From: Antiquaquibacter metalliresistens
GTDB lineage: Bacteria > Actinomycetota > Actinomycetes > Actinomycetales > Microbacteriaceae
Direction of reading: 5' to 3'
DNA length: 54,549 nucleotides
Assembly: GCF_029211225.1 (NCBI RefSeq)
Contig: NZ_JARGEM010000009.1
Span: forward strand, 1 to 54,549
The notes beneath the pieces were generated by a model, which saw only the letters and a program-made list of their open reading frames with translations, did no database searches and had not been told where the DNA came from. Positions 1 to 54,549 of this stretch are shown here, one piece after another (position 1 is the first letter of the stretch; each line of letters begins with the position of its first letter). Both the position numbers and the translations under genes were made by a program.

Positions 1-1
1 C

Positions 2-64
2 GGCGGCTTGACGCCCATCGAGTTCGAAGCCAAGCTAGCCGAGCCGCACACACTGGCGGCCTAA
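2..64 (+). pseudogene. IS3-family transposase, extreme C-terminus (cut by window edge)
   Basis: Reading from base 2, an open frame runs GGLTPIEFEAKLAEPHTLAA and stops at a TAA at 62-64. This tail (a '.G.L.TPIEFE' segment shortly before the stop) is typical of the orfB product of IS3-family elements. The rest of the element lies to the left of the window, so I cannot say whether it is intact. The non-coding run after the stop, up to about base 100, would be the right end of the element, and it abuts an apbE gene that has lost its 5' part. The assignment rests on about 20 residues, so the family is likely but the subgroup is not known. Confidence 0.6.
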
Positions 65-99
65 ACCGAACCTGTCACCAGTTCGTTCCTCACGCCCCC

Positions 100-663
100 C
101 TGACCCAGGCCGGTTCGCAGCTGCGCGACACCTACGCGCGCGCCGTGCTGTGGCGCGAGCGCACCGACGGCGCGTTCACGCCGAACCGCCCCGACGGCGT
201 GATCGACCTCAACGGCATCGTCAAGGCCGAGGCGGTCGAGGCGGCCGGTGCTGCGCTGACTGCGGCGGGATGCCACCACTGGTCGATCAACGCCGGCGGC
301 GACATCCTCGTGGCCGGCGACGGAGCGCCGCACCTGATCGCCCTCGCCGATCCCGCGGATGCCTCCGCCACGCTCTGCGCGATCACCCTCGCCGGCCCCC
401 GCCGCGCCGTCGCCACCTCCGGCTCCGCACAACGCGGCGACCACATCTGGCGCGGAGGCTCGCGCACGCCTGCGGCCTTCGTGCAGGTGAGCGTGGTCGC
501 CGACGACATCGTCACCGCCGATGTGCTCGCCACCGCGATCGTCGCTGGCGGTCGTGACACGCTCGATGCGGTGTGCGATCGCTGGGACGTCGACGTCTTC
601 ACGGTCGATCGTGACGGGGCGATGCTCGCGACGCCGGGCCTGCGCGCCGCCCTCGCTGCCTAG
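100..663 (+). pseudogene. ApbE family FAD:protein FMN transferase, 5'-truncated
   Basis: ApbE proteins transfer FMN from FAD to a threonine of exported flavoproteins and are normally about 300 residues. Only the C-terminal part remains, about 185 residues. It contains the family blocks VIDLNGIVKAEAVE (substrate-binding loop), WSINAGGDILVAG, VATSG, and the late ADVLATAIVAGG region with the Asp/Thr-type metal-binding end. The frame stays open upstream to base 1, but residues before about base 100 (RRLDAHRV...) do not look like ApbE and overlap the IS3 transposase tail in another frame. The gene therefore appears cut by the insertion, losing its N-terminus and start. An internal start could still give a fragment, but that would lack the FAD-binding N-terminal part. 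It ends five bases before the 3' end of rnpB, which is on the opposite strand. Confidence 0.6.
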
Positions 664-667
664 CGGG

Positions 668-1057
668 CGAATGGGCCGGCTGATACGCCGGGTTCTGTTG
701 GGGTGCACTGCACCTTGGACGGCCATCTATCTAGAACGTGCGTTGCCGCACGTCTCAAGCGGTCTACCCGGGAACGGGACGAGCAGCCCCATGGTTCCCT
801 GTCTGACCTTGCTCCGGACGAGGTTTACCTAGCCGACCGCGTCACCGCGGCCGCTGGTGGTCTCTTACACCACCGTTTCACCCTTACCTCCGAGCCGAAG
901 CCCGGCGGCGGTCTGCTTTCTGTTGCACTGTTCTCGCGGGTTGCCCCGGGTGGGTGTTACCCACCATCCTGCTCTGCGGAGCCCGGACGTTCCTCGGCGA
1001 TGCGTCCCCCTCGTCGAGAGGGACGACACCGACGCGACCGTCTTGCCGGCCCATTCG
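668..1057 (-). ncRNA. rnpB: RNase P RNA (bacterial class A)
   Basis: Catalytic RNA of RNase P, which removes 5' leaders from tRNA precursors. Read on the minus strand, it starts and ends with complementary arms (CGAATGGGCCGGC at 1045-1057 against GCCGGCCCATTCG at 668-680), forming helix P1. Near the 5' end is the conserved GAGGAACGTCCGGGCTCC block followed by GCAGAGCAGGATGGTGGGTAA. Near the 3' end is ACAGAACCCGGCGTATCAG. These are the two halves of the universally conserved core. The length, about 390 nt, fits an actinobacterial class A RNA. Every open frame over this stretch is a non-coding shadow. An RNase H gene lies 10 bases upstream on the same strand, an arrangement common in actinobacteria. 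Confidence 0.95.
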
Positions 1058-1067
1058 TGCAGCAAGC

Positions 1068-1490
1068 CTACCGACCGAGGTCGGCCTTGGCATCCATCGC
1101 GAGGTTCGCGAGCTTGTCGGCGCGCGAGTTCTCGAGCCTCGGGATCCACTCGAAACGCACCGGAGTGCCGGTGAGCAGGTCGCGCGCCTCCGCGGCGAGC
1201 TCGGCCATGTCCGGGTGCTTGATGCGCCACCGGCCGGACATCTGCTCGACCACGAGCTTGGAATCCATGCGGATGAGCAGGTCGGCATCCGGATCGATCT
1301 CCAGTGCGCGACGCACCCCGGCGATCATCGCCTTGTACTCGGCGACGTTGTTGGAGGCGATGCCGCCGTAGAGACCGATCTCGGCGAGGATCTCGCCGCT
1401 GGCCATGTCCATCACCACCGCGCCGCTGCCGGAATGCCCCGGGTTGCCACGAGAACCGCCATCCGCCTCGATCACGAGAAGTCGACCCAT
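1068..1490 (-). CDS. RNase HI-like ribonuclease H family protein
   Basis: A 140-residue RNase H fold of the actinobacterial/YpdQ-like branch, which cleaves RNA in RNA:DNA hybrids. The four acidic catalytic positions are visible: Asp in EADGGSRGNPG, Glu in NNVAEYKAM, Asp in RMDSKLVVEQM, and Asp in NSRADKLANLAMD near the C-terminus. In mycobacteria and streptomycetes this domain is often fused to an acid phosphatase domain; here it stands alone. The ATG overlaps the stop of the upstream zinc-ribbon-like gene (TGATG), so the two are translationally coupled. Gene order Nif3 / zinc ribbon / RNase H / rnpB is conserved in related genomes. Function is confident; the physiological substrate is not established from sequence. 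Confidence 0.9.
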   Translation of the reverse strand: MGRLLVIEADGGSRGNPGHSGSGAVVMDMASGEILAEIGLYGGIASNNVAEYKAMIAGVRRALEIDPDADLLIRMDSKLVVEQMSGRWRIKHPDMAELAAEARDLLTGTPVRFEWIPRLENSRADKLANLAMDAKADLGR

Positions 1491-2230
1491 CAGAGTCCGG
1501 ACTCCTCGGTGCGCACCAGGATGGCGTCGCTGGACGGGCAGATCAGCACGTCGTCGGGCGCGGCGGCACGGATCTTCTGCAGTTCGTCCTCGAGCAGCTT
1601 TACGCCCGAGGCGAGCGAGACGCCGCCGCGGAGCAGGGATGCCCCGGTGCCGTAGCGGGAGCGCTGCTTCTCGTAGAGCGCGAGCAGATCCTCCGGCAGG
1701 GCCGACGCGATCACGCCGCGGTCGGCGGCGGCCGAGGCGCGATCGGCTGCGAGTGCGGCCAGCGCGGCATCCCTGGCCGCCTCGGCCTCGAGGGTGCGAG
1801 CGGCGATCGCGCCCAGCTCCGCCTCGGTGGTGCCCACCGCGGCCTGCTGCAGCTCGGCGCGCTCCATCACCGCCAGCTCGATCTCCTCGAGGTCGTCGAG
1901 GCGCTTGCGCAGGGCGGAGAGCTCCTGTTCCAGCGCGGCGACATCCTTCACCGACGAACTGGCCTGCAGACGCTCGCTGTCCCGCTGGATGCGGGTCTCG
2001 ACCACGGCGACATCGGCCTCGACACGACCGAGCTCGAGCTGGGTGTTCTCCAGCACACCCTGCTCCTCGGTGAGTCGCACGCGCAACGCTGCAGCCTGCG
2101 TGCCGAGATCGGCGATCGCGGCGAGTTCGGGCAGGCTCTTCGCGCGGTGGTCGAGCTGGGCGAGACGGGTGTCGAGCGCCTGCAGGTCGAGCAGTCTCGC
2201 CTGCACGTCGGGGGCGGCTTTCAAAGCCAT
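1490..2230 (-). CDS. C4-type zinc ribbon family protein with degenerate ribbon (COG1579)
   Basis: A 246-residue protein. Residues 1-170 form a long alpha-helical coiled coil (repeated LDL/ALEQEL heptads, low in proline), and a short C-terminal domain ends in ILVRTEESGL. The layout matches the CT398/COG1579 family, where the C-terminus normally carries two CxxC pairs that bind zinc. Here only one cysteine remains (VLICPSSDAILVRT), and the usual upstream pair is replaced by SLASGVKL, so this copy probably does not bind zinc. The start has a good Shine-Dalgarno (AAGGAGAA) about five bases upstream. It is cotranscribed with the Nif3-like and RNase H genes. The molecular role of the family is unsettled. 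Confidence 0.85.
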   Translation of the reverse strand: MALKAAPDVQARLLDLQALDTRLAQLDHRAKSLPELAAIADLGTQAAALRVRLTEEQGVLENTQLELGRVEADVAVVETRIQRDSERLQASSSVKDVAALEQELSALRKRLDDLEEIELAVMERAELQQAAVGTTEAELGAIAARTLEAEAARDAALAALAADRASAAADRGVIASALPEDLLALYEKQRSRYGTGASLLRGGVSLASGVKLLEDELQKIRAAAPDDVLICPSSDAILVRTEESGL

Positions 2231-2267
2231 GGGTGGTTCTCCTTCACTGCGGTCAATGCAACTGCGG

Positions 2268-3086
2268 TCATTGCAGAACCGCGAAATCCCAGGGATCGGT
2301 GCGCAACTCGCTCACGACGATCTCGACGTCGCTCAGCTCGGTGCGCAACTGCGCGGCCGCGGTGTCGAGCCACAGCCATTCGCTCGCCCAATGCGACACG
2401 TCGATGAGTGCGGGACCACCGGCGACACGCGCATTCTCCCGTGCCTCCGAGGCCGGGTGATGCCGCAGATCGCTCGTGATGTAGACATCGGCGGCGAGCA
2501 CCGCGGGATGACCGAGGTAGGCGTCGCCGGCACCCCCGCACAGGGCCACCGTCTGCACGCGCTGATCGAAGTCCCCGGAGACCCGGATGCCCGACGCGGT
2601 CGCCGGCAGCACGTCACCGAGGGCGCGCGCGAGCATGCCGAGCGTCGTGGGGGCGGCGAGCCGACCCACCCTGCCGATGCCGCGCGCGGGATCGGCCGCC
2701 GGCACGATGGGCGCAGTGTCGAGCAGCCCGAGACGCTCGGCGAACACCGCGGAGGTGCCGCGCTCGACGACGTCGGCGTTGGTGTGGGCGGCCAGCAGCG
2801 CGCAGTGCGCGCGGATCAGCCGGGTCAGCGCCGCACCCTTGTACCGGTCCCCCGCGACGCTCGTGACGCCGCGCAGCAGCAGCGGGTGGTGCACGAGCAG
2901 CAGGTCTGCGGAACGCTCGACCGCCTCGTCCACGGTGTCGAGCACGGCATCCACGGCGAGCAGGATGCGGGACACCTCGTCGCCTGGATCCCCGGCGACG
3001 AGGCCGACGGCATCCCAGGGCTCAGCGCCGGAGGCGGGCCACAGGCGCTCGACGGCGGCGGTCACATCCGCGACGTTGGTTGGCAC
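2268..3086 (-). CDS. Nif3-like dinuclear metal centre protein (YbgI/YqfO family)
   Basis: A 272-residue member of the Nif3/DUF34 family, toroidal hexamers that hold a dinuclear metal site. Some members act as GTP cyclohydrolase-like hydrolases or metal chaperones, but the general function is not settled. Metal-binding motifs are present: VHHPLLLRG (HxxP type), AAHTNADVV, and the C-terminal IDVSHWASE (HxxxE). Start is GTG at 3084-3086 (MPTNVADVTAAVERLWP), matching the usual family N-terminus. It is the first gene of the Nif3 / zinc ribbon / RNase H set; 37 bases separate it from the next gene, and this spacer contains an imperfect direct repeat (GCGGTCAATGCA / GCGGTCATTGCA). Confidence 0.9.
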   Translation of the reverse strand: MPTNVADVTAAVERLWPASGAEPWDAVGLVAGDPGDEVSRILLAVDAVLDTVDEAVERSADLLLVHHPLLLRGVTSVAGDRYKGAALTRLIRAHCALLAAHTNADVVERGTSAVFAERLGLLDTAPIVPAADPARGIGRVGRLAAPTTLGMLARALGDVLPATASGIRVSGDFDQRVQTVALCGGAGDAYLGHPAVLAADVYITSDLRHHPASEARENARVAGGPALIDVSHWASEWLWLDTAAAQLRTELSDVEIVVSELRTDPWDFAVLQ

Positions 3087-3127
3087 GCTGCCAGCCTACC
3101 CAGCGGGCCCCGGCTCGAAGCACCGCC

Positions 3128-6316
<3,189 letters not shown>

Positions 6317-6325
6317 GCCGGAAGT

Positions 6326-7246
6326 CTACGGCGAGGCGACCGAGGTACGCGGGTGACGGGCCGTGGCGAGCACAGTTACCGCGGCGAGAATGAGCCCCAG
6401 ACCGATCCACCCGATCGCATCCAGTCGCTCCCCGACGACGATCACCGCGAGCAGGGTGGCGACGAACGGCTCAAGCAGGGTGATCGTCGTCGCCGTGCTG
6501 CTGCGCAGCCTGCGCATGCCGATGCCGAAGAGCAGATACGCCACGAACATCGGGCCGAGAGCGAGGTAGGCGGCGATGCCGATCGTGCGCCCGGACTGCA
6601 GCAGCGGTGCGCCGAAGACGAGCAGCACCGGCACGAGCGCCACTGCACCGAGCCCGAACATGCCGCCCATCACCCCGCGCGACGGCTGCCCCGAACCGAT
6701 CGCCCGGCTCGATGCGTAGGTGTACAGCGCGTACGCCAGCCCGGCCAGGATGCCGAGCAGCACCCCCGCCACGACGCCGTCGCCCCCGCCGCCGCCGCCG
6801 TGGCCACCGAGGGCGAGCAGCACGACGCCGGTGATCGCCACCGCCGTGCATCCCGCCCACAGCGGCGACAGACGGTGCCGTTCGAACAGCCACTCGAGCA
6901 GGGCCGCAAACAATGGCCCCGTGCCCAGCGAGACGACGTTGCCGATCGCGACGCCGGCGATGTCCATGGAGGCATAGAAGGCGAGTGGATACACCACCAC
7001 CCCGGCCGCGCCCACGATCAGCCAGCGTCGGCTCCCGCCGGCGCGCAGGGCACCGAGGGCCGAGCGCGCGGACGTGGCGAACAGCAACAGGCCGCCGACC
7101 GCCATGGTCGAGGCGCCGATCGCGAGCGGACTCACGTCGCTCGGCATGAAGCTCGCGGCGGTGCCCGTCGTGCCCCACAGCAGCGAGGCCACGACGAGCG
7201 CCCACGCACCGGAACCGGTCGACGGGGAGGTAGCGGCGGGCACCAT
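6326..7246 (-). CDS. EamA/DMT family transporter
   Basis: A 306-residue integral membrane protein with ten hydrophobic segments and the internal two-fold duplication of the EamA (DUF6) family. The first half begins WALVVASLLWGTTGTAASF; the second repeat shows LLGILAGLAYALYTYASSRAIG and ends LEPFVATLLAVIVVGERLDAIGWIGLGLILAAV. Members export amino acids or other small metabolites; the substrate cannot be told. The last residues before the stop (TARHPRTSVASP) are hydrophilic. It is the upstream partner of the NCS1 permease, nine bases apart. Start ATG at 7244-7246. Confidence 0.85.
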   Translation of the reverse strand: MVPAATSPSTGSGAWALVVASLLWGTTGTAASFMPSDVSPLAIGASTMAVGGLLLFATSARSALGALRAGGSRRWLIVGAAGVVVYPLAFYASMDIAGVAIGNVVSLGTGPLFAALLEWLFERHRLSPLWAGCTAVAITGVVLLALGGHGGGGGGDGVVAGVLLGILAGLAYALYTYASSRAIGSGQPSRGVMGGMFGLGAVALVPVLLVFGAPLLQSGRTIGIAAYLALGPMFVAYLLFGIGMRRLRSSTATTITLLEPFVATLLAVIVVGERLDAIGWIGLGLILAAVTVLATARHPRTSVASP

Positions 7247-7281
7247 CCGAGGCTAGCGGCGATGGCGCCCCCGCGTGGAGG

Positions 7282-8112
7282 TCACCGGATGACGGCGACC
7301 GTGCACGGCATCGCGAGCGCGACCTCCTCGCTCACCGAGCCGAACCAGGCGCGACCGAGCGCACCACGCCCATGGCTGCCGACCACGAGCATGCTCGCGC
7401 CCTTGGCCGCGTCGATGAGGGCATCGGCAGGCCGCATCGGGGTAAGTACCCGTTCCACCCGCAGATCGGGGTGGTCTTCGGCGATGCCCGCGAGCGACTC
7501 GGCGAGCGCCAGTTCGTCGTCGGTCGAGGGCGAGATCGGCCACTGCCCGGACTCGGCGCCCCAGAACCACGGCGGCTGCCACGCACGCACGGCGGTGAGG
7601 GTCTCGCCCGCGCGGTCGGCTTCGGCCGCCGCGAACCGTACGGCCGCAGCGGAGAGCTCGGAGCCGTCGACGCCCACCACGACGCCGTGGCCGTCGGTGG
7701 GGACATCCGGCACGATGACGACGCTCACCGTGGCGTACTCCGCCATCCGCGACGCGCGCACGCCCGCGCGGCGACCCGCGCCGTGCGCGGCCGAGCGCGA
7801 TCCCACCACGAGCAGCGCGGCATCCGATGCGTGATCGCACAACTCGTACACCGGCGAGCCGACGATCACCGCCGCGTGCACGCTGAGGCCCTCGTGATCG
7901 GCGCGAAGCCGATCGGCGATGTCGTGAATGCGCTTCTCGGCCTCGGCGACGGCGTCCGCGGTGAGATCGAGCGCATCCGTGCCCCAATCGTCATCGACGA
8001 CGTGCACGATCTCCAACTCGACGCCCGTGGCGAGCGCTCGCTGCGCGGCCCATGCGATCGCGCGCACCTCTGTGTCGTTGCCGCCGACTCCGGCGACGAT
8101 CCTGTCTGCCAT
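7282..8112 (-). CDS. Universal stress protein, tandem UspA domains
   Basis: A 276-residue protein with two UspA domains in tandem. Domain 1 starts RIVAGVGGNDTEVRAIAWAA, and domain 2 starts GVVVGVDGSELSAAAVRFAAAEA. The second has the ATP-binding signature region VVGSHGRGALGRAWFGSVSEEVA; the first has VVGSRSAAHGAGRRAGVRAS, a looser version, so ATP binding may be confined to domain 2. Strong Shine-Dalgarno GGAGCTCACC directly before ATG. It sits immediately downstream of the P-type ATPase and beta-CASP genes on the same strand. Tandem Usp proteins next to a metal ATPase recall hypoxia/dormancy regulons of other actinobacteria; that link is inference only. Confidence 0.88.
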   Translation of the reverse strand: MADRIVAGVGGNDTEVRAIAWAAQRALATGVELEIVHVVDDDWGTDALDLTADAVAEAEKRIHDIADRLRADHEGLSVHAAVIVGSPVYELCDHASDAALLVVGSRSAAHGAGRRAGVRASRMAEYATVSVVIVPDVPTDGHGVVVGVDGSELSAAAVRFAAAEADRAGETLTAVRAWQPPWFWGAESGQWPISPSTDDELALAESLAGIAEDHPDLRVERVLTPMRPADALIDAAKGASMLVVGSHGRGALGRAWFGSVSEEVALAMPCTVAVIR

Positions 8113-8136
8113 GGTGAGCTCCTTCGCGTCTGGATG

Positions 8137-10011
8137 CTACGAATCTCGTTTCTTCGATCCGGCAGCGACAGGGCCGAACGTCCCTCCCTGCGCCGAACGG
8201 CTGGCGCGCGGACCGCCCCACCTCGCCCGCAGCCCGTTCAGGATCGTGAGCACGTCGATGCCCTCCTGCAGCAGGGCCCCGAAGATCGCCGGCAGGAATC
8301 CGAACGCGGCCACGACCATGAGCGCTGAGCTCAGGCCGATGCCGACCCACACGCTCTGCGTCGCCACGCGCACCGTGCGGCGGGCGATGGCCACGACGTC
8401 GGCCACGCGACCGAAATCGTCGACGAGCAGCACGATGTCCGCGCTCTCGCTCGCCGCGGAGGAACCGCGGGCACCCATCGCCACGCCGACGTCGGCCGCC
8501 GCGAGCACCGGGGCGTCGTTGACCCCGTCGCCGACCATCATCACGGGCTTCTCCGCCGTACGCACCGCCTCGACCTTGTCCCTGGGCATCAGGGCCGCCC
8601 GGATGTCGGTGAGGCCGGACTGCGCGCCGATGGTCTCCGCCGTGCCGCGCGCATCGCCGGTGAGCATGATGAAGTGGCGCACGCCGAGCGCACGCAGCCG
8701 CGCGATGGTCTGCGTCGCATCCTCACGCAGGGTGTCGCGCAGCACGATGGTGCCCGCGTAGTCGTCGACGACACCGACGTGCACGGCCATCTCGCCGGCA
8801 CCGAGCGGCGTGGTGAAGCCCTGCTCGGCCCCCGGCACGAAGGCGGCCTTGCCGACGCGCACGGTGCGCCCGTCGACCGTGCCCTCGAGCCCCATGCCGG
8901 GCACCTCGCGGATGTCGGTGGCGGTCGGCACCGCACCGGCCCGCTCGGCGGCCTCCGCGATCGACGCCGCGAGCAGATGGGGAGAGTGCGCCTCCAGCGC
9001 CCCGGCCAGGCCGAGCACGTCCACGCCCGCCGCGGATTCGACGCGCATCACGGTGGGGTGGCCGTCCGTGAGCGTGCCGGTCTTGTCGAGCGCGACGGTG
9101 CGGATGCGCGAGGCGCGCTCGAGCACCCCGCCCGACTTCACGATCACCCCGAGCCCGGAGGCGCGGTTCGTGCCCGCGAGGAACGCGACGGGCGCCGCGA
9201 TCAGCAGCGGGCACGGGGTCGCGACGACCAGCACCTCCGCGAACCGACTCGGCTCTCCGGAGAGGAACCACGCGAGCCCGGCGAAGACGACGGCCGCGAT
9301 CGAGAACGGCAGCGCGAATCGGTCGGCGAGACGCACGAACGGCGCACGTTCGTCCGCGGCCGCGGCCACGAGGTCGATGATCGACTGCAGCTGACTGTGG
9401 GCCACCGTCGCGGTCGCGCGCACCCGCACGCCGCGCTCGCCATTGACCGCACCGCTGAGCACCGCCGCTCCCTCGGCGCGGGACACCGGCAGGCTCTCCC
9501 CCGACATCGACGACTCGTCGAACACGCCGTCATCGAGCAGGATGCCGTCCACCGGCACGGTCTCACCGGGCCGCACCTCGACGACGTCGCCGATCCGCAC
9601 CTCGGCGACCGGGACATCCCTGATCGCATCCGTCACCACGTGGGCGACGGCGGGCGCCCGCTCCAGCAGCGCCGTCAGCTCGGCGCGCGCGCTGCGTTCG
9701 GCGAACTGCTCAAGCGCCTCGCCGCCGGTGAGCATGATCACGACGATGAGCGCCGCCCACTGGTCGCCGAGCGCGACGGTGCTGCCGATCGCGAGGATCG
9801 CCAGGAAGTCGATGCCCCACGCGCCCGAACGGATCGCCCGGATCATCGAGATCAACGATCGGATGGCGACGAGCACCGCGAAAGCCGAGATGCCCCAGCG
9901 GGCGACGACCTCGAAGCCCGCGAGCTGCGCGCCGAGACCGAGCAGTCCGACCGCGACCGCCGCGATCACCCAGGGGTACTCGCGGAGCCGGAAGCGCGCC
10001 GCGCGCCTCAC
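8137..10011 (-). CDS. P1B-type heavy-metal translocating ATPase with TPC motif
   Basis: A 624-residue P-type ATPase. Start chosen as GTG at 10009-10011, which overlaps the stop of the beta-CASP gene (GTGA); the open frame upstream of it reads as a shadow. Visible elements: actuator loop MSGESLPVS, phosphorylation site DKTGTLTDG, hinge GDGVNDAPVLAAADVGVAM, and two C-terminal helices. The metal-binding helix reads VVATPCPLLIAAPV, i.e. TPC instead of the CPC of Cu or Zn/Cd pumps. The N-domain, where P1B pumps carry a conserved His-Pro, reads HSPHLLAASI, so the usual SEHPLA order is altered. No N-terminal HMA domain is present. The ion cannot be named: TPC occurs in the little-studied P1B-5 group, but the hemerythrin tail of that group is missing. 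Confidence 0.85.
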   Translation of the reverse strand: MRRAARFRLREYPWVIAAVAVGLLGLGAQLAGFEVVARWGISAFAVLVAIRSLISMIRAIRSGAWGIDFLAILAIGSTVALGDQWAALIVVIMLTGGEALEQFAERSARAELTALLERAPAVAHVVTDAIRDVPVAEVRIGDVVEVRPGETVPVDGILLDDGVFDESSMSGESLPVSRAEGAAVLSGAVNGERGVRVRATATVAHSQLQSIIDLVAAAADERAPFVRLADRFALPFSIAAVVFAGLAWFLSGEPSRFAEVLVVATPCPLLIAAPVAFLAGTNRASGLGVIVKSGGVLERASRIRTVALDKTGTLTDGHPTVMRVESAAGVDVLGLAGALEAHSPHLLAASIAEAAERAGAVPTATDIREVPGMGLEGTVDGRTVRVGKAAFVPGAEQGFTTPLGAGEMAVHVGVVDDYAGTIVLRDTLREDATQTIARLRALGVRHFIMLTGDARGTAETIGAQSGLTDIRAALMPRDKVEAVRTAEKPVMMVGDGVNDAPVLAAADVGVAMGARGSSAASESADIVLLVDDFGRVADVVAIARRTVRVATQSVWVGIGLSSALMVVAAFGFLPAIFGALLQEGIDVLTILNGLRARWGGPRASRSAQGGTFGPVAAGSKKRDS

Positions 10012-11372
10012 GCCAGCTCGACGATCTCGCCCTGATCGGGCACCCGTACCGCCCAGCCGAGCTCGTGCTTGATGCGCAGCCGCAGCGCGTCGGCGGCAGA
10101 AGGCTCTCCATGCGTCACGTAGGTCATCGTAGGAGCCTGCGGTGCCGCCGCAAGCCACCGCATCACGGCGTCGGCATCCGCGTGCGCCGACATGCTCGGC
10201 AGGGAAACGACCTCGGCCTCGATCGCGACGTCACGACCGAAGATGCGCAGGCTGCGCTCGCCCCGCGCGAGGGCGGCACCACGCGTGCCCGCGGCCTGGA
10301 ACCCGGCGAGCACGACCGCGTTGGCGGGATCCCCGCCGAAGGCCGCGAGATGATGCAGGATGCGACCGCCGGTGATCATGCCGCTGGCGGAGATGATGAC
10401 CATCGGGCCGCTGCGCAGGTTGAGCTCCTTCGACTCCTCCACGCTGCGCACGTAGTGCGGCAACGAGTACAGGCGCTCCAACTCCTCGTCGGAGACGCGG
10501 TGCTCCTCGGGAAACGCGCGATAGATCCTCGCGGCGTTCGACGCCATCGGACTGTTGACGTAGATCGGCACGTCGGGAATCTCCCCCCGCTCCCGCAGGC
10601 GCGACAGGTGCAGCAGAAGCGACTCCGTGCGGCCGACCGCGAAGGCGGGGATCATCACGACCCCGCCGCGACCGCACACGCGCCGCACGATCTCGCCGAG
10701 CGCGCGTTCCGGGCTCTCCGCCGGGTGGTCGCGGTCGCCGTAGGTGGACTCGACGACGAGCACGTCGGTCTCGCCCAGCGCTCGCGGCGCGCGCATGAGG
10801 GGATCGTCCCAGCGACCGAGGTCGCCGCTGAAGGTCACCGTGCGATCCGCTGCCTTCAGACGCACCTGTGCAGCACCCACGATGTGTCCCGCGGGCAGCA
10901 ACGTCGCGGTCACGCCGCGCGCGACCCCGCGCGCCTCGTCGAAGGGAATCGACACGAACTGATCGAGCGCCACGAGCGCGTCGTTGACCGTATAGAGCGG
11001 TGCCGGATTAGCGTGCCGTGATGTGCCGTGCTTGCCCGCGTACCGCGCCTCCTCTTCGAGCAGGTACCCGCTGTCGGGCAGCAGGATGCCGCACAGCTCC
11101 TCCGTGCCCGGCGTGCAGAACACCGCGCCCGCGTAGCCGTCGCGCACGAGCGCCGGTAGATAGCCGGAGTGGTCCAGGTGCGCGTGCGTCACCACCACGG
11201 CATCCAGGTCCGCCGGAGCGAACGGCAACGGCCGCCGGTTGCGCTCGCGCAGCACCTTCAGTCCCTGGAACAGGCCGCAGTCGACGAGCACTCGCGCATC
11301 GGCGGTCGTCACGAGGTACCGGGAGCCCGTGACCGTGTCGGCCGCTCCGAGGAACTGCAGCGTGGTTGTCAT
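10008..11372 (-). CDS. Beta-CASP metallo-beta-lactamase fold RNase-like hydrolase
   Basis: A 454-residue MBL-fold protein of the CPSF/YsgK-like beta-CASP group, which includes RNA endonucleases. Residues 63-68 carry the dizinc motif THAHLDHSG. Further metal ligands follow in LLPAGHIVGAAQV and FSGDLGRWDDP. The beta-CASP cap shows VESTYGDRDHP, MIPAFAVGRTES, SASGMITGGRILHHL, and the C-terminal SMSAHADADAVMRW and THGEPSAADALRLRI blocks. All catalytic motifs look intact. Head gene of a three-gene run with the P-type ATPase (overlapping stop/start) and the universal stress protein. RNA is the expected substrate from family knowledge; a specific target is not known. Confidence 0.9.
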   Translation of the reverse strand: MTTTLQFLGAADTVTGSRYLVTTADARVLVDCGLFQGLKVLRERNRRPLPFAPADLDAVVVTHAHLDHSGYLPALVRDGYAGAVFCTPGTEELCGILLPDSGYLLEEEARYAGKHGTSRHANPAPLYTVNDALVALDQFVSIPFDEARGVARGVTATLLPAGHIVGAAQVRLKAADRTVTFSGDLGRWDDPLMRAPRALGETDVLVVESTYGDRDHPAESPERALGEIVRRVCGRGGVVMIPAFAVGRTESLLLHLSRLRERGEIPDVPIYVNSPMASNAARIYRAFPEEHRVSDEELERLYSLPHYVRSVEESKELNLRSGPMVIISASGMITGGRILHHLAAFGGDPANAVVLAGFQAAGTRGAALARGERSLRIFGRDVAIEAEVVSLPSMSAHADADAVMRWLAAAPQAPTMTYVTHGEPSAADALRLRIKHELGWAVRVPDQGEIVELA

Positions 11373-11502
11373 GGTCCCAGGCTGCGCCGTCCCGGTGCGC
11401 TGGGCAAGGGGCGAAGGTCACTGCGTGCGGCCGCAGCAAGCGGTTCTCGCCCTGCACCATCGACGCTTCACGCCGACGACCTCCGGCCGCCGTCGTGAAC
11501 CG

Positions 11503-11575
11503 TGGGCCCTACCGGGCTCGAACCGATGACATCCACGGTGTAAACGTGGCGCTCTACCAACTGAGCTAAAGGCCC
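11503..11575 (-). tRNA. tRNA-Val(UAC)
   Basis: Minus-strand cloverleaf, 73 nt with discriminator A. Acceptor GGGCCUU pairs with AGGGCCC (one U-G). The D-arm is AGCTCAGTTGGTAGAGC. The anticodon stem CCACG/CGTGG encloses loop TTTACAC, giving anticodon UAC (Val). The T-arm is ATCGGTTCGAGCCCGGT. CCA is not encoded. It lies between the beta-CASP gene and a plus-strand membrane protein gene. Confidence 0.95.
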
Positions 11576-11628
11576 ATCGCCCGGCGGGCCGGGTCGATGC
11601 GCCACCATGCTACCGGCATACTCATGCC

Positions 11629-12285
11629 ATGGCAGAGCGTCCACAGCCGCGACCGGAGCATCGCTGGCCGGTACTCATCACGACCCTCGCGACCTTCGCG
11701 CTCTACGTCGCGCTGCCCGACCCGCGGCCCTGGTTGCCCTCGTGGCTCATTCCCGTGGTCGGGCTCGTGGTGCTCACGCCGCTCGTGCTCTACAACCCCC
11801 GACGGCTCACTCGCGAGTCCCGCTGGTCGCGCATCGTCGGTCTCGGCTTCTCGTTCGCACTCGCGGCGATCAACCAGATCTACATCGTCTCGATCATCAG
11901 CGATCTGATCGCCGGGGAGACGAACGGCCCGACGGTGCTCGCGATGGCCTTCGGCGTGTGGATCACCAACGTCATCGCCTTCGCGCTCGTGTTCTGGGAG
12001 CTCGACCGCGGCGGCCCCGTCGCCCGCCGCGACCTCGGTCGTCTCGATTCCAACCCGCAGGACTTCCGGTTCCCCCAGCAGGACGGTTCACCCGGCACCG
12101 ATCCGAACTGGCAGCCGGTGTTCTTCGACTACGCCTACTTCTCGATCAACACGATGATGGCCTTCAGCCCCACCGACGTCATGCCGCTCACCCTGCGGGC
12201 GAAGGCGCTCATGGCCTACGAGTCGCTGACCGGATTCGTGCTGCTGGCGTTGGTGATCTCGCGCGCGGTGAACATCCTGGCCTGA
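11629..12285 (+). CDS. Membrane protein, DUF1345-like, first of a tandem pair
   Basis: A 218-residue integral membrane protein with about six hydrophobic segments. The N-terminus is cytoplasmic and Pro/Arg-rich (MAERPQPRPEHRWPVL). A soluble charged loop (ELDRGGPVARRDLGRL...) follows helix four. The C-terminal hairpin FDYAYFSINTMMAFSPTDVMPLTLRAK resembles the conserved Y-DFxYFS...T...F..SDV..TS motif of DUF1345 proteins and, more loosely, a pore loop of small cation channels. The neighbour 48 bp downstream is a clear paralogue with the same layout. Function unknown; a channel role is only a suggestion. Confidence 0.75.
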   Translation: MAERPQPRPEHRWPVLITTLATFALYVALPDPRPWLPSWLIPVVGLVVLTPLVLYNPRRLTRESRWSRIVGLGFSFALAAINQIYIVSIISDLIAGETNGPTVLAMAFGVWITNVIAFALVFWELDRGGPVARRDLGRLDSNPQDFRFPQQDGSPGTDPNWQPVFFDYAYFSINTMMAFSPTDVMPLTLRAKALMAYESLTGFVLLALVISRAVNILA

Positions 12286-12332
12286 AACGCAAGCCCCTCC
12301 CGCGGCGCGCGCGGGCGGCCCATACTCGCCCC

Positions 12333-13028
12333 ATGCCCAAGAACATCGCAGAGGGACAGGGTCGCCCCGAGCATCGCTGGCCCGCGGTGGCATCCATTCT
12401 GGTCGCCCTCACGCTCTACGCGCTGCTGCCGTCGAGCTTTCTGCCGACCCTGCGGTACGCGGTGGTCGCCGTATGCCTGGCACTGCTCGTGCCGATGGTG
12501 GTCATCAACCCGGTGCGGATGCGCACGCAGACACCGTGGTCGCGGTGGCTGGCGATCGGGCTCACCGTGCTGCTGGCCGTCGCCAACACCGTCGCCCTCG
12601 TGCAGCTCATCGTGCAGCTCGTCACTGCGAAGAGCGACCAGGACGGCACGCTGCTGCTCGCAGCCGCACAGGTCTGGGCGACGCACGTGATCGTCTTCGC
12701 ACTCATCTACTGGGAGATGGACCGGGGCGGACCGGTGGTGCGCACGCTCACCGCTCGCAAGGAGCTGCCGGATGCCGACATCCGGTTTCCGCAGGACGAG
12801 GACCACGACGCGGTGATCGAGGTCGCGCGGGGCTCGTCGGCCAACTCGAACTGGACCGCCGGCTTCGTCGACTACCTGTACTTCTCGGCCTCGAACACCA
12901 TGGCCTTCAGCCCGCCGGATGCGATGCCGCTGACGGCCCGGGCGAAGATCCTCGTCGGGCTGCAGGCGCTCGGCGCGTTCGTGATCCTGGTGCTCGTGAT
13001 CGCGCGCGCGGTGTCGTTGCTGGGCTAG
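12333..13028 (+). CDS. Membrane protein, DUF1345-like, second of a tandem pair
   Basis: A 231-residue paralogue of the preceding gene. Both begin with a PEHRWP motif and share NPxRxxxxxxWSR after helix two, YWEMDRGGPVVR before the soluble loop, and FVDYLYFSASNTMAFSPPDAMPLTARAK near the C-terminus. The start ATG at 12333 is chosen because the upstream continuation of the frame is the out-of-frame shadow of gene one. The loop between the fourth and fifth helices is longer and acidic (FPQDEDHDAVIEVARG). The stop codon lies inside a 39-bp tandem repeat containing a hairpin. A recent tandem duplication is the simplest history. Confidence 0.75.
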   Translation: MPKNIAEGQGRPEHRWPAVASILVALTLYALLPSSFLPTLRYAVVAVCLALLVPMVVINPVRMRTQTPWSRWLAIGLTVLLAVANTVALVQLIVQLVTAKSDQDGTLLLAAAQVWATHVIVFALIYWEMDRGGPVVRTLTARKELPDADIRFPQDEDHDAVIEVARGSSANSNWTAGFVDYLYFSASNTMAFSPPDAMPLTARAKILVGLQALGAFVILVLVIARAVSLLG

Positions 13029-13093
13029 CGCAGCAACGACCGGACCAGCACAGTGTTGCTGGGCTAGCGCAGCAACGACCGGACCAGCACAGT
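13016..13093 (+). repeat. 39-bp tandem repeat (x2) carrying gene 3' end and a terminator-like hairpin
   Basis: Two identical 39-bp units at 13016-13054 and 13055-13093. The first covers the last codons and the TAG of the upstream membrane protein. Each unit folds as GTTGCTG (13016-13022) / CAGCAAC (13031-13037) with an eight-base loop. No T-run follows, so it is terminator-like but not a standard intrinsic terminator. The next gene converges from the right. Confidence 0.85.
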
Positions 13094-13102
13094 GCGGCCT
13101 GA

Positions 13103-13576
13103 CTAGACGCGCGTCGTGGTCAGCTCTTCGAGCGCGGCCCGGTACTCCTCGAGCGAACGCGCCCGGCCCGGTGCGGTGATGAAGCTCGCCCGGATGACGC
13201 CGTCGATGTCGATCAGGAACGTCGCGCGGTTCGCGAAACCCTTGTCTTCCAGGAACACCCCGTACTCCTTGGCGACGTCGCCGTGCGGCCAGAAGTCCGC
13301 CAGGAGCGTGAAGTCGTAGCCCTGCTGCTCGGCCCAGGCCCGCAGCGTCGCCTTCGAGTCCACCGAGATGCCGACCAACTCGACGCCGGCGGCCTTGAAC
13401 AACGCGAGGTTGTCGCGCAGGTCGCACAGTTCGCTCGTGCAGGTGCTCGAGAACGCGAGGGGAAAGAACACCAGCGCGACGGCCGACTTGCCGCGGTAGT
13501 CGTGAAGCCGGATGTGCTCACCGAACTGGTTGGCGAGCTCGAAATCGGGTGCCGTGGTGTCGTTCTCCAGGGCCAT
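13103..13576 (-). CDS. AhpE/Bcp-like peroxiredoxin
   Basis: A 157-residue thioredoxin-fold peroxidase that reduces hydrogen and organic peroxides. The N-terminus APDFELANQFGEHIRLHDYRG and the active-site block FFPLAFSSTCTSELCDLRDNL match the AhpE family; the first Cys is peroxidatic. A second Cys five residues later (STCTSELC) sits where atypical two-Cys Bcp/PrxQ proteins keep their resolving Cys, unlike one-Cys AhpE. Start taken as ATG at 13574-13576 because the GAGAGGA Shine-Dalgarno lies 12 bases upstream. An ATG at 13586-13588 would abut that site directly and seems less likely. Divergent from aceE. Confidence 0.85.
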   Translation of the reverse strand: MALENDTTAPDFELANQFGEHIRLHDYRGKSAVALVFFPLAFSSTCTSELCDLRDNLALFKAAGVELVGISVDSKATLRAWAEQQGYDFTLLADFWPHGDVAKEYGVFLEDKGFANRATFLIDIDGVIRASFITAPGRARSLEEYRAALEELTTTRV

Positions 13577-13749
13577 GATCGTGGTCATTCCTCTCGTGCC
13601 CGAGGTCTCGGGCACACACGAGCAGCAATGATACGCCCGCCGACCCCGGGGCGGGTGGTGGAACTAGACTCGTCGGTGCGCAACCCCACGTCAGGACCGT
13701 AACCCGGCCCGCGTGCACGCCACCACTGTCTACAAGAAAGAGGTCATCG

Positions 13750-16476
<2,727 letters not shown>

Positions 16477-16479
16477 GCG

Positions 16480-17664
16480 GTGGCGCCCCGGACCAAGGAG
16501 CAGACGCTCGCCTGGCTGCGCACCATCTCCGGTGAGCTGGCCACGGCGACGCTCAAGCGACTGGATGACACGCTGCCCTGGTACGGCGACATGCCGCCCG
16601 GTCGGCGCTCCGCGGTGGGGCTCGTCGCCCAGGCGGGCATCACGAGCTTCATCTCCTGGTTCGAGGACCCGAAGTCGATCCCGTGGATCGCCGCCGACGT
16701 GTTCGGCGCCGCCCCGCGCGAGCTGCTGCGCTCCGTCTCGCTCACGCAGACCCTCCAGCTGATCCGACTGACGGTCGAGGTGGTCGAGGAACGCGTCAAG
16801 GAGGGCGACGACGTGCTGCGCGAGGCGATCCTGCTCTACTCGCGCGAGATCGCCTTCGCCGCCGCCGACGTCTACGCCCGCGCCGCCGAGGCCCGCGGAC
16901 TCTGGGATGCCCGCCTCGAGGCCCTCGTGGTCGACTCGATCCTCTCCGGCGAGTACGACAACGAGCTGCCGTCGCGCATCGCCGCGCTCGGCTGGAACGG
17001 TCACGGCGAGGTGTGCGTGCTCGTCGGCACCGCGCCGAAGATGCTCGACGTCGACCAGCTACGCCGCACCGCGCGCCACCTCGACGCGGACGTGCTCATC
17101 GGCGTGCAGGGCAATCGGCTCGTGCTCGTGATCGGGCGTGCGAGCCCGCGCTCCGAGGATCCGGATGTCGCGACCCCGATGCCCTTCCTCGCCATCGCCG
17201 AGCAGCTGGAGCCCGGCTTCGGGCCCGGGCACCTCGTGCTCGGACCGGAGGTGCCGACGCTCGTGGAGGCATCCCGTTCCGCGAAGGCGGCCCTCGCGGG
17301 GTTCGCCGTCGCGCGCGCGTGGCGCAATGCCCCGCGCCCCACGCTCGCCGACGACCTCCTGCCCGAGCGCGCGTTCGCCGGGGACCCGCTCGCGCGATCC
17401 ACCCTGATCAACCGCATCTACAAGCCGTTGCAGGCGCATTCCACCGACCTGCTGGCCACGCTGTGGTGCTACCTCGACAACGGCCGGTCGCTGGAGGCCA
17501 CCGCGCGGGAGCTGTTCGTGCATCCCAACACCGTGCGCTACCGGCTCAAGCGGGTCAGCGACGTGATCGGGTGGGATGCCACGGGTGCTCGCGAGGCGCT
17601 CATCCTGCAGGCCGCGCTCATCCTCGGCTCCATCGCGGAGCCGGAGGCCCCCAAGCGCCGCTGA
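16480..17664 (+). CDS. PucR-type transcriptional regulator, FasR-like
   Basis: A 394-residue regulator with a C-terminal PucR helix-turn-helix (LEATARELFVHPNTVRYRLKRVSDVIGWDATGAREAL). The N-terminal part carries the region typical of the FasR proteins found next to fab genes in streptomycetes (SLTQTLQLIRLTVEVVEERV, ALLYSREIAFAAADVYARAAE). In Streptomyces coelicolor FasR activates fabD-fabH-acpP-fabF, and the same gene order here supports that role. Start is GTG at 16480, three bases after the aceE stop, so it is probably cotranscribed with aceE. A 270-bp spacer with a long palindrome separates it from fabD. Confidence 0.88.
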   Translation: MAPRTKEQTLAWLRTISGELATATLKRLDDTLPWYGDMPPGRRSAVGLVAQAGITSFISWFEDPKSIPWIAADVFGAAPRELLRSVSLTQTLQLIRLTVEVVEERVKEGDDVLREAILLYSREIAFAAADVYARAAEARGLWDARLEALVVDSILSGEYDNELPSRIAALGWNGHGEVCVLVGTAPKMLDVDQLRRTARHLDADVLIGVQGNRLVLVIGRASPRSEDPDVATPMPFLAIAEQLEPGFGPGHLVLGPEVPTLVEASRSAKAALAGFAVARAWRNAPRPTLADDLLPERAFAGDPLARSTLINRIYKPLQAHSTDLLATLWCYLDNGRSLEATARELFVHPNTVRYRLKRVSDVIGWDATGAREALILQAALILGSIAEPEAPKRR

Positions 17665-17731
17665 GGCCGCTGCCCTTCCGGGTACCGCCGCCCCAGGCCC
17701 ACCCCTCCCGCCCCCTCACCCGCCCAACCTC

Positions 17732-17813
17732 GCGTAACTCATGGGCGCCGCCACGACACGCCCCGAGTCGCACCGCCGCTCGGCGTGTCGCGCCGCCGTC
17801 CCATGAGTTGCGC
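17732..17813. repeat. Intergenic imperfect palindrome (about 31-bp arms)
   Basis: The left arm begins GCGTAACTCATGGG at 17732; the right arm ends CCCATGAGTTGCGC at 17813. Inner parts pair GACACGCC with GGCGTGTC. About 25 of 31 positions pair, around a 20-base loop. It lies between the FasR-like gene and fabD and could act as a terminator or a REP-like element. No T-run is seen. Confidence 0.7.
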
Positions 17814-17844
17814 ACCGTTGGAGACGGCAAGGCGGGGGGATGCC

Positions 17845-17890
17845 CGCCCCTGCGTTGAACGCATCGCACAACGATTTGCGTGATTCTTGG
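17845..17890. promoter_or_regulatory. Candidate promoter/operator region of the fab operon
   Basis: Between the palindrome and the fabD start the sequence becomes less GC-rich (GCGTTGAACGCATCGCACAACGATTTGCGTGATTCT). It contains an imperfect inverted repeat, ACGCATCG-CACAA-CGATTTGCGT. Position upstream of fabD and adjacency to a FasR-like gene make it a candidate binding site. The exact FasR motif of this lineage is not known to me, so this is weak. Confidence 0.3.
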
Positions 17891-17936
17891 TCGAGTGACC
17901 CCAGCACGAAACGGGCGGAGTCGGCAGACTAGAACG

Positions 17937-18857
17937 GTGATCGTCATCGTCGCGCCCGGACAGGGCTCCCAGACTCCGGGCTTCCTCGAACCGTGGCTCG
18001 CCGAGCCGCGATTCGCCGAGCAGCTCGCCGCGCTCTCCGACGCCGCGGGCATCGATCTCGCCGCCCACGGCACCGTCAGCGACGCCGACACCATCCGCGA
18101 CACCAAGGTCGCCCAGCCCCTCATCGTCGCCGCCGGGCTGCTCACGCTCAGCGCGCTGTTCGACGGCGGCCGCCGCGACAAGGTCGGCGGAGTCGCGGGC
18201 CACTCGGTCGGCGAGGTGACCGCGGCGGCCGCGGCCGGCATCCTCACCGAGGCGGACGCGATCGCCCTCGTGCGCGAGCGCGGCAACGCGATGGCGGATG
18301 CCGCAGCCCTCACCCCCACCGGCATGTCCGCCGTCATCGGCGGCGACGAGGCCGCCCTGCTCGCCCGTCTCGCCGAACTGGGACTCGAGCCCGCGAACTT
18401 CAACGGCGGCGGGCAGATCGTGGTCGCCGGGGCCCTCGACGCGCTCGCCCAGCTGGCGGCGGATCCGGTGCCCGGCACGCGCGTCATCCCGCTGCAGGTG
18501 GCCGGCGCCTTCCACACCCGCTACATGGAACCGGCGGTCGCGCACCTCGCGGCCTTCGCGGCCGGGCTCGAGAAGCACGACCCCAGCCTGCCGATCTGGA
18601 CGAACCGCGATGGATCGCGCGTGGAGACCGGTGAGCGCTTCGTCGAGTTGCTCGTGGGCCAGGTCTCCTCGCCGGTACGGTGGGACAAGACCATGGACGC
18701 CCTCGCGGCGGCCGGGGTCACCGGCATCATCGAACTCGCCCCCGCGGGCGCTCTCGTCGGTCTCGCCAAGCGCGGACTGAAGGGCGTGCGCTCGGTCGCG
18801 GTCAAGACCCCGGACGACCTCAACGCCGCCCACGAACTGATCGACGGAGCCGCATGA
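17937..18857 (+). CDS. fabD: Malonyl-CoA:ACP transacylase
   Basis: A 306-residue acyltransferase that loads malonate onto the acyl carrier protein. It has the GQGSQ motif at residues 8-12, the nucleophile in GHSVGE (Ser90), and the histidine of the dyad in GAFHTRYM near residue 190. Start is GTG at 17937 (MIVIVAPGQGSQ), which places the GQGSQ motif at the normal distance from the N-terminus. An upstream ATG at 17880 would add an unlikely basic extension. ATGA overlap with fabH shows translational coupling. First gene of the fabD-fabH-acpP-fabF operon. Confidence 0.95.
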   Translation: MIVIVAPGQGSQTPGFLEPWLAEPRFAEQLAALSDAAGIDLAAHGTVSDADTIRDTKVAQPLIVAAGLLTLSALFDGGRRDKVGGVAGHSVGEVTAAAAAGILTEADAIALVRERGNAMADAAALTPTGMSAVIGGDEAALLARLAELGLEPANFNGGGQIVVAGALDALAQLAADPVPGTRVIPLQVAGAFHTRYMEPAVAHLAAFAAGLEKHDPSLPIWTNRDGSRVETGERFVELLVGQVSSPVRWDKTMDALAAAGVTGIIELAPAGALVGLAKRGLKGVRSVAVKTPDDLNAAHELIDGAA

Positions 18858-19852
18858 CCACCCTCAAGCAGTCCAGCGGGCCCGCCTACACCCGCATCTA
18901 CAGCTACGGCGCCGCCCGCGGCGACCTCGTGGTTCCCAACGACGATCTCGTCGGCCCGATCGACTCGAGCGACGAGTGGATCCAGCAGCGCACCGGCATC
19001 GTGACGCGCACGCGGGCCTCGGCCGGCATCCTCGCAATCGATCTCGCTACGGATGCCGCGAAAGAGGCGATCGCGAAGTCCGGGGTGCCCGCCGAGCAGA
19101 TCGACCTCGTGATCGTCGCGACGATCGGCAACGTGCAGCAGACCCCGTCGATGGCCGCCGTGCTCGCCGACCGGGTCGGCGCGAATCCCGCGGCCGCCTA
19201 CGACTCGAACGCGGCGTGCGCCGGCTTCAGCTACGGCGTCACGCAGGCCGACGCGCTGATCCGCGCCGGGGCGGCGCACTACGCACTCGTCGTCGGCGCC
19301 GAGAAGCTCTCCGACATCGTCGACCCCACCGACCGCACCATCTCGTTCCTGCTCGGCGACGGCGCCGGCGCGGTCGTGATCGGTCCGAGTGACGAGCCCG
19401 GCATCGGCGCGCCCGTGTGGGGTTCGGACGGCTCGAAGGCGGATGCGGTGGGCATGAACGCGACGCTCGTCGACTTCCGCGACGGCAAGGCCGCCTGGCC
19501 GACGCTGCGCCAGGAGGGCCAGACGGTCTTCCGCTGGGCGGTGTGGGACATGGCGAAGGTCGCTAAGCGCGCGCTCGAGGTGGCGGGGGTCGAGGCATCC
19601 GATCTCGCCGCCTTCGTGCCGCACCAGGCCAACATGCGCATCATCGACGAGCTCGCCAAGCAGCTCAAGCTGCCCGAGACCGTGATCATCGGGCGCGACA
19701 TCGAGACCACGGGCAACACGAGTGCCGCCTCGATTCCGCTCGCGACGCACCGGCTGCTGCAGGAGCATCCCGAGCTCAGCGGCGGACTGTGCCTGCAGAT
19801 CGGCTTCGGGGCGGGACTCGTCTTCGGCGCCCAAGTGGTGCGACTGCCCTGA
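18854..19852 (+). CDS. fabH: Beta-ketoacyl-ACP synthase III
   Basis: A 332-residue KAS III, which condenses an acyl-CoA starter with malonyl-ACP to begin fatty acid synthesis. The catalytic triad is visible: Cys122 in SNAACAGFSYG, His in VPHQANMRI, and Asn in ETTGNTSAASIP. ATG overlaps the fabD stop. In Gram-positive actinobacteria FabH usually prefers branched starters, giving iso/anteiso fatty acids; this is family knowledge and not read from the sequence. Confidence 0.96.
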   Translation: MTTLKQSSGPAYTRIYSYGAARGDLVVPNDDLVGPIDSSDEWIQQRTGIVTRTRASAGILAIDLATDAAKEAIAKSGVPAEQIDLVIVATIGNVQQTPSMAAVLADRVGANPAAAYDSNAACAGFSYGVTQADALIRAGAAHYALVVGAEKLSDIVDPTDRTISFLLGDGAGAVVIGPSDEPGIGAPVWGSDGSKADAVGMNATLVDFRDGKAAWPTLRQEGQTVFRWAVWDMAKVAKRALEVAGVEASDLAAFVPHQANMRIIDELAKQLKLPETVIIGRDIETTGNTSAASIPLATHRLLQEHPELSGGLCLQIGFGAGLVFGAQVVRLP

Positions 19853-19924
19853 GCGACGCGGTCGCTCCCCTAAACTTGGCAGCGGTCGCATCACACCCCC
19901 GGAACAACCCCAAGGAGAACGAAC

Positions 19925-20173
19925 ATGGCACTGTCCACCGAAGAAGTCCTCGCCGGCCTGGCCGAGCTCATCAACGACGAGACCGGCATCGCGACGGACA
20001 CCGTCGAGCTGGACAAGTCGTTCACCGACGACCTCGACATCGACTCGATCTCGATGATGACCATCGTCGTCAACGCCGAAGAGAAGTTCGACGTGAAGAT
20101 CCCCGACGAAGAGGTCAAGAACCTCAAGACCGTCGGCGACGCCGTCAACTTCATCACCAGCGCGCAGGGCTAG
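19925..20173 (+). CDS. acpP: Acyl carrier protein
   Basis: An 82-residue acidic ACP. The phosphopantetheine serine is Ser41 in DDLDIDSISMMTIV; the residue after it is Ile rather than the more usual Leu, as is common in actinobacterial ACPs. It carries growing acyl chains between FabD, FabH and FabF. A strong Shine-Dalgarno (AAGGAGAACGAAC) precedes ATG. The 72-bp spacer after fabH has no clear hairpin, so it is likely part of the same transcript. Confidence 0.96.
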   Translation: MALSTEEVLAGLAELINDETGIATDTVELDKSFTDDLDIDSISMMTIVVNAEEKFDVKIPDEEVKNLKTVGDAVNFITSAQG

Positions 20174-20256
20174 CACGACCCGCGGAGGGCCAGCCGTCGC
20201 ATCCGCCCGGCTGGCCGCCCGCGATTGTCTCGATGTGACCAAACAGGAATGCTGAC

Positions 20257-21501
20257 ATGACCCAGAAGAAGATCGTCGTCACCGGTATCGGTGCGACCTC
20301 CCCGCTCGGCGGCACCGCGACCTCGTCCTGGGAGGCCCTGCTCGCCGGTGAATCGGGTGCGCACACGCTCACCCAGGACTGGGTCGCCGAGCTCGAGCTG
20401 CCGGTGACCTTCGCCGCGGAGGCCAAGGTGCGCCCCGAGGAGGTGCTCGAACGCGTCGAATCGAAGCGTCTCGACCCCTCCAGCCAGTTCGCCCTCATCT
20501 CGGCCCGTGAGGCCTGGGCGGATGCCGGCTCGCCCGACGTGGACCCGATCCGGGTCGGCGTGGACTACTCCACCGGCATCGGCGGGCTCTGGACCCTCCT
20601 CGACGCGTGGGACACGCTCAAGGAGAAGGGCCCGCGCCGGGTTCTGCCGATGACGATCCCGATGCTCATGCCGAACGCCGCCGCTGCCGCGATCAGCATG
20701 TCGATCCCGTCGCGCGCCTACGCACGCACCGACGTGTCCGCGTGCGCGTCCAGCACCGAGGCGATCGCGAACGCGTACGTGCACCTGCAGGCCGGGCTCG
20801 CCGATGTGGTGATCGCCGGCGGCACCGAGTCGGTGGTGCATCCGCTGCCGATCGCCGCCTTCGCATCGATGCAAGCGCTGTCCAAGCGCAACGATTCGCC
20901 CCAGACCGCCTCGCGTCCCTACGACGTCTCGCGGGACGGCTTCGTGCTCGGTGAGGGCGCCGGCACGGTCGTGCTCGAGACCGAGGAGCACGCGCTCGCG
21001 CGCGGCGCGAAGATCTACGCCGAGCTGGCCGGCGGGTCGGTCACGAGCGACTCGTTCCACATCACCGCGCCCGACCCGGAGGGGTCGGCAGCGGCGCGTG
21101 CGATGCTCAACGCACTCGAGCAGGCCGGAGCGAAGCCGAGCGAGGTGGCGCACATCAACGCCCACGCGACGAGCACGCCGGTCGGCGACATCGCCGAGTA
21201 CAACGCCATGCTGCGCGTGTTCGGCGATCACCTGCCGAACATCGCGGTCTCGGCGACGAAGGCCTCGACCGGGCACCTGCTCGGCGGCACGGGTGCGCTC
21301 GAGGCGATCTTCACGATCCTCGCCCTGCACCACCGCACGGCCCCGCCGACGATCAACCTCACCGAGCAGGATCCCGCGATCCCGCTCGACGTCGTGACCT
21401 CGCCGCGCGCGCTCGGGGACGGACCGCTGCTGGCCCTGAGCAACTCGTTCGGCTTCGGCGGACACAACGCCGTCGTGGCGTTCCGCAGCTACCAGGGCTA
21501 G
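20257..21501 (+). CDS. fabF: Beta-ketoacyl-ACP synthase II
   Basis: A 414-residue KAS II that elongates acyl-ACP chains. The Cys-His-His triad is present: Cys163 in VSACASSTEAI, His in NAHATSTPVGD, and His in KASTGHLLGGTG. The C-terminal SNSFGFGGHNAVVAF loop is intact. Last gene of the fab operon. Convergent with a 57-codon ORF and DUF3145, with only seven bases between stops. Confidence 0.96.
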   Translation: MTQKKIVVTGIGATSPLGGTATSSWEALLAGESGAHTLTQDWVAELELPVTFAAEAKVRPEEVLERVESKRLDPSSQFALISAREAWADAGSPDVDPIRVGVDYSTGIGGLWTLLDAWDTLKEKGPRRVLPMTIPMLMPNAAAAAISMSIPSRAYARTDVSACASSTEAIANAYVHLQAGLADVVIAGGTESVVHPLPIAAFASMQALSKRNDSPQTASRPYDVSRDGFVLGEGAGTVVLETEEHALARGAKIYAELAGGSVTSDSFHITAPDPEGSAAARAMLNALEQAGAKPSEVAHINAHATSTPVGDIAEYNAMLRVFGDHLPNIAVSATKASTGHLLGGTGALEAIFTILALHHRTAPPTINLTEQDPAIPLDVVTSPRALGDGPLLALSNSFGFGGHNAVVAFRSYQG

Positions 21502-21508
21502 GCGCGAC

Positions 21509-21682
21509 TCAGCCGGCGAGCCGCCGCTGCAGCACGGGGCGGCAGCCGTCGTGCACGGTGCACTCGTCGTCGAAGACGCGCAGTTCGTCTTCGGTGGCCA
21601 GTCGCTCCAGCTGCTCGAGGTCCACCAGCGGTGGCACGAACTCGGCCCTGAGCTCATCCAGTTCACGGTGCAGCGTATGCAT
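21509..21682 (-). CDS. Small hypothetical protein (57 aa) downstream of DUF3145
   Basis: A short ORF, MHTLHRELDELRAEFVPP..., ending CRPVLQRRLAG, with two cysteines separated by six residues near the C-terminus (ECTVHDGC). It has an excellent Shine-Dalgarno (AAGGAGG, four bases before ATG at 21680-21682). It follows the DUF3145 gene by 14 bases, so it is probably cotranscribed. I do not recognise the family. Codon usage is consistent with a real gene (GC-rich third positions). Confidence 0.6.
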   Translation of the reverse strand: MHTLHRELDELRAEFVPPLVDLEQLERLATEDELRVFDDECTVHDGCRPVLQRRLAG

Positions 21683-21696
21683 GATGCCTCCTTGCC

Positions 21697-22215
21697 TCAA
21701 CCCACCTTGTGCAACCACACGACGGCCGAGTCCTGGCCGGCGTGACGGAAGACGTCGAGTTCGTCGTCCCAGGCCTGACCGAGCGCGAGCCGCAGCTCGC
21801 GGTGCAGCTCGGTGGCGTTCGCGCCCGCGACCTCCATCGCGTAGCGCAGGCGATCCTCCGGGATGACCATGTTGCCCACCGTGTCGGTCTGGGCGAAGAA
21901 GATGCCGAGGTCGGGGGTGTGCATCCAGCGGCCGCCGTCGGTGCCGAGCCCGGCATCCTCGGTGACCTCGTAGCGCAGGTGCTCCCAGCCGCGCAGCGCG
22001 GAGGCGAGCGTCGCTCCGGTGCCGCGAGGGCCCTCCCAGTAGAACTCGGCGCGCTGAGCGCCCTTGAGCACGGGCTGCTCGATCCAATCGAAGTTCACGG
22101 CACGACCGAGTGCTCGGCCTGCCGCCCACTCGATGTGCGGGCACAGCGCTCGAGGAGCGGAGTGCACGAACAGCACTCCGCGAGCCGTGTTTTGGGAAAC
22201 ACTGTGTGCAGTCAC
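21697..22215 (-). CDS. DUF3145 family protein
   Basis: A 172-residue actinobacterial protein of unknown function. Family blocks seen: GVLFVHSAPRALCPHIEWAAG, LDWI-like FDWIEQP, ASALRGWEHLRYEVTEDAG, PDLGIFFAQTDTVGNMVIPEDRLR, and LALGQAWDDELDVFRHAG...WLHKV. Next to the fab operon in many actinobacteria, hence a suspected link to lipid metabolism, but no activity is known. GTG at 22213-22215 is preferred as start because GGAG lies six bases upstream; the ATG at 22219-22221 directly abuts that GGAG. Confidence 0.9.
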   Translation of the reverse strand: MTAHSVSQNTARGVLFVHSAPRALCPHIEWAAGRALGRAVNFDWIEQPVLKGAQRAEFYWEGPRGTGATLASALRGWEHLRYEVTEDAGLGTDGGRWMHTPDLGIFFAQTDTVGNMVIPEDRLRYAMEVAGANATELHRELRLALGQAWDDELDVFRHAGQDSAVVWLHKVG

Positions 22216-22349
22216 GATCATCTCCGTTCCGGTTTGGGTGCGACTTCCCCATCGACCCGGTGGAACGGTGTGTTCGTAAATGCGTGTGAAATTGGGCGGC
22301 GAACCGCTGGGGCCATTATGGCGGATGACCCCCGCAAATCACAAGGCTG

Positions 22350-22892
22350 TCATTCGGCGGTTCGCGAGTGCGCGGGACGGCCACGTTTGGGCGGTTCGGT
22401 CTCGAGCGGCAGGGCGACGGCGGCCGCCACCACCGGCTCGATCGCGTCGAGCCATGCCAGCTGCGCCTCCCCCGCCGCGATGAGGGCGGATGCCACGATC
22501 CCCCGCGGTCCGTCCGCCGGCGCCGCGCGCGCGGCCTCGAGCCCGGCGGCGGTGTGCGCGCGCTGTGCCCGCACGAGGGCCGCGGCATCCGCCCGCGACA
22601 GTGTCGAGGCCAGGGCCAGCTTCAGCGGCAGCTCCTCACCGTCGGCCGGCTCGGTCAGCCATTCCCGCGCGCGCCGGGAGCCCTCCGCGGTGACCGCGTA
22701 GGTCGCCTGCCCGCCGGCGGCAACATGCTTGCTCACCAGGCCGTCCCGCTCGAGCCGATCGAGCGTCGCATAGACCTGGCCCGCGTTCAGCGCGCGGATG
22801 CCACCGGTGCGCCGCTCGAACTCGGTGCGCAACTGGTTGCCGTAGCACGGCCCCTCGTCGAGGATCGCGAGGATGCTGCGGCGAATGGTCAT
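22350..22892 (-). CDS. PadR family transcriptional regulator
   Basis: A 180-residue regulator. The N-terminal winged helix reads RRSILAILDEGPCYGNQLRTEFERRTGGIRALNAGQVYATLDRLERDGLVSKHV...YAVTAEGSRRAREWL, a classic PadR domain. The C-terminal half is helical (PadR 'Vir C-terminal' type, dimerisation) and ends in a charged tail GRPAHSRTAE. It lies just downstream of the compact DNA polymerase gene's 3' end on the same strand but with its own start. The target is not evident; no obvious exporter is adjacent. Confidence 0.88.
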   Translation of the reverse strand: MTIRRSILAILDEGPCYGNQLRTEFERRTGGIRALNAGQVYATLDRLERDGLVSKHVAAGGQATYAVTAEGSRRAREWLTEPADGEELPLKLALASTLSRADAAALVRAQRAHTAAGLEAARAAPADGPRGIVASALIAAGEAQLAWLDAIEPVVAAAVALPLETEPPKRGRPAHSRTAE

Positions 22893-22904
22893 GGCACCCC
22901 CACG

Positions 22905-24569
22905 CTACTTGGCCTGCCCGTAGTCGTCGACGACGGCGATGCTCAGCGGGAACGCCACGGGCAGTTCACCGAAGAGCAGGCGCCCGGCCTCCTCGGCGGC
23001 GGCGGCGAGGGCGGCGGCGACCTCGTCGGCGAGCTCGGCCGGGGTGTGCACGACGACCTCGTCGTGCAGGAAGAACACCAGGTGCGGGGCATCCGTGAGC
23101 CAGGCATCCGGGGCGAGGTCGGTCAGGCGACGGCGCAGGGATGCCATCCAGCACAGCGCCCACTCGGCGGCGGTGCCCTGCACGATGAAGTTGCGCGTGA
23201 ACCGGCCCCACGCCCGGGCCCTCGACCGCGCGCGGCTGGTGTCGGCCTCGGTGGCCGTCTCGTCGTAGGCGAGCGACTGCGACTGCTGCCAACCCGAGCC
23301 GGGTGTCGGGGATGACCGCCCGAGCCGAGTCGTGACGATCTCGCCGCGCTCCCCCGCCCGCGCCGCCTCCTCGACGAGGCCGATCGCCTTCGGATAGGTG
23401 CGCGCGAGCCGGGGCAGCAGGCGGCCGCTGTCGCCCGTGGTGGCCCCGTACATCGCGCCGAGCAGCGCGATCTTCGCCTCGTCGCGGGTCTCCACGGCGC
23501 CGCTGGCGACGATGCCCGCGTACAGGTCGCCCGCGGCGCCCGCCTCGACCATGCCGCGATCCCCGGCCATCGCGGCGAGGATACGCGGTTCGAGCTGCGC
23601 GGCATCGGCGACCACGAGCTTCCACCCCGGGTCGGCGATCACGGCGCCGCGCACTTGGCGCGGCAGCTGCAGCGCGCCGCCGCCGCTCGTCGCCCACCGT
23701 CCGGTCACCACGCCGCCCGGCACATACTCGGGTCGGAACCGCCCGTCGACCACCCAGGTCTCCAGCCAGTGCCAGCCGTTCGCGCTCAGCAGCCGGGCGA
23801 GCTTCTTGTACGCCAGCAGCGGCTCGATCACGGGGTGGTCGAGCTCGCGCAGCTCCCACTTCGCGGTCGACTTCACCCGCAGTCCGGCGCGCCGCAGGGC
23901 TCCGAGCAGCGTCTGCGCCGAGTCGGGGTTGAGGTCTGGGGTGTCGAGGGCGGCGCGGATGCGGTCGAGTTGCTCCTGCATCCGTTCCGGTCGCCGACCC
24001 GCCGCGGGCCGCGCACCGAGGATGCCGGTGAGGATGCGGTCGTGCGCCTCGGCGCTCCACGGCAGGCCGGCGAACCGCATTTCGACGGAGATGAGCGCAC
24101 CGGCGGATTCGGCGGCGAGCAGTCGGCCGATGCGGGCGGGTTCCGCGGCGGCGGCGACGGCATCCCGTTGCGAGAGGTATTCGGCGAGCGGGTCGGGTTC
24201 GGGTGCCGGCGGCGCTTCGTCGAGGGCGAAGAGCGCATCATCCCGCTCCGGTTCGTGCGTGGCGGCGGCCGGTGCGTCCCACGGCCCGAGCGGCGCGGTC
24301 GCGAGCGCGGAGTCCGCGGTCAGCGCCGAGGAGCGCAGGATCGCGTGGCACAGCCGCAGGTCGAAGCAGCGCTCCACGCGCACCCGCGCGGCGAGCAGCG
24401 GCGGGTACCAACGGGACGTGTCATCCCACACCCAGCGCGGATGCGCGGCCTCCTCGCTCGCGACGAACGCCGCCAGGTCGTCGACCGTCTGCTCACCGAG
24501 CACGGTGCCGTCGTCGTCGAGCCGCGTCGCGATGACGCCGCCGTCGAGTCGAGCGAGCACGATGAGCAC
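22905..24569 (-). CDS. Compact family A DNA polymerase with degenerate exonuclease domain
   Basis: About 554 residues, roughly half the length of Pol I and of the actinobacterial 'bifunctional 3'-5' exonuclease/DNA polymerase' type. Polymerase motifs: A in VVADAAQLEPRILAAMAGDRGM, B in DEAKIALLGAMYGATTGD, and C in FLHDEVVVHTP. All key carboxylates are present. The N-terminal ~190 residues occupy the exonuclease position but lack a clear DEDD set. The GTG at 24567-24569 (VLIVLARLDGG) is chosen as the natural start; ATG at 24608 would overlap the DUF779 stop and is the alternative. A role in repair synthesis is likely from family knowledge; the cell must have a separate polA. Confidence 0.85.
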   Translation of the reverse strand: MLIVLARLDGGVIATRLDDDGTVLGEQTVDDLAAFVASEEAAHPRWVWDDTSRWYPPLLAARVRVERCFDLRLCHAILRSSALTADSALATAPLGPWDAPAAATHEPERDDALFALDEAPPAPEPDPLAEYLSQRDAVAAAAEPARIGRLLAAESAGALISVEMRFAGLPWSAEAHDRILTGILGARPAAGRRPERMQEQLDRIRAALDTPDLNPDSAQTLLGALRRAGLRVKSTAKWELRELDHPVIEPLLAYKKLARLLSANGWHWLETWVVDGRFRPEYVPGGVVTGRWATSGGGALQLPRQVRGAVIADPGWKLVVADAAQLEPRILAAMAGDRGMVEAGAAGDLYAGIVASGAVETRDEAKIALLGAMYGATTGDSGRLLPRLARTYPKAIGLVEEAARAGERGEIVTTRLGRSSPTPGSGWQQSQSLAYDETATEADTSRARSRARAWGRFTRNFIVQGTAAEWALCWMASLRRRLTDLAPDAWLTDAPHLVFFLHDEVVVHTPAELADEVAAALAAAAEEAGRLLFGELPVAFPLSIAVVDDYGQAK

Positions 24570-24604
24570 GGCTCCAGTCTGCCGGTGACCGGCGACGCCG
24601 CCGA

Positions 24605-25009
24605 TCACGCGAAGGGCAGGGCCTCATCCATGAGACGCGATCGCACGATGAAGCGCAGTCCCTCCGGGCTCTCCACCGAGAAGCCGCTCCCGCGCCCAGC
24701 CACGACGTCGATCGTGAGGTGCGTGTGGCTCCAGTACTCGAACTGCTCCCGCGACATCCAGAACTCGATCGGTTGCGGCACCGCGCCAGAGGCGATGTCG
24801 AACACCCCGAGCAGGATGTCGCCCTGCGTCGTCAGGAACTCCCCGGCCGGAAAGCACATCGGTGCGCTCCCGTCGCAGCACCCACCCGACTGGTGGAACA
24901 TCAGCGGGCCGTGCTTGTTCCAGAGCTTGCGGAGCAGGTCGATGCTCTCGGCGGTCAGTGCGACCCGCGACTTGGTCTCGCCCTCGATGGCGATGCTCGC
25001 CTCGCGCAT
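24605..25009 (-). CDS. DUF779 family protein
   Basis: A 134-residue protein with the DUF779 signature HGPLMFHQSGGCCDGSAPMCFPAGEF (adjacent Cys pair and a third Cys) and EFWMSREQFEYWSHTHLTIDVV. It is almost always encoded downstream of an ExaC-type aldehyde dehydrogenase, as here, and may help enzyme maturation or metal handling; function unproven. Start ATG at 25007-25009, preceded by GAGAGGGGACGAGC; an upstream in-frame ATG at 25075 would add an unconserved Arg-rich leader. Confidence 0.92.
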   Translation of the reverse strand: MREASIAIEGETKSRVALTAESIDLLRKLWNKHGPLMFHQSGGCCDGSAPMCFPAGEFLTTQGDILLGVFDIASGAVPQPIEFWMSREQFEYWSHTHLTIDVVAGRGSGFSVESPEGLRFIVRSRLMDEALPFA

Positions 25010-25112
25010 GCTCGTCCCCTCTCCAGGTCTCGTTCGCGAAGGTCTCCTCCGCGAAGGTCTCTCGGTGGCCGACACCCCTGGCGCGGGTCGGCCACCGAGA
25101 AGTGGGTGCGGC

Positions 25113-26636
<1,524 letters not shown>

Positions 26637-26750
26637 CGTCCGCTCCTGTCGACGTCGTTGTCTCGGATGCCCGTTGAGGGCTCGCGGCGAGACTAGGCCG
26701 GCGCAGGTTGCCGCAACGTTGCGATGGGCCGCGAACGCAGCGCGGCCCGG

Positions 26751-26846
26751 ACTCAGCACAGCCCGAGCTCAGCGCAACCCGAACTCAGCACAGTCCGAGC
26801 TCAGCGCAACTCAGACTCAGCACAGTCCGAGCTCAGCGCAACTCGG
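26751..26846. repeat. 32-bp tandem repeat (x3) spanning the 3' end of the GAF regulator
   Basis: Three units at 26751-26782, 26783-26814 and 26815-26846, differing at a few bases. The third contains the last codons and stop of the GAF regulator (minus strand). Within units two and three the sequence folds into an eight-base-pair hairpin (AGTCCGAG / CTCGGACT at 26824-26849, perfect), so a terminator-like structure has been multiplied. Confidence 0.85.
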
Positions 26847-28125
26847 ACTCGATGCGCTCGATGCGGGTCACGACGCTCGCGCGCTTCGGTGACTTCGGCG
26901 GCAGCATCCGCAGCACCGCTCGCCACACCTCGACGTCGTAGGCAGCCTCGTCGGTGCGCGCGTAGTCGAGCAGGGTGTCGACGGCCGCATCGCTGAGGAG
27001 CGAGTCGCGCAGCCGGGTGCTCACCTCGGCGGCGATCGAACGGATGCCTGGCGCGACCGAGGTGGGCAGCACCGGTCCCGCGTAGCCGGCGAGGGCCACC
27101 CGGTGCGCGCCGCGGTCGAGGAAGGCGAGCACGCGGTGCGCGTCGAGGTCGAGCCGCTGGGCGAGGCGGTAGGGGCGGGACAGGGGCACGAGCGAGGAGT
27201 CGATGGCCTCGAGCTGCTTGCGCAGGCGCACCATCTCGGGGCGCAGGGTCTCCACGCTGCAGTCGAGCAACGCCGCGAGACTCTCCGCGGTGAGTCCGGC
27301 CGGATACCAGGCGAGCAGCGTGAGGATCTCCGCGTGCCGGGTGCTCAGCTCGGCCGCGCGGCCGGCAACCTCGAGTCGCCCGCCCTCGCCGCCCAGCACC
27401 GAGAGCTGCGGCGCGGCGTGCGGACGCGCGACGGCGCGTTGGGGCGTGCGCCTGGGGCGGTCGGCCTGCTCGTCGAGCCGGCGGATGCGCAGCTCCGCCT
27501 CCACCGCGGCGACCGCGGCTTCGAGCAGGGGCAGGGTGGCAGGGGCGACCGCCTCGTCACCGCCGGTGATGTCGATGACGCCGAGCACCGATCCCGAGTC
27601 CGGATCGTGCACGGGCACCGCAGTGCAGCTCCATGGGTGCACGATGCGGTTGAAGTGCTCGGCGCCCTGGATCTGGATGCCGTGCCCCAGCGCAAGGGCC
27701 GTGCCCGGCGCGCTCGTGCCGACCGCGCGCTCGCTCCAGTCCGCGCCCTCGACGAAGAGCATGCTCTCGGCCTTGCGGCGCAGCCCGCGGTCGCCGTCGA
27801 TCCACAGCAGGCGACCGTCCTGGTCGCCGACGGCGACGATGAGCCCCGCGTCGAAGGTGTGCCGGATCAGCAGCCGGTGGATCGTCGGCAACGCGAGTGC
27901 GAGCGGGTGCGCGTCACGGTACGCCCGCAGTTCGTCGTCGAGGAGGTCCACGCCGCGGAGCGGCCGGTCGGGGTCGACCGCGAGCTGGAGCGAGCGCTGC
28001 CAGGACTCCTGCACGACCCGTCGTACGCCCGGTGCGGGCATCCGGTCGGCGACGGCGGTCTCGTGCGCCTTCTCGAGCCGGGCGCGCGCGGAGTCATCGT
28101 TCACGATGCTCCATGGGCTCGTCAC
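26833..28125 (-). CDS. GAF-domain transcriptional regulator, AcoR-like N-terminus
   Basis: A 430-residue regulator. The N-terminal ~260 residues resemble the sensor part of AcoR-type activators: VVQESWQRSL, VDLLDDELRAYRDAHPLALALPTIHRLL, then a GAF domain with ERAVGTSAPGTALALGHGIQI and HPWSCTAVPVHDPDSGSVLGVIDITGG. No sigma-54 AAA+ domain follows; instead there is a winged-helix-like block (LSTRHAEILTLLAWYPAGLTAESLAALLDCSVETLRPEMVRLRKQLE), so it should act with the housekeeping sigma factor. GTG at 28123-28125 with GGAG five bases upstream is chosen. In related genomes this type sits next to exaC-DUF779 and controls it; the inducer is likely an alcohol or aldehyde (inference). Confidence 0.83.
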   Translation of the reverse strand: MTSPWSIVNDDSARARLEKAHETAVADRMPAPGVRRVVQESWQRSLQLAVDPDRPLRGVDLLDDELRAYRDAHPLALALPTIHRLLIRHTFDAGLIVAVGDQDGRLLWIDGDRGLRRKAESMLFVEGADWSERAVGTSAPGTALALGHGIQIQGAEHFNRIVHPWSCTAVPVHDPDSGSVLGVIDITGGDEAVAPATLPLLEAAVAAVEAELRIRRLDEQADRPRRTPQRAVARPHAAPQLSVLGGEGGRLEVAGRAAELSTRHAEILTLLAWYPAGLTAESLAALLDCSVETLRPEMVRLRKQLEAIDSSLVPLSRPYRLAQRLDLDAHRVLAFLDRGAHRVALAGYAGPVLPTSVAPGIRSIAAEVSTRLRDSLLSDAAVDTLLDYARTDEAAYDVEVWRAVLRMLPPKSPKRASVVTRIERIESELR

Positions 28126-28177
28126 GGTCACTCCGATCGGCGTTGGTCGAGGTGCGCTGCAGTCTACGCGCCGACGC

Positions 28178-28235
28178 GGAGGATGACACGCCGCCAGGGC
28201 GAGCTCGCGCTCACGCCAGCGGCGTGTCATCCTCC
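28178..28235. repeat. Perfect 17-bp inverted repeat between aceB and the GAF regulator
   Basis: Arms at 28178-28194 (GGAGGATGACACGCCGC) and 28219-28235 are exact reverse complements around a 24-base loop. It lies just downstream of aceB (minus strand) and upstream of the GAF regulator start. It could terminate the aceA-aceB transcript, but no T-run is visible. It shares the GACACGCC/GGCGTGTC core with the palindrome at 17732-17813. Confidence 0.8.
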
Positions 28236-28259
28236 CGATTGGTCGCCGGGGTGGGCTGC

Positions 28260-29873
28260 CTAGGCCGCGACCGGTTGCGGGGTGTCCACGAGGTAGCGCG
28301 CGTAGGCGATGAGGGTGAGGAACGTCGGGAAGTCCTCCTCGAGCGTCACCGCACGGAACACCTCGGCCGCGTCCTCGTACCGTCCGTCCGCCGGGGCCGC
28401 CGCGAGCACCTCGGCGAGCTCGCGCTCGACGAGCTCACGGGTGATGGGGGTGCCCTCCGCGGTGACGATGCCCTGGTGCATCCACTGCCACAACTGCCCA
28501 CGGGAGATCTCGGCGGTCGCCGCGTCTTCCATGAGATTGTCGATCGCCGCGGCACCCACGCCGCGCAACCAGCTCTCGATGTAGCGCACCGCGATCGAGA
28601 CGTTGGCGCGCACGCCCGCATCGGTCACAGCGCCGTCGATGCGCAGGTCGAGCAGGTCGTCGGCGGTCACGTGCACGTCGTCGCGCAAGCGGTCCACCTG
28701 GTTCGGGCGGTCGCCGAGCACGGCGTCGAACTCGGCGCGCGCGGTCTCGACGAGGTCGGGGTGGGCCACCCACGTGCCGTCGAAGCCGTCCGTGGCCTCG
28801 CGCTTCTTGTCCGCCGTCACGGCGGCCAGGGCCCGAGCGGTCACCTCGGGGTCACGGCGGTTCGGGATGAACGCGCTCATGCCCCCGATGGCGTGCGCAC
28901 CGCGCTTGTGGCAGGTGGCGACGAGCAGTTCGGTGTACGCGCGCATGAACGGCACGGTCATCGTGATGGCGGAGCGGTCCGGCAGCACGAAGCTCGCACC
29001 GCGCCCGCGGAACGCCTTGATGATCGAGAAGATGTAGTCCCAGCGACCGGCGTTCAGCCCCGCGCAGTGCTCGCGCAGCTCGTAGAGGATCTCCTCCATC
29101 TCGAAGGCCGCCGAGATCGTCTCGATGAGCACCGTCGCCCGGATCGTGCCGTGCTCGATGCCGAGCGCGTTCTCGGAGAAGGTGAACACGTCATCCCACA
29201 GCCGCGCCTCGAGGTGGTTCTCGAGCTTGGCGATGTAGAAGTACGGGCCCGAACCGCGGGCGATGAGCTCCTTGGCGTTGTGGAAGAAGTACAGCCCGAA
29301 GTCCACGAGCGAACCGGATGCCGGCGAGCGCAGCCCGTGCACATCCGTGTACCGCAGGTGCTTCTCCACGAGGTGCCAGCCGCGGGGACGCATGACGATC
29401 GTCGGCGTGGTCTCCCCCAGTCGGTACTCCTTGCCCTCGGGGCTGACGAAGTCGATCTGCCGACGGATCGCGTCGAACAGGTTGACCTGCCCGCCGATCA
29501 CGTTGTGCCAGGTGGGGCTCGTGGCATCCTCCTGGTCCGCGAGCCACACCTTCGCACCCGAGTTCATGGCGTTGACCGTCATCTTGCGATCGGTCGGTCC
29601 GGTGATCTCGACGCGACGGTCTTCGAGGCCGGGACCGGCACCGGCGACGCGCCAGTTCGGCTCCTCGCGCACGGCGCGCGTCTCCGGCAGGAATCGCAGG
29701 TTGCGACCGTTCTCGATGTGCTTTCGCGTCTCCATGCGCGCCGCGAGGCGCTCGTGCCGACGGCCCGCGAACTGGTCGTGCAACCGGGTCAGGAAGCGCA
29801 GGGCTTCGGGGGTGAGGATCTCGTCGAAGCGCTCGTCGAGTCCGGCGAGCACCTCCATGCGTGGTGTGGTCAT
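28260..29873 (-). CDS. aceB: Malate synthase A
   Basis: A 537-residue malate synthase A, which condenses glyoxylate with acetyl-CoA in the glyoxylate shunt. Recognisable blocks: [75 protein letters not shown], and [12 protein letters not shown] with the catalytic Asp/Glu/Arg residues. Start ATG at 29871-29873; the open frame continues upstream only as a shadow of aceA. It follows aceA by 20 bases, so they form an operon under the RamB-like regulator. Needed for growth on acetate or fatty acids. Confidence 0.96.
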
Positions 29874-29893
29874 GATCTGGTGTCCTTGTCGAT

Positions 29894-31192
29894 TTAGTGG
29901 AACTGCTCGGCCTCGGTGGAACCCACGAGCGCGAGGGTGGCGCTCTGCGGGTTCAACGCGGTGGCGATCCGGTCGAAGTAGCCGGTACCGACCTCGCGCT
30001 GGTGCTTGGTGGCGGTGTAGCCGTTGGCCTCGGAGGCGAATTCCGCCTCCTGCAGTTCGACGTACGCGCTCATCTGGCGTTGCTTGTAGCCGCGCGCGAG
30101 CTCGAACATCGAGTGGTTGAGGGAGTGGAAGCCGGCCAGCGTGATGAACTGGAAGGCGTATCCCATGGCGCCGAGTTCGTTCTGGAACTTGGCGATCGTC
30201 GCGTCGTCGAGGTGGCGCTTCCAGTTGAAGCTCGGCGAGCAGTTGTAGGCGAGCTTCTTGCCGGGGAAGCGGCTGTGGATGCTCTCCGCGAAGACCCGCG
30301 CGAGCTCCAGGTCGGGCTCGCTCGACTCCACCCACAGCAGGTCCGCGTAGGGGGCGTAGGCGTGGCCGCGGGCGAGCACGGTCTCGATGCCGGGGCGCGT
30401 GCGGTAGAAGCCCTCCTCGGTGCGCTCCCCGGTGAGGAACGGCTTGTCGCGGTCATCGATGTCGCTCGTGACGAGGTCGGCGGCGAGCGAGTCGGTGCGC
30501 GCGATGATGAGGCTCGGCACCCCTGCGACGTCGGCGGCCAGGCGCGCGGCGTTCAGGGTGCGCACGTGCTGCTGGGTCGGGATGAGCACCTTGCCGCCCA
30601 TGTGACCGCACTTCTTCTCGCTCGCGAGCTGGTCCTCCCAGTGCACACCGGCGGCTCCGGCCTCGATCATCGAGGTCATGAGCTCGTAGGCGTTCAGCGG
30701 TCCGCCGAAGCCGGCCTCGGCATCCGCGACGATCGGCGCGAGCCAGTCGGTGCGCGGTGCGCCGTCCTCGGCGACCTCGATCTGGTCGGCGCGCATGAGT
30801 GCGTTGTTGATGCGCTTGACGACGGCCGGCACGGAGTTCGCCGGGTAGAGGCTCTGGTCGGGGTAGGTGTTGCCGGAGAGGTTCGCGTCGGCGGCCACCT
30901 GCCAACCGGAGAGGTAGATCGCCTTCAGCCCGGCCCGCACCTGCTGCACCGCCTGGTTGCCGGTGAGCGCGCCGAGCGCGTTGACGTAGTCCTCGGAGTG
31001 GATGAGGTTCCACAGATTCTCCGCACCGCGTCGCGCGAGCGTGTGCTCGACCTGCACCGAGCCGCGGAGCGCGATGACGTCCTCGGCGGTGTACTCGCGC
31101 TCGATGCCGTTCCAGCGCGCGTCGGTCTTCCACGCGGTCTCGAGCTCGGCTGCGGTCTGGGTCTGGTCGCCGGGGCGGGCGTTGCTGGTCAT
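29894..31192 (-). CDS. aceA: Isocitrate lyase
   Basis: A 432-residue isocitrate lyase that splits isocitrate into succinate and glyoxylate. The active-site loop [17 protein letters not shown] contains the catalytic Cys (KKCGH), with WEDQLASE and NCSPSFNWK also present. First gene of aceA-aceB. It is divergent from a ramB-like gene over a 138-bp AT-richer interval with repeated elements. Confidence 0.97.
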
Positions 31193-31242
31193 CGGTGACT
31201 CCTTCTCGGTGGGCTTGCTCTTCCACTATCGAGGGGTCTCTC

Positions 31243-31300
31243 GCATTCTTCTGCCCAATCCTTTGCAGAATTCTTGCTATTCTTCTGTCAATCCGAAGGA
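31243..31300. promoter_or_regulatory. Candidate RamB-type operator/promoter between aceA and the regulator
   Basis: The shared intergenic region contains a direct repeat (ATTCTTCTG at 31245-31253 and 31279-31287, each followed by an AATCC-like tail). Between the copies lies CCTTTGCAGAATTCTTGC (31260-31277), which resembles the corynebacterial RamB site AATTTGCAAA. In Corynebacterium glutamicum RamB represses aceA and aceB and its own gene; the same divergent layout suggests the same control here. Confidence 0.5.
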
Positions 31301-31330
31301 CTGCCACCGGACTGACACAGAGGAGACCCC

Positions 31331-32812
31331 GTGACGGACACGATGAACGCGAGCCCGGCCCCCCACGGCGCCTTCGATGACGCGCTCGATCCGCTGACGA
31401 TCGGCCGTCGCATCCGTCAGCTGCGCAACGACCGCGGGCTCACGCTCGATGACCTGGGAGCCGCGATCGACCGGGCGGCGTCCCAGGTGTCGGTCATCGA
31501 GAACGGCAAGCGCGAGCTCAAGCTCGGCGAGCTGCAGCGCCTCGCCCGGGCGCTCGGGGTGAGCGTCGACGAGCTGCTGAGCCCCGAGGCGCCATCCAGG
31601 CGCGCCGCCCTCGAGATCGCGTTGGAGCGCGCCCAGCGTGGTCCCCTCTACGCGTCGCTGCCGCTGCCGCCGCTGCCGGTGCGCAAGTCGCTGAGCGACG
31701 AGGCCATCGAGACGATCCTCGGGCTGCACGACGAACTGCAGCGCCTGCACGTGGAGCGCGCCGCGACCCCGGAGGAGGCCCGGCGGGCGAACACCGAGTT
31801 GCGCCGCGAGATGCGCCGCCGCAACAACTACTTTCCCGAACTCGAGACCACCGCCAAGGAACTGCTCTCCGCGGTCGGTCACGATGGTGGCCCGCTCTCG
31901 CAGCGTGTGGCATCCGACCTGGCGACACACCTCGGATTCACGCTGCACTACGCCCCCGACCTGCCGCCCACCACCCGCAGCGTCACCGACCTGCGCAACG
32001 GTCGCATCTACCTGCCGATCACCCAGGAGGCCGGTCGCGACCCGCGCACCACCCTGCTGCAAGCGCTCGCCGCGCACGTGCTCGGCGCGGGCAAGCCGAA
32101 GGACTCCGGTGACTTCCTGCGTCAGCGCGTCGAGGCCAACTACCTCGCCGCGGCGCTCATGGTGCCCGAGCACTCCGCGGTCGAGTTCCTCCGGGCGGCG
32201 AAGGAGCAGCGCGAGCTCTCGGTGGAGGACCTGCGCGACGAGTTCGCGGTCAGCTACGAGACCGCCGCGCACCGGTTCACGAACCTCGTGACCGAGCACT
32301 TCGGCATCCCGGTGCACTTTCTCAAGGTGCACGAGTCGGGCACCATCTCGAAGGCCTATGAGAACGACAACGCGATCTTCCCCACCGACGCGCTCGGCGC
32401 CGTGGAAGGTCAGCTGGTGTGCCGGCAGTGGAGCGCGCGCCGCGTGTTCGACGTCGAAGACCGCTTCACGCCGTACCACCAGTACACGGACAAGCCGACC
32501 GGCACCTACTGGTGCACGTCGCGCATCCACGGCACGAGTCGGGGCGCCTTCTCGGTCAGCGTCGGCACGCCGTTCGCGCACGTCAAGTGGTTCCGTGGTC
32601 GGGATACCGCGCACCGCTCGGTCTCGACCTGCCCCGACGAATCCTGCTGCCGTCGGCCACCTGCCGGACTGACCGAGCGCTGGGAGGACCACTCCAAGCC
32701 GAGTCCCCGGCTCAATAGCTCACTGCTCGCGGCGCTGCCCTCCGGCAGCTTCGCCGGCGTCGACAGCCTCGCGGTGTACGAGTTCCTGGAGCGGCACGAC
32801 CCGAAGGCGTAG
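31331..32812 (+). CDS. RamB-like XRE family regulator (ScfR type)
   Basis: A 493-residue regulator with an N-terminal XRE helix-turn-helix (IGRRIRQLRNDRGLTLDDLGAAIDRAASQVSVIENGKRELKLGELQRLARALG). A central IrrE/ImmA-like region follows (YLAAALMVPEHSAVEFLRAAKEQRELSVEDLRDEFAVSYETAAHRFTNL), then a Cys-containing C-terminal domain (STCPDESCCRRPP). This is the short-chain fatty acyl regulator family that includes RamB, the repressor of acetate and glyoxylate genes, and PrpC-type activators. Start GTG at 31331 after GGAGACCCC. Divergence from aceA-aceB supports a RamB role; the ligand is probably an acyl-CoA or derivative (family inference). Confidence 0.88.
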   Translation: MTDTMNASPAPHGAFDDALDPLTIGRRIRQLRNDRGLTLDDLGAAIDRAASQVSVIENGKRELKLGELQRLARALGVSVDELLSPEAPSRRAALEIALERAQRGPLYASLPLPPLPVRKSLSDEAIETILGLHDELQRLHVERAATPEEARRANTELRREMRRRNNYFPELETTAKELLSAVGHDGGPLSQRVASDLATHLGFTLHYAPDLPPTTRSVTDLRNGRIYLPITQEAGRDPRTTLLQALAAHVLGAGKPKDSGDFLRQRVEANYLAAALMVPEHSAVEFLRAAKEQRELSVEDLRDEFAVSYETAAHRFTNLVTEHFGIPVHFLKVHESGTISKAYENDNAIFPTDALGAVEGQLVCRQWSARRVFDVEDRFTPYHQYTDKPTGTYWCTSRIHGTSRGAFSVSVGTPFAHVKWFRGRDTAHRSVSTCPDESCCRRPPAGLTERWEDHSKPSPRLNSSLLAALPSGSFAGVDSLAVYEFLERHDPKA

Positions 32813-32959
32813 CATCCGGCTCGCCCGGCGGCCCGGGCGCTGACGGGTGCCAATCACGGGCGCGGGAGGAACAGCGCGCGAGAACAGCGGCGGGAGGCAT
32901 CCACGCACGGCGAGAGCAATGACTCCCGCCATCCGTCGCGAACTGAGGCCGCAACGGAA

Positions 32960-33075
32960 ATAGCTCCCTCCGCTGTGACGTCGAGGGTGGTCGTGCCATC
33001 CAGGTTGGGGTGAGGAACAAAAATCGCCCAACGCTCAGGTCGACTTCGTGCGGGCGGTCCTCAGCGCGCCAACCG
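32960..33075 (-). pseudogene. Degraded fragment related to the DUF1684 gene at 35.3-36.1 kb
   Basis: This 363-bp gene-free gap contains a stretch that reads, on the minus strand, LSVGRFLFLTPT in one frame and PNLDGTTTLDV in the next. The intact DUF1684 protein has YSVGRFLFLAPNPDGTITLDFN at the same place. DNA similarity is also visible (TCGAGGGTGGTCGTGCC versus TCGAGGGTGATCGTGCC). It looks like a frameshifted remnant of a second copy. Outside this stretch I see no gene. Confidence 0.45.
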
Positions 33076-33175
33076 TCGCTCGTGACGGCGAACTCGAGTC
33101 CAGATCAGCAGTCCGAGAAGAACTTCGCTGGCGAATGGAAGCTCGTGACGACGCCGTCCTCAATCGTCACCAGCA

Positions 33176-33562
33176 CTATTCGAACTGCTCCCAGTCCGGG
33201 CATCCCGCGGTCTCGAAGGTGACCGCTTCGGGGATGTCGGTCAGGAACACGTACTGACCCTGGTTCTCGAACGCCACGCCGCCGTCGGCGTCGAGAATCG
33301 CCCACGTGCACCCATCGGGCTGAGCGTCGGGCTCCCCCTGAAGCTGGAATCCGCCGAGCGGGATGTCGACACCGATCGCATAGGTTCCCGTGCCCGACAC
33401 CGTCACGAAGTCCGCGCCCGCGCCGTCCTCGGCGCTCTCCTCGGTGGTCGTGTCGCCGCTGTCACCGCCGGTATCGCCCGTGCTCGAGTCGAGGGGTGCG
33501 CAGCCCGCGAGCCCCGCCATGACGCCCCCGACGACGACCAGACCGACGACGATCTCGCGCAT
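33176..33562 (-). CDS. Putative lipoprotein, hypothetical
   Basis: About 128 residues. N-terminus MREIVVGLVVVGGVMAGLAGCAP is a lipoprotein signal with lipobox LAGC, so the product should be anchored outside the membrane. After a Thr/Asp/Glu-rich linker comes a small beta-rich domain (GTYAIGVDIPLGGFQLQG, AILDADGGVAFENQGQYVFLTDIPEAVTFETAGC) with two cysteines that could pair. It is related to small actinobacterial domains with the pattern GxYxVGxDIxPGxY; role unknown. An ATG at 33577 would add five residues. Confidence 0.75.
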   Translation of the reverse strand: MREIVVGLVVVGGVMAGLAGCAPLDSSTGDTGGDSGDTTTEESAEDGAGADFVTVSGTGTYAIGVDIPLGGFQLQGEPDAQPDGCTWAILDADGGVAFENQGQYVFLTDIPEAVTFETAGCPDWEQFE

Positions 33563-33683
33563 ACGAACCGCAACCATGAGCGCCTCCCCTTCGGTTCTCG
33601 ACGCTAGCCGCGCCCGCGAGCGCCGCCAATGGGGGTTTCGGAGTATTCCTTTCGCAAGGCCGGGCGATCGCTACGCTGACCGC

Positions 33684-35334
33684 ATGGATCGCACGGCACG
33701 CCTCGACGGCACCCTGCGCGAACTCATGAGCGGCGACACCCTCGCTGGCACGCTCGACGGAGTCGACGCTGTCGCGTTCGGCCTGCTGAGCCTGCGCCTG
33801 ACGTGGCGCGGCGAGTTCGCACGCGCGGCGGATGCGGCGGCCGGGGCCCTCGCGCGCGCCGACGACCCCGAGTCGTTGACACTGGCGGGTGCGGCGGCTG
33901 GGCTGTGCATCGCGAGCTGGGCCGAGAGCGTTCACGATCCCGCCCTGCGAGATCCGCGCACCGGCGAGGATCCCTTGGTCGCCGCGCGGGAGGACCCGCA
34001 GCATCTCGACGCCGACGTCGAGTGGTCCCTCGCCGCACTCCTCGCCGAAGGAGCCCTGGCGTGCGCCCGCCTCGACCTCGCGACCGAGTTGCTCGGGCTC
34101 GGCACCGCGGCTCATGAGACGCTGTTCGGCGACCCGCGGCATCCCTTCCTGACCTTCACGCGCGTGCTCGAGGCTCGCATCCGCGCCTTCCGTGGGGACG
34201 TCTCGGGCGCCCTCGGGCTCGCCGACTCGGCGGTCGAGTCGGCCTCGAGCACCTTGGAACTGGTCTTCGCGGGATCGTGCGCTGCACTGGTTCGCGGCAA
34301 CGCCGACCAGCGCGCCGAGACCCGCAGGCTCGTGGATGTCGTGTCCGCGGGCACGATCCCACCGGTCGACACGCTCAGCCGCGGGTGCTTCGTGCTCGCC
34401 GCCTACGGCGCCGTCGCGTTGGGAGACATCGAGCGCGCCGCCGAGCTCATCCTGCGCGGCGGGGGCGGACCCGATCTCGACCAGTTGCGCATCATCGACC
34501 GCGCGCTGGGACTCGAACTGCTCGTCTCGGCGGCCGTCGCCGACGACGATCTGGATGCCGCACAGTCCTGGTTGCATCGCGCACTCCCGCTCGCGGGGCA
34601 CCCGATCGCGAGCTCGACCATCGACCGCATCCGCGCGCGAGTCGCGCTGCTCGCCGGGGACGCGCAGGGCGCCCAGGAGCACGCCACCGCCTCCATCGAG
34701 CGCGCCAAGGCCGACGGCCGCAGCATCGAGGTCGAGGAGGGCACGATCGTGCTCGCCCGCGCTCGCATCGCCCTGAACCGGCGCGGCGAGGCCGCGCGCG
34801 ACCTCGCCGCATCGGCCGATCGCGCCCGTGGCAGGGGGCACCTCGCGGTGCTGCGCTCCGCCTCGCGAGAGCTGCGGACGGTCGGTCGCCGACTGCCACC
34901 CGCGGCCTCGAGCGGCTGGGATGGCCTGTCCGCCCGCGAGCGCGAGGTCGCGATGCTGCTCGCCGAGGGCCACACGAACGCGGAGGTCGCTCGCGCACTC
35001 TTCCTCTCGGAGAACACGGTGCGCATCCACGTCTCTCGCGTGCTGCACGCGTTCGGCGTGCCGAGCCGCGGGGGTCGCCGCTGCCCTCGCCAGCCCCGCG
35101 CAACATCCCGCACCCGAGCTCACGCCCCGCCAGCGGCAGGTCGTCGAGCACCTCGTGGCCGGGCGTAGCAACCGTCAGATCGCCGAGCGTCTCGGCATCG
35201 GGGTCACGACGGTCGAGAAGCACGTCGCCGCGATCCTGCGCCGGTGGCGAGTCGGGTCCCGCGCGGCGATCGTGAGGCTCGCGCTCGGCGAACGAGCCGG
35301 CGTCAGCCGTGCAGCAGCGCCCCGTCCTTCGTGA
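33684..35334 (+). pseudogene. LuxR-type regulator with two C-terminal HTH domains, interrupted by a frameshift
   Basis: From ATG 33684 a long TPR-like helical region (about 400 residues, no ATPase motif) leads to a LuxR HTH: LSAREREVAMLLAEGHTNAEVARALFLSENTVRIHVSRVLHAFGVPSR. The frame then runs into unlikely Arg-rich sequence and stops at 35168. One frame over, the sequence continues directly with ASPAQHPAPELTPRQRQVVEHLVAGRSNRQIAERLGIGVTTVEKHVAAILRRW, a second LuxR HTH, stopping at 35332-35334. The shift falls at a run of five G (35070-35074); four G would restore one frame. So either a recent frameshift, a slippery phase-variable site, or a sequencing error. Truncated product would keep one HTH. 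Its 3' end overlaps the convergent DUF1684 gene by about 30 bp. Confidence 0.75.
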
Positions 35335-36124
35335 GCACGTTCTTCTCCCCCGCCTCGATGCGCACCCCGAAGCGGTTCTGCTTGGGCGGCAACGGGCAGT
35401 TGAAGTTGTAGCTGAAGGCGCACGGCGGCAGCACCGCGAGGTTGAAGTCGAGGGTGATCGTGCCGTCAGGGTTGGGGGCGAGGAACAGGAAGCGCCCGAC
35501 GCTGTACGTGTCGGCACCGTTCGTGGCATCCGCGAAGACCAGCTGCAGGGCACGGCCCGACTTGAAGGCGGCGAGGTTGTAGTCCACGCCGTCCTTGGTG
35601 AACGTGATCTCGCCGGGGATGACCTCCTCGCGCTGCGCACCGTCGTCCTTGAGGTGCTCGAAGCCCATCGTCGTGCCCTCGGGGTTCTCAGTGAACGTGG
35701 CGGTGATCACCCACTCCGGGTTGTAGTCGAAGGCGTCGATCGAGCCGAACTGCGTGATGGCCTCCGATGCGGCATCCCACACCCGCAGCGCGTAGGTGTT
35801 CTCGGGGCTCGCGATCACGAACCCGGTGACGGTGTCGGAGAACACGATCGTGCTCGGGTTCGGGTCTTTCTTGCTGCGCACGATCGCCTCGCCGTCGACG
35901 AGCACACCGTCCACGACGATGCCGTCGGATGCCGCGGCCGTGACCTTCAGGCCGCCCTCCGCCGGCGCCCACGTGCCGGGCACTCCCCAGATCGTCTGCT
36001 CGGCATCCACCCACTGCGTGTTGACGAGCGCGAGGCTGCCCTGCGGTTGAGTGACGGCGAGTTCCCGGCGCTCGTGGTAGGTCTTCAGTCGCTGTTCGGG
36101 GGTCTGCGTGGCGGTCTCGGTCAT
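35303..36124 (-). CDS. DUF1684 family protein
   Basis: A 273-residue DUF1684 protein. Characteristic blocks: GSLALVNTQWVDAEQTIWGVPGTW, YNLAAFKSG..LQLVFADATNGADTYSVGRFLFLAP, and LDFNLAVLPPCAFSYNFNCPLPPKQNRFGVRIEAGE with the conserved PPCAFS...CPLPP. Related proteins are widespread and of unknown function. Start ATG at 36122-36124 (MTETATQTPEQRLKTYHERRE); the frame upstream to 36169 adds an unconserved leader. Convergent overlap with the LuxR gene. Confidence 0.88.
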   Translation of the reverse strand: MTETATQTPEQRLKTYHERRELAVTQPQGSLALVNTQWVDAEQTIWGVPGTWAPAEGGLKVTAAASDGIVVDGVLVDGEAIVRSKKDPNPSTIVFSDTVTGFVIASPENTYALRVWDAASEAITQFGSIDAFDYNPEWVITATFTENPEGTTMGFEHLKDDGAQREEVIPGEITFTKDGVDYNLAAFKSGRALQLVFADATNGADTYSVGRFLFLAPNPDGTITLDFNLAVLPPCAFSYNFNCPLPPKQNRFGVRIEAGEKNVLTKDGALLHG

Positions 36125-36182
36125 GGCATCCATTCTGGTCACGTTGTGGGGTGCAACCGCCGCGGACACGGCCGTATGCCCG

Positions 36183-36863
36183 CTAGCAGTCCCCGTAGTA
36201 GTACACCGGCGAGATCAGGTCGGTGACGACGCCCGCCGACAGGTAGGCGAGCGCGCCGGTCGCGTCGACGTCGTCGGGTCCGGTGCCCGAGATGCGGTCG
36301 AGCTGGGCCGTGACCCCGCCGAAGCTGTCGTCGAAGGTGTACACGCCCGGCACGGCGGAGACCTCCGCGAGGGTCGAGCCGACCGCGATGCCCGCCGACC
36401 TGATCGGCACCCCCTCGACGGTGGTCGGCCCGTTGGCCTGCACGGTGAACACCGCACCCGGATCCTTGGTGACATAGCCCGGCACGTGCAGATCCAGCTG
36501 ACCCCACGTGTAGACCACCGTCTCGGGCTGGCAGATGTTGGCGGCCCGGGTGCTGGTGGTCGGCTCGACGCCGAGCGCCTCGGAGAGTTCTGCGACCGCG
36601 GTCGTCGGCTCCGTGCTGAACGGGATGGCCACCATCGCGGTGCCGTCGGCTGCGCTGACCACCAGTTGTGTGCCGCTGATGTCGATGCGCGCCGCCGCGA
36701 GCGGCACCGCTTCGGCCGCCGCGGTGACGGTCGGCGTCGGCGTCGCGGTCGCCGCTGCCGTGGGAGTCGGCGTCGCGCCCCCGCTCGGCGCGCAGGCGGT
36801 CAGGCTCGCCGCGCCGAGCAACGCAGCTGCGAGCACCGGCAGAAGCTGAAACCGTCTCGTCAT
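36183..36863 (-). CDS. Hypothetical lipoprotein
   Basis: A 226-residue secreted lipoprotein: signal RRFQLLPVLAAALLGAASLTAC with lipobox LTAC, followed by a Pro/Thr-rich linker (TPTPTAAATATPTPT). Then a beta-rich domain with three cysteines (ANICQPETVVYTWGQLDLHVPGY...; a terminal YYGDC). The order of motifs, VLGVEPTTS and IRSAGIAVGSTLAEV, recalls small periplasmic ligand-binding domains but I do not recognise the family. Stands alone between a CoA-transferase gene and DUF1684, all on the minus strand. Confidence 0.75.
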   Translation of the reverse strand: MTRRFQLLPVLAAALLGAASLTACAPSGGATPTPTAAATATPTPTVTAAAEAVPLAAARIDISGTQLVVSAADGTAMVAIPFSTEPTTAVAELSEALGVEPTTSTRAANICQPETVVYTWGQLDLHVPGYVTKDPGAVFTVQANGPTTVEGVPIRSAGIAVGSTLAEVSAVPGVYTFDDSFGGVTAQLDRISGTGPDDVDATGALAYLSAGVVTDLISPVYYYGDC

Positions 36864-36888
36864 GGGGATACCGTAGGGGTAGACAGCC

Positions 36889-38235
36889 TCAGCGCGCCAC
36901 CCACTGCGGTGCGCTGCTGCCCCACGGCACGGCCGGCGTCGCCCAGGAGTCGGGACCGTCGTCGTAGTGCGGCGCTGCGGCCGTGCTCGTCACCTCGCCC
37001 GTGGTGATCACGGTCGGCTGCCAGCTCGGCCAGTCGCGGCGCTCGCCTCGTGGGCCTTCGAGCAGCTGCTGCGCAACCCTGGCGAGATTCGTCTCCACGA
37101 GCCAGGCCCCGCCCTCGTCGTGCCTGCGGCGCAGCGCGGAGGTGATACCCGCGGCGAGCAGGTACCCCGCGGCGTGATCGAGGGCCTGGGCAGGCAACGC
37201 GCCCGGCGCCGTGCCATCGCCCTCGAGCCATCCGATGCCGGTGGCCGCCTGCACGATCGAGTCGAAGCCGCGCCGGGACGCGAACGGCCCCGTGTCGCCC
37301 CAGGCACTCAGCCGCGCGACCACGATGCCGGGCCTGCGCCGTGCGAGCGCCTCGGGCGACAGGCCGAGCGCGTCGAGAGAGCCGGGGCGGTAGCCCGTGA
37401 CCACGACGTGCGCCTCGGCGAGCAGGCGCTCGAAGGTGGCGGGGTCGGCGGCGAGGTCGAGCAGGGCGGAACGCTTGCCCGCCCCCGAATCCAGGTGCTG
37501 CCAGGCGATCTCGGGCAGGCTCGGCGAGTCGATGCGCAGCACGTCGGCACCCCAGAGCGCGAGCGTGCGGGTCGCGACCGGGCCCGCGATCACCCGGGTG
37601 AGGTCGAGCACGCGGATGCCCGCGGCCGGCGCGTCGAGGTCGCCGGGCTCCCAGCCGGCGGGCGTGGCATCCCCGAGGCGGCGCAGCCCCAGCAGTGGGT
37701 GCTGCGCGACCGCAGCGGCGTGCGGATGCCGCGCCCACTCCTGCTCGGTGCGCACCGCCACCGCGATGCCTCCCGCCGCCGTCACGGCCTCCTCGACGTC
37801 GATCGCGGAGCGCTGCCGAAGGGCGTGACGCAGGTCATCCGCCGTCGCATCCTCGCCGAGGCCGAGCGCGCCGATCAATCGAGCACGGTGGTGCGGGTAG
37901 TTGGCGTGGGTTCGCACCCAGCCGTCGGCGGTCGGCCAGAACCCGGAGAGCTCGGCGAAGGCGTTGACCGGTTCACCCGCCAGCCGGAAGTGTCGCTCGC
38001 TCGTGACGGCGGTCGCGATGCGCACCGGGTCGAGTTCGACGGTCGGCACCGCCGTGCCGCTGCGGCGCGCGGCCAGCAGTGCGGCCGAGAGGGAGGCCGC
38101 AGCGATGGCGTCGTGCACGAGCGGCCCCACCGCGAGGGTGGACGACAGCGGCACGGATTCGCCGTGATCGCGCACGAGCGAGAGTGCGGCCGGATCTTCG
38201 TCGAGAGCCCGCCATGCGGCTGCGAGAACGCTCAT
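36889..38235 (-). CDS. CaiB/BaiF family CoA-transferase (class III)
   Basis: A 448-residue class III CoA-transferase-like protein. The signature GIRVLDLTRVIAGPVATRTLALWGADVLRIDSPSLPE and GKRSALLDLAADPATFERLLAEAHVVVTGYRPGSLDALGL are in the second half. In family members the Asp after this region forms the acyl link. The N-terminal ~200 residues (AWRALDEDPAALSL, ASLSAALLAARRSG, FAELSGFWPTADGWVRTHANYPHHR) look like a second, diverged copy, so it is a fused two-domain form. The substrate CoA cannot be named. Confidence 0.85.
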   Translation of the reverse strand: MSVLAAAWRALDEDPAALSLVRDHGESVPLSSTLAVGPLVHDAIAAASLSAALLAARRSGTAVPTVELDPVRIATAVTSERHFRLAGEPVNAFAELSGFWPTADGWVRTHANYPHHRARLIGALGLGEDATADDLRHALRQRSAIDVEEAVTAAGGIAVAVRTEQEWARHPHAAAVAQHPLLGLRRLGDATPAGWEPGDLDAPAAGIRVLDLTRVIAGPVATRTLALWGADVLRIDSPSLPEIAWQHLDSGAGKRSALLDLAADPATFERLLAEAHVVVTGYRPGSLDALGLSPEALARRRPGIVVARLSAWGDTGPFASRRGFDSIVQAATGIGWLEGDGTAPGALPAQALDHAAGYLLAAGITSALRRRHDEGGAWLVETNLARVAQQLLEGPRGERRDWPSWQPTVITTGEVTSTAAAPHYDDGPDSWATPAVPWGSSAPQWVAR

Positions 38236-38267
38236 GCTCGATGGTACGACTCCCCTAGGATTGCGGC

Positions 38268-38462
38268 ATGGATCCCATCACCTGGAGCATCGGCGGCCTC
38301 ATCGGCCTCGTCATCTTCATCGTCACCGTCGTGTCTATCGTGAACAACCCCAACCACGGCGGGTTCGGCAAGTTCGTGTGGATTCTCGTGGCGTTCTTCC
38401 TGAGCTTCATCGGTTCACTGCTGTGGCTGATCTTCGGTCGCGGCAAGGTGGCCAAGCGCTGA
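38268..38462 (+). CDS. Small membrane protein with PLDc_N-type hairpin
   Basis: A 64-residue protein of two hydrophobic helices (TWSIGGLIGLVIFIVTVVSI and WILVAFFLSFIGSLLWLIFGRGK) joined by a short loop. This matches the PLDc_N hairpin found in many actinobacterial small membrane proteins. Stop is directly adjacent to the end of the convergent hypothetical gene. Role unknown. Confidence 0.75.
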   Translation: MDPITWSIGGLIGLVIFIVTVVSIVNNPNHGGFGKFVWILVAFFLSFIGSLLWLIFGRGKVAKR

Positions 38463-38897
38463 TCACGCCCGCCGCCGATCCTTGTCGGGGCCGCGTCGCA
38501 GGTCCTGCGGCGGATCGGTGAGCACGGCGTCGTCCGCCGCCGCCAGGCTCGGGTAGCGCCCGATGAGCCTGCGCTCCTCCGAGCGCGGCGACCAGCTGAC
38601 GACGCGAAAGTACTCGCGCCCCTCGGTGACGAACCGACGCACCACCGCACGCGGGGTCGAGGCTTCGGTTCGCATGATGATCCACTCGTCATCGGCGATC
38701 TGGATCGGCGGCCACGGCCAGGCGGACATGCGGGCTCCCTTCTTGGTGCACACCCACCACGCCCAGAGCCGATCGCAGCAGTCCTCGAGCTCAAGGGCGT
38801 AGCCCACCGGCTGGCCGTCGCGTGAGATCGCTCGGAACGCGCGGGCCGTGCCGACCCTGCCGGATTCGATCGTGCCCACGCGCACGCCTCGATCCAT
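38463..38897 (-). CDS. Hypothetical protein downstream of a putative LexA box
   Basis: A 144-residue protein starting MDRGVRVGTIESGRVGTARAFRAISRDGQPVGYALELEDCC and containing WAWWVCTKKGARMSAWPWPP, IADDEWIIMRTEAS, and a C-terminal RRLIGRYPSLAAADDAVLTDPP. Mixed alpha/beta, rich in Trp, no known motif. The ATG at 38895-38897 is preferred; the frame is open to a GTG at 38963, but that would leave the putative LexA site only three bases away. Overlapping long frames on this strand further right are shadows of the SDR gene. Confidence 0.6.
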   Translation of the reverse strand: MDRGVRVGTIESGRVGTARAFRAISRDGQPVGYALELEDCCDRLWAWWVCTKKGARMSAWPWPPIQIADDEWIIMRTEASTPRAVVRRFVTEGREYFRVVSWSPRSEERRLIGRYPSLAAADDAVLTDPPQDLRRGPDKDRRRA

Positions 38898-38965
38898 CAG
38901 CGTCCAGACACCCGGACGCGCGGAGGGCTCCAACTCGTCGCTCGGTCGCCAATGGTGTGACACAT

Positions 38966-38981
38966 TCGAAGATATGTTCGA
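38966..38981. promoter_or_regulatory. Putative LexA (SOS) box
   Basis: TCGAAGATATGTTCGA matches the actinobacterial LexA consensus TCGAAC-N4-GTTCGA at 11 of 12 defined positions. It lies between the minus-strand hypothetical gene (38463-38897) and the plus-strand SDR gene (from 39135). Confidence 0.55.
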
Positions 38982-39134
38982 CACACAATCGGTGTCAAGC
39001 GCGCCGTGACGTCGGCACAGGCACCGGATGCGCGAGACCAAGGCCTCGGCCCGGTTGTCGTGCGCGACAGCGCACCGAACGGCGGCGCTTGTCAACCCGT
39101 CGTGCTCACCGCGCGCCCATGCCAGCGTGGAGTG

Positions 39135-40013
39135 ATGCAGACGATGATCGATCCCCGCACACGCTACTTCGCCGACGGCTTTCCCAAGCAGGAGCAGGAA
39201 CAGCCGGGATTGACGGATGCCACCGAGCCCAGGCCTGACCACGGCGAGCAGAGCTACCGCGGCTCCGGTCGGCTCACGGGTCGCCTGGCGCTCATCACCG
39301 GTGGCGACTCGGGCATCGGGCGCGCCGTCGCGATCGCCTATGCGCGGGAGGGCGCCGACGTGGCGATCGTGCACCTGCCCGAGGAGATCGCCGACGCCGA
39401 GGAGACCGCCCAGCTCGTGCAGGATGCGGGGCGCACCGCGCTGCTGCTGGCCGGCGACGTGCGCGACGAGGCCTTCTGCGCCGAGGTGGTGGACCGCACG
39501 ATCGCGCAGCTCGGCGGCATCGACATCCTGGTGCTCAACGCCGCATACCAGCAGAACCGCGAGGGTCTCGAATCGATCCCGACCGAGGAGTTCGACCGGG
39601 TGTTCCGCACCAACCTCTACTCGATGATGTGGATCGCGGGGCGCGCGATCCCGCACCTGCGGCCGGGCGCATCCATCATCTCGACGACGTCGATCCAGGC
39701 CTTCAACCCGTCCCCCGGACTCATCGACTACGCCATGACGAAGGCGGCGCAGGTGGCGTTCACGAAGGCGCTCGCCGAGGAGCTCGGGCCGAAGGGCATC
39801 CGCGTCAACGCCGTCGCCCCCGGGCCGATCTGGACCCCGCTGATTCCGGCCACGAGCTGGCCGGACAAGCTTCCGACCTTCGGGCAGGACACCCCGCTCG
39901 GTCGCGCCGGTCAGCCCGCGGAGCTCGCGCCCGCCTATGTGCTGCTCGCCAGCGACGAGGGCTCGTACATCTCCGGAGCGGTGCTGCCCGTCACCGGCGG
40001 CAAGGGGCTCTGA
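39135..40013 (+). CDS. SDR family oxidoreductase (YghA/general-stress type)
   Basis: A 292-residue short-chain dehydrogenase. The cofactor site is LALITGGDSGIGRAVAIAYAREGADV, the NNAG-type block is VLNAAYQQ, and the catalytic Ser-Tyr-Lys residues are in STTSIQAFNPSPGLIDYAMTKAA. The extended N-terminus (PRTRYFADGFPKQEQEQPGLTDATEPRPDHGEQSYRGSGRL) is typical of the YghA/GSP39 branch. Start ATG at 39135 is chosen since upstream residues are not family-like. Followed six bases later by a small DUF7882-like gene. Confidence 0.88.
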   Translation: MQTMIDPRTRYFADGFPKQEQEQPGLTDATEPRPDHGEQSYRGSGRLTGRLALITGGDSGIGRAVAIAYAREGADVAIVHLPEEIADAEETAQLVQDAGRTALLLAGDVRDEAFCAEVVDRTIAQLGGIDILVLNAAYQQNREGLESIPTEEFDRVFRTNLYSMMWIAGRAIPHLRPGASIISTTSIQAFNPSPGLIDYAMTKAAQVAFTKALAEELGPKGIRVNAVAPGPIWTPLIPATSWPDKLPTFGQDTPLGRAGQPAELAPAYVLLASDEGSYISGAVLPVTGGKGL

Positions 40014-40019
40014 CCCGCG

Positions 40020-40343
40020 ATGGCCCAGGACGCCCTGCTCTACGGCTCCCCGCCGCACGAGATCTCGATGGACGGCCGACTTCTGGCCCACCTCAAGATC
40101 GTGATCGTGGCCAAGCTCAGACGCAACGAGCCGTTCCTGCTGTCGTGGGATCAGCCGGCGAGCGAGGGGTCCGGCCGGGCGAGCATCTGGTTGCATCCAT
40201 CGATCCCGCTGCAGTTCGTCTTCACCGCGAACCGCCCGCCCCAGCTCAACCAGAACTGGTTGGAGCTGTTGTCGCAGTCGGCGATGAGCAGCGAAGGCCT
40301 GCGTCTCATGCCGGAACCCCAGGAGGGCGTAGCAGAGTCGTAA
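40020..40343 (+). CDS. Small DUF7882-like protein, copy 1
   Basis: A 107-residue protein of a family found mainly in Microbacteriaceae (sometimes mislabelled ATP-dependent DNA ligase). Pattern: LLYGSPPHEISMDGRLLAHLKIVIVAKLRRNEPFLLSW, then a central SIWLHPSIPLQFVF and a C-terminal MSSEGLRLMPEP. No active-site residues are apparent. Six bases after the SDR gene, so probably cotranscribed. Two more copies lie at 40449 and 45387. Confidence 0.75.
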   Translation: MAQDALLYGSPPHEISMDGRLLAHLKIVIVAKLRRNEPFLLSWDQPASEGSGRASIWLHPSIPLQFVFTANRPPQLNQNWLELLSQSAMSSEGLRLMPEPQEGVAES

Positions 40344-40448
40344 GAGCAACGGAAGTCCCCCTCTTCTGATTTCCACGATCGGCCCGCGCGGCTTATCGTG
40401 AGCACAGCCGCGCGATCGACGCCGGCGGGAATCGAGCTGGGAGACACC

Positions 40449-40754
40449 TTGGGCACGCTGCTGTACGGTTCGCCGCCCTCGGAGATCCCGATGGACGATC
40501 GCCTGCTCGCCCACCTCAAGGTCGTGATCGTCAACAAGCTGCGACGCAGCGAGCCGTTCATGCTCTCCTGGGAGATCGGCCCCAACGAGGGCTCCGGCCG
40601 ACGCAGCGTCTGGATGCACGAGTCGATCCCGCTGCAGTTCCGTTTCGTGGGCAGCAGGCCGCCGGCGCTGAACAACACGTGGATCGAGCAGATGATGCTC
40701 GCCTCGATGAGCAACGAGGGCCTGCGTCTCATGCCGGAGCCGCCCGAGTCCTGA
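40449..40754 (+). CDS. Small DUF7882-like protein, copy 2
   Basis: A 101-residue paralogue of copy 1: LLYGSPPSEIPMDDRLLAHLKVVIVNKLRRSEPFMLSW, SVWMHESIPLQFRF, MSNEGLRLMPEPPES. TTG at 40449 is chosen as start: GGGAG lies five bases upstream and the resulting N-terminus lines up with copies 1 and 3. A GTG at 40398 would add 17 unaligned residues. Convergent with the ABC permease gene. Confidence 0.75.
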   Translation: MGTLLYGSPPSEIPMDDRLLAHLKVVIVNKLRRSEPFMLSWEIGPNEGSGRRSVWMHESIPLQFRFVGSRPPALNNTWIEQMMLASMSNEGLRLMPEPPES

Positions 40755-40782
40755 CCGGACCCGAGCGACTCCCCCGCGCGAC

Positions 40783-41547
40783 TCAGCTGAGCTTGCGGCG
40801 GTAGATGACGATCGCGGCCGCGTACGCGGCGACCAGGATGCTGGCGAGCCACGCGAGCGCGATCCACAGCTCCCCGCCCACCGGCTGCTGCGCGAACAGC
40901 GCACGGACGCTGTCCACGATCGAGGTCACTGGCTGGTGCTCGGCGAACCAGGCGACCGGGCCGGGCATCGAGTCGGTCGGCACGAACGCCGAGCTGATGA
41001 ACGGCAGGAAGATCAGCGGGTAGCTGAACGCGCTCGCCCCGTCCACGGTCTTCGCGGAGAGCCCGGCGATCACCGCGAGCCAGGTCAGGGCCAGGATGAA
41101 CAGCACCAGCATCCCGCCCACCGCAAGCCATGCGCCCACCGACGCCCCGGTGCGGAAGCCCAGCAGCAGCGCCACCCCGATCACGATGGCGACCGAGACC
41201 ACGTTCGCGACGAGCGAGGTGAGCACGTGCGCCCAGAGCACGCTGGACCGCGCGATCGGCATGGACTGGAACCGCTCGAAGATGCCGCCCTGCAGGTCGA
41301 GGAACAGCCGGTAGGCCGTGTACGCGACCCCCGATGCGATGGTGATCAGCAGGATGCCCGGCAGCAGGTAGTCGACGTACGAGCCACCGCTGCCGGTGTC
41401 GATCGCGCCCCCGAGCACGAACACGAACAGCAGCATCAGGACGATCGGCGTGACCGCGGTCGTGATGATGGTGTCAGGGCTGCGCAGGATGTGGCGCAGC
41501 GAGCGACCGGTCAGGGTGCCGGTATCGCTGAGAACGTGCGTGGTCAC
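40783..41547 (-). CDS. ABC transporter permease, ABC-2/DrrB type
   Basis: A 254-residue membrane subunit with six hydrophobic helices. ABC-2 features: SLRHILRSPDTIITTAVTPIVLMLLFVFVLGGAI, the FERFQSMPIARSSVLWAHVLTS loop, and FISSAFVPTDSMPGPVAWFAEHQPVT. Pairs with the ATP-binding gene upstream (ATGA overlap). Such DrrAB-type pumps export drugs, lipids or secondary metabolites; the local PadR gene supports a xenobiotic-responsive exporter. Confidence 0.9.
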   Translation of the reverse strand: MTTHVLSDTGTLTGRSLRHILRSPDTIITTAVTPIVLMLLFVFVLGGAIDTGSGGSYVDYLLPGILLITIASGVAYTAYRLFLDLQGGIFERFQSMPIARSSVLWAHVLTSLVANVVSVAIVIGVALLLGFRTGASVGAWLAVGGMLVLFILALTWLAVIAGLSAKTVDGASAFSYPLIFLPFISSAFVPTDSMPGPVAWFAEHQPVTSIVDSVRALFAQQPVGGELWIALAWLASILVAAYAAAIVIYRRKLS

Positions 41548-42305
41548 TTGGCTTCACCTCCGACGAGCGCGAGGAAGACGTCCTCGAGCGAGGGTTGTTT
41601 CTCGACGTATTCGACCTTCGCGGGCGGCAGGAGCCGCTTGAGCTCGTCGAGCGTGCCGCTGACGAGGATGCGACCCTCATGCAGGATCGCGATGCGGTCC
41701 GCGAGGTGCTCGGCCTCATCCAGGTACTGCGTGGTCAGCAGCACCGTGGTGCCGCCGTCGGCGAGTCGCCGCACGGTGTCCCAGACCTCGAGGCGCGCCT
41801 CCGGGTCGAGGCCGGTCGTCGGCTCGTCGAGGAAGATGACACTCGGGTCGCCAATGAGGCTCATCGCGATGTCGAGCCGGCGTCGCATGCCGCCGGAGTA
41901 GGTCGCGACCCGGCGCTTGGCGGCATCCGCGAGCGAGAACCGCGTGAGCAGCTCGTCCGCGATCGCGCCCGGGTCGTCGAGGTGACGCAGGCGGGCGATC
42001 AACTCGAGGTTCTCGCGACCGCTCAGCACCTCATCCACCGCCGCGAACTGGCCGGTGAGACTGATGGCCTCGCGCACGTCGGCCGGTCGGGTCGCGACAT
42101 CGATGCCGTCGACCTCGGCGACACCCGCGTCGGCCTTCAGCAGGGTCGAGAGGATCCGCACGAGCGTGGTCTTGCCGGCGCCGTTTGAGCCGAGCAGGGC
42201 GAAGATGCTCCCCCGCTGCACCTCGAAGTCCACGCCGCGCAGCACGTCGAGCTTCTGGTACGACTTCTCCAGGCCGTGCACCCGGATGGCGGTGTCGGCG
42301 GTCAT
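41544..42305 (-). CDS. ABC transporter ATP-binding protein, DrrA type
   Basis: A 253-residue nucleotide-binding subunit. Walker A GSNGAGKTTLVRIL, Q-loop at LTGQFAAVDE, signature YSGGMRRRLDIAMSLIGDPSVIFLDEPTTGLDP with Walker B, and the C-terminal VEYVEKQPSLEDVFLALVGG typical of the DrrA drug-exporter group. Overlaps by ATGA with both neighbours, giving a tight PadR / DUF1048 / DrrA / DrrB operon. Confidence 0.93.
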   Translation of the reverse strand: MTADTAIRVHGLEKSYQKLDVLRGVDFEVQRGSIFALLGSNGAGKTTLVRILSTLLKADAGVAEVDGIDVATRPADVREAISLTGQFAAVDEVLSGRENLELIARLRHLDDPGAIADELLTRFSLADAAKRRVATYSGGMRRRLDIAMSLIGDPSVIFLDEPTTGLDPEARLEVWDTVRRLADGGTTVLLTTQYLDEAEHLADRIAILHEGRILVSGTLDELKRLLPPAKVEYVEKQPSLEDVFLALVGGEAK

Positions 42306-42670
42306 GACGGCTCGCCCCGTTCCGCGTCATCGATCGCCTTCGTCAGGCGGGCGCGCTCCTTGTCGATCCACTGCTCGCCGGCGTAGGCCTGCGCGAAGGT
42401 CTCCGCGAACGCCACCGGGTCGTCGCCGACGATCTCGCGCAGCGGCGTGCCATCGGCCGCGGCACGCTCCCACAGGTCGGCGAGGTCGCCGAACATCGTG
42501 ACGAGGGTGTCGCCGTCGGTGACTCCCCCGTAGTACATGAAGTACCGGTGCATCGCCTTCGCCGCGGTGCCGTACGGCTCCGGCAGGGCGTCGATGCGCG
42601 CCTTGTCCTGCTTGTACTGCTTCTTCTGCTCGAGTGACCCGGTGAGGGCCTCGATCCACTTGGCAACCAT
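42302..42670 (-). CDS. DUF1048 family protein
   Basis: A 122-residue protein: KWIEALTGSLEQKKQYKQDKARIDALPEPYGTAAKAMHRYFMYYGGV, then an acidic helical half. DUF1048 proteins are small helical proteins typically encoded between a PadR regulator and an ABC exporter, as here. Function unknown; possibly an accessory or co-regulator. Its ATG overlaps the PadR stop. Confidence 0.88.
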   Translation of the reverse strand: MVAKWIEALTGSLEQKKQYKQDKARIDALPEPYGTAAKAMHRYFMYYGGVTDGDTLVTMFGDLADLWERAAADGTPLREIVGDDPVAFAETFAQAYAGEQWIDKERARLTKAIDDAERGEPS

Positions 42671-43107
42671 CAGTTGTCTCCTTGTTCGGTGGGTTCGGTG
42701 GGTTCGGTGCGGGCACTGCCGTCGGCTCGCCCGCTGGGTTCGGTGCGTTCGGTGCCGTCGGCACGCACGCTGGGTTCGGTGTGCTCGGTGCGCAGCTGCT
42801 CGATCCGCTCCGAGAGGAAGCTCCAGGTGCTCCAGAAGTCCTCGAGCTCGTCGCGGCCACGCGCATTGAGCGAGTAGACCTTGCGCGGCGGCCCCTTCTC
42901 GGAGGGCACCTTCTCCACATCCACGAACCCGCGCTGCTCGATGCGGATCAGCAGTGCATAGACGGTGCCTTCGACGATGTCGGCGAAGCCCTCCTCGCGC
43001 AGCCGCGCGGTGACCTCATAGCCGTACGCCGGCCGGGCCGCGAGCACGGCGAGCACGATGCCTTCCAGGGTGCCCTTGAGCATCTCGGTCATCTTTTGTT
43101 TGCCCAT
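42670..43107 (-). CDS. PadR family regulator of the ABC exporter operon
   Basis: A 145-residue PadR protein. DNA-binding winged helix: MLKGTLEGIVLAVLAARPAYGYEVTARLREEGFADIVEGTVYALLIRIEQRGFVDVEKVPSEKGPPRKVYSLNARGRDELEDFW. The C-terminal ~40 residues are a low-complexity Thr/Glu/Pro/Arg tail with a duplicated RADG..RTEPS unit, encoded by a tandem repeat. It heads the exporter operon and is preceded by a symmetric operator-like region; autorepression is likely (known for PadR proteins). Confidence 0.9.
   Translation of the reverse strand: MGKQKMTEMLKGTLEGIVLAVLAARPAYGYEVTARLREEGFADIVEGTVYALLIRIEQRGFVDVEKVPSEKGPPRKVYSLNARGRDELEDFWSTWSFLSERIEQLRTEHTEPSVRADGTERTEPSGRADGSARTEPTEPTEQGDN
42700..42771. 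repeat. 36-bp tandem repeat (x2) inside the 3' end of the PadR gene
   Basis: Units at 42700-42735 and 42736-42771 share GGGTTCGGTGC, TGCCGTCGGC and a CGCT end, with a third partial unit from 42772. On the coding strand they give the repeated RADG..RTEPS segment of the protein tail; the shorter GGTTCGGTG motif recurs around them. Confidence 0.75.
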
Positions 43108-43120
43108 GGGCGCCTCTCGG

Positions 43121-43190
43121 ATTGCTACTCAGTGTTGCTGACTACCAGTAGATAGTAACGCCGAGTACCGGTAGATAGCAACACTGAATA
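43121..43190. promoter_or_regulatory. Candidate PadR operator
   Basis: Two direct repeats, TACCAGTAGATAGTAAC (43143-43159) and TACCGGTAGATAGCAAC (43166-43182). Around them is a near-perfect inverted pair: TACTCAGTGTTGCTGACTA at 43125-43143 against TAGATAGCAACACTGAATA at 43172-43190. The AT-richer block lies directly before the PadR start and between it and the DUF6504-like gene. It looks like a multi-site operator for autoregulation. Confidence 0.6.
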
Positions 43191-43238
43191 CCGAAGATGT
43201 TTGGCGTGTCGGCGATGTCGGGGTTACGCTCTCGACAT

Positions 43239-43254
43239 TCGAACACATCTTCGA
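43239..43254. promoter_or_regulatory. Putative LexA (SOS) box
   Basis: TCGAACACATCTTCGA matches the actinobacterial LexA site TCGAAC-N4-GTTCGA at 11 of 12 defined positions. It lies 14 bases before the ATG of a DUF6504-like gene, a normal distance for LexA control. Confidence 0.65.
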
Positions 43255-43268
43255 GCCGGGAGCGCCCC

Positions 43269-43523
43269 ATGAGCCTGCTGCACGACACCCAACTGACCGT
43301 CTGGTTCGAACAGGCGGTGCCCTACGGCCTCGTCTTCGAGGGCCGCCACTACCGCGTCACCGACACCCCGACCAGGCTCGAGGATGAGGTGCTCGGCACC
43401 ACGCATCCCCTCCCGGTGACCGGCTGGCGCTTCCAGGCCACCGACGACGATGACCGCTCGCGCATGTTCGTGATCCACCGCCGCGGCGACGGCGGGTGGG
43501 TGCTCGCGCGGGTCTACGACTGA
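43269..43523 (+). CDS. DUF6504-like small protein behind a LexA box
   Basis: An 84-residue protein: VWFEQAVPYGLVFEGRHYRVTDTPTRLEDEVLG, then MFVIHRRGDGGWVLARVYD. The RWRGRxYRV-type start and the FxLYRDxDGGWxLxRVYD-type end resemble DUF6504, a family usually found beside imuB/dnaE2 mutasome genes. Start ATG at 43269 (MSLLHDTQLTV). The putative SOS box just upstream fits a role in the DNA damage response. The rest of an imuA'-imuB-dnaE2 cassette is not in this window. Confidence 0.65.
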   Translation: MSLLHDTQLTVWFEQAVPYGLVFEGRHYRVTDTPTRLEDEVLGTTHPLPVTGWRFQATDDDDRSRMFVIHRRGDGGWVLARVYD

Positions 43524-43539
43524 GACGTACGCTGCTGAG

Positions 43540-44517
43540 ATGAGCGAGTTGCTCGACTGGATGCTGGACTCCGACCCCGCGCTGCGGTGGCAGGTGGAGC
43601 GCGACCTCGCCGGCGCCCCGCCGGAGGTGTGGCAGGCGACACGCGCGCGGGTGGCCACGGAGGGCTTCGGCGCCCGACTGCTGGCGCTGCAGGACGCCGA
43701 CGGCCAGTGGGCCGGCGGAGCGTTCTTCCCGGCCGACTTCGACTTCGACGGCCCGGAGACCGCGCCGGGTGCCGGTCAACCGTGGACGGCGACCTCGTGG
43801 TCGCTCAACTCCTTGCGCGAGTGGGGTCTCGACCCGGCGGCACTCGCCGGCACCGCCGAGCTCATCGATCGCAACAGCCGCTGGGAGTACGACGACCTGC
43901 CCTACTGGGGCGGCGAGGTCGACTGCTGCATCAACGCGTCGACGCTCGCGAACGGGGTGTGGCTCGGCGCCGACGTCTCCGGCATCGCCCAGTGGTTTCT
44001 CGACCACCGCATGCCCGAGGGCGGGTGGAACTGCGAGTGGGTGGAGGGCTCCACGCGCGCGTCGTTCGCGTCCACGCTCAACTCGCTCATCGGCATCCTC
44101 GACTACGAGCAGGCGGTCGGCGGCGACGATGCCCTGCGCGCCGCACGCAGCGAGGCCGAGGAGTACCTGCTCGAGCGGCGGCTGACGCGCAGGCTCACGA
44201 CCGGCGAGCCGGTGACGGGCTGGGTGACGGGGTTCGCCTACCCGTTCCGCTCGTTCTACAGCGTGCTGCGGGCGGTGGACTACTTCCGCGCTGCTGCGCT
44301 GTACCAGGGCACCGCGCCCGATCCGCGCCTGGCGGAAGCGGTCGAGGCGATTCGGGCGGCGCGTCGGGCCGACGGCAGCTGGGTGCAGGAGCGCCGGCAT
44401 CCGGGCAGCGTGTGGTTCGAGGTGGATGTCGCGGCGGGCGAGCCCTCGAAGTGGCTCACCTTCTACGGCACCCGGGTGCTGCAGTGGTGGGATGCCGCGC
44501 AAACCGATCAGGTTTGA
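43540..44517 (+). CDS. Prenyltransferase/squalene-oxidase-repeat-like protein
   Basis: A 325-residue protein of the alpha/alpha toroid (squalene cyclase-like) type. Short repeats: ALQDADGQWAGGAFF, WSLNSLREWGLD, INASTLANGVWLGAD, WFLDHRMPEGGWNCEW, and AARRADGSWVQERR, of the xxxxDGxW/QxxDGSW pattern. No DxDD or DCTAE catalytic motif is visible, so it is likely not a cyclase. Twin repeats of this family also occur in lectin-like or uncharacterised proteins. Starts 16 bases after the DUF6504-like gene. Confidence 0.7.
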   Translation: MSELLDWMLDSDPALRWQVERDLAGAPPEVWQATRARVATEGFGARLLALQDADGQWAGGAFFPADFDFDGPETAPGAGQPWTATSWSLNSLREWGLDPAALAGTAELIDRNSRWEYDDLPYWGGEVDCCINASTLANGVWLGADVSGIAQWFLDHRMPEGGWNCEWVEGSTRASFASTLNSLIGILDYEQAVGGDDALRAARSEAEEYLLERRLTRRLTTGEPVTGWVTGFAYPFRSFYSVLRAVDYFRAAALYQGTAPDPRLAEAVEAIRAARRADGSWVQERRHPGSVWFEVDVAAGEPSKWLTFYGTRVLQWWDAAQTDQV

Positions 44518-44571
44518 AGAAGCACCGCCCCAGGGCTGCCGCATAGTGTCGAGGTGACGAAGGGAGCCACC

Positions 44572-45003
44572 GTGGCCGAGAAGAACGAGGGTTTCACCGC
44601 CGAGGAGCGCGAGGCGATGAAGGAGCGCGCGAAGGAGCTGAAGTCCGCCGCTCGCAAGGGTGCGAAGAAGGCGGACGGGCTCGCCGACCTGCTCGAGAAG
44701 GTCGCCGAGATGCCGCCGGCGGACCGCGCGCTCGCGGAGCGCATCCACGCGATCGTCACCGAGCACGCCCCCGAGCTCGACCCGAAGACCTGGTACGGCA
44801 TGCCCGCCTACGCTCGCGACGGCAAGGTCGTGATCTTCTTCCAGCCGGCCGACAAGTTCAAGGCGCGCTACTCGACGCTGGGATTCAACGACACCGCGAA
44901 TCTGGATGAGGGCTCGATGTGGGCGACGACGTTCGCCATCACGACGCTGACGAAGGCTGATGAGGCGCGGATTGCTGAGCTTGTCAAGCGTGCCGTGGGG
45001 TAG
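44572..45003 (+). CDS. DUF1801 family protein
   Basis: A 143-residue protein with a basic helical N-terminus (EEREAMKERAKELKSAARKGAKKADG) and a DUF1801 fold: IHAIVTEHAPELDPKTWYGMPAYARDGKVVIFFQPADKFKARYSTLGFN. Related to the YdhG/YdeI-like domain used in iron handling proteins, function unproven. Start GTG at 44572 with AAGGGAG five bases upstream; a further GTG at 44554 precedes that Shine-Dalgarno. Confidence 0.82.
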   Translation: MAEKNEGFTAEEREAMKERAKELKSAARKGAKKADGLADLLEKVAEMPPADRALAERIHAIVTEHAPELDPKTWYGMPAYARDGKVVIFFQPADKFKARYSTLGFNDTANLDEGSMWATTFAITTLTKADEARIAELVKRAVG

Positions 45004-45027
45004 GTGCGCAGCGGCTAGTCTCAGGGC

Positions 45028-45384
45028 ATGAAGCGCATCACCTACAGCGGCGGGTCCATCGTGACCGGCAACGCGATCACGCAAGCGCTTCTCGAGTACA
45101 CGACTGCGGTGGCCGACGCCGAGAACGCCGTCACCGTGGATGTCACGGTGCTCGAGGAGAACGGCGAGACCTCAGTGCACACGCTGCTGCTGAGCCCCGC
45201 CAGCCAGTTCGATGTGGCGGATGTCGGCGGCATGTCCGCGGAGGAGGAGGCCGAGCGCTTTCCGGTTCCGGTCATGCCGCAGGTCGGTATCGCCGGCAGC
45301 GTCGAGACCAGCGATGACGCCACCCGCACCTCCAAGCAGGTCGACGAGATCATGCGCGACCTCGACGACGGGCTGGGGCAGTAA
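45028..45384 (+). CDS. Hypothetical protein, partner of DUF7882-like copy 3
   Basis: A 118-residue protein starting MKRITYSGGSIVTGNAITQALLEYTTAVADAENAVTVDV. It is acidic, with a beta-rich first half (VTVDVTVLEENGETSVHTLLLSP) and a helical C-terminal tail (TSKQVDEIMRDLDDGLGQ). I do not recognise the family. The gap to the next gene is two bases, so the two are surely cotranscribed. Confidence 0.7.
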   Translation: MKRITYSGGSIVTGNAITQALLEYTTAVADAENAVTVDVTVLEENGETSVHTLLLSPASQFDVADVGGMSAEEEAERFPVPVMPQVGIAGSVETSDDATRTSKQVDEIMRDLDDGLGQ

Positions 45385-45386
45385 CC

Positions 45387-45701
45387 ATGGGCAAGTTCAT
45401 CTACGGCACGCCGTCGATCGCCGTCGACTTCGATGATCGCGTGCTCGCGCACCTCAAGATCGTGATCCTCTCGAAGGTGCGCCGCGGCGAGAGCTTCACG
45501 TTCTCGTGGGAGTACACCGCGGCGGCCGGGAGCGGTCACAGCTCGATCTGGATCCACCCCACCATCCCCCTGCAGTTCGACTTCCAGGGCAGTAAGGAGC
45601 CGCGCCTCAACCGGGCGTGGGTCGAAGAGCTCGCCAGGCTGTCGAACACGCCGGCGGGGTTGCGGGTCGTGCCGGAGCCTGCGGAGGGTGACGCGGGCTG
45701 A
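45387..45701 (+). CDS. Small DUF7882-like protein, copy 3
   Basis: A 104-residue paralogue of the genes at 40020 and 40449: FIYGTPSIAVDFDDRVLAHLKIVILSKVRRGESFTFSW, SIWIHPTIPLQFDF, LRVVPEPAEG. This copy is more diverged and lies last before the accessory segment. Start ATG at 45387 (MGKFIYGTPS). Confidence 0.75.
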   Translation: MGKFIYGTPSIAVDFDDRVLAHLKIVILSKVRRGESFTFSWEYTAAAGSGHSSIWIHPTIPLQFDFQGSKEPRLNRAWVEELARLSNTPAGLRVVPEPAEGDAG

Positions 45702-45846
45702 GGCTCCAGATCGGGAGGCGTGTGCTCTCTGGGCGCCTCGAAGATCTCCGCGGCAAACCCCCGATGCGGCTCGATGTGGGCAACGTCTTTCACGCTCATG
45801 GCGATGATGGATGCCCACCAGGCACCGACTGCGAAGCTGCGAAGCG

Positions 45847-46010
45847 GCTCTTCCCAGATGAGGGTGTAGGTCGGCCGGGCGCGTCGGTCCGCAGATAGAC
45901 GTCGAGGTCTCCCGACGACGGAGATTCCTACGCCATCCGTCCGAAAGACCTCGACGTGTCCGACGCTACCCCGCCGGCCGGCTTCGGCCGCCCTGACCTG
46001 ACCGCCTTCG
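45847..46010 (+). mobile_element. Solo left end of an ISL3-family element
   Basis: This 164-bp stretch repeats, with only a few differences, the sequence at 53878-54041 that begins the ISL3 element at the right edge of the window. It includes the terminal GCTCTTCCCAGATGAGGG, the non-coding leader, and the first ~20 codons of the transposase from a GTG (SDATPPAGFGRPDLTAF). After base 46010 the match stops abruptly. The rest of the transposase is missing here, so it is a remnant. Bases 45702-45846 and 46011-46239 hold no clear gene. Confidence 0.85.
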
Positions 46011-46239
46011 CGGCTCATCCCAGTCGACCCTGATCGGGTCTGCTGATCCTCTCGACGAGAACGCAGCGACATCACAGCCACCCAACCCCGACCGTCCGGG
46101 AAGCCGGGACACGTCACATGACCTGTGCTGCGGGCGTGTCGAGTGGGTAGTCCAGGGGCGACGCAGGAGCGTCGACGCGACGTGCTGAGAGGTGGTTCCA
46201 GTCGAGCGCTAGGACACCGGCTACAGGCATGGCGATAGG
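46011..46239. other. Gene-poor stretch right of the ISL3 remnant
   Basis: Between the remnant and the GlxA-type regulator no conserved frame, tRNA or repeat is evident. The GC content is slightly lower than in the backbone. It may hold debris from the deletion that left the solo IS end. Confidence 0.4.
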
Positions 46240-47181
46240 TCAGGAACGGCGTCGCTCCATGCGCAGGAGGGAGCGCAGAGTCTCGGCGTTCGCGTAGCCG
46301 ACCCGTAGCGCGATCTCGGCGGAGGTGAGGTCCGTGGTTGCTGAGAGGTGTCGAGCTCGTTCGGTGCGAAGCCGTTGGACGAAGCCGAGCGGAGTGAGGT
46401 TGAGCGCCGCACGGACTCGTCGTTCGAGGGTGCGCCGGCTGGTGCCGAGCGACTGCGCGACGAAGGCGACGTTGAACGGTTCGTCCAGGCGGGCGCGCAC
46501 GAAGCGTTCGAACTCGACGACGATCGGGTCCTCGTGCCGGAGATGTTCGTAGGCGACGAAAGCCGCCTGCGACGGGCGCTCGTCGATGATGAGGAGCTTG
46601 GCGACATGTTGGGCCAGGTCGGGGCTGATCGATCGCACGAGTGAGAGCGCGAGGTCGATGTGGGCGAACGCGGCGCCGGCGGTGACGAGGTTCCCGTCGA
46701 CCACGACCATGGTGTCGAGATCGAGGGCGACGGTCGGATAGCGCTTCCGGAACTCCGGTCCCAGGAACCAGCTGGTCGTCGCCCTCCGATGATGCATCCG
46801 TCCGGTCTCGGCGACAGCGAACACGCCGGTGCACGCCGCGGCGATCCGGGTGGTCGCCTCGTCGAGGCGCCCGAGCGAGGCGATGACCGAACGAGCATCT
46901 CGGCTCTGGAGGGCGTCGTTGGTAGCGGCGGCCGTGAGGGTTCCAAGCGCAGGGACGACGACCACGTCGAACTCTCCGGACTCCGGCAGCGGGTGGTCCA
47001 CCGACAGGGTCATCGATGCCGTCGTGGTCACTCGCCGTTTCGGTCCGAGGATGGCGAGTTCGATCGGGTCGATCCGCGGGTCGACATCGCCGCGGGCTCC
47101 GTCGGCCACCCGCACGATGTCGATGACCGACGCGATAGCCGAACCGAGGCAGCCGTCGATCGCGATCAGTCCGATACGCAT
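46240..47181 (-). CDS. GlxA family transcriptional regulator (DJ-1/PfpI domain + AraC HTH)
   Basis: A 313-residue regulator with an N-terminal DJ-1/PfpI-like domain (RIGLIAIDGCLGSAIASVIDIVRVAD...FDVVVVPALGTL...IAAACTGVFAVAETG with the elbow Cys). The C-terminal AraC HTH pair reads FNVAFVAQSLGTSRRTLERRVRAALNLTPLGFVQRLRTERARHLSATTDLTSAEIALRVGYANAETLRSLL. Start ATG at 47179-47181. Divergent from an ABM monooxygenase gene across about 107 bp, so it likely controls it. GlxA-type regulators often respond to small quaternary or aromatic compounds; the effector here is unknown. Confidence 0.88.
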   Translation of the reverse strand: MRIGLIAIDGCLGSAIASVIDIVRVADGARGDVDPRIDPIELAILGPKRRVTTTASMTLSVDHPLPESGEFDVVVVPALGTLTAAATNDALQSRDARSVIASLGRLDEATTRIAAACTGVFAVAETGRMHHRRATTSWFLGPEFRKRYPTVALDLDTMVVVDGNLVTAGAAFAHIDLALSLVRSISPDLAQHVAKLLIIDERPSQAAFVAYEHLRHEDPIVVEFERFVRARLDEPFNVAFVAQSLGTSRRTLERRVRAALNLTPLGFVQRLRTERARHLSATTDLTSAEIALRVGYANAETLRSLLRMERRRS

Positions 47182-47288
47182 GACGCTAATAATAGCAATA
47201 CTGCCGTATACGCCACTCCCCACCGGCCCTTGCTCGTCATACGCTGAACTCGTCCCACGAAGAACCCCGACGTCAAGGAGAGTCCCTC

Positions 47289-47600
47289 ATGTCCACACCC
47301 GCATCACTTCCGTATGCCTTCGTCGCCAAGATCGTCGCGGCCGATGGACAGCACGACGCGGTCGCCGATCTGCTCGCCGGCGCTGTCGCACTCGCCAACG
47401 AAGAAGTAGGAACGATTGTCTGGTTCGCGGTCAGGACCCACGCCGACACCTTCTGGATCTTCGATGCATTCCCCGACGAAGCCGCTCGCGACGCCCACGC
47501 CAACGGCGCCATCGTCGCAGCCCTGATGGCCAACCAGCACCTCCTCGGCGCAGCACCCGAGATCCTGGCGGCCGACGTCCTCGCGTCCAAGCTCCCGTAG
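47289..47600 (+). CDS. Antibiotic biosynthesis monooxygenase (ABM) domain protein
   Basis: A 103-residue ABM-fold protein: FVAKIVAADGQHDAVADLLAGAVALANEEVGTIVWFAVRTHADTFWIFDAFPDEAARDAHANGAIVAALMANQHLL. Such proteins are cofactor-free monooxygenases or quinol oxidases, or simply binding proteins. The F.IFD.F.DEAAR.AH motif is characteristic. Shine-Dalgarno AAGGAGAG lies upstream of ATG 47289. Divergent from the GlxA-type regulator. Confidence 0.82.
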   Translation: MSTPASLPYAFVAKIVAADGQHDAVADLLAGAVALANEEVGTIVWFAVRTHADTFWIFDAFPDEAARDAHANGAIVAALMANQHLLGAAPEILAADVLASKLP

Positions 47601-47819
47601 TCCGCCAACGCACGAGACGATCGCGCCCCGCCGAGCCGTCGCCAGGTCGCGATGCAACGCCACGCTGCGTTGCCGAGCGGTGCGAGGCCTATCGGCACAC
47701 GGACAGGATGCCGGCCGCGAGCGCTCAGCCGGCGAGGGGTCCGTCGCAGAGGAGAGCGACGTCGGTGTCGGGCAGAGCCGTGAGGCCAGCGCATCGCGCG
47801 ACCACCAGAACGGTTCGCC

Positions 47820-47857
47820 GGAGCCGCCTGTCGGAATCGAACCGACGACCTAATCAC
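47820..47857 (-). pseudogene. 3' fragment of a tRNA-Thr-like gene (possible att site)
   Basis: On the minus strand the segment reads TTAGGTC, then a perfect T-arm GTCGGTTCGATTCCGAC, then AGGCGGCTCC, which fits the 3' half of actinobacterial tRNA-Thr(CGU) from the variable loop to the discriminator. Upstream of it no anticodon arm fits: the preceding bases do not give U33 or a matching stem, so this is only a tRNA 3' end. Duplicated tRNA 3' ends are typical attachment sites of integrated elements. Confidence 0.6.
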
Positions 47858-47923
47858 GTCGGCTTTGCGTCTATCGCTTGATGCGCCCACTGGGCGAACG
47901 AGCCGCTGACCTGCGCAAACGCC
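47858..47923. other. Junction between tRNA fragment and IS3-type remnant
   Basis: Short non-coding run with no clear feature. Together with 47601-47819 (no gene recognised) it forms the seam between the ABM gene and the IS3 remnant. Confidence 0.35.
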
Positions 47924-48100
47924 GGGGCCTTGGCCCTTGATCGTGGACACGGTGTCGGTTCGGCTATGCCGCTTCCGCGAGCGTAGCGGAGCGTGCGGCT
48001 TCGTAGGCGTTCGGGCTGATGTTGCCGATCGCGGAGTGGCGCCGGCGAGTGTTGTAGCGGTTCGCCCACCGGAACACGGCCCGGTAGGCGGTGGCCTGGT
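47924..48100. repeat. 177-bp direct repeat, IS3-type end, left copy
   Basis: Matches 49217-49393 with one visible difference (GCGAGCGTAGCGG versus GCGAGCCTAGCGG). It starts GGGGCCTTGGCCCT and contains GATCGTGGACACGGTGTC, which looks like the terminal inverted repeat region of the element, followed by the C-terminal codons of the IS3-type transposase on the minus strand. Confidence 0.9.
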
Positions 48101-48330
48101 CCGGGAACGCTGACCGGCCGGCGAGGAGTTCGCGCTTGAGCGTGGCGTTGAAGCTTTCCGCGAGTGAGTTGTCGGCACTCGTGCCGACCGCGCCCGTGGA
48201 CTGGGTCACGCCCAGCTGCTCGCAGAGCGCGGCGTAGGCCTTCGAGGTGTAGACGCTGCCGTGGTCGGAGTGGAAGATCGCGCCGACCAGCGACCCGCGG
48301 TCGCGGTGCGACCGGTGACGGACGTGAGGC
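47964..48330 (-). pseudogene. IS3-family transposase, C-terminal fragment
   Basis: About 120 residues of an integrase-core transposase. They include FHSDHGSVYTSKAYAALCEQLGV, SADNSLAESFNATLKRELL and RYNTRRRHSAIGNISPNAYE, i.e. the second Asp and the final Glu of the DDE triad and the YN..RRHSAIG..SP motif. The N-terminal helix-turn-helix and first catalytic Asp are missing. The frame start (SAGTVPHVRHRSHRD) looks like a splice to non-IS DNA, so the fragment was cut at about 48330. Confidence 0.85.
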
Positions 48331-48377
48331 ACGGTGCCAGCTGACACCGTGCCTCCCGTCCGTCGTGGCCACCTCGT

Positions 48378-49136
48378 CTAAATCGCGAGGTACCCGCCGT
48401 CGACGGCGAACTGCGCGCCGGTCGCGAAGGCGGCCGCGTCGGAACCGAGCCACGCGACCATCTCGGCGATGTCGTGCGGCGTGCCGAGTCGGCCGATCGG
48501 GTGCTTCGTCAGCAGCGCGTCCTTGAAGCCGGGGTAGGTCTCCTCCAGCGCGTCTATCATTGGCGTCTGGATCACCCCGGGCAGCACTGCGTTCACGCGG
48601 ATGCCTTTGTCGGAGTACTCCACCGCGGCGGCTCGGGTGAGGCCGATGACGCCGTGCTTCGACGTGACGTAGGCGGACTGGTGGGCGATGGCGACCTGCC
48701 CGAGGGACGAGGCGGTGTTGATGATGGATCCGCCGCCCTGCGCCAGCATCTGCGGGATCTCGGCCTTCATGCTGATGAACACTCCGGTGAGGTTGACGGC
48801 GATCACCTTGTCGAACTGCTCCACCGTGACGTCGGCGAGGTCGGGGCCGGTGAGCTCGATGCCGGCGTTGTTGTGCGCGATGTCGAGTCGGCCGTAGCGG
48901 TCCACCGCGGCCTGGACCACGTGCTGCATCGACGCGAGGTCGGTCACGTCCGCCCGGACGAACGCCACGGCGTCTCCGCCGTCGATGTACTCGAGCGTCC
49001 CGTTGCCGGCATCCTCGGACAGGTCGGCGACGACGACCCGTGCGCCGTGGTCGACGAGGACCTTCGCGGTCTCGCGCCCGATCCCTCCGCCACCACCGGT
49101 GACGAGTGCGACCTTGCCATCGAGCGAGTTTGACAT
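48378..49136 (-). CDS. SDR family dehydrogenase between IS3-type repeats
   Basis: A 252-residue classical SDR. Cofactor site ALVTGGGGGIGRETAKVL, Asp after beta2 (VVVADLSED) favouring NAD, NNAG as AHNNAGIEL, and catalytic Ser/Tyr/Lys in INTASSLGQVAIAHQSAYVTSKHGVIGLTRAA. The C-terminal WLGSDAAAFATGAQFAVDGGYLAI is intact. It resembles cyclic-alcohol or dihydrodiol dehydrogenases of degradation clusters, but substrate cannot be fixed. Start ATG at 49134-49136. The gene lies exactly between the two IS3-type direct repeats, on the same strand as the downstream catabolic operon. Confidence 0.9.
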   Translation of the reverse strand: MSNSLDGKVALVTGGGGGIGRETAKVLVDHGARVVVADLSEDAGNGTLEYIDGGDAVAFVRADVTDLASMQHVVQAAVDRYGRLDIAHNNAGIELTGPDLADVTVEQFDKVIAVNLTGVFISMKAEIPQMLAQGGGSIINTASSLGQVAIAHQSAYVTSKHGVIGLTRAAAVEYSDKGIRVNAVLPGVIQTPMIDALEETYPGFKDALLTKHPIGRLGTPHDIAEMVAWLGSDAAAFATGAQFAVDGGYLAI

Positions 49137-49216
49137 TGTGTGCTTCTTTCTCTCAGGGAGCGGCGTCGGTCGGCGCCGCTCGTTCAGTGCGGGAGCTGCG
49201 ACGCGGTGTCGGCTGT

Positions 49217-49393
49217 GGGGCCTTGGCCCTTGATCGTGGACACGGTGTCGGTTCGGCTATGCCGCTTCCGCGAGCCTAGCGGAGCGTGCGGCTTCGTAGG
49301 CGTTCGGGCTGATGTTGCCGATCGCGGAGTGGCGCCGGCGAGTGTTGTAGCGGTTCGCCCACCGGAACACGGCCCGGTAGGCGGTGGCCTGGT
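49217..49393. repeat. 177-bp direct repeat, IS3-type end, right copy
   Basis: Second copy of the repeat at 47924. It carries the last ~45 codons of the same IS3-type transposase (AVFRWANRYNTRRRHSAIG..., minus strand) and nothing more. It ends nine bases before the stop of the PucR-type regulator. Confidence 0.9.
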
Positions 49394-49401
49394 GGGCGTG
49401 A

Positions 49402-50787
49402 CTACTTGCTCGTGTGCGGCATGTCCATCTCTGTGGGACGGCTCGCACCGAGGATGTCCGTCGCAAGCAATGCGGTATGGAGTGGACTGAGATCCGTGCC
49501 AAGGTCTCGGCCGAGGATCTCTTCTGCGCGCCGGAGCCGGTAACTCACGGTGTTCTTCGATACGTGAAGCCGACGTGCAGCTGCGTGTTGGCTGCGATTG
49601 ACATTGAGGTACTCCAGCATCGTGCTGCGCAGGTCGGTCTCGCGCCCACCGGCACCGAGGAGACCGCCGAGCTGAACCTCCAGGAATCGTTGCAGACGCT
49701 CGGGCCGGGCGGCGAGCTCTGCAACAGCCCCATATCGGTCATAGGGAAGGATTCGGCCGAGGTTCCGCCACCCTGCCATCATGGAGACTCGTTGCAAAGC
49801 TCGTGCCTCGTCATGACTGGCGATAAACCCGGCTGTTCCCCTCCCCGGGAGGCCGACGGCCAGCGTCCATCCGTTGCACTGAGTCGGCGGCTCCAGGTGG
49901 AGATCGTCAGCAGTGCGTACGCTGCCCCACGCCCAGAGCACGTTTGGTGCGATCATCACCTTGAATATTTGATCGCATCCCATGCTTTCGAGAGCCTCCA
50001 TGGTCGCCGCCTCAAGCTTGCTGGGCTCTCGCCGTTTGCTGAATGCGATGGCCGCTACATGGATGCGGTCGAGTGGGTATCGGGTGACCTGCTCGAACCG
50101 TTCCGGTCGCCCGCGCCCGCTCAACAGGGATGCGAGGACTCCCGACTCTGTTTCGTGGAGGAACCGTACGGGGTCGTCCGTGGCCGGTTGCATGTCCGCG
50201 ATGGCCTCGGCGAGTTGATTGTGGGTGCTGACGACCTTGCTTACAAGCGCCCGCATGATCGTGCCCTGTTCGCCGGGTGAAACACGCCGTTCACACTCGT
50301 GAAGGAGCGCCTCGGTGACCCCGGCCTGCCCGTGATTGAGGGCACGAAGCACAGCGGCCAGGGTCGCGCCCTCATTCAGCGCCCCCTGCGCCAATTGCAG
50401 CAGAACCGGTCGCATGAAGCGACCGAGGCCGGGGTCCACGAGTCGGAGGAGGGTGTCCAAGAACAGCGCTTCCGTCGTCACTTGGACCGTCATGCCCGAC
50501 GGGGCGAGAGAGGGATCGGTACTGACGATCAGGTCGACAACGCTCGCAGCCTTCGAAGCAGCCCATTGCACGGGTCCGGGTCCAAGGTGTTCACGTGCGA
50601 CTTCATGCGCGTTCTCGGGCAACTCGCTCGATGCACTGTCCCGTGAGCTAAGGTCCAGTACCCAGGCGAACGGCTGCGACGCGTCACTCAGAAGACTGTG
50701 ACTGGGCTGAACCTGACTCGGAGGCAACGAATCGGTCCGCTTCATCCCTTGATCGTACTCCCGACCGCCATCCACGGTCCCGGTCAT
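49402..50787 (-). CDS. PucR-type transcriptional regulator of the catabolic operon
   Basis: A 461-residue regulator ending in a PucR helix-turn-helix: LRSTMLEYLNVNRSQHAAARRLHVSKNTVSYRLRRAEEILGRDLGTDLSPLHTALLATDIL. An N-terminal RsbRD-like helical region (VQVTTEALFLDTLLRLVDPGLGRFMRPVLLQ...ALNHGQAGVTEALLHECERRV) is followed by a GGDEF-like linker domain. ATG at 50785-50787 overlaps the cupin stop (ATGA), so it is the last gene of the operon; an internal ATG at 50745 is an alternative. PucR regulators of this type often activate aromatic or polyol catabolic genes. Confidence 0.85.
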   Translation of the reverse strand: MTGTVDGGREYDQGMKRTDSLPPSQVQPSHSLLSDASQPFAWVLDLSSRDSASSELPENAHEVAREHLGPGPVQWAASKAASVVDLIVSTDPSLAPSGMTVQVTTEALFLDTLLRLVDPGLGRFMRPVLLQLAQGALNEGATLAAVLRALNHGQAGVTEALLHECERRVSPGEQGTIMRALVSKVVSTHNQLAEAIADMQPATDDPVRFLHETESGVLASLLSGRGRPERFEQVTRYPLDRIHVAAIAFSKRREPSKLEAATMEALESMGCDQIFKVMIAPNVLWAWGSVRTADDLHLEPPTQCNGWTLAVGLPGRGTAGFIASHDEARALQRVSMMAGWRNLGRILPYDRYGAVAELAARPERLQRFLEVQLGGLLGAGGRETDLRSTMLEYLNVNRSQHAAARRLHVSKNTVSYRLRRAEEILGRDLGTDLSPLHTALLATDILGASRPTEMDMPHTSK

Positions 50788-51290
50788 CTATCTTTGGCGC
50801 CGAACTCGTCCGCGAAGCTGACGCTGCCGCGGCTTTCGCGACGGCCGGCATCAAGCGTGTTCAGCATCCGGGAGTTCTCGATGATGATCATGTGCACGTC
50901 CTGCGAATTGGCATAGTGTCGATGCCAGATCCACGGCGGCGTGAAGACGAAGTCGCCCTTCTTCCACTCGACGACCTGGTCTCCGATCTCCGACCATCCG
51001 CTTCCGTCTGAGACGTAGTGAACCGACTCGTGGACGTGCCGCTGCAGGTCTGTCGCAGTGTCTGCGGGGATCATCTGGAGGATGAACTCGACCGTCTTCA
51101 TCGGCAGGTGACGGAGCAGGCCGAGGTGGGATGGATTGTCGGTCGATCCAGTCAGCCAGTACGCGTCCTCCGAGTGGGTGACGAGATTCGGTTCGATGAC
51201 GTGCTGGTCGTCTCGATGGTGCATGCGGTCCAGTTCCTGCATGAATTCATGCAGTCCCTCCTCGCTCAGCTTCTCGTTCTTCTTGTCCAT
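50784..51290 (-). CDS. Cupin domain protein, putative dioxygenase-like
   Basis: A 168-residue single cupin. Metal motif one is HVHESVHYVSDGSGWSEIGD (H-x-H...E-like spacing), and motif two is GDFVFTPPWIWHRHYA, so both His-rich metal motifs are present. This pattern occurs in gentisate/1-hydroxy-2-naphthoate-type dioxygenases as well as in simple binding cupins. The protein is about half the length of a gentisate dioxygenase (about 340), so the enzyme assignment is open. Good Shine-Dalgarno AGAGGAAAC before ATG. In the same operon as the aldolase and transporter, so it may act on the same aromatic pathway. Confidence 0.85.
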   Translation of the reverse strand: MDKKNEKLSEEGLHEFMQELDRMHHRDDQHVIEPNLVTHSEDAYWLTGSTDNPSHLGLLRHLPMKTVEFILQMIPADTATDLQRHVHESVHYVSDGSGWSEIGDQVVEWKKGDFVFTPPWIWHRHYANSQDVHMIIIENSRMLNTLDAGRRESRGSVSFADEFGAKDR

Positions 51291-51333
51291 GATCCGTTTC
51301 CTCTTTCCTGAAGGCTGTAGAAAGCTGCTTGAG

Positions 51334-52665
51334 TCAATCGACCGGCAACTCGCCCGACCTAAAGGTCTCTCGCGTCAGGACTGTGGCGATCAAGGAGACC
51401 AGCGCGAGTGCCCCGATGTAGATGGCGACCGGCCAAACAGTGCCGGTGGCGGCGAGCAGCGCGGTGGCGATCAGGGGCGTGAAGCCTCCCGCGAGCATCG
51501 ACGTGAGCTGAACTCCGAGGGAGACGCCGCTGAGCCGTACCCGTGTTGGGAAGAGCTCGGCGAAGAATGCGCCCACCGGTGAGCTGAGAGGCGCGTGACC
51601 CAAGCCCATGGCGAGGATCAGCGCCAGGTAGACCAGAGGCATGGATGTCGTGTTCAACAGCATGAAGAACGGGAAGGCGAACACCAGCAGGAACGCAGCC
51701 CCGAAGATCATCACGGGGCGGCGTCCCACTCGGTCAGACAGTGCGCCCCAGAGTGGAGCGGAGAAAATCTCTACGACGGCGGCAACAAGAACAGCGTTCA
51801 AGATATCGGCCCGCGCAATGCCTAGGGACTGACTTCCGTAGGAAACCGAGAACGTCGCGATGAGGAAAAACGCCGCGGTCTCGCCGGACTTCATCCCGAT
51901 CACCAGCAGAATCTGTCGCCAGTAGCTTCGAATCACCACGATCATCGGTGCGCGCGCGATGCGGTTCTGACTCTTGACGGCCTCGAACACGCTGGTCTCC
52001 GGCACTCCCAATCGTACTGCCAGGCCGATTCCGACCAGCACCAGGCTGATCAGGAATGGCACTCGCCAGCCCCAAGAGAGGAAGGCATCCTCGTCGAGCG
52101 CTCCCGCGAACGCGCCGAAGATGAGAGTCGCAAGAACAAGTCCGCCAGCCATGCCCACCGCTGGCCATGCGCCCAGGAACCCGCGTCGTGTGGAGCGTTG
52201 ACCGCCGGATTCTGCTGCCATGACGAAAGCCCCACCTTGCTCGCCGCCCATTGCGACTCCCTGGAGGAGGCGCAGGACGACCAGAAGGATCGGGGCCCAC
52301 AGGCCGATCGACTGATAGGTCGGCAGCAATCCGATCACAGTCGAGAAGACGCCCATCCCCATCATCGTGATGATGAGCACCCGCTTGCGGCCGATTCGGT
52401 CACCGAGGTTGCCGAAGATCACGCCGCCGAGAGGCCGGGCGACGAAGCCCACGCCGAAAGTCGCCAGCGATGCCAATGTGCCGATAATGGGGTCTACCTG
52501 CGGGAAGAACAAGGGGCCGAATACAAGAGCGGCCGCGGTTCCGTACAGGACGAAGTCGTACATCTCCATAGCGGTGCCAACCGCCGTAGCGGCGATCGTG
52601 CGCGCAGTCCTTCGTGGAACTGCTGCTGGTTCTGAGGAGACCAGAACCGACTCATCTGTCGTCAC
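51334..52665 (-). CDS. MHS family MFS transporter
   Basis: A 443-residue member of the metabolite:H+ symporter family with 12 hydrophobic helices. Family signs: TIAATAVGTAMEMYDFVLYG, the loop LGDRIGRKRVLIITMMGMG, LLQGVAMGGEQGGAFVMAAE, and the second-half ALSDRVGRRPVMIFGA. MHS members import dicarboxylates, aromatic acids, shikimate or betaine. GTG at 52663-52665 with AAAGGAAG six bases upstream is chosen; an ATG at 52695 is weaker. Its place between the aldolase and cupin suggests it imports the pathway substrate. Confidence 0.92.
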   Translation of the reverse strand: MTTDESVLVSSEPAAVPRRTARTIAATAVGTAMEMYDFVLYGTAAALVFGPLFFPQVDPIIGTLASLATFGVGFVARPLGGVIFGNLGDRIGRKRVLIITMMGMGVFSTVIGLLPTYQSIGLWAPILLVVLRLLQGVAMGGEQGGAFVMAAESGGQRSTRRGFLGAWPAVGMAGGLVLATLIFGAFAGALDEDAFLSWGWRVPFLISLVLVGIGLAVRLGVPETSVFEAVKSQNRIARAPMIVVIRSYWRQILLVIGMKSGETAAFFLIATFSVSYGSQSLGIARADILNAVLVAAVVEIFSAPLWGALSDRVGRRPVMIFGAAFLLVFAFPFFMLLNTTSMPLVYLALILAMGLGHAPLSSPVGAFFAELFPTRVRLSGVSLGVQLTSMLAGGFTPLIATALLAATGTVWPVAIYIGALALVSLIATVLTRETFRSGELPVD

Positions 52666-52779
52666 TTGGAGCTTCCTTTCGTGATGAGCGGGCATCGTCG
52701 CCCGGCTCGTATCGGGATGTGCTGAGGGAATTCGCGTGTGGGCGAAGTGAATCGCACAGCCACGCGCGTCGGAGCGGCG

Positions 52780-53769
52780 TTAGCTGGCCGACCTGTCTTC
52801 GGCCCGGGTCGTGTAGCTACGACGCAACTCGGCCCACCGGCGACCCGCCTCGGTGGCGCCGTCGATGTACGACTGGGGAGCCGACTGGTAGGGCGGGCGG
52901 GCCGGGCCCGGGTCGATGACACCGGCTGCGGCGATCCGCGCCTTGTCGAGGGGGATGTTGTACCTCGAGAAGCTCGAGAAGTCCCCCTCCGGCATGAGCG
53001 TCGAGTAGGTCCGCTTCATGTCCTGGGCGATCGCCTCAGCGGCGATCCAATCGGAGGAGGCCATCGCCTCGCGCAACCGCACGAGCGGCTCGGTGCCGCA
53101 TGCGGTGCTGGGGGTCCAGCAAGCAGCGGTTCGCTCACCGGCGACTCGATGAGCATCGAGCCAGTCGGCATCCATCGGGAGCAGTCGGATCTCGTCACCA
53201 CAGGCCTCGGCATCATCCGCATATTGGTCGCCAAGGAATGTGTACTTCGCACCGATGAGGGTGGGAATCGTTGCAAGCCTCGCGTACAGTTCCGGGGAGA
53301 TCTTGCCTTTGAACGCCGCGGGGTTGTCGTACAAGATGACCGGGACATCAGGCAGTGCGTCCGCGACATCGGAGTAGAAGCGAACGATCGAGTCGTCGTC
53401 CATTTCACACCACATCGGTCGTCCGAGGAACAAGCCGTCGACTCCGAGGTCCACAAGCACACGGGCACGGCGGATCGTGTCTCGAGTGTTCAGGGTGGTC
53501 GCGCCGGCGAAGACCGGCGTCTTGCCGCTCTCGGACACCACAGCCGTCATGAAAGTGACGACTTCGTCCTCAGTGAGCGTCGCGCCTTCGCCAAAAGTAC
53601 CGAGGGTCATGATGGCGTCGACGACCGGAGCCACATCGCGGATCATCGAGATGGTCACGTCCACCTCGACCGTGTTGGTCTCGTCCCAGCGCCCGGCATC
53701 GGCTGTTGCAGGAGTCGGGACGATTCCGAGAACGCCGACCAAGTCCCGAGCCGTGTACATCTGCGCCAA
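52780..53769 (-). CDS. NahE/PhdJ-type hydratase-aldolase (DHDPS/NAL superfamily)
   Basis: About 329 residues. It matches trans-o-hydroxybenzylidenepyruvate hydratase-aldolase (NahE) in block order: PTPATADAGRWDETNTVEVD, LGTFGEGATLTEDE, ALNTRDTIRRARVLVDLG, GRPMWCEMDDDSIVRFYSD, LYDNPAAFK, and the C-terminal SFSRYNIPLDKARIAAAG. The Schiff-base lysine is in GAKYTFLGD and the assisting Tyr in ILYDNP. NahE and PhdJ cleave substituted benzalpyruvates to an aromatic aldehyde and pyruvate in naphthalene or phenanthrene breakdown. TTG at 53767-53769 (five bases after AAGGAGG) is preferred; ATG at 53758-53760 is the alternative. First gene of the four-gene operon. Confidence 0.85.
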   Translation of the reverse strand: MAQMYTARDLVGVLGIVPTPATADAGRWDETNTVEVDVTISMIRDVAPVVDAIMTLGTFGEGATLTEDEVVTFMTAVVSESGKTPVFAGATTLNTRDTIRRARVLVDLGVDGLFLGRPMWCEMDDDSIVRFYSDVADALPDVPVILYDNPAAFKGKISPELYARLATIPTLIGAKYTFLGDQYADDAEACGDEIRLLPMDADWLDAHRVAGERTAACWTPSTACGTEPLVRLREAMASSDWIAAEAIAQDMKRTYSTLMPEGDFSSFSRYNIPLDKARIAAAGVIDPGPARPPYQSAPQSYIDGATEAGRRWAELRRSYTTRAEDRSAS

Positions 53770-53877
53770 GTTATCCTCCTTGATAATGAACGTGCCGATG
53801 CGGATGATGGCGTCCGCTGGGCGCAAACATCGTCGCATGCCGGCGATGCTCGATTCTTGGTCCCGCAGACCAAACTT

Positions 53878-54549
53878 GCTCTTCCCAGATGAGGGTGTAG
53901 GTCGGCCGGGAGCGTCGGTCCGCAGATAGACGTCGAGGTCTCCCGACGACGGAGGTTCCTACGCCATCCATCCGAAAGACCTCGACGTGACCGACGCTAC
54001 CCCGCCGGCCGGCTTCGGCCGCCCTGACCTGACCGCCTTCGCTCGACTCGACGGCCTCGGTCTGAGCGTGACCGGACAACGACTTGAACCGGATCGTGCG
54101 GTCCTCGCGTGCCGCGTGGTGGAACCAGATCAGTGGTGCCGACGGTGCGGCAGCGAAGGCGCTGCTCGTGACACCGTGATCCGGCGGTTGGCCCACGAGC
54201 CGCTGGGCTGGCGACCGACCGTGCTGGAAGTTGTAGTGCGCCGCTACCGCTGTGCCGACTGCGGACACGTGTGGCGCCAAGACACCAGCGCCGCGGCGGA
54301 GCCACGCGCGAAGCTCTCGCGCACCGGGCTGCGGTGGGCGCTGGAAGGGATCGTGGTCGCACACCTCACCGTCGCACGTGTCGCCGAGGGACTCGGGGTC
54401 GCGTGGGACACCGCCAACAACGCGGTCCTGGCTGAAGGCAAGCGGCTGCTGATCAACGACCCCACGCGGTTCGAGGGCGTGAAGGTCATTGGCGTCGATG
54501 AGCACGTCTGGCGCCACACCAGGCGTGGCGACAAGTACGTCACCGTGAT
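53878..54549 (+). mobile_element. ISL3-family insertion sequence, left part (runs off window)
   Basis: The element begins at the terminal sequence GCTCTTCCCAGATGAGGG. The transposase starts at GTG 53987 and stays open to the edge. Its first 164 bp also occur alone at 45847. The right end is outside the window. Confidence 0.85.
53987..54549 (+). CDS. ISL3-family transposase, N-terminal part
   Basis: 187 residues are visible. An N-terminal zinc-ribbon-like segment has two CxxC pairs (QWCRRCGSEG and RCADCGHVW), a motif of ISL3 transposases. A helix-turn-helix follows (LTVARVAEGLGVAWDTANNAVLAEGKRLL), then the first DDE Asp in VKVIGVDEHVWRHTRRG. GTG at 53987 is the natural start; the same start and next ~20 codons are in the solo copy at 45847. 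Truncated only by the window end; its right end and further DDE residues lie beyond. Confidence 0.9.
   Translation, partial: MTDATPPAGFGRPDLTAFARLDGLGLSVTGQRLEPDRAVLACRVVEPDQWCRRCGSEGAARDTVIRRLAHEPLGWRPTVLEVVVRRYRCADCGHVWRQDTSAAAEPRAKLSRTGLRWALEGIVVAHLTVARVAEGLGVAWDTANNAVLAEGKRLLINDPTRFEGVKVIGVDEHVWRHTRRGDKYVTV

Follow-up and report, generated by a model that had tools for sequence, protein, structure and literature searches.

An apparently mobile four-gene cassette of Microbacteriaceae combining a NahE/PhdJ-type aldolase with an MHS-like transporter, a cupin and a PucR-type regulator

A contig of Antiquaquibacter metalliresistens (NZ_JARGEM010000009.1), analysed over 54,549 nucleotides (the window), carries at 49402-53769 a minus-strand operon of four intact ORFs, encoding an aldolase, an MHS-like transporter, a one-domain cupin and a PucR-type regulator (Table 1). 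A search for the same gene order in other genomes, with at least 85 genera of the family sampled, found it in G224 and G281, which belong to two further genera (76-87% protein identity). This upholds the operon described in an earlier note on this DNA. The NahE/PhdJ type that the note assigned to the aldolase is likewise upheld by sequence, fold and tree. Since no ring-attack enzymes lie beside this NahE-type aldolase, which has its own importer and switch, the best reading, to which we give about even odds (0.5), is that the cassette would import a ready-made aromatic keto acid and cleave it.

The cassette and the mobile DNA around it

The Pfam matches of the four products (DHDPS, 66.4 bits; Sugar_tr, 96.2; Cupin_2, 39.4; HTH_30, 51.2) all score above their cut-offs. 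In G224 and G281 the regulator and cupin ORFs likewise overlap by 4 nt, judging from ORF coordinates. An in-frame ATG at 53760, within the aldolase ORF, is not conserved in either genome. Comparison of the window with G224 and G281 gave dN/dS of 0.05-0.32 and dS of 0.33-2.11 across the cassette genes; by these ratios all four are under purifying selection. Because of this selection and the shared gene order, we consider the cassette to be more than a chance assembly.

Table 1. Positions of cassette genes and flanking elements in the window
Feature	Position	Strand	Remarks
Regulator, PucR-type C-terminal HTH (HTH_30), 461 aa	49402..50787	-	ATGA overlap with cupin gene
Single-domain cupin, 168 aa	50784..51290	-	best solved matches: gentisate/salicylate 1,2-dioxygenases
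MHS-like (metabolite:H+ symporter-like) MFS transporter, 453 aa	51334..52695	-	Sugar_tr; TIGR00883 410 bits
NahE/PhdJ-type class I aldolase, 329 aa	52780..53769	-	TTG start 53769 with AAGGAGG
Palindrome TTGGTC-N5-GACCAA, candidate operator	53857..53873		87 bases before aldolase start
ISL3-family element (ISPfr2-like)	53878..54549	+	runs off contig end; incomplete transposase ORF, 53987-54547
Direct repeat of ISL3 end, 165 bases	45847..46011	+	97.6% to 53878-54042; bounds 7.9 kb accessory DNA
IS3-type remnant, 177 bases	49217..49393		99.4% direct repeat of 47924-48100; 9 bases from regulator stop
IS3-type repeat, second copy	47924..48100		with 49217-49393 brackets SDR gene 48378-49136

The IS-rich setting noticed earlier is evident, with an ISL3 element and the 177-base IS3-type repeat flanking the cassette. 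The ISL3 element, which is annotated as ISPfr2 on plasmids that match it, starts 5 bases from the palindrome. In a fourth genome (G321) the aldolase-IS junction is identical, located at a contig edge, and the ISL3 copy is identical to that of the window. Neither ISL3 nor IS3-type repeats are found in 39-40 kb around the cassette of G224 and G281. The cassette flank in G281 has diverged, yet the palindrome before the aldolase is kept. Apparently, mobile elements have carried the cassette from one related bacterium to another. It does not appear to be a transposon of its own, exact terminal repeats of at least 12 bases being absent in G224 and G281; in the window the same test gave a single 12-base inverted match (48939/53984), away from the cassette ends. 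The bracketed SDR gene was rejected as a fifth cassette gene, the SDR near the G281 cassette being 33% identical and G224 having no match in 40 kb. Integration bounded by a tRNA gene was also rejected for G224, where no exact repeat of at least 12 bases connects the two ends. A tRNA-Arg gene lies about 550 bases downstream of the cassette in that genome.

The aldolase and its partners

Among solved structures the aldolase scores 297 bits to PhdJ, 267-270 to NahE/HBPA and 55 to the best DHDPS. Its model has a TMq of 0.92-0.94 to NahE/PhdJ (0.92-0.93 to NahE/HBPA), compared with 0.73-0.78 to the listed DHDPS/NAL chains. These bit scores and TMq values rule out membership of the non-aromatic DHDPS/KDG enzymes, a grouping that the earlier note had named as contrary to its claim; in the tree the aldolase falls on the NahE side of a branch with 100/99 support. 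Full-length identity is 43% to NahE of NAH7 and 46% to a Rhodococcus aldolase. A Schiff-base Lys, a Tyr and a GxxGE motif are features of NahE/PhdJ hydratase-aldolases. The cassette aldolase keeps GTFGE54-58, Tyr144 and Lys172, which align with NahE 64-68, Y155 and K183, and also Trp215. Hydratase-aldolase activity on an arylidene-pyruvate, a further property of the family, is predicted for it. It shares GxxGE, Tyr, Lys, Trp and the counterpart of Asn281, as well as the side of the tree, with NahE and with Rhodococcus plasmid aldolases, which we take to be NarC-type (their annotation reads dihydrodipicolinate synthase family). Unlike theirs, its gene has no adjoining ring dioxygenase gene and is accompanied by its own transporter and PucR-type regulator genes.

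The specificity pair, reportedly Asn281/Glu285 in NahE and Ser278/Asp282 in PhdJ in the structure paper of LeVieux, is mixed in the cassette aldolase. Asn268 corresponds to NahE Asn281, whereas Asp272 stands in place of NahE Glu285, as does PhdJ Asp282. This N/D pair is present in 6 of 101 alignment rows, one of which repeats another of the six. In addition, His205 and Phe269, named as pocket residues of NahE/HBPA in PMC8482765, are replaced by Met196 and Met256. The cassette aldolase resembles PhdJ, the 2'-carboxybenzalpyruvate hydratase-aldolase of the phenanthrene pathway, in its top PDB score and in the Asp, but differs in having Asn for Ser278, in lying across the 100/99 branch and in lacking a bicupin partner in its cassette. 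The residues and the tree make a PhdJ-like substrate less likely. The earlier interpretation is partly supported: the aldolase type, the lack of PF00848 (below) and the association with IS elements stand, and the genes are conserved as a unit.

The transporter is called MHS-like because TIGR00883, the MHS model, is its best-scoring model but the score of 410.4 bits is below the curated cut-off of 443.45; the family first proposed is retained with that reservation. Its best plasmid matches are 47-49% identical, and the contexts of the three examined are mixed: one lies near ring dioxygenase genes and one is unannotated. Sequence does not reveal what a transporter carries.

In the regulator, the proposed PucR identity holds for the C-terminal HTH_30 (Pfam cut-off 27 bits) but not for the N-terminal PucR domain, to which Pfam gave no match. 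Its plasmid matches are 26-44% identical. The palindrome occurs once per genome in all four genomes, always 87-98 bases before the aldolase, and is a candidate operator of the operon. It is also listed as a weak 6-pair terminator-like stem on the plus strand (1 site against 2.3 expected from shuffles), making a terminator rather than an operator a weak alternative. Both sigma-70-like sites returned by a promoter scan lie on the plus strand, leaving the operon strand with none.

In line with the earlier note, no ring-hydroxylating dioxygenase was detected: PF00848, its alpha subunit, has no match in the window's own genome or in the other three genomes with the cassette aldolase (completeness 97.7, 88, 100 and 94%). 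PF00775 also has no match in the window's own genome.

Sister modules and the choice of explanation

Outside the cassette, the aldolase has a likely sister group (48-56% identity) whose support is good (91/94), although not starred, in the careful tree and 95 in another. The hosts are Paradesulfitobacterium, an Alicyclobacillaceae MAG, Spirochaetales, Treponema, Sphaerochaeta and Coprothermobacter, which include fermentative anaerobes. In all six sister loci a BenE transporter gene directly follows the aldolase gene and a GntR/FCD regulator gene is nearby. Ring dioxygenase matches are found near none of the six, compared with 12/13 S/D, 16/23 S/G and 12/15 other N/E loci. The cassette and the BenE modules thus have in common a transporter and a regulator adjoining the aldolase without a ring dioxygenase match. 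However, the transporter and regulator families are unrelated, the BenE modules have no cupin match (0/6), and their aldolases have the N/E pair in place of N/D. The likely sister clade has its own, independent arrangement of aldolase, transporter and regulator. Literature searches, several of them unspecific, found no description of transporter-linked hydratase-aldolases or of BenE modules among the papers listed.

Under import and cleavage, the transporter would take up an aromatic 2-oxo acid from outside the cell, the likeliest being a benzylidenepyruvate with an ortho-hydroxy or similar substituent, or the hydrate of such a compound. The aldolase would form a Schiff base through Lys172, hydrate the double bond if needed, and work in the direction that releases pyruvate and an aryl aldehyde. 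The PucR-type regulator would act on the operon from the palindrome, and the cupin might either process the aryl product further in an O2-dependent reaction or play an accessory part. Several points count against this reading. Arylidene-pyruvates are not known to us as abundant external nutrients. The cassette has no aldehyde dehydrogenase, the contexts of the MHS relatives are mixed, no sigma-70-like promoter is seen on the operon strand, and the palindrome also scores as a weak terminator-like stem; the two Met substitutions in the pocket and the unstarred support of the sister group also weigh against it. Alternatively, the cupin might act before the aldolase, cleaving the ring of an imported hydroxy-aryl carboxylate (e.g., hydroxynaphthoate) to an arylidene-pyruvate that the aldolase then splits, three steps from four genes. 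This is suggested by the best matches of the cupin in sequence and fold, gentisate and salicylate 1,2-dioxygenases. A 5-nitrosalicylate 1,2-dioxygenase of similar size (208 residues) ranks second in the fold comparison, made with a cupin model of pLDDT 71, but its sequence match is weak (E 0.0038). A gentisate-type bicupin match is found near the aldolase on the PhdJ side (13/13 S/D and 19/23 S/G loci), and one of three MHS relatives lies near ring dioxygenase genes. However, although a His cluster is kept among relatives, in an ungapped alignment Gln83 occupies one gentisate-type metal histidine position, which we take to be a metal ligand of gentisate dioxygenase; close relatives of the cupin belong to clusters that already hold VOC or other ring-cleavage genes; the sister modules manage without a cupin match; and the cassette aldolase groups with NahE, whereas the bicupin association belongs to the PhdJ side of the tree. 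We consider this order of steps improbable.

About as improbable is a non-aromatic substrate, with a NahE-family aldolase recruited for an aliphatic or sugar-derived 4-hydroxy-2-oxo acid imported by the MHS-like transporter. The fermentative anaerobes among the hosts of the sister genes and the pocket Met196/Met256, unlike NahE, would fit such a substrate. Moreover, according to PMC8482765 many non-aromatic aldehydes are converted in vitro by NahE/HBPA to 4-hydroxy-2-oxo acids, which also counts against import and cleavage of an aromatic acid and is why we only infer that the substrate is aromatic. On the other hand, the aromatic end of the pocket retains Trp215 and an Asn268/Asp272 pair, and cupin relatives lie among aromatic-catabolism genes in all four annotated plasmid regions examined (stronger matches). 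Both transporter families, MHS and BenE, have known aromatic-acid members. It is very unlikely that the cassette is a fragment left over from a naphthalene or phenanthrene pathway and retained by IS carriage alone. Its ends in the window, 5-9 bases from IS elements, and the lack of PF00848 in the genome would agree with such an origin, but the same four genes persist in G224 and G281 away from these repeats, with the dN/dS and dS values given above, and the palindrome is kept despite the diverged flank of G281.

More broadly, NahE-type hydratase-aldolases may repeatedly have moved out of aerobic ring-cleavage pathways to become the core of small transporter-coupled modules, which would take up and cleave arylidene-pyruvates or similar 2-oxo acids released by other organisms: MHS-like and PucR here, BenE and GntR in anaerobes, and perhaps ABC transporters in Alphaproteobacteria. 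We offer this wider view as a doubtful one. If the import reading is true, it would point to a niche in which aromatic keto acids are cross-fed. A family clade that resides in transporter modules, including modules of organisms known as anaerobes, could also give false positives in pahE surveys. Liang et al. (2019a), as cited in PMC10338962, proposed the pahE hydratase-aldolase gene as a marker of PAH degraders superior to ring dioxygenase genes. With four genes and a single predicted operator, the cassette should be simple to study in a laboratory host.

A four-gene cassette conserved between genera

The window (54,549 bases) spans the whole of contig C34, from a genome of 3.07 Mb that is 97.7% complete. 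The minus-strand cassette described in the earlier note was confirmed: its four genes are intact, share one direction and keep their order across genera, with intergenic gaps of 84 and 43 bases and an ATGA overlap between the cupin and regulator genes. The coordinates were also correct, since the AAGGAGG site and TTG of the aldolase start at 53769 are conserved in genomes of two other Microbacteriaceae genera (G224 and G281), whereas a later in-frame ATG is absent from both.

Full-length aldolases of 78-85% identity were found in these two other genomes in a search of 299 family genomes, the window's own included, and in a second search of 398 genomes, a larger draw overlapping the first. Both searches also gave a fourth genome, G321, in which the first 100 aldolase residues are 100% identical and end at a contig edge. 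The proposed search for the same gene order elsewhere found it in G224 and G281, where transporter, cupin and regulator follow the aldolase at 85-86, 84-87 and 76-80% identity, respectively. In G281, an additional transposase-type ORF (HTH_32 and rve in the piece scanned) lies between aldolase and transporter. All 12 pairwise dN/dS values (four genes, three pairs) fall within 0.05-0.32. No transporter match was seen in G321 at E 1e-60, and the cassette may therefore be incomplete or unbinned there.

The cassette is a real unit, conserved between genera and rare. Among 27 genomes searched at the genus level, the window's own included, two others (G011, locus L126; G015, locus L127) each have a different NahE-family gene of 38% identity, that of G015 being listed also in the 398-genome search. 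Order-level and phylum-level searches (396 genomes each) gave one other genome with a partial match (36%) and five others with matches of 36-45%, respectively. In a scan of 84,980 species genomes, which possibly left out the window's own and among whose matches G281 and G321 were not recognised, the single match above 56% was the MAG BP8.bin68, its position equal to that in G224.

The aldolase and its relatives

The NahE/PhdJ-type assignment made earlier holds against DHDPS by both score and fold, and is sharpened by the tree to the NahE side. Bit scores (phmmer) are 297 to PhdJ and 267-270 to NahE (HBPA), versus 55 to the best DHDPS, and the AlphaFold model (pLDDT 92) has a TMq of 0.92-0.94 to NahE and PhdJ versus 0.73-0.78 to the listed DHDPS/NAL chains. 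The window aldolase retains the catalytic Lys, Tyr and GxxGE; its specificity-setting pair, Asn281/Glu285 in NahE and Ser278/Asp282 in PhdJ, is Asn/Asp. Over 101 aligned rows (96 different sequences) the pairs are N/E 28, S/G 24, N/A 16, S/D 15, Q/W 7, N/D 6, S/A 3 and N/Q 1, with one outgroup gap. A careful tree was made of 45 rows hand-chosen from the 101; PhdG-like rows with long branches were excluded, as were most duplicates and the distant outgroup. There a branch with support 100/99 separates PhdJ and the bicupin-linked side from the NahE side, where the window aldolase lies together with Rhodococcus rows that we take to be of NarC type (the PhdG label is likewise our assumption). With this placing, the higher score to PhdJ is not enough to make the enzyme a PhdJ.

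The likely sister of the window clade consists of six aldolases of 48-56% identity, found in Paradesulfitobacterium, an Alicyclobacillaceae MAG, a Spirochaetales MAG, Treponema, Sphaerochaeta and Coprothermobacter. Their grouping with the window clade has support 95 in the 101-row tree and 91/94 (not starred) in the careful tree. In all six loci, which span Bacillota, Spirochaetota and Coprothermobacterota, the next same-strand gene encodes a transporter of the BenE family, with a GntR/FCD regulator nearby (four transporters and three regulators were assigned with Pfam, the remainder being matched by tblastn).

Coordinates of the cassette, its surroundings and the sister modules
Feature	Sequence	Position	Strand	Remark
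Aldolase, MHS-like transporter, cupin, regulator with PucR-type HTH	window	53769 to 49402	minus	four intact genes, common direction
Palindrome	window	53857-53873
ISL3 element (ISPfr2 in matching plasmids)	window	starts 53878		five bases from palindrome
Second ISL3 end	window	45847-46011		oriented as 53878 copy
177-base IS3-type repeat	window			9 bases from cassette's other end
Aldolase + BenE + GntR/FCD module	L040	9989-13228
Same module	L041	9953-13094
Same module	L043	2733-5726
Same module	L044	9050-12298
Same module	L048	8720-12274
Same module	L051	9127-12276

Ring-hydroxylating dioxygenase (RHD) genes were counted around 80 loci, from 80 of 99 relatives sought with two peptide patterns, the first of which NahE of NAH7 lacks as aligned; three locus pairs share one strain or MAG each (OFTM178, MAG 6, LB 501T). 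Within the fetched flanks, bounded by contig ends, RHD matches occur in 12/13 S/D, 16/23 S/G, 12/15 other N/E and 1/3 S/A loci, and in 0/1 cassette, 0/6 sister, 0/16 N/A, 0/2 Streptomyces N/D and 0/1 N/Q loci. The N/A loci form an alphaproteobacterial clade (L094, L106, L112 and 13 further loci); the three named have ABC transporter genes near the aldolase, and L094 also has an amidase there, L112 a GntR regulator. The Streptomyces loci (L050, L055) combine an aldehyde dehydrogenase, a gentisate-type bicupin, the aldolase and a VOC-type match. In Massilia sp. WG5, the match to the large plasmid's aldolase copy is a single piece; that to a second copy, on the small plasmid (L016), is in two pieces, and the translated stretch of this second copy has stop codons.

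Proposed uptake and cleavage of a 2-oxo acid

The absence of an RHD claimed earlier was borne out, whole-genome searches with PF00848 giving no match in any of the four genomes. Intradiol dioxygenases (PF00775) occur, among the four, in G281 and G321 only. The best solved matches of the cupin (model moderate, pLDDT 71) are ring-cleaving gentisate/salicylate-type dioxygenases, from which its metal site differs in residues. Cupin relatives (43-58%) in Rhodococcus, Amycolatopsis, Mycolicibacterium, Pseudonocardia, Pseudarthrobacter and Thermomicrobium are accompanied by HpaB, VOC, SDR, RHD or pca genes.

Both the aerobic cassette and the modules with BenE follow a common logic, placing a transporter and a regulator beside a NahE-family aldolase, with ring-opening machinery missing from the neighbourhood. 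The simplest account would be uptake of a ready-made 2-oxo acid followed by its cleavage. This acid is taken to be aromatic from the conserved residues of the pocket, the families of the transporters and the company of the cupin. It may instead be aliphatic, since HBPA accepts a broad range of aldehydes (PMC8482765). The import and cleavage of an aromatic keto acid proposed in the earlier note is partly supported, and sharpened by the NahE-side placing, the inter-genus cassette, one candidate operator and the parallel, likely sister, BenE-linked clade.

A candidate operator in mobile DNA

The palindrome TTGGTC-N5-GACCAA lies 87, 87, 98 and 87 bases upstream of the aldolase start in the window, G224, G281 and G321, respectively, and is a candidate operator, to which the regulator might bind. 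Whole-genome searches found one site per genome, before the aldolase in 4/4; a control pattern gave 0, 0, 1 and 0 sites in the window's genome, G224, G281 and G321, and the palindrome appeared in 0/100 shuffles of the window. Since these very sites gave the pattern and the flanks are homologous in three of the four genomes, the independent weight rests on G281, where the surrounding sequence is no longer alignable to the window, and on the absence of the palindrome elsewhere. A promoter scan found no sigma-70-like promoter on the operon's strand; a terminator scan also lists the palindrome.

Window 53461-54549 (1,089 bases) is identical in G321, which belongs to a different genus; the contig sharing it there carries a gene for a primase and a ParB-like ORF (ParB_N under its cut-off). 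An AraC-type regulator and ABM genes (46.2-47.6 kb), together with parts of ISL3, have counterparts on plasmids of Rhodococcus, Tsukamurella, Dietzia and others; the matching pieces average about 97-98% identity and cover 28% of the 8.3 kb query. The region 45847-54549 is a mosaic of mobile pieces, with an SDR gene between two 177-base repeats of IS3 type.
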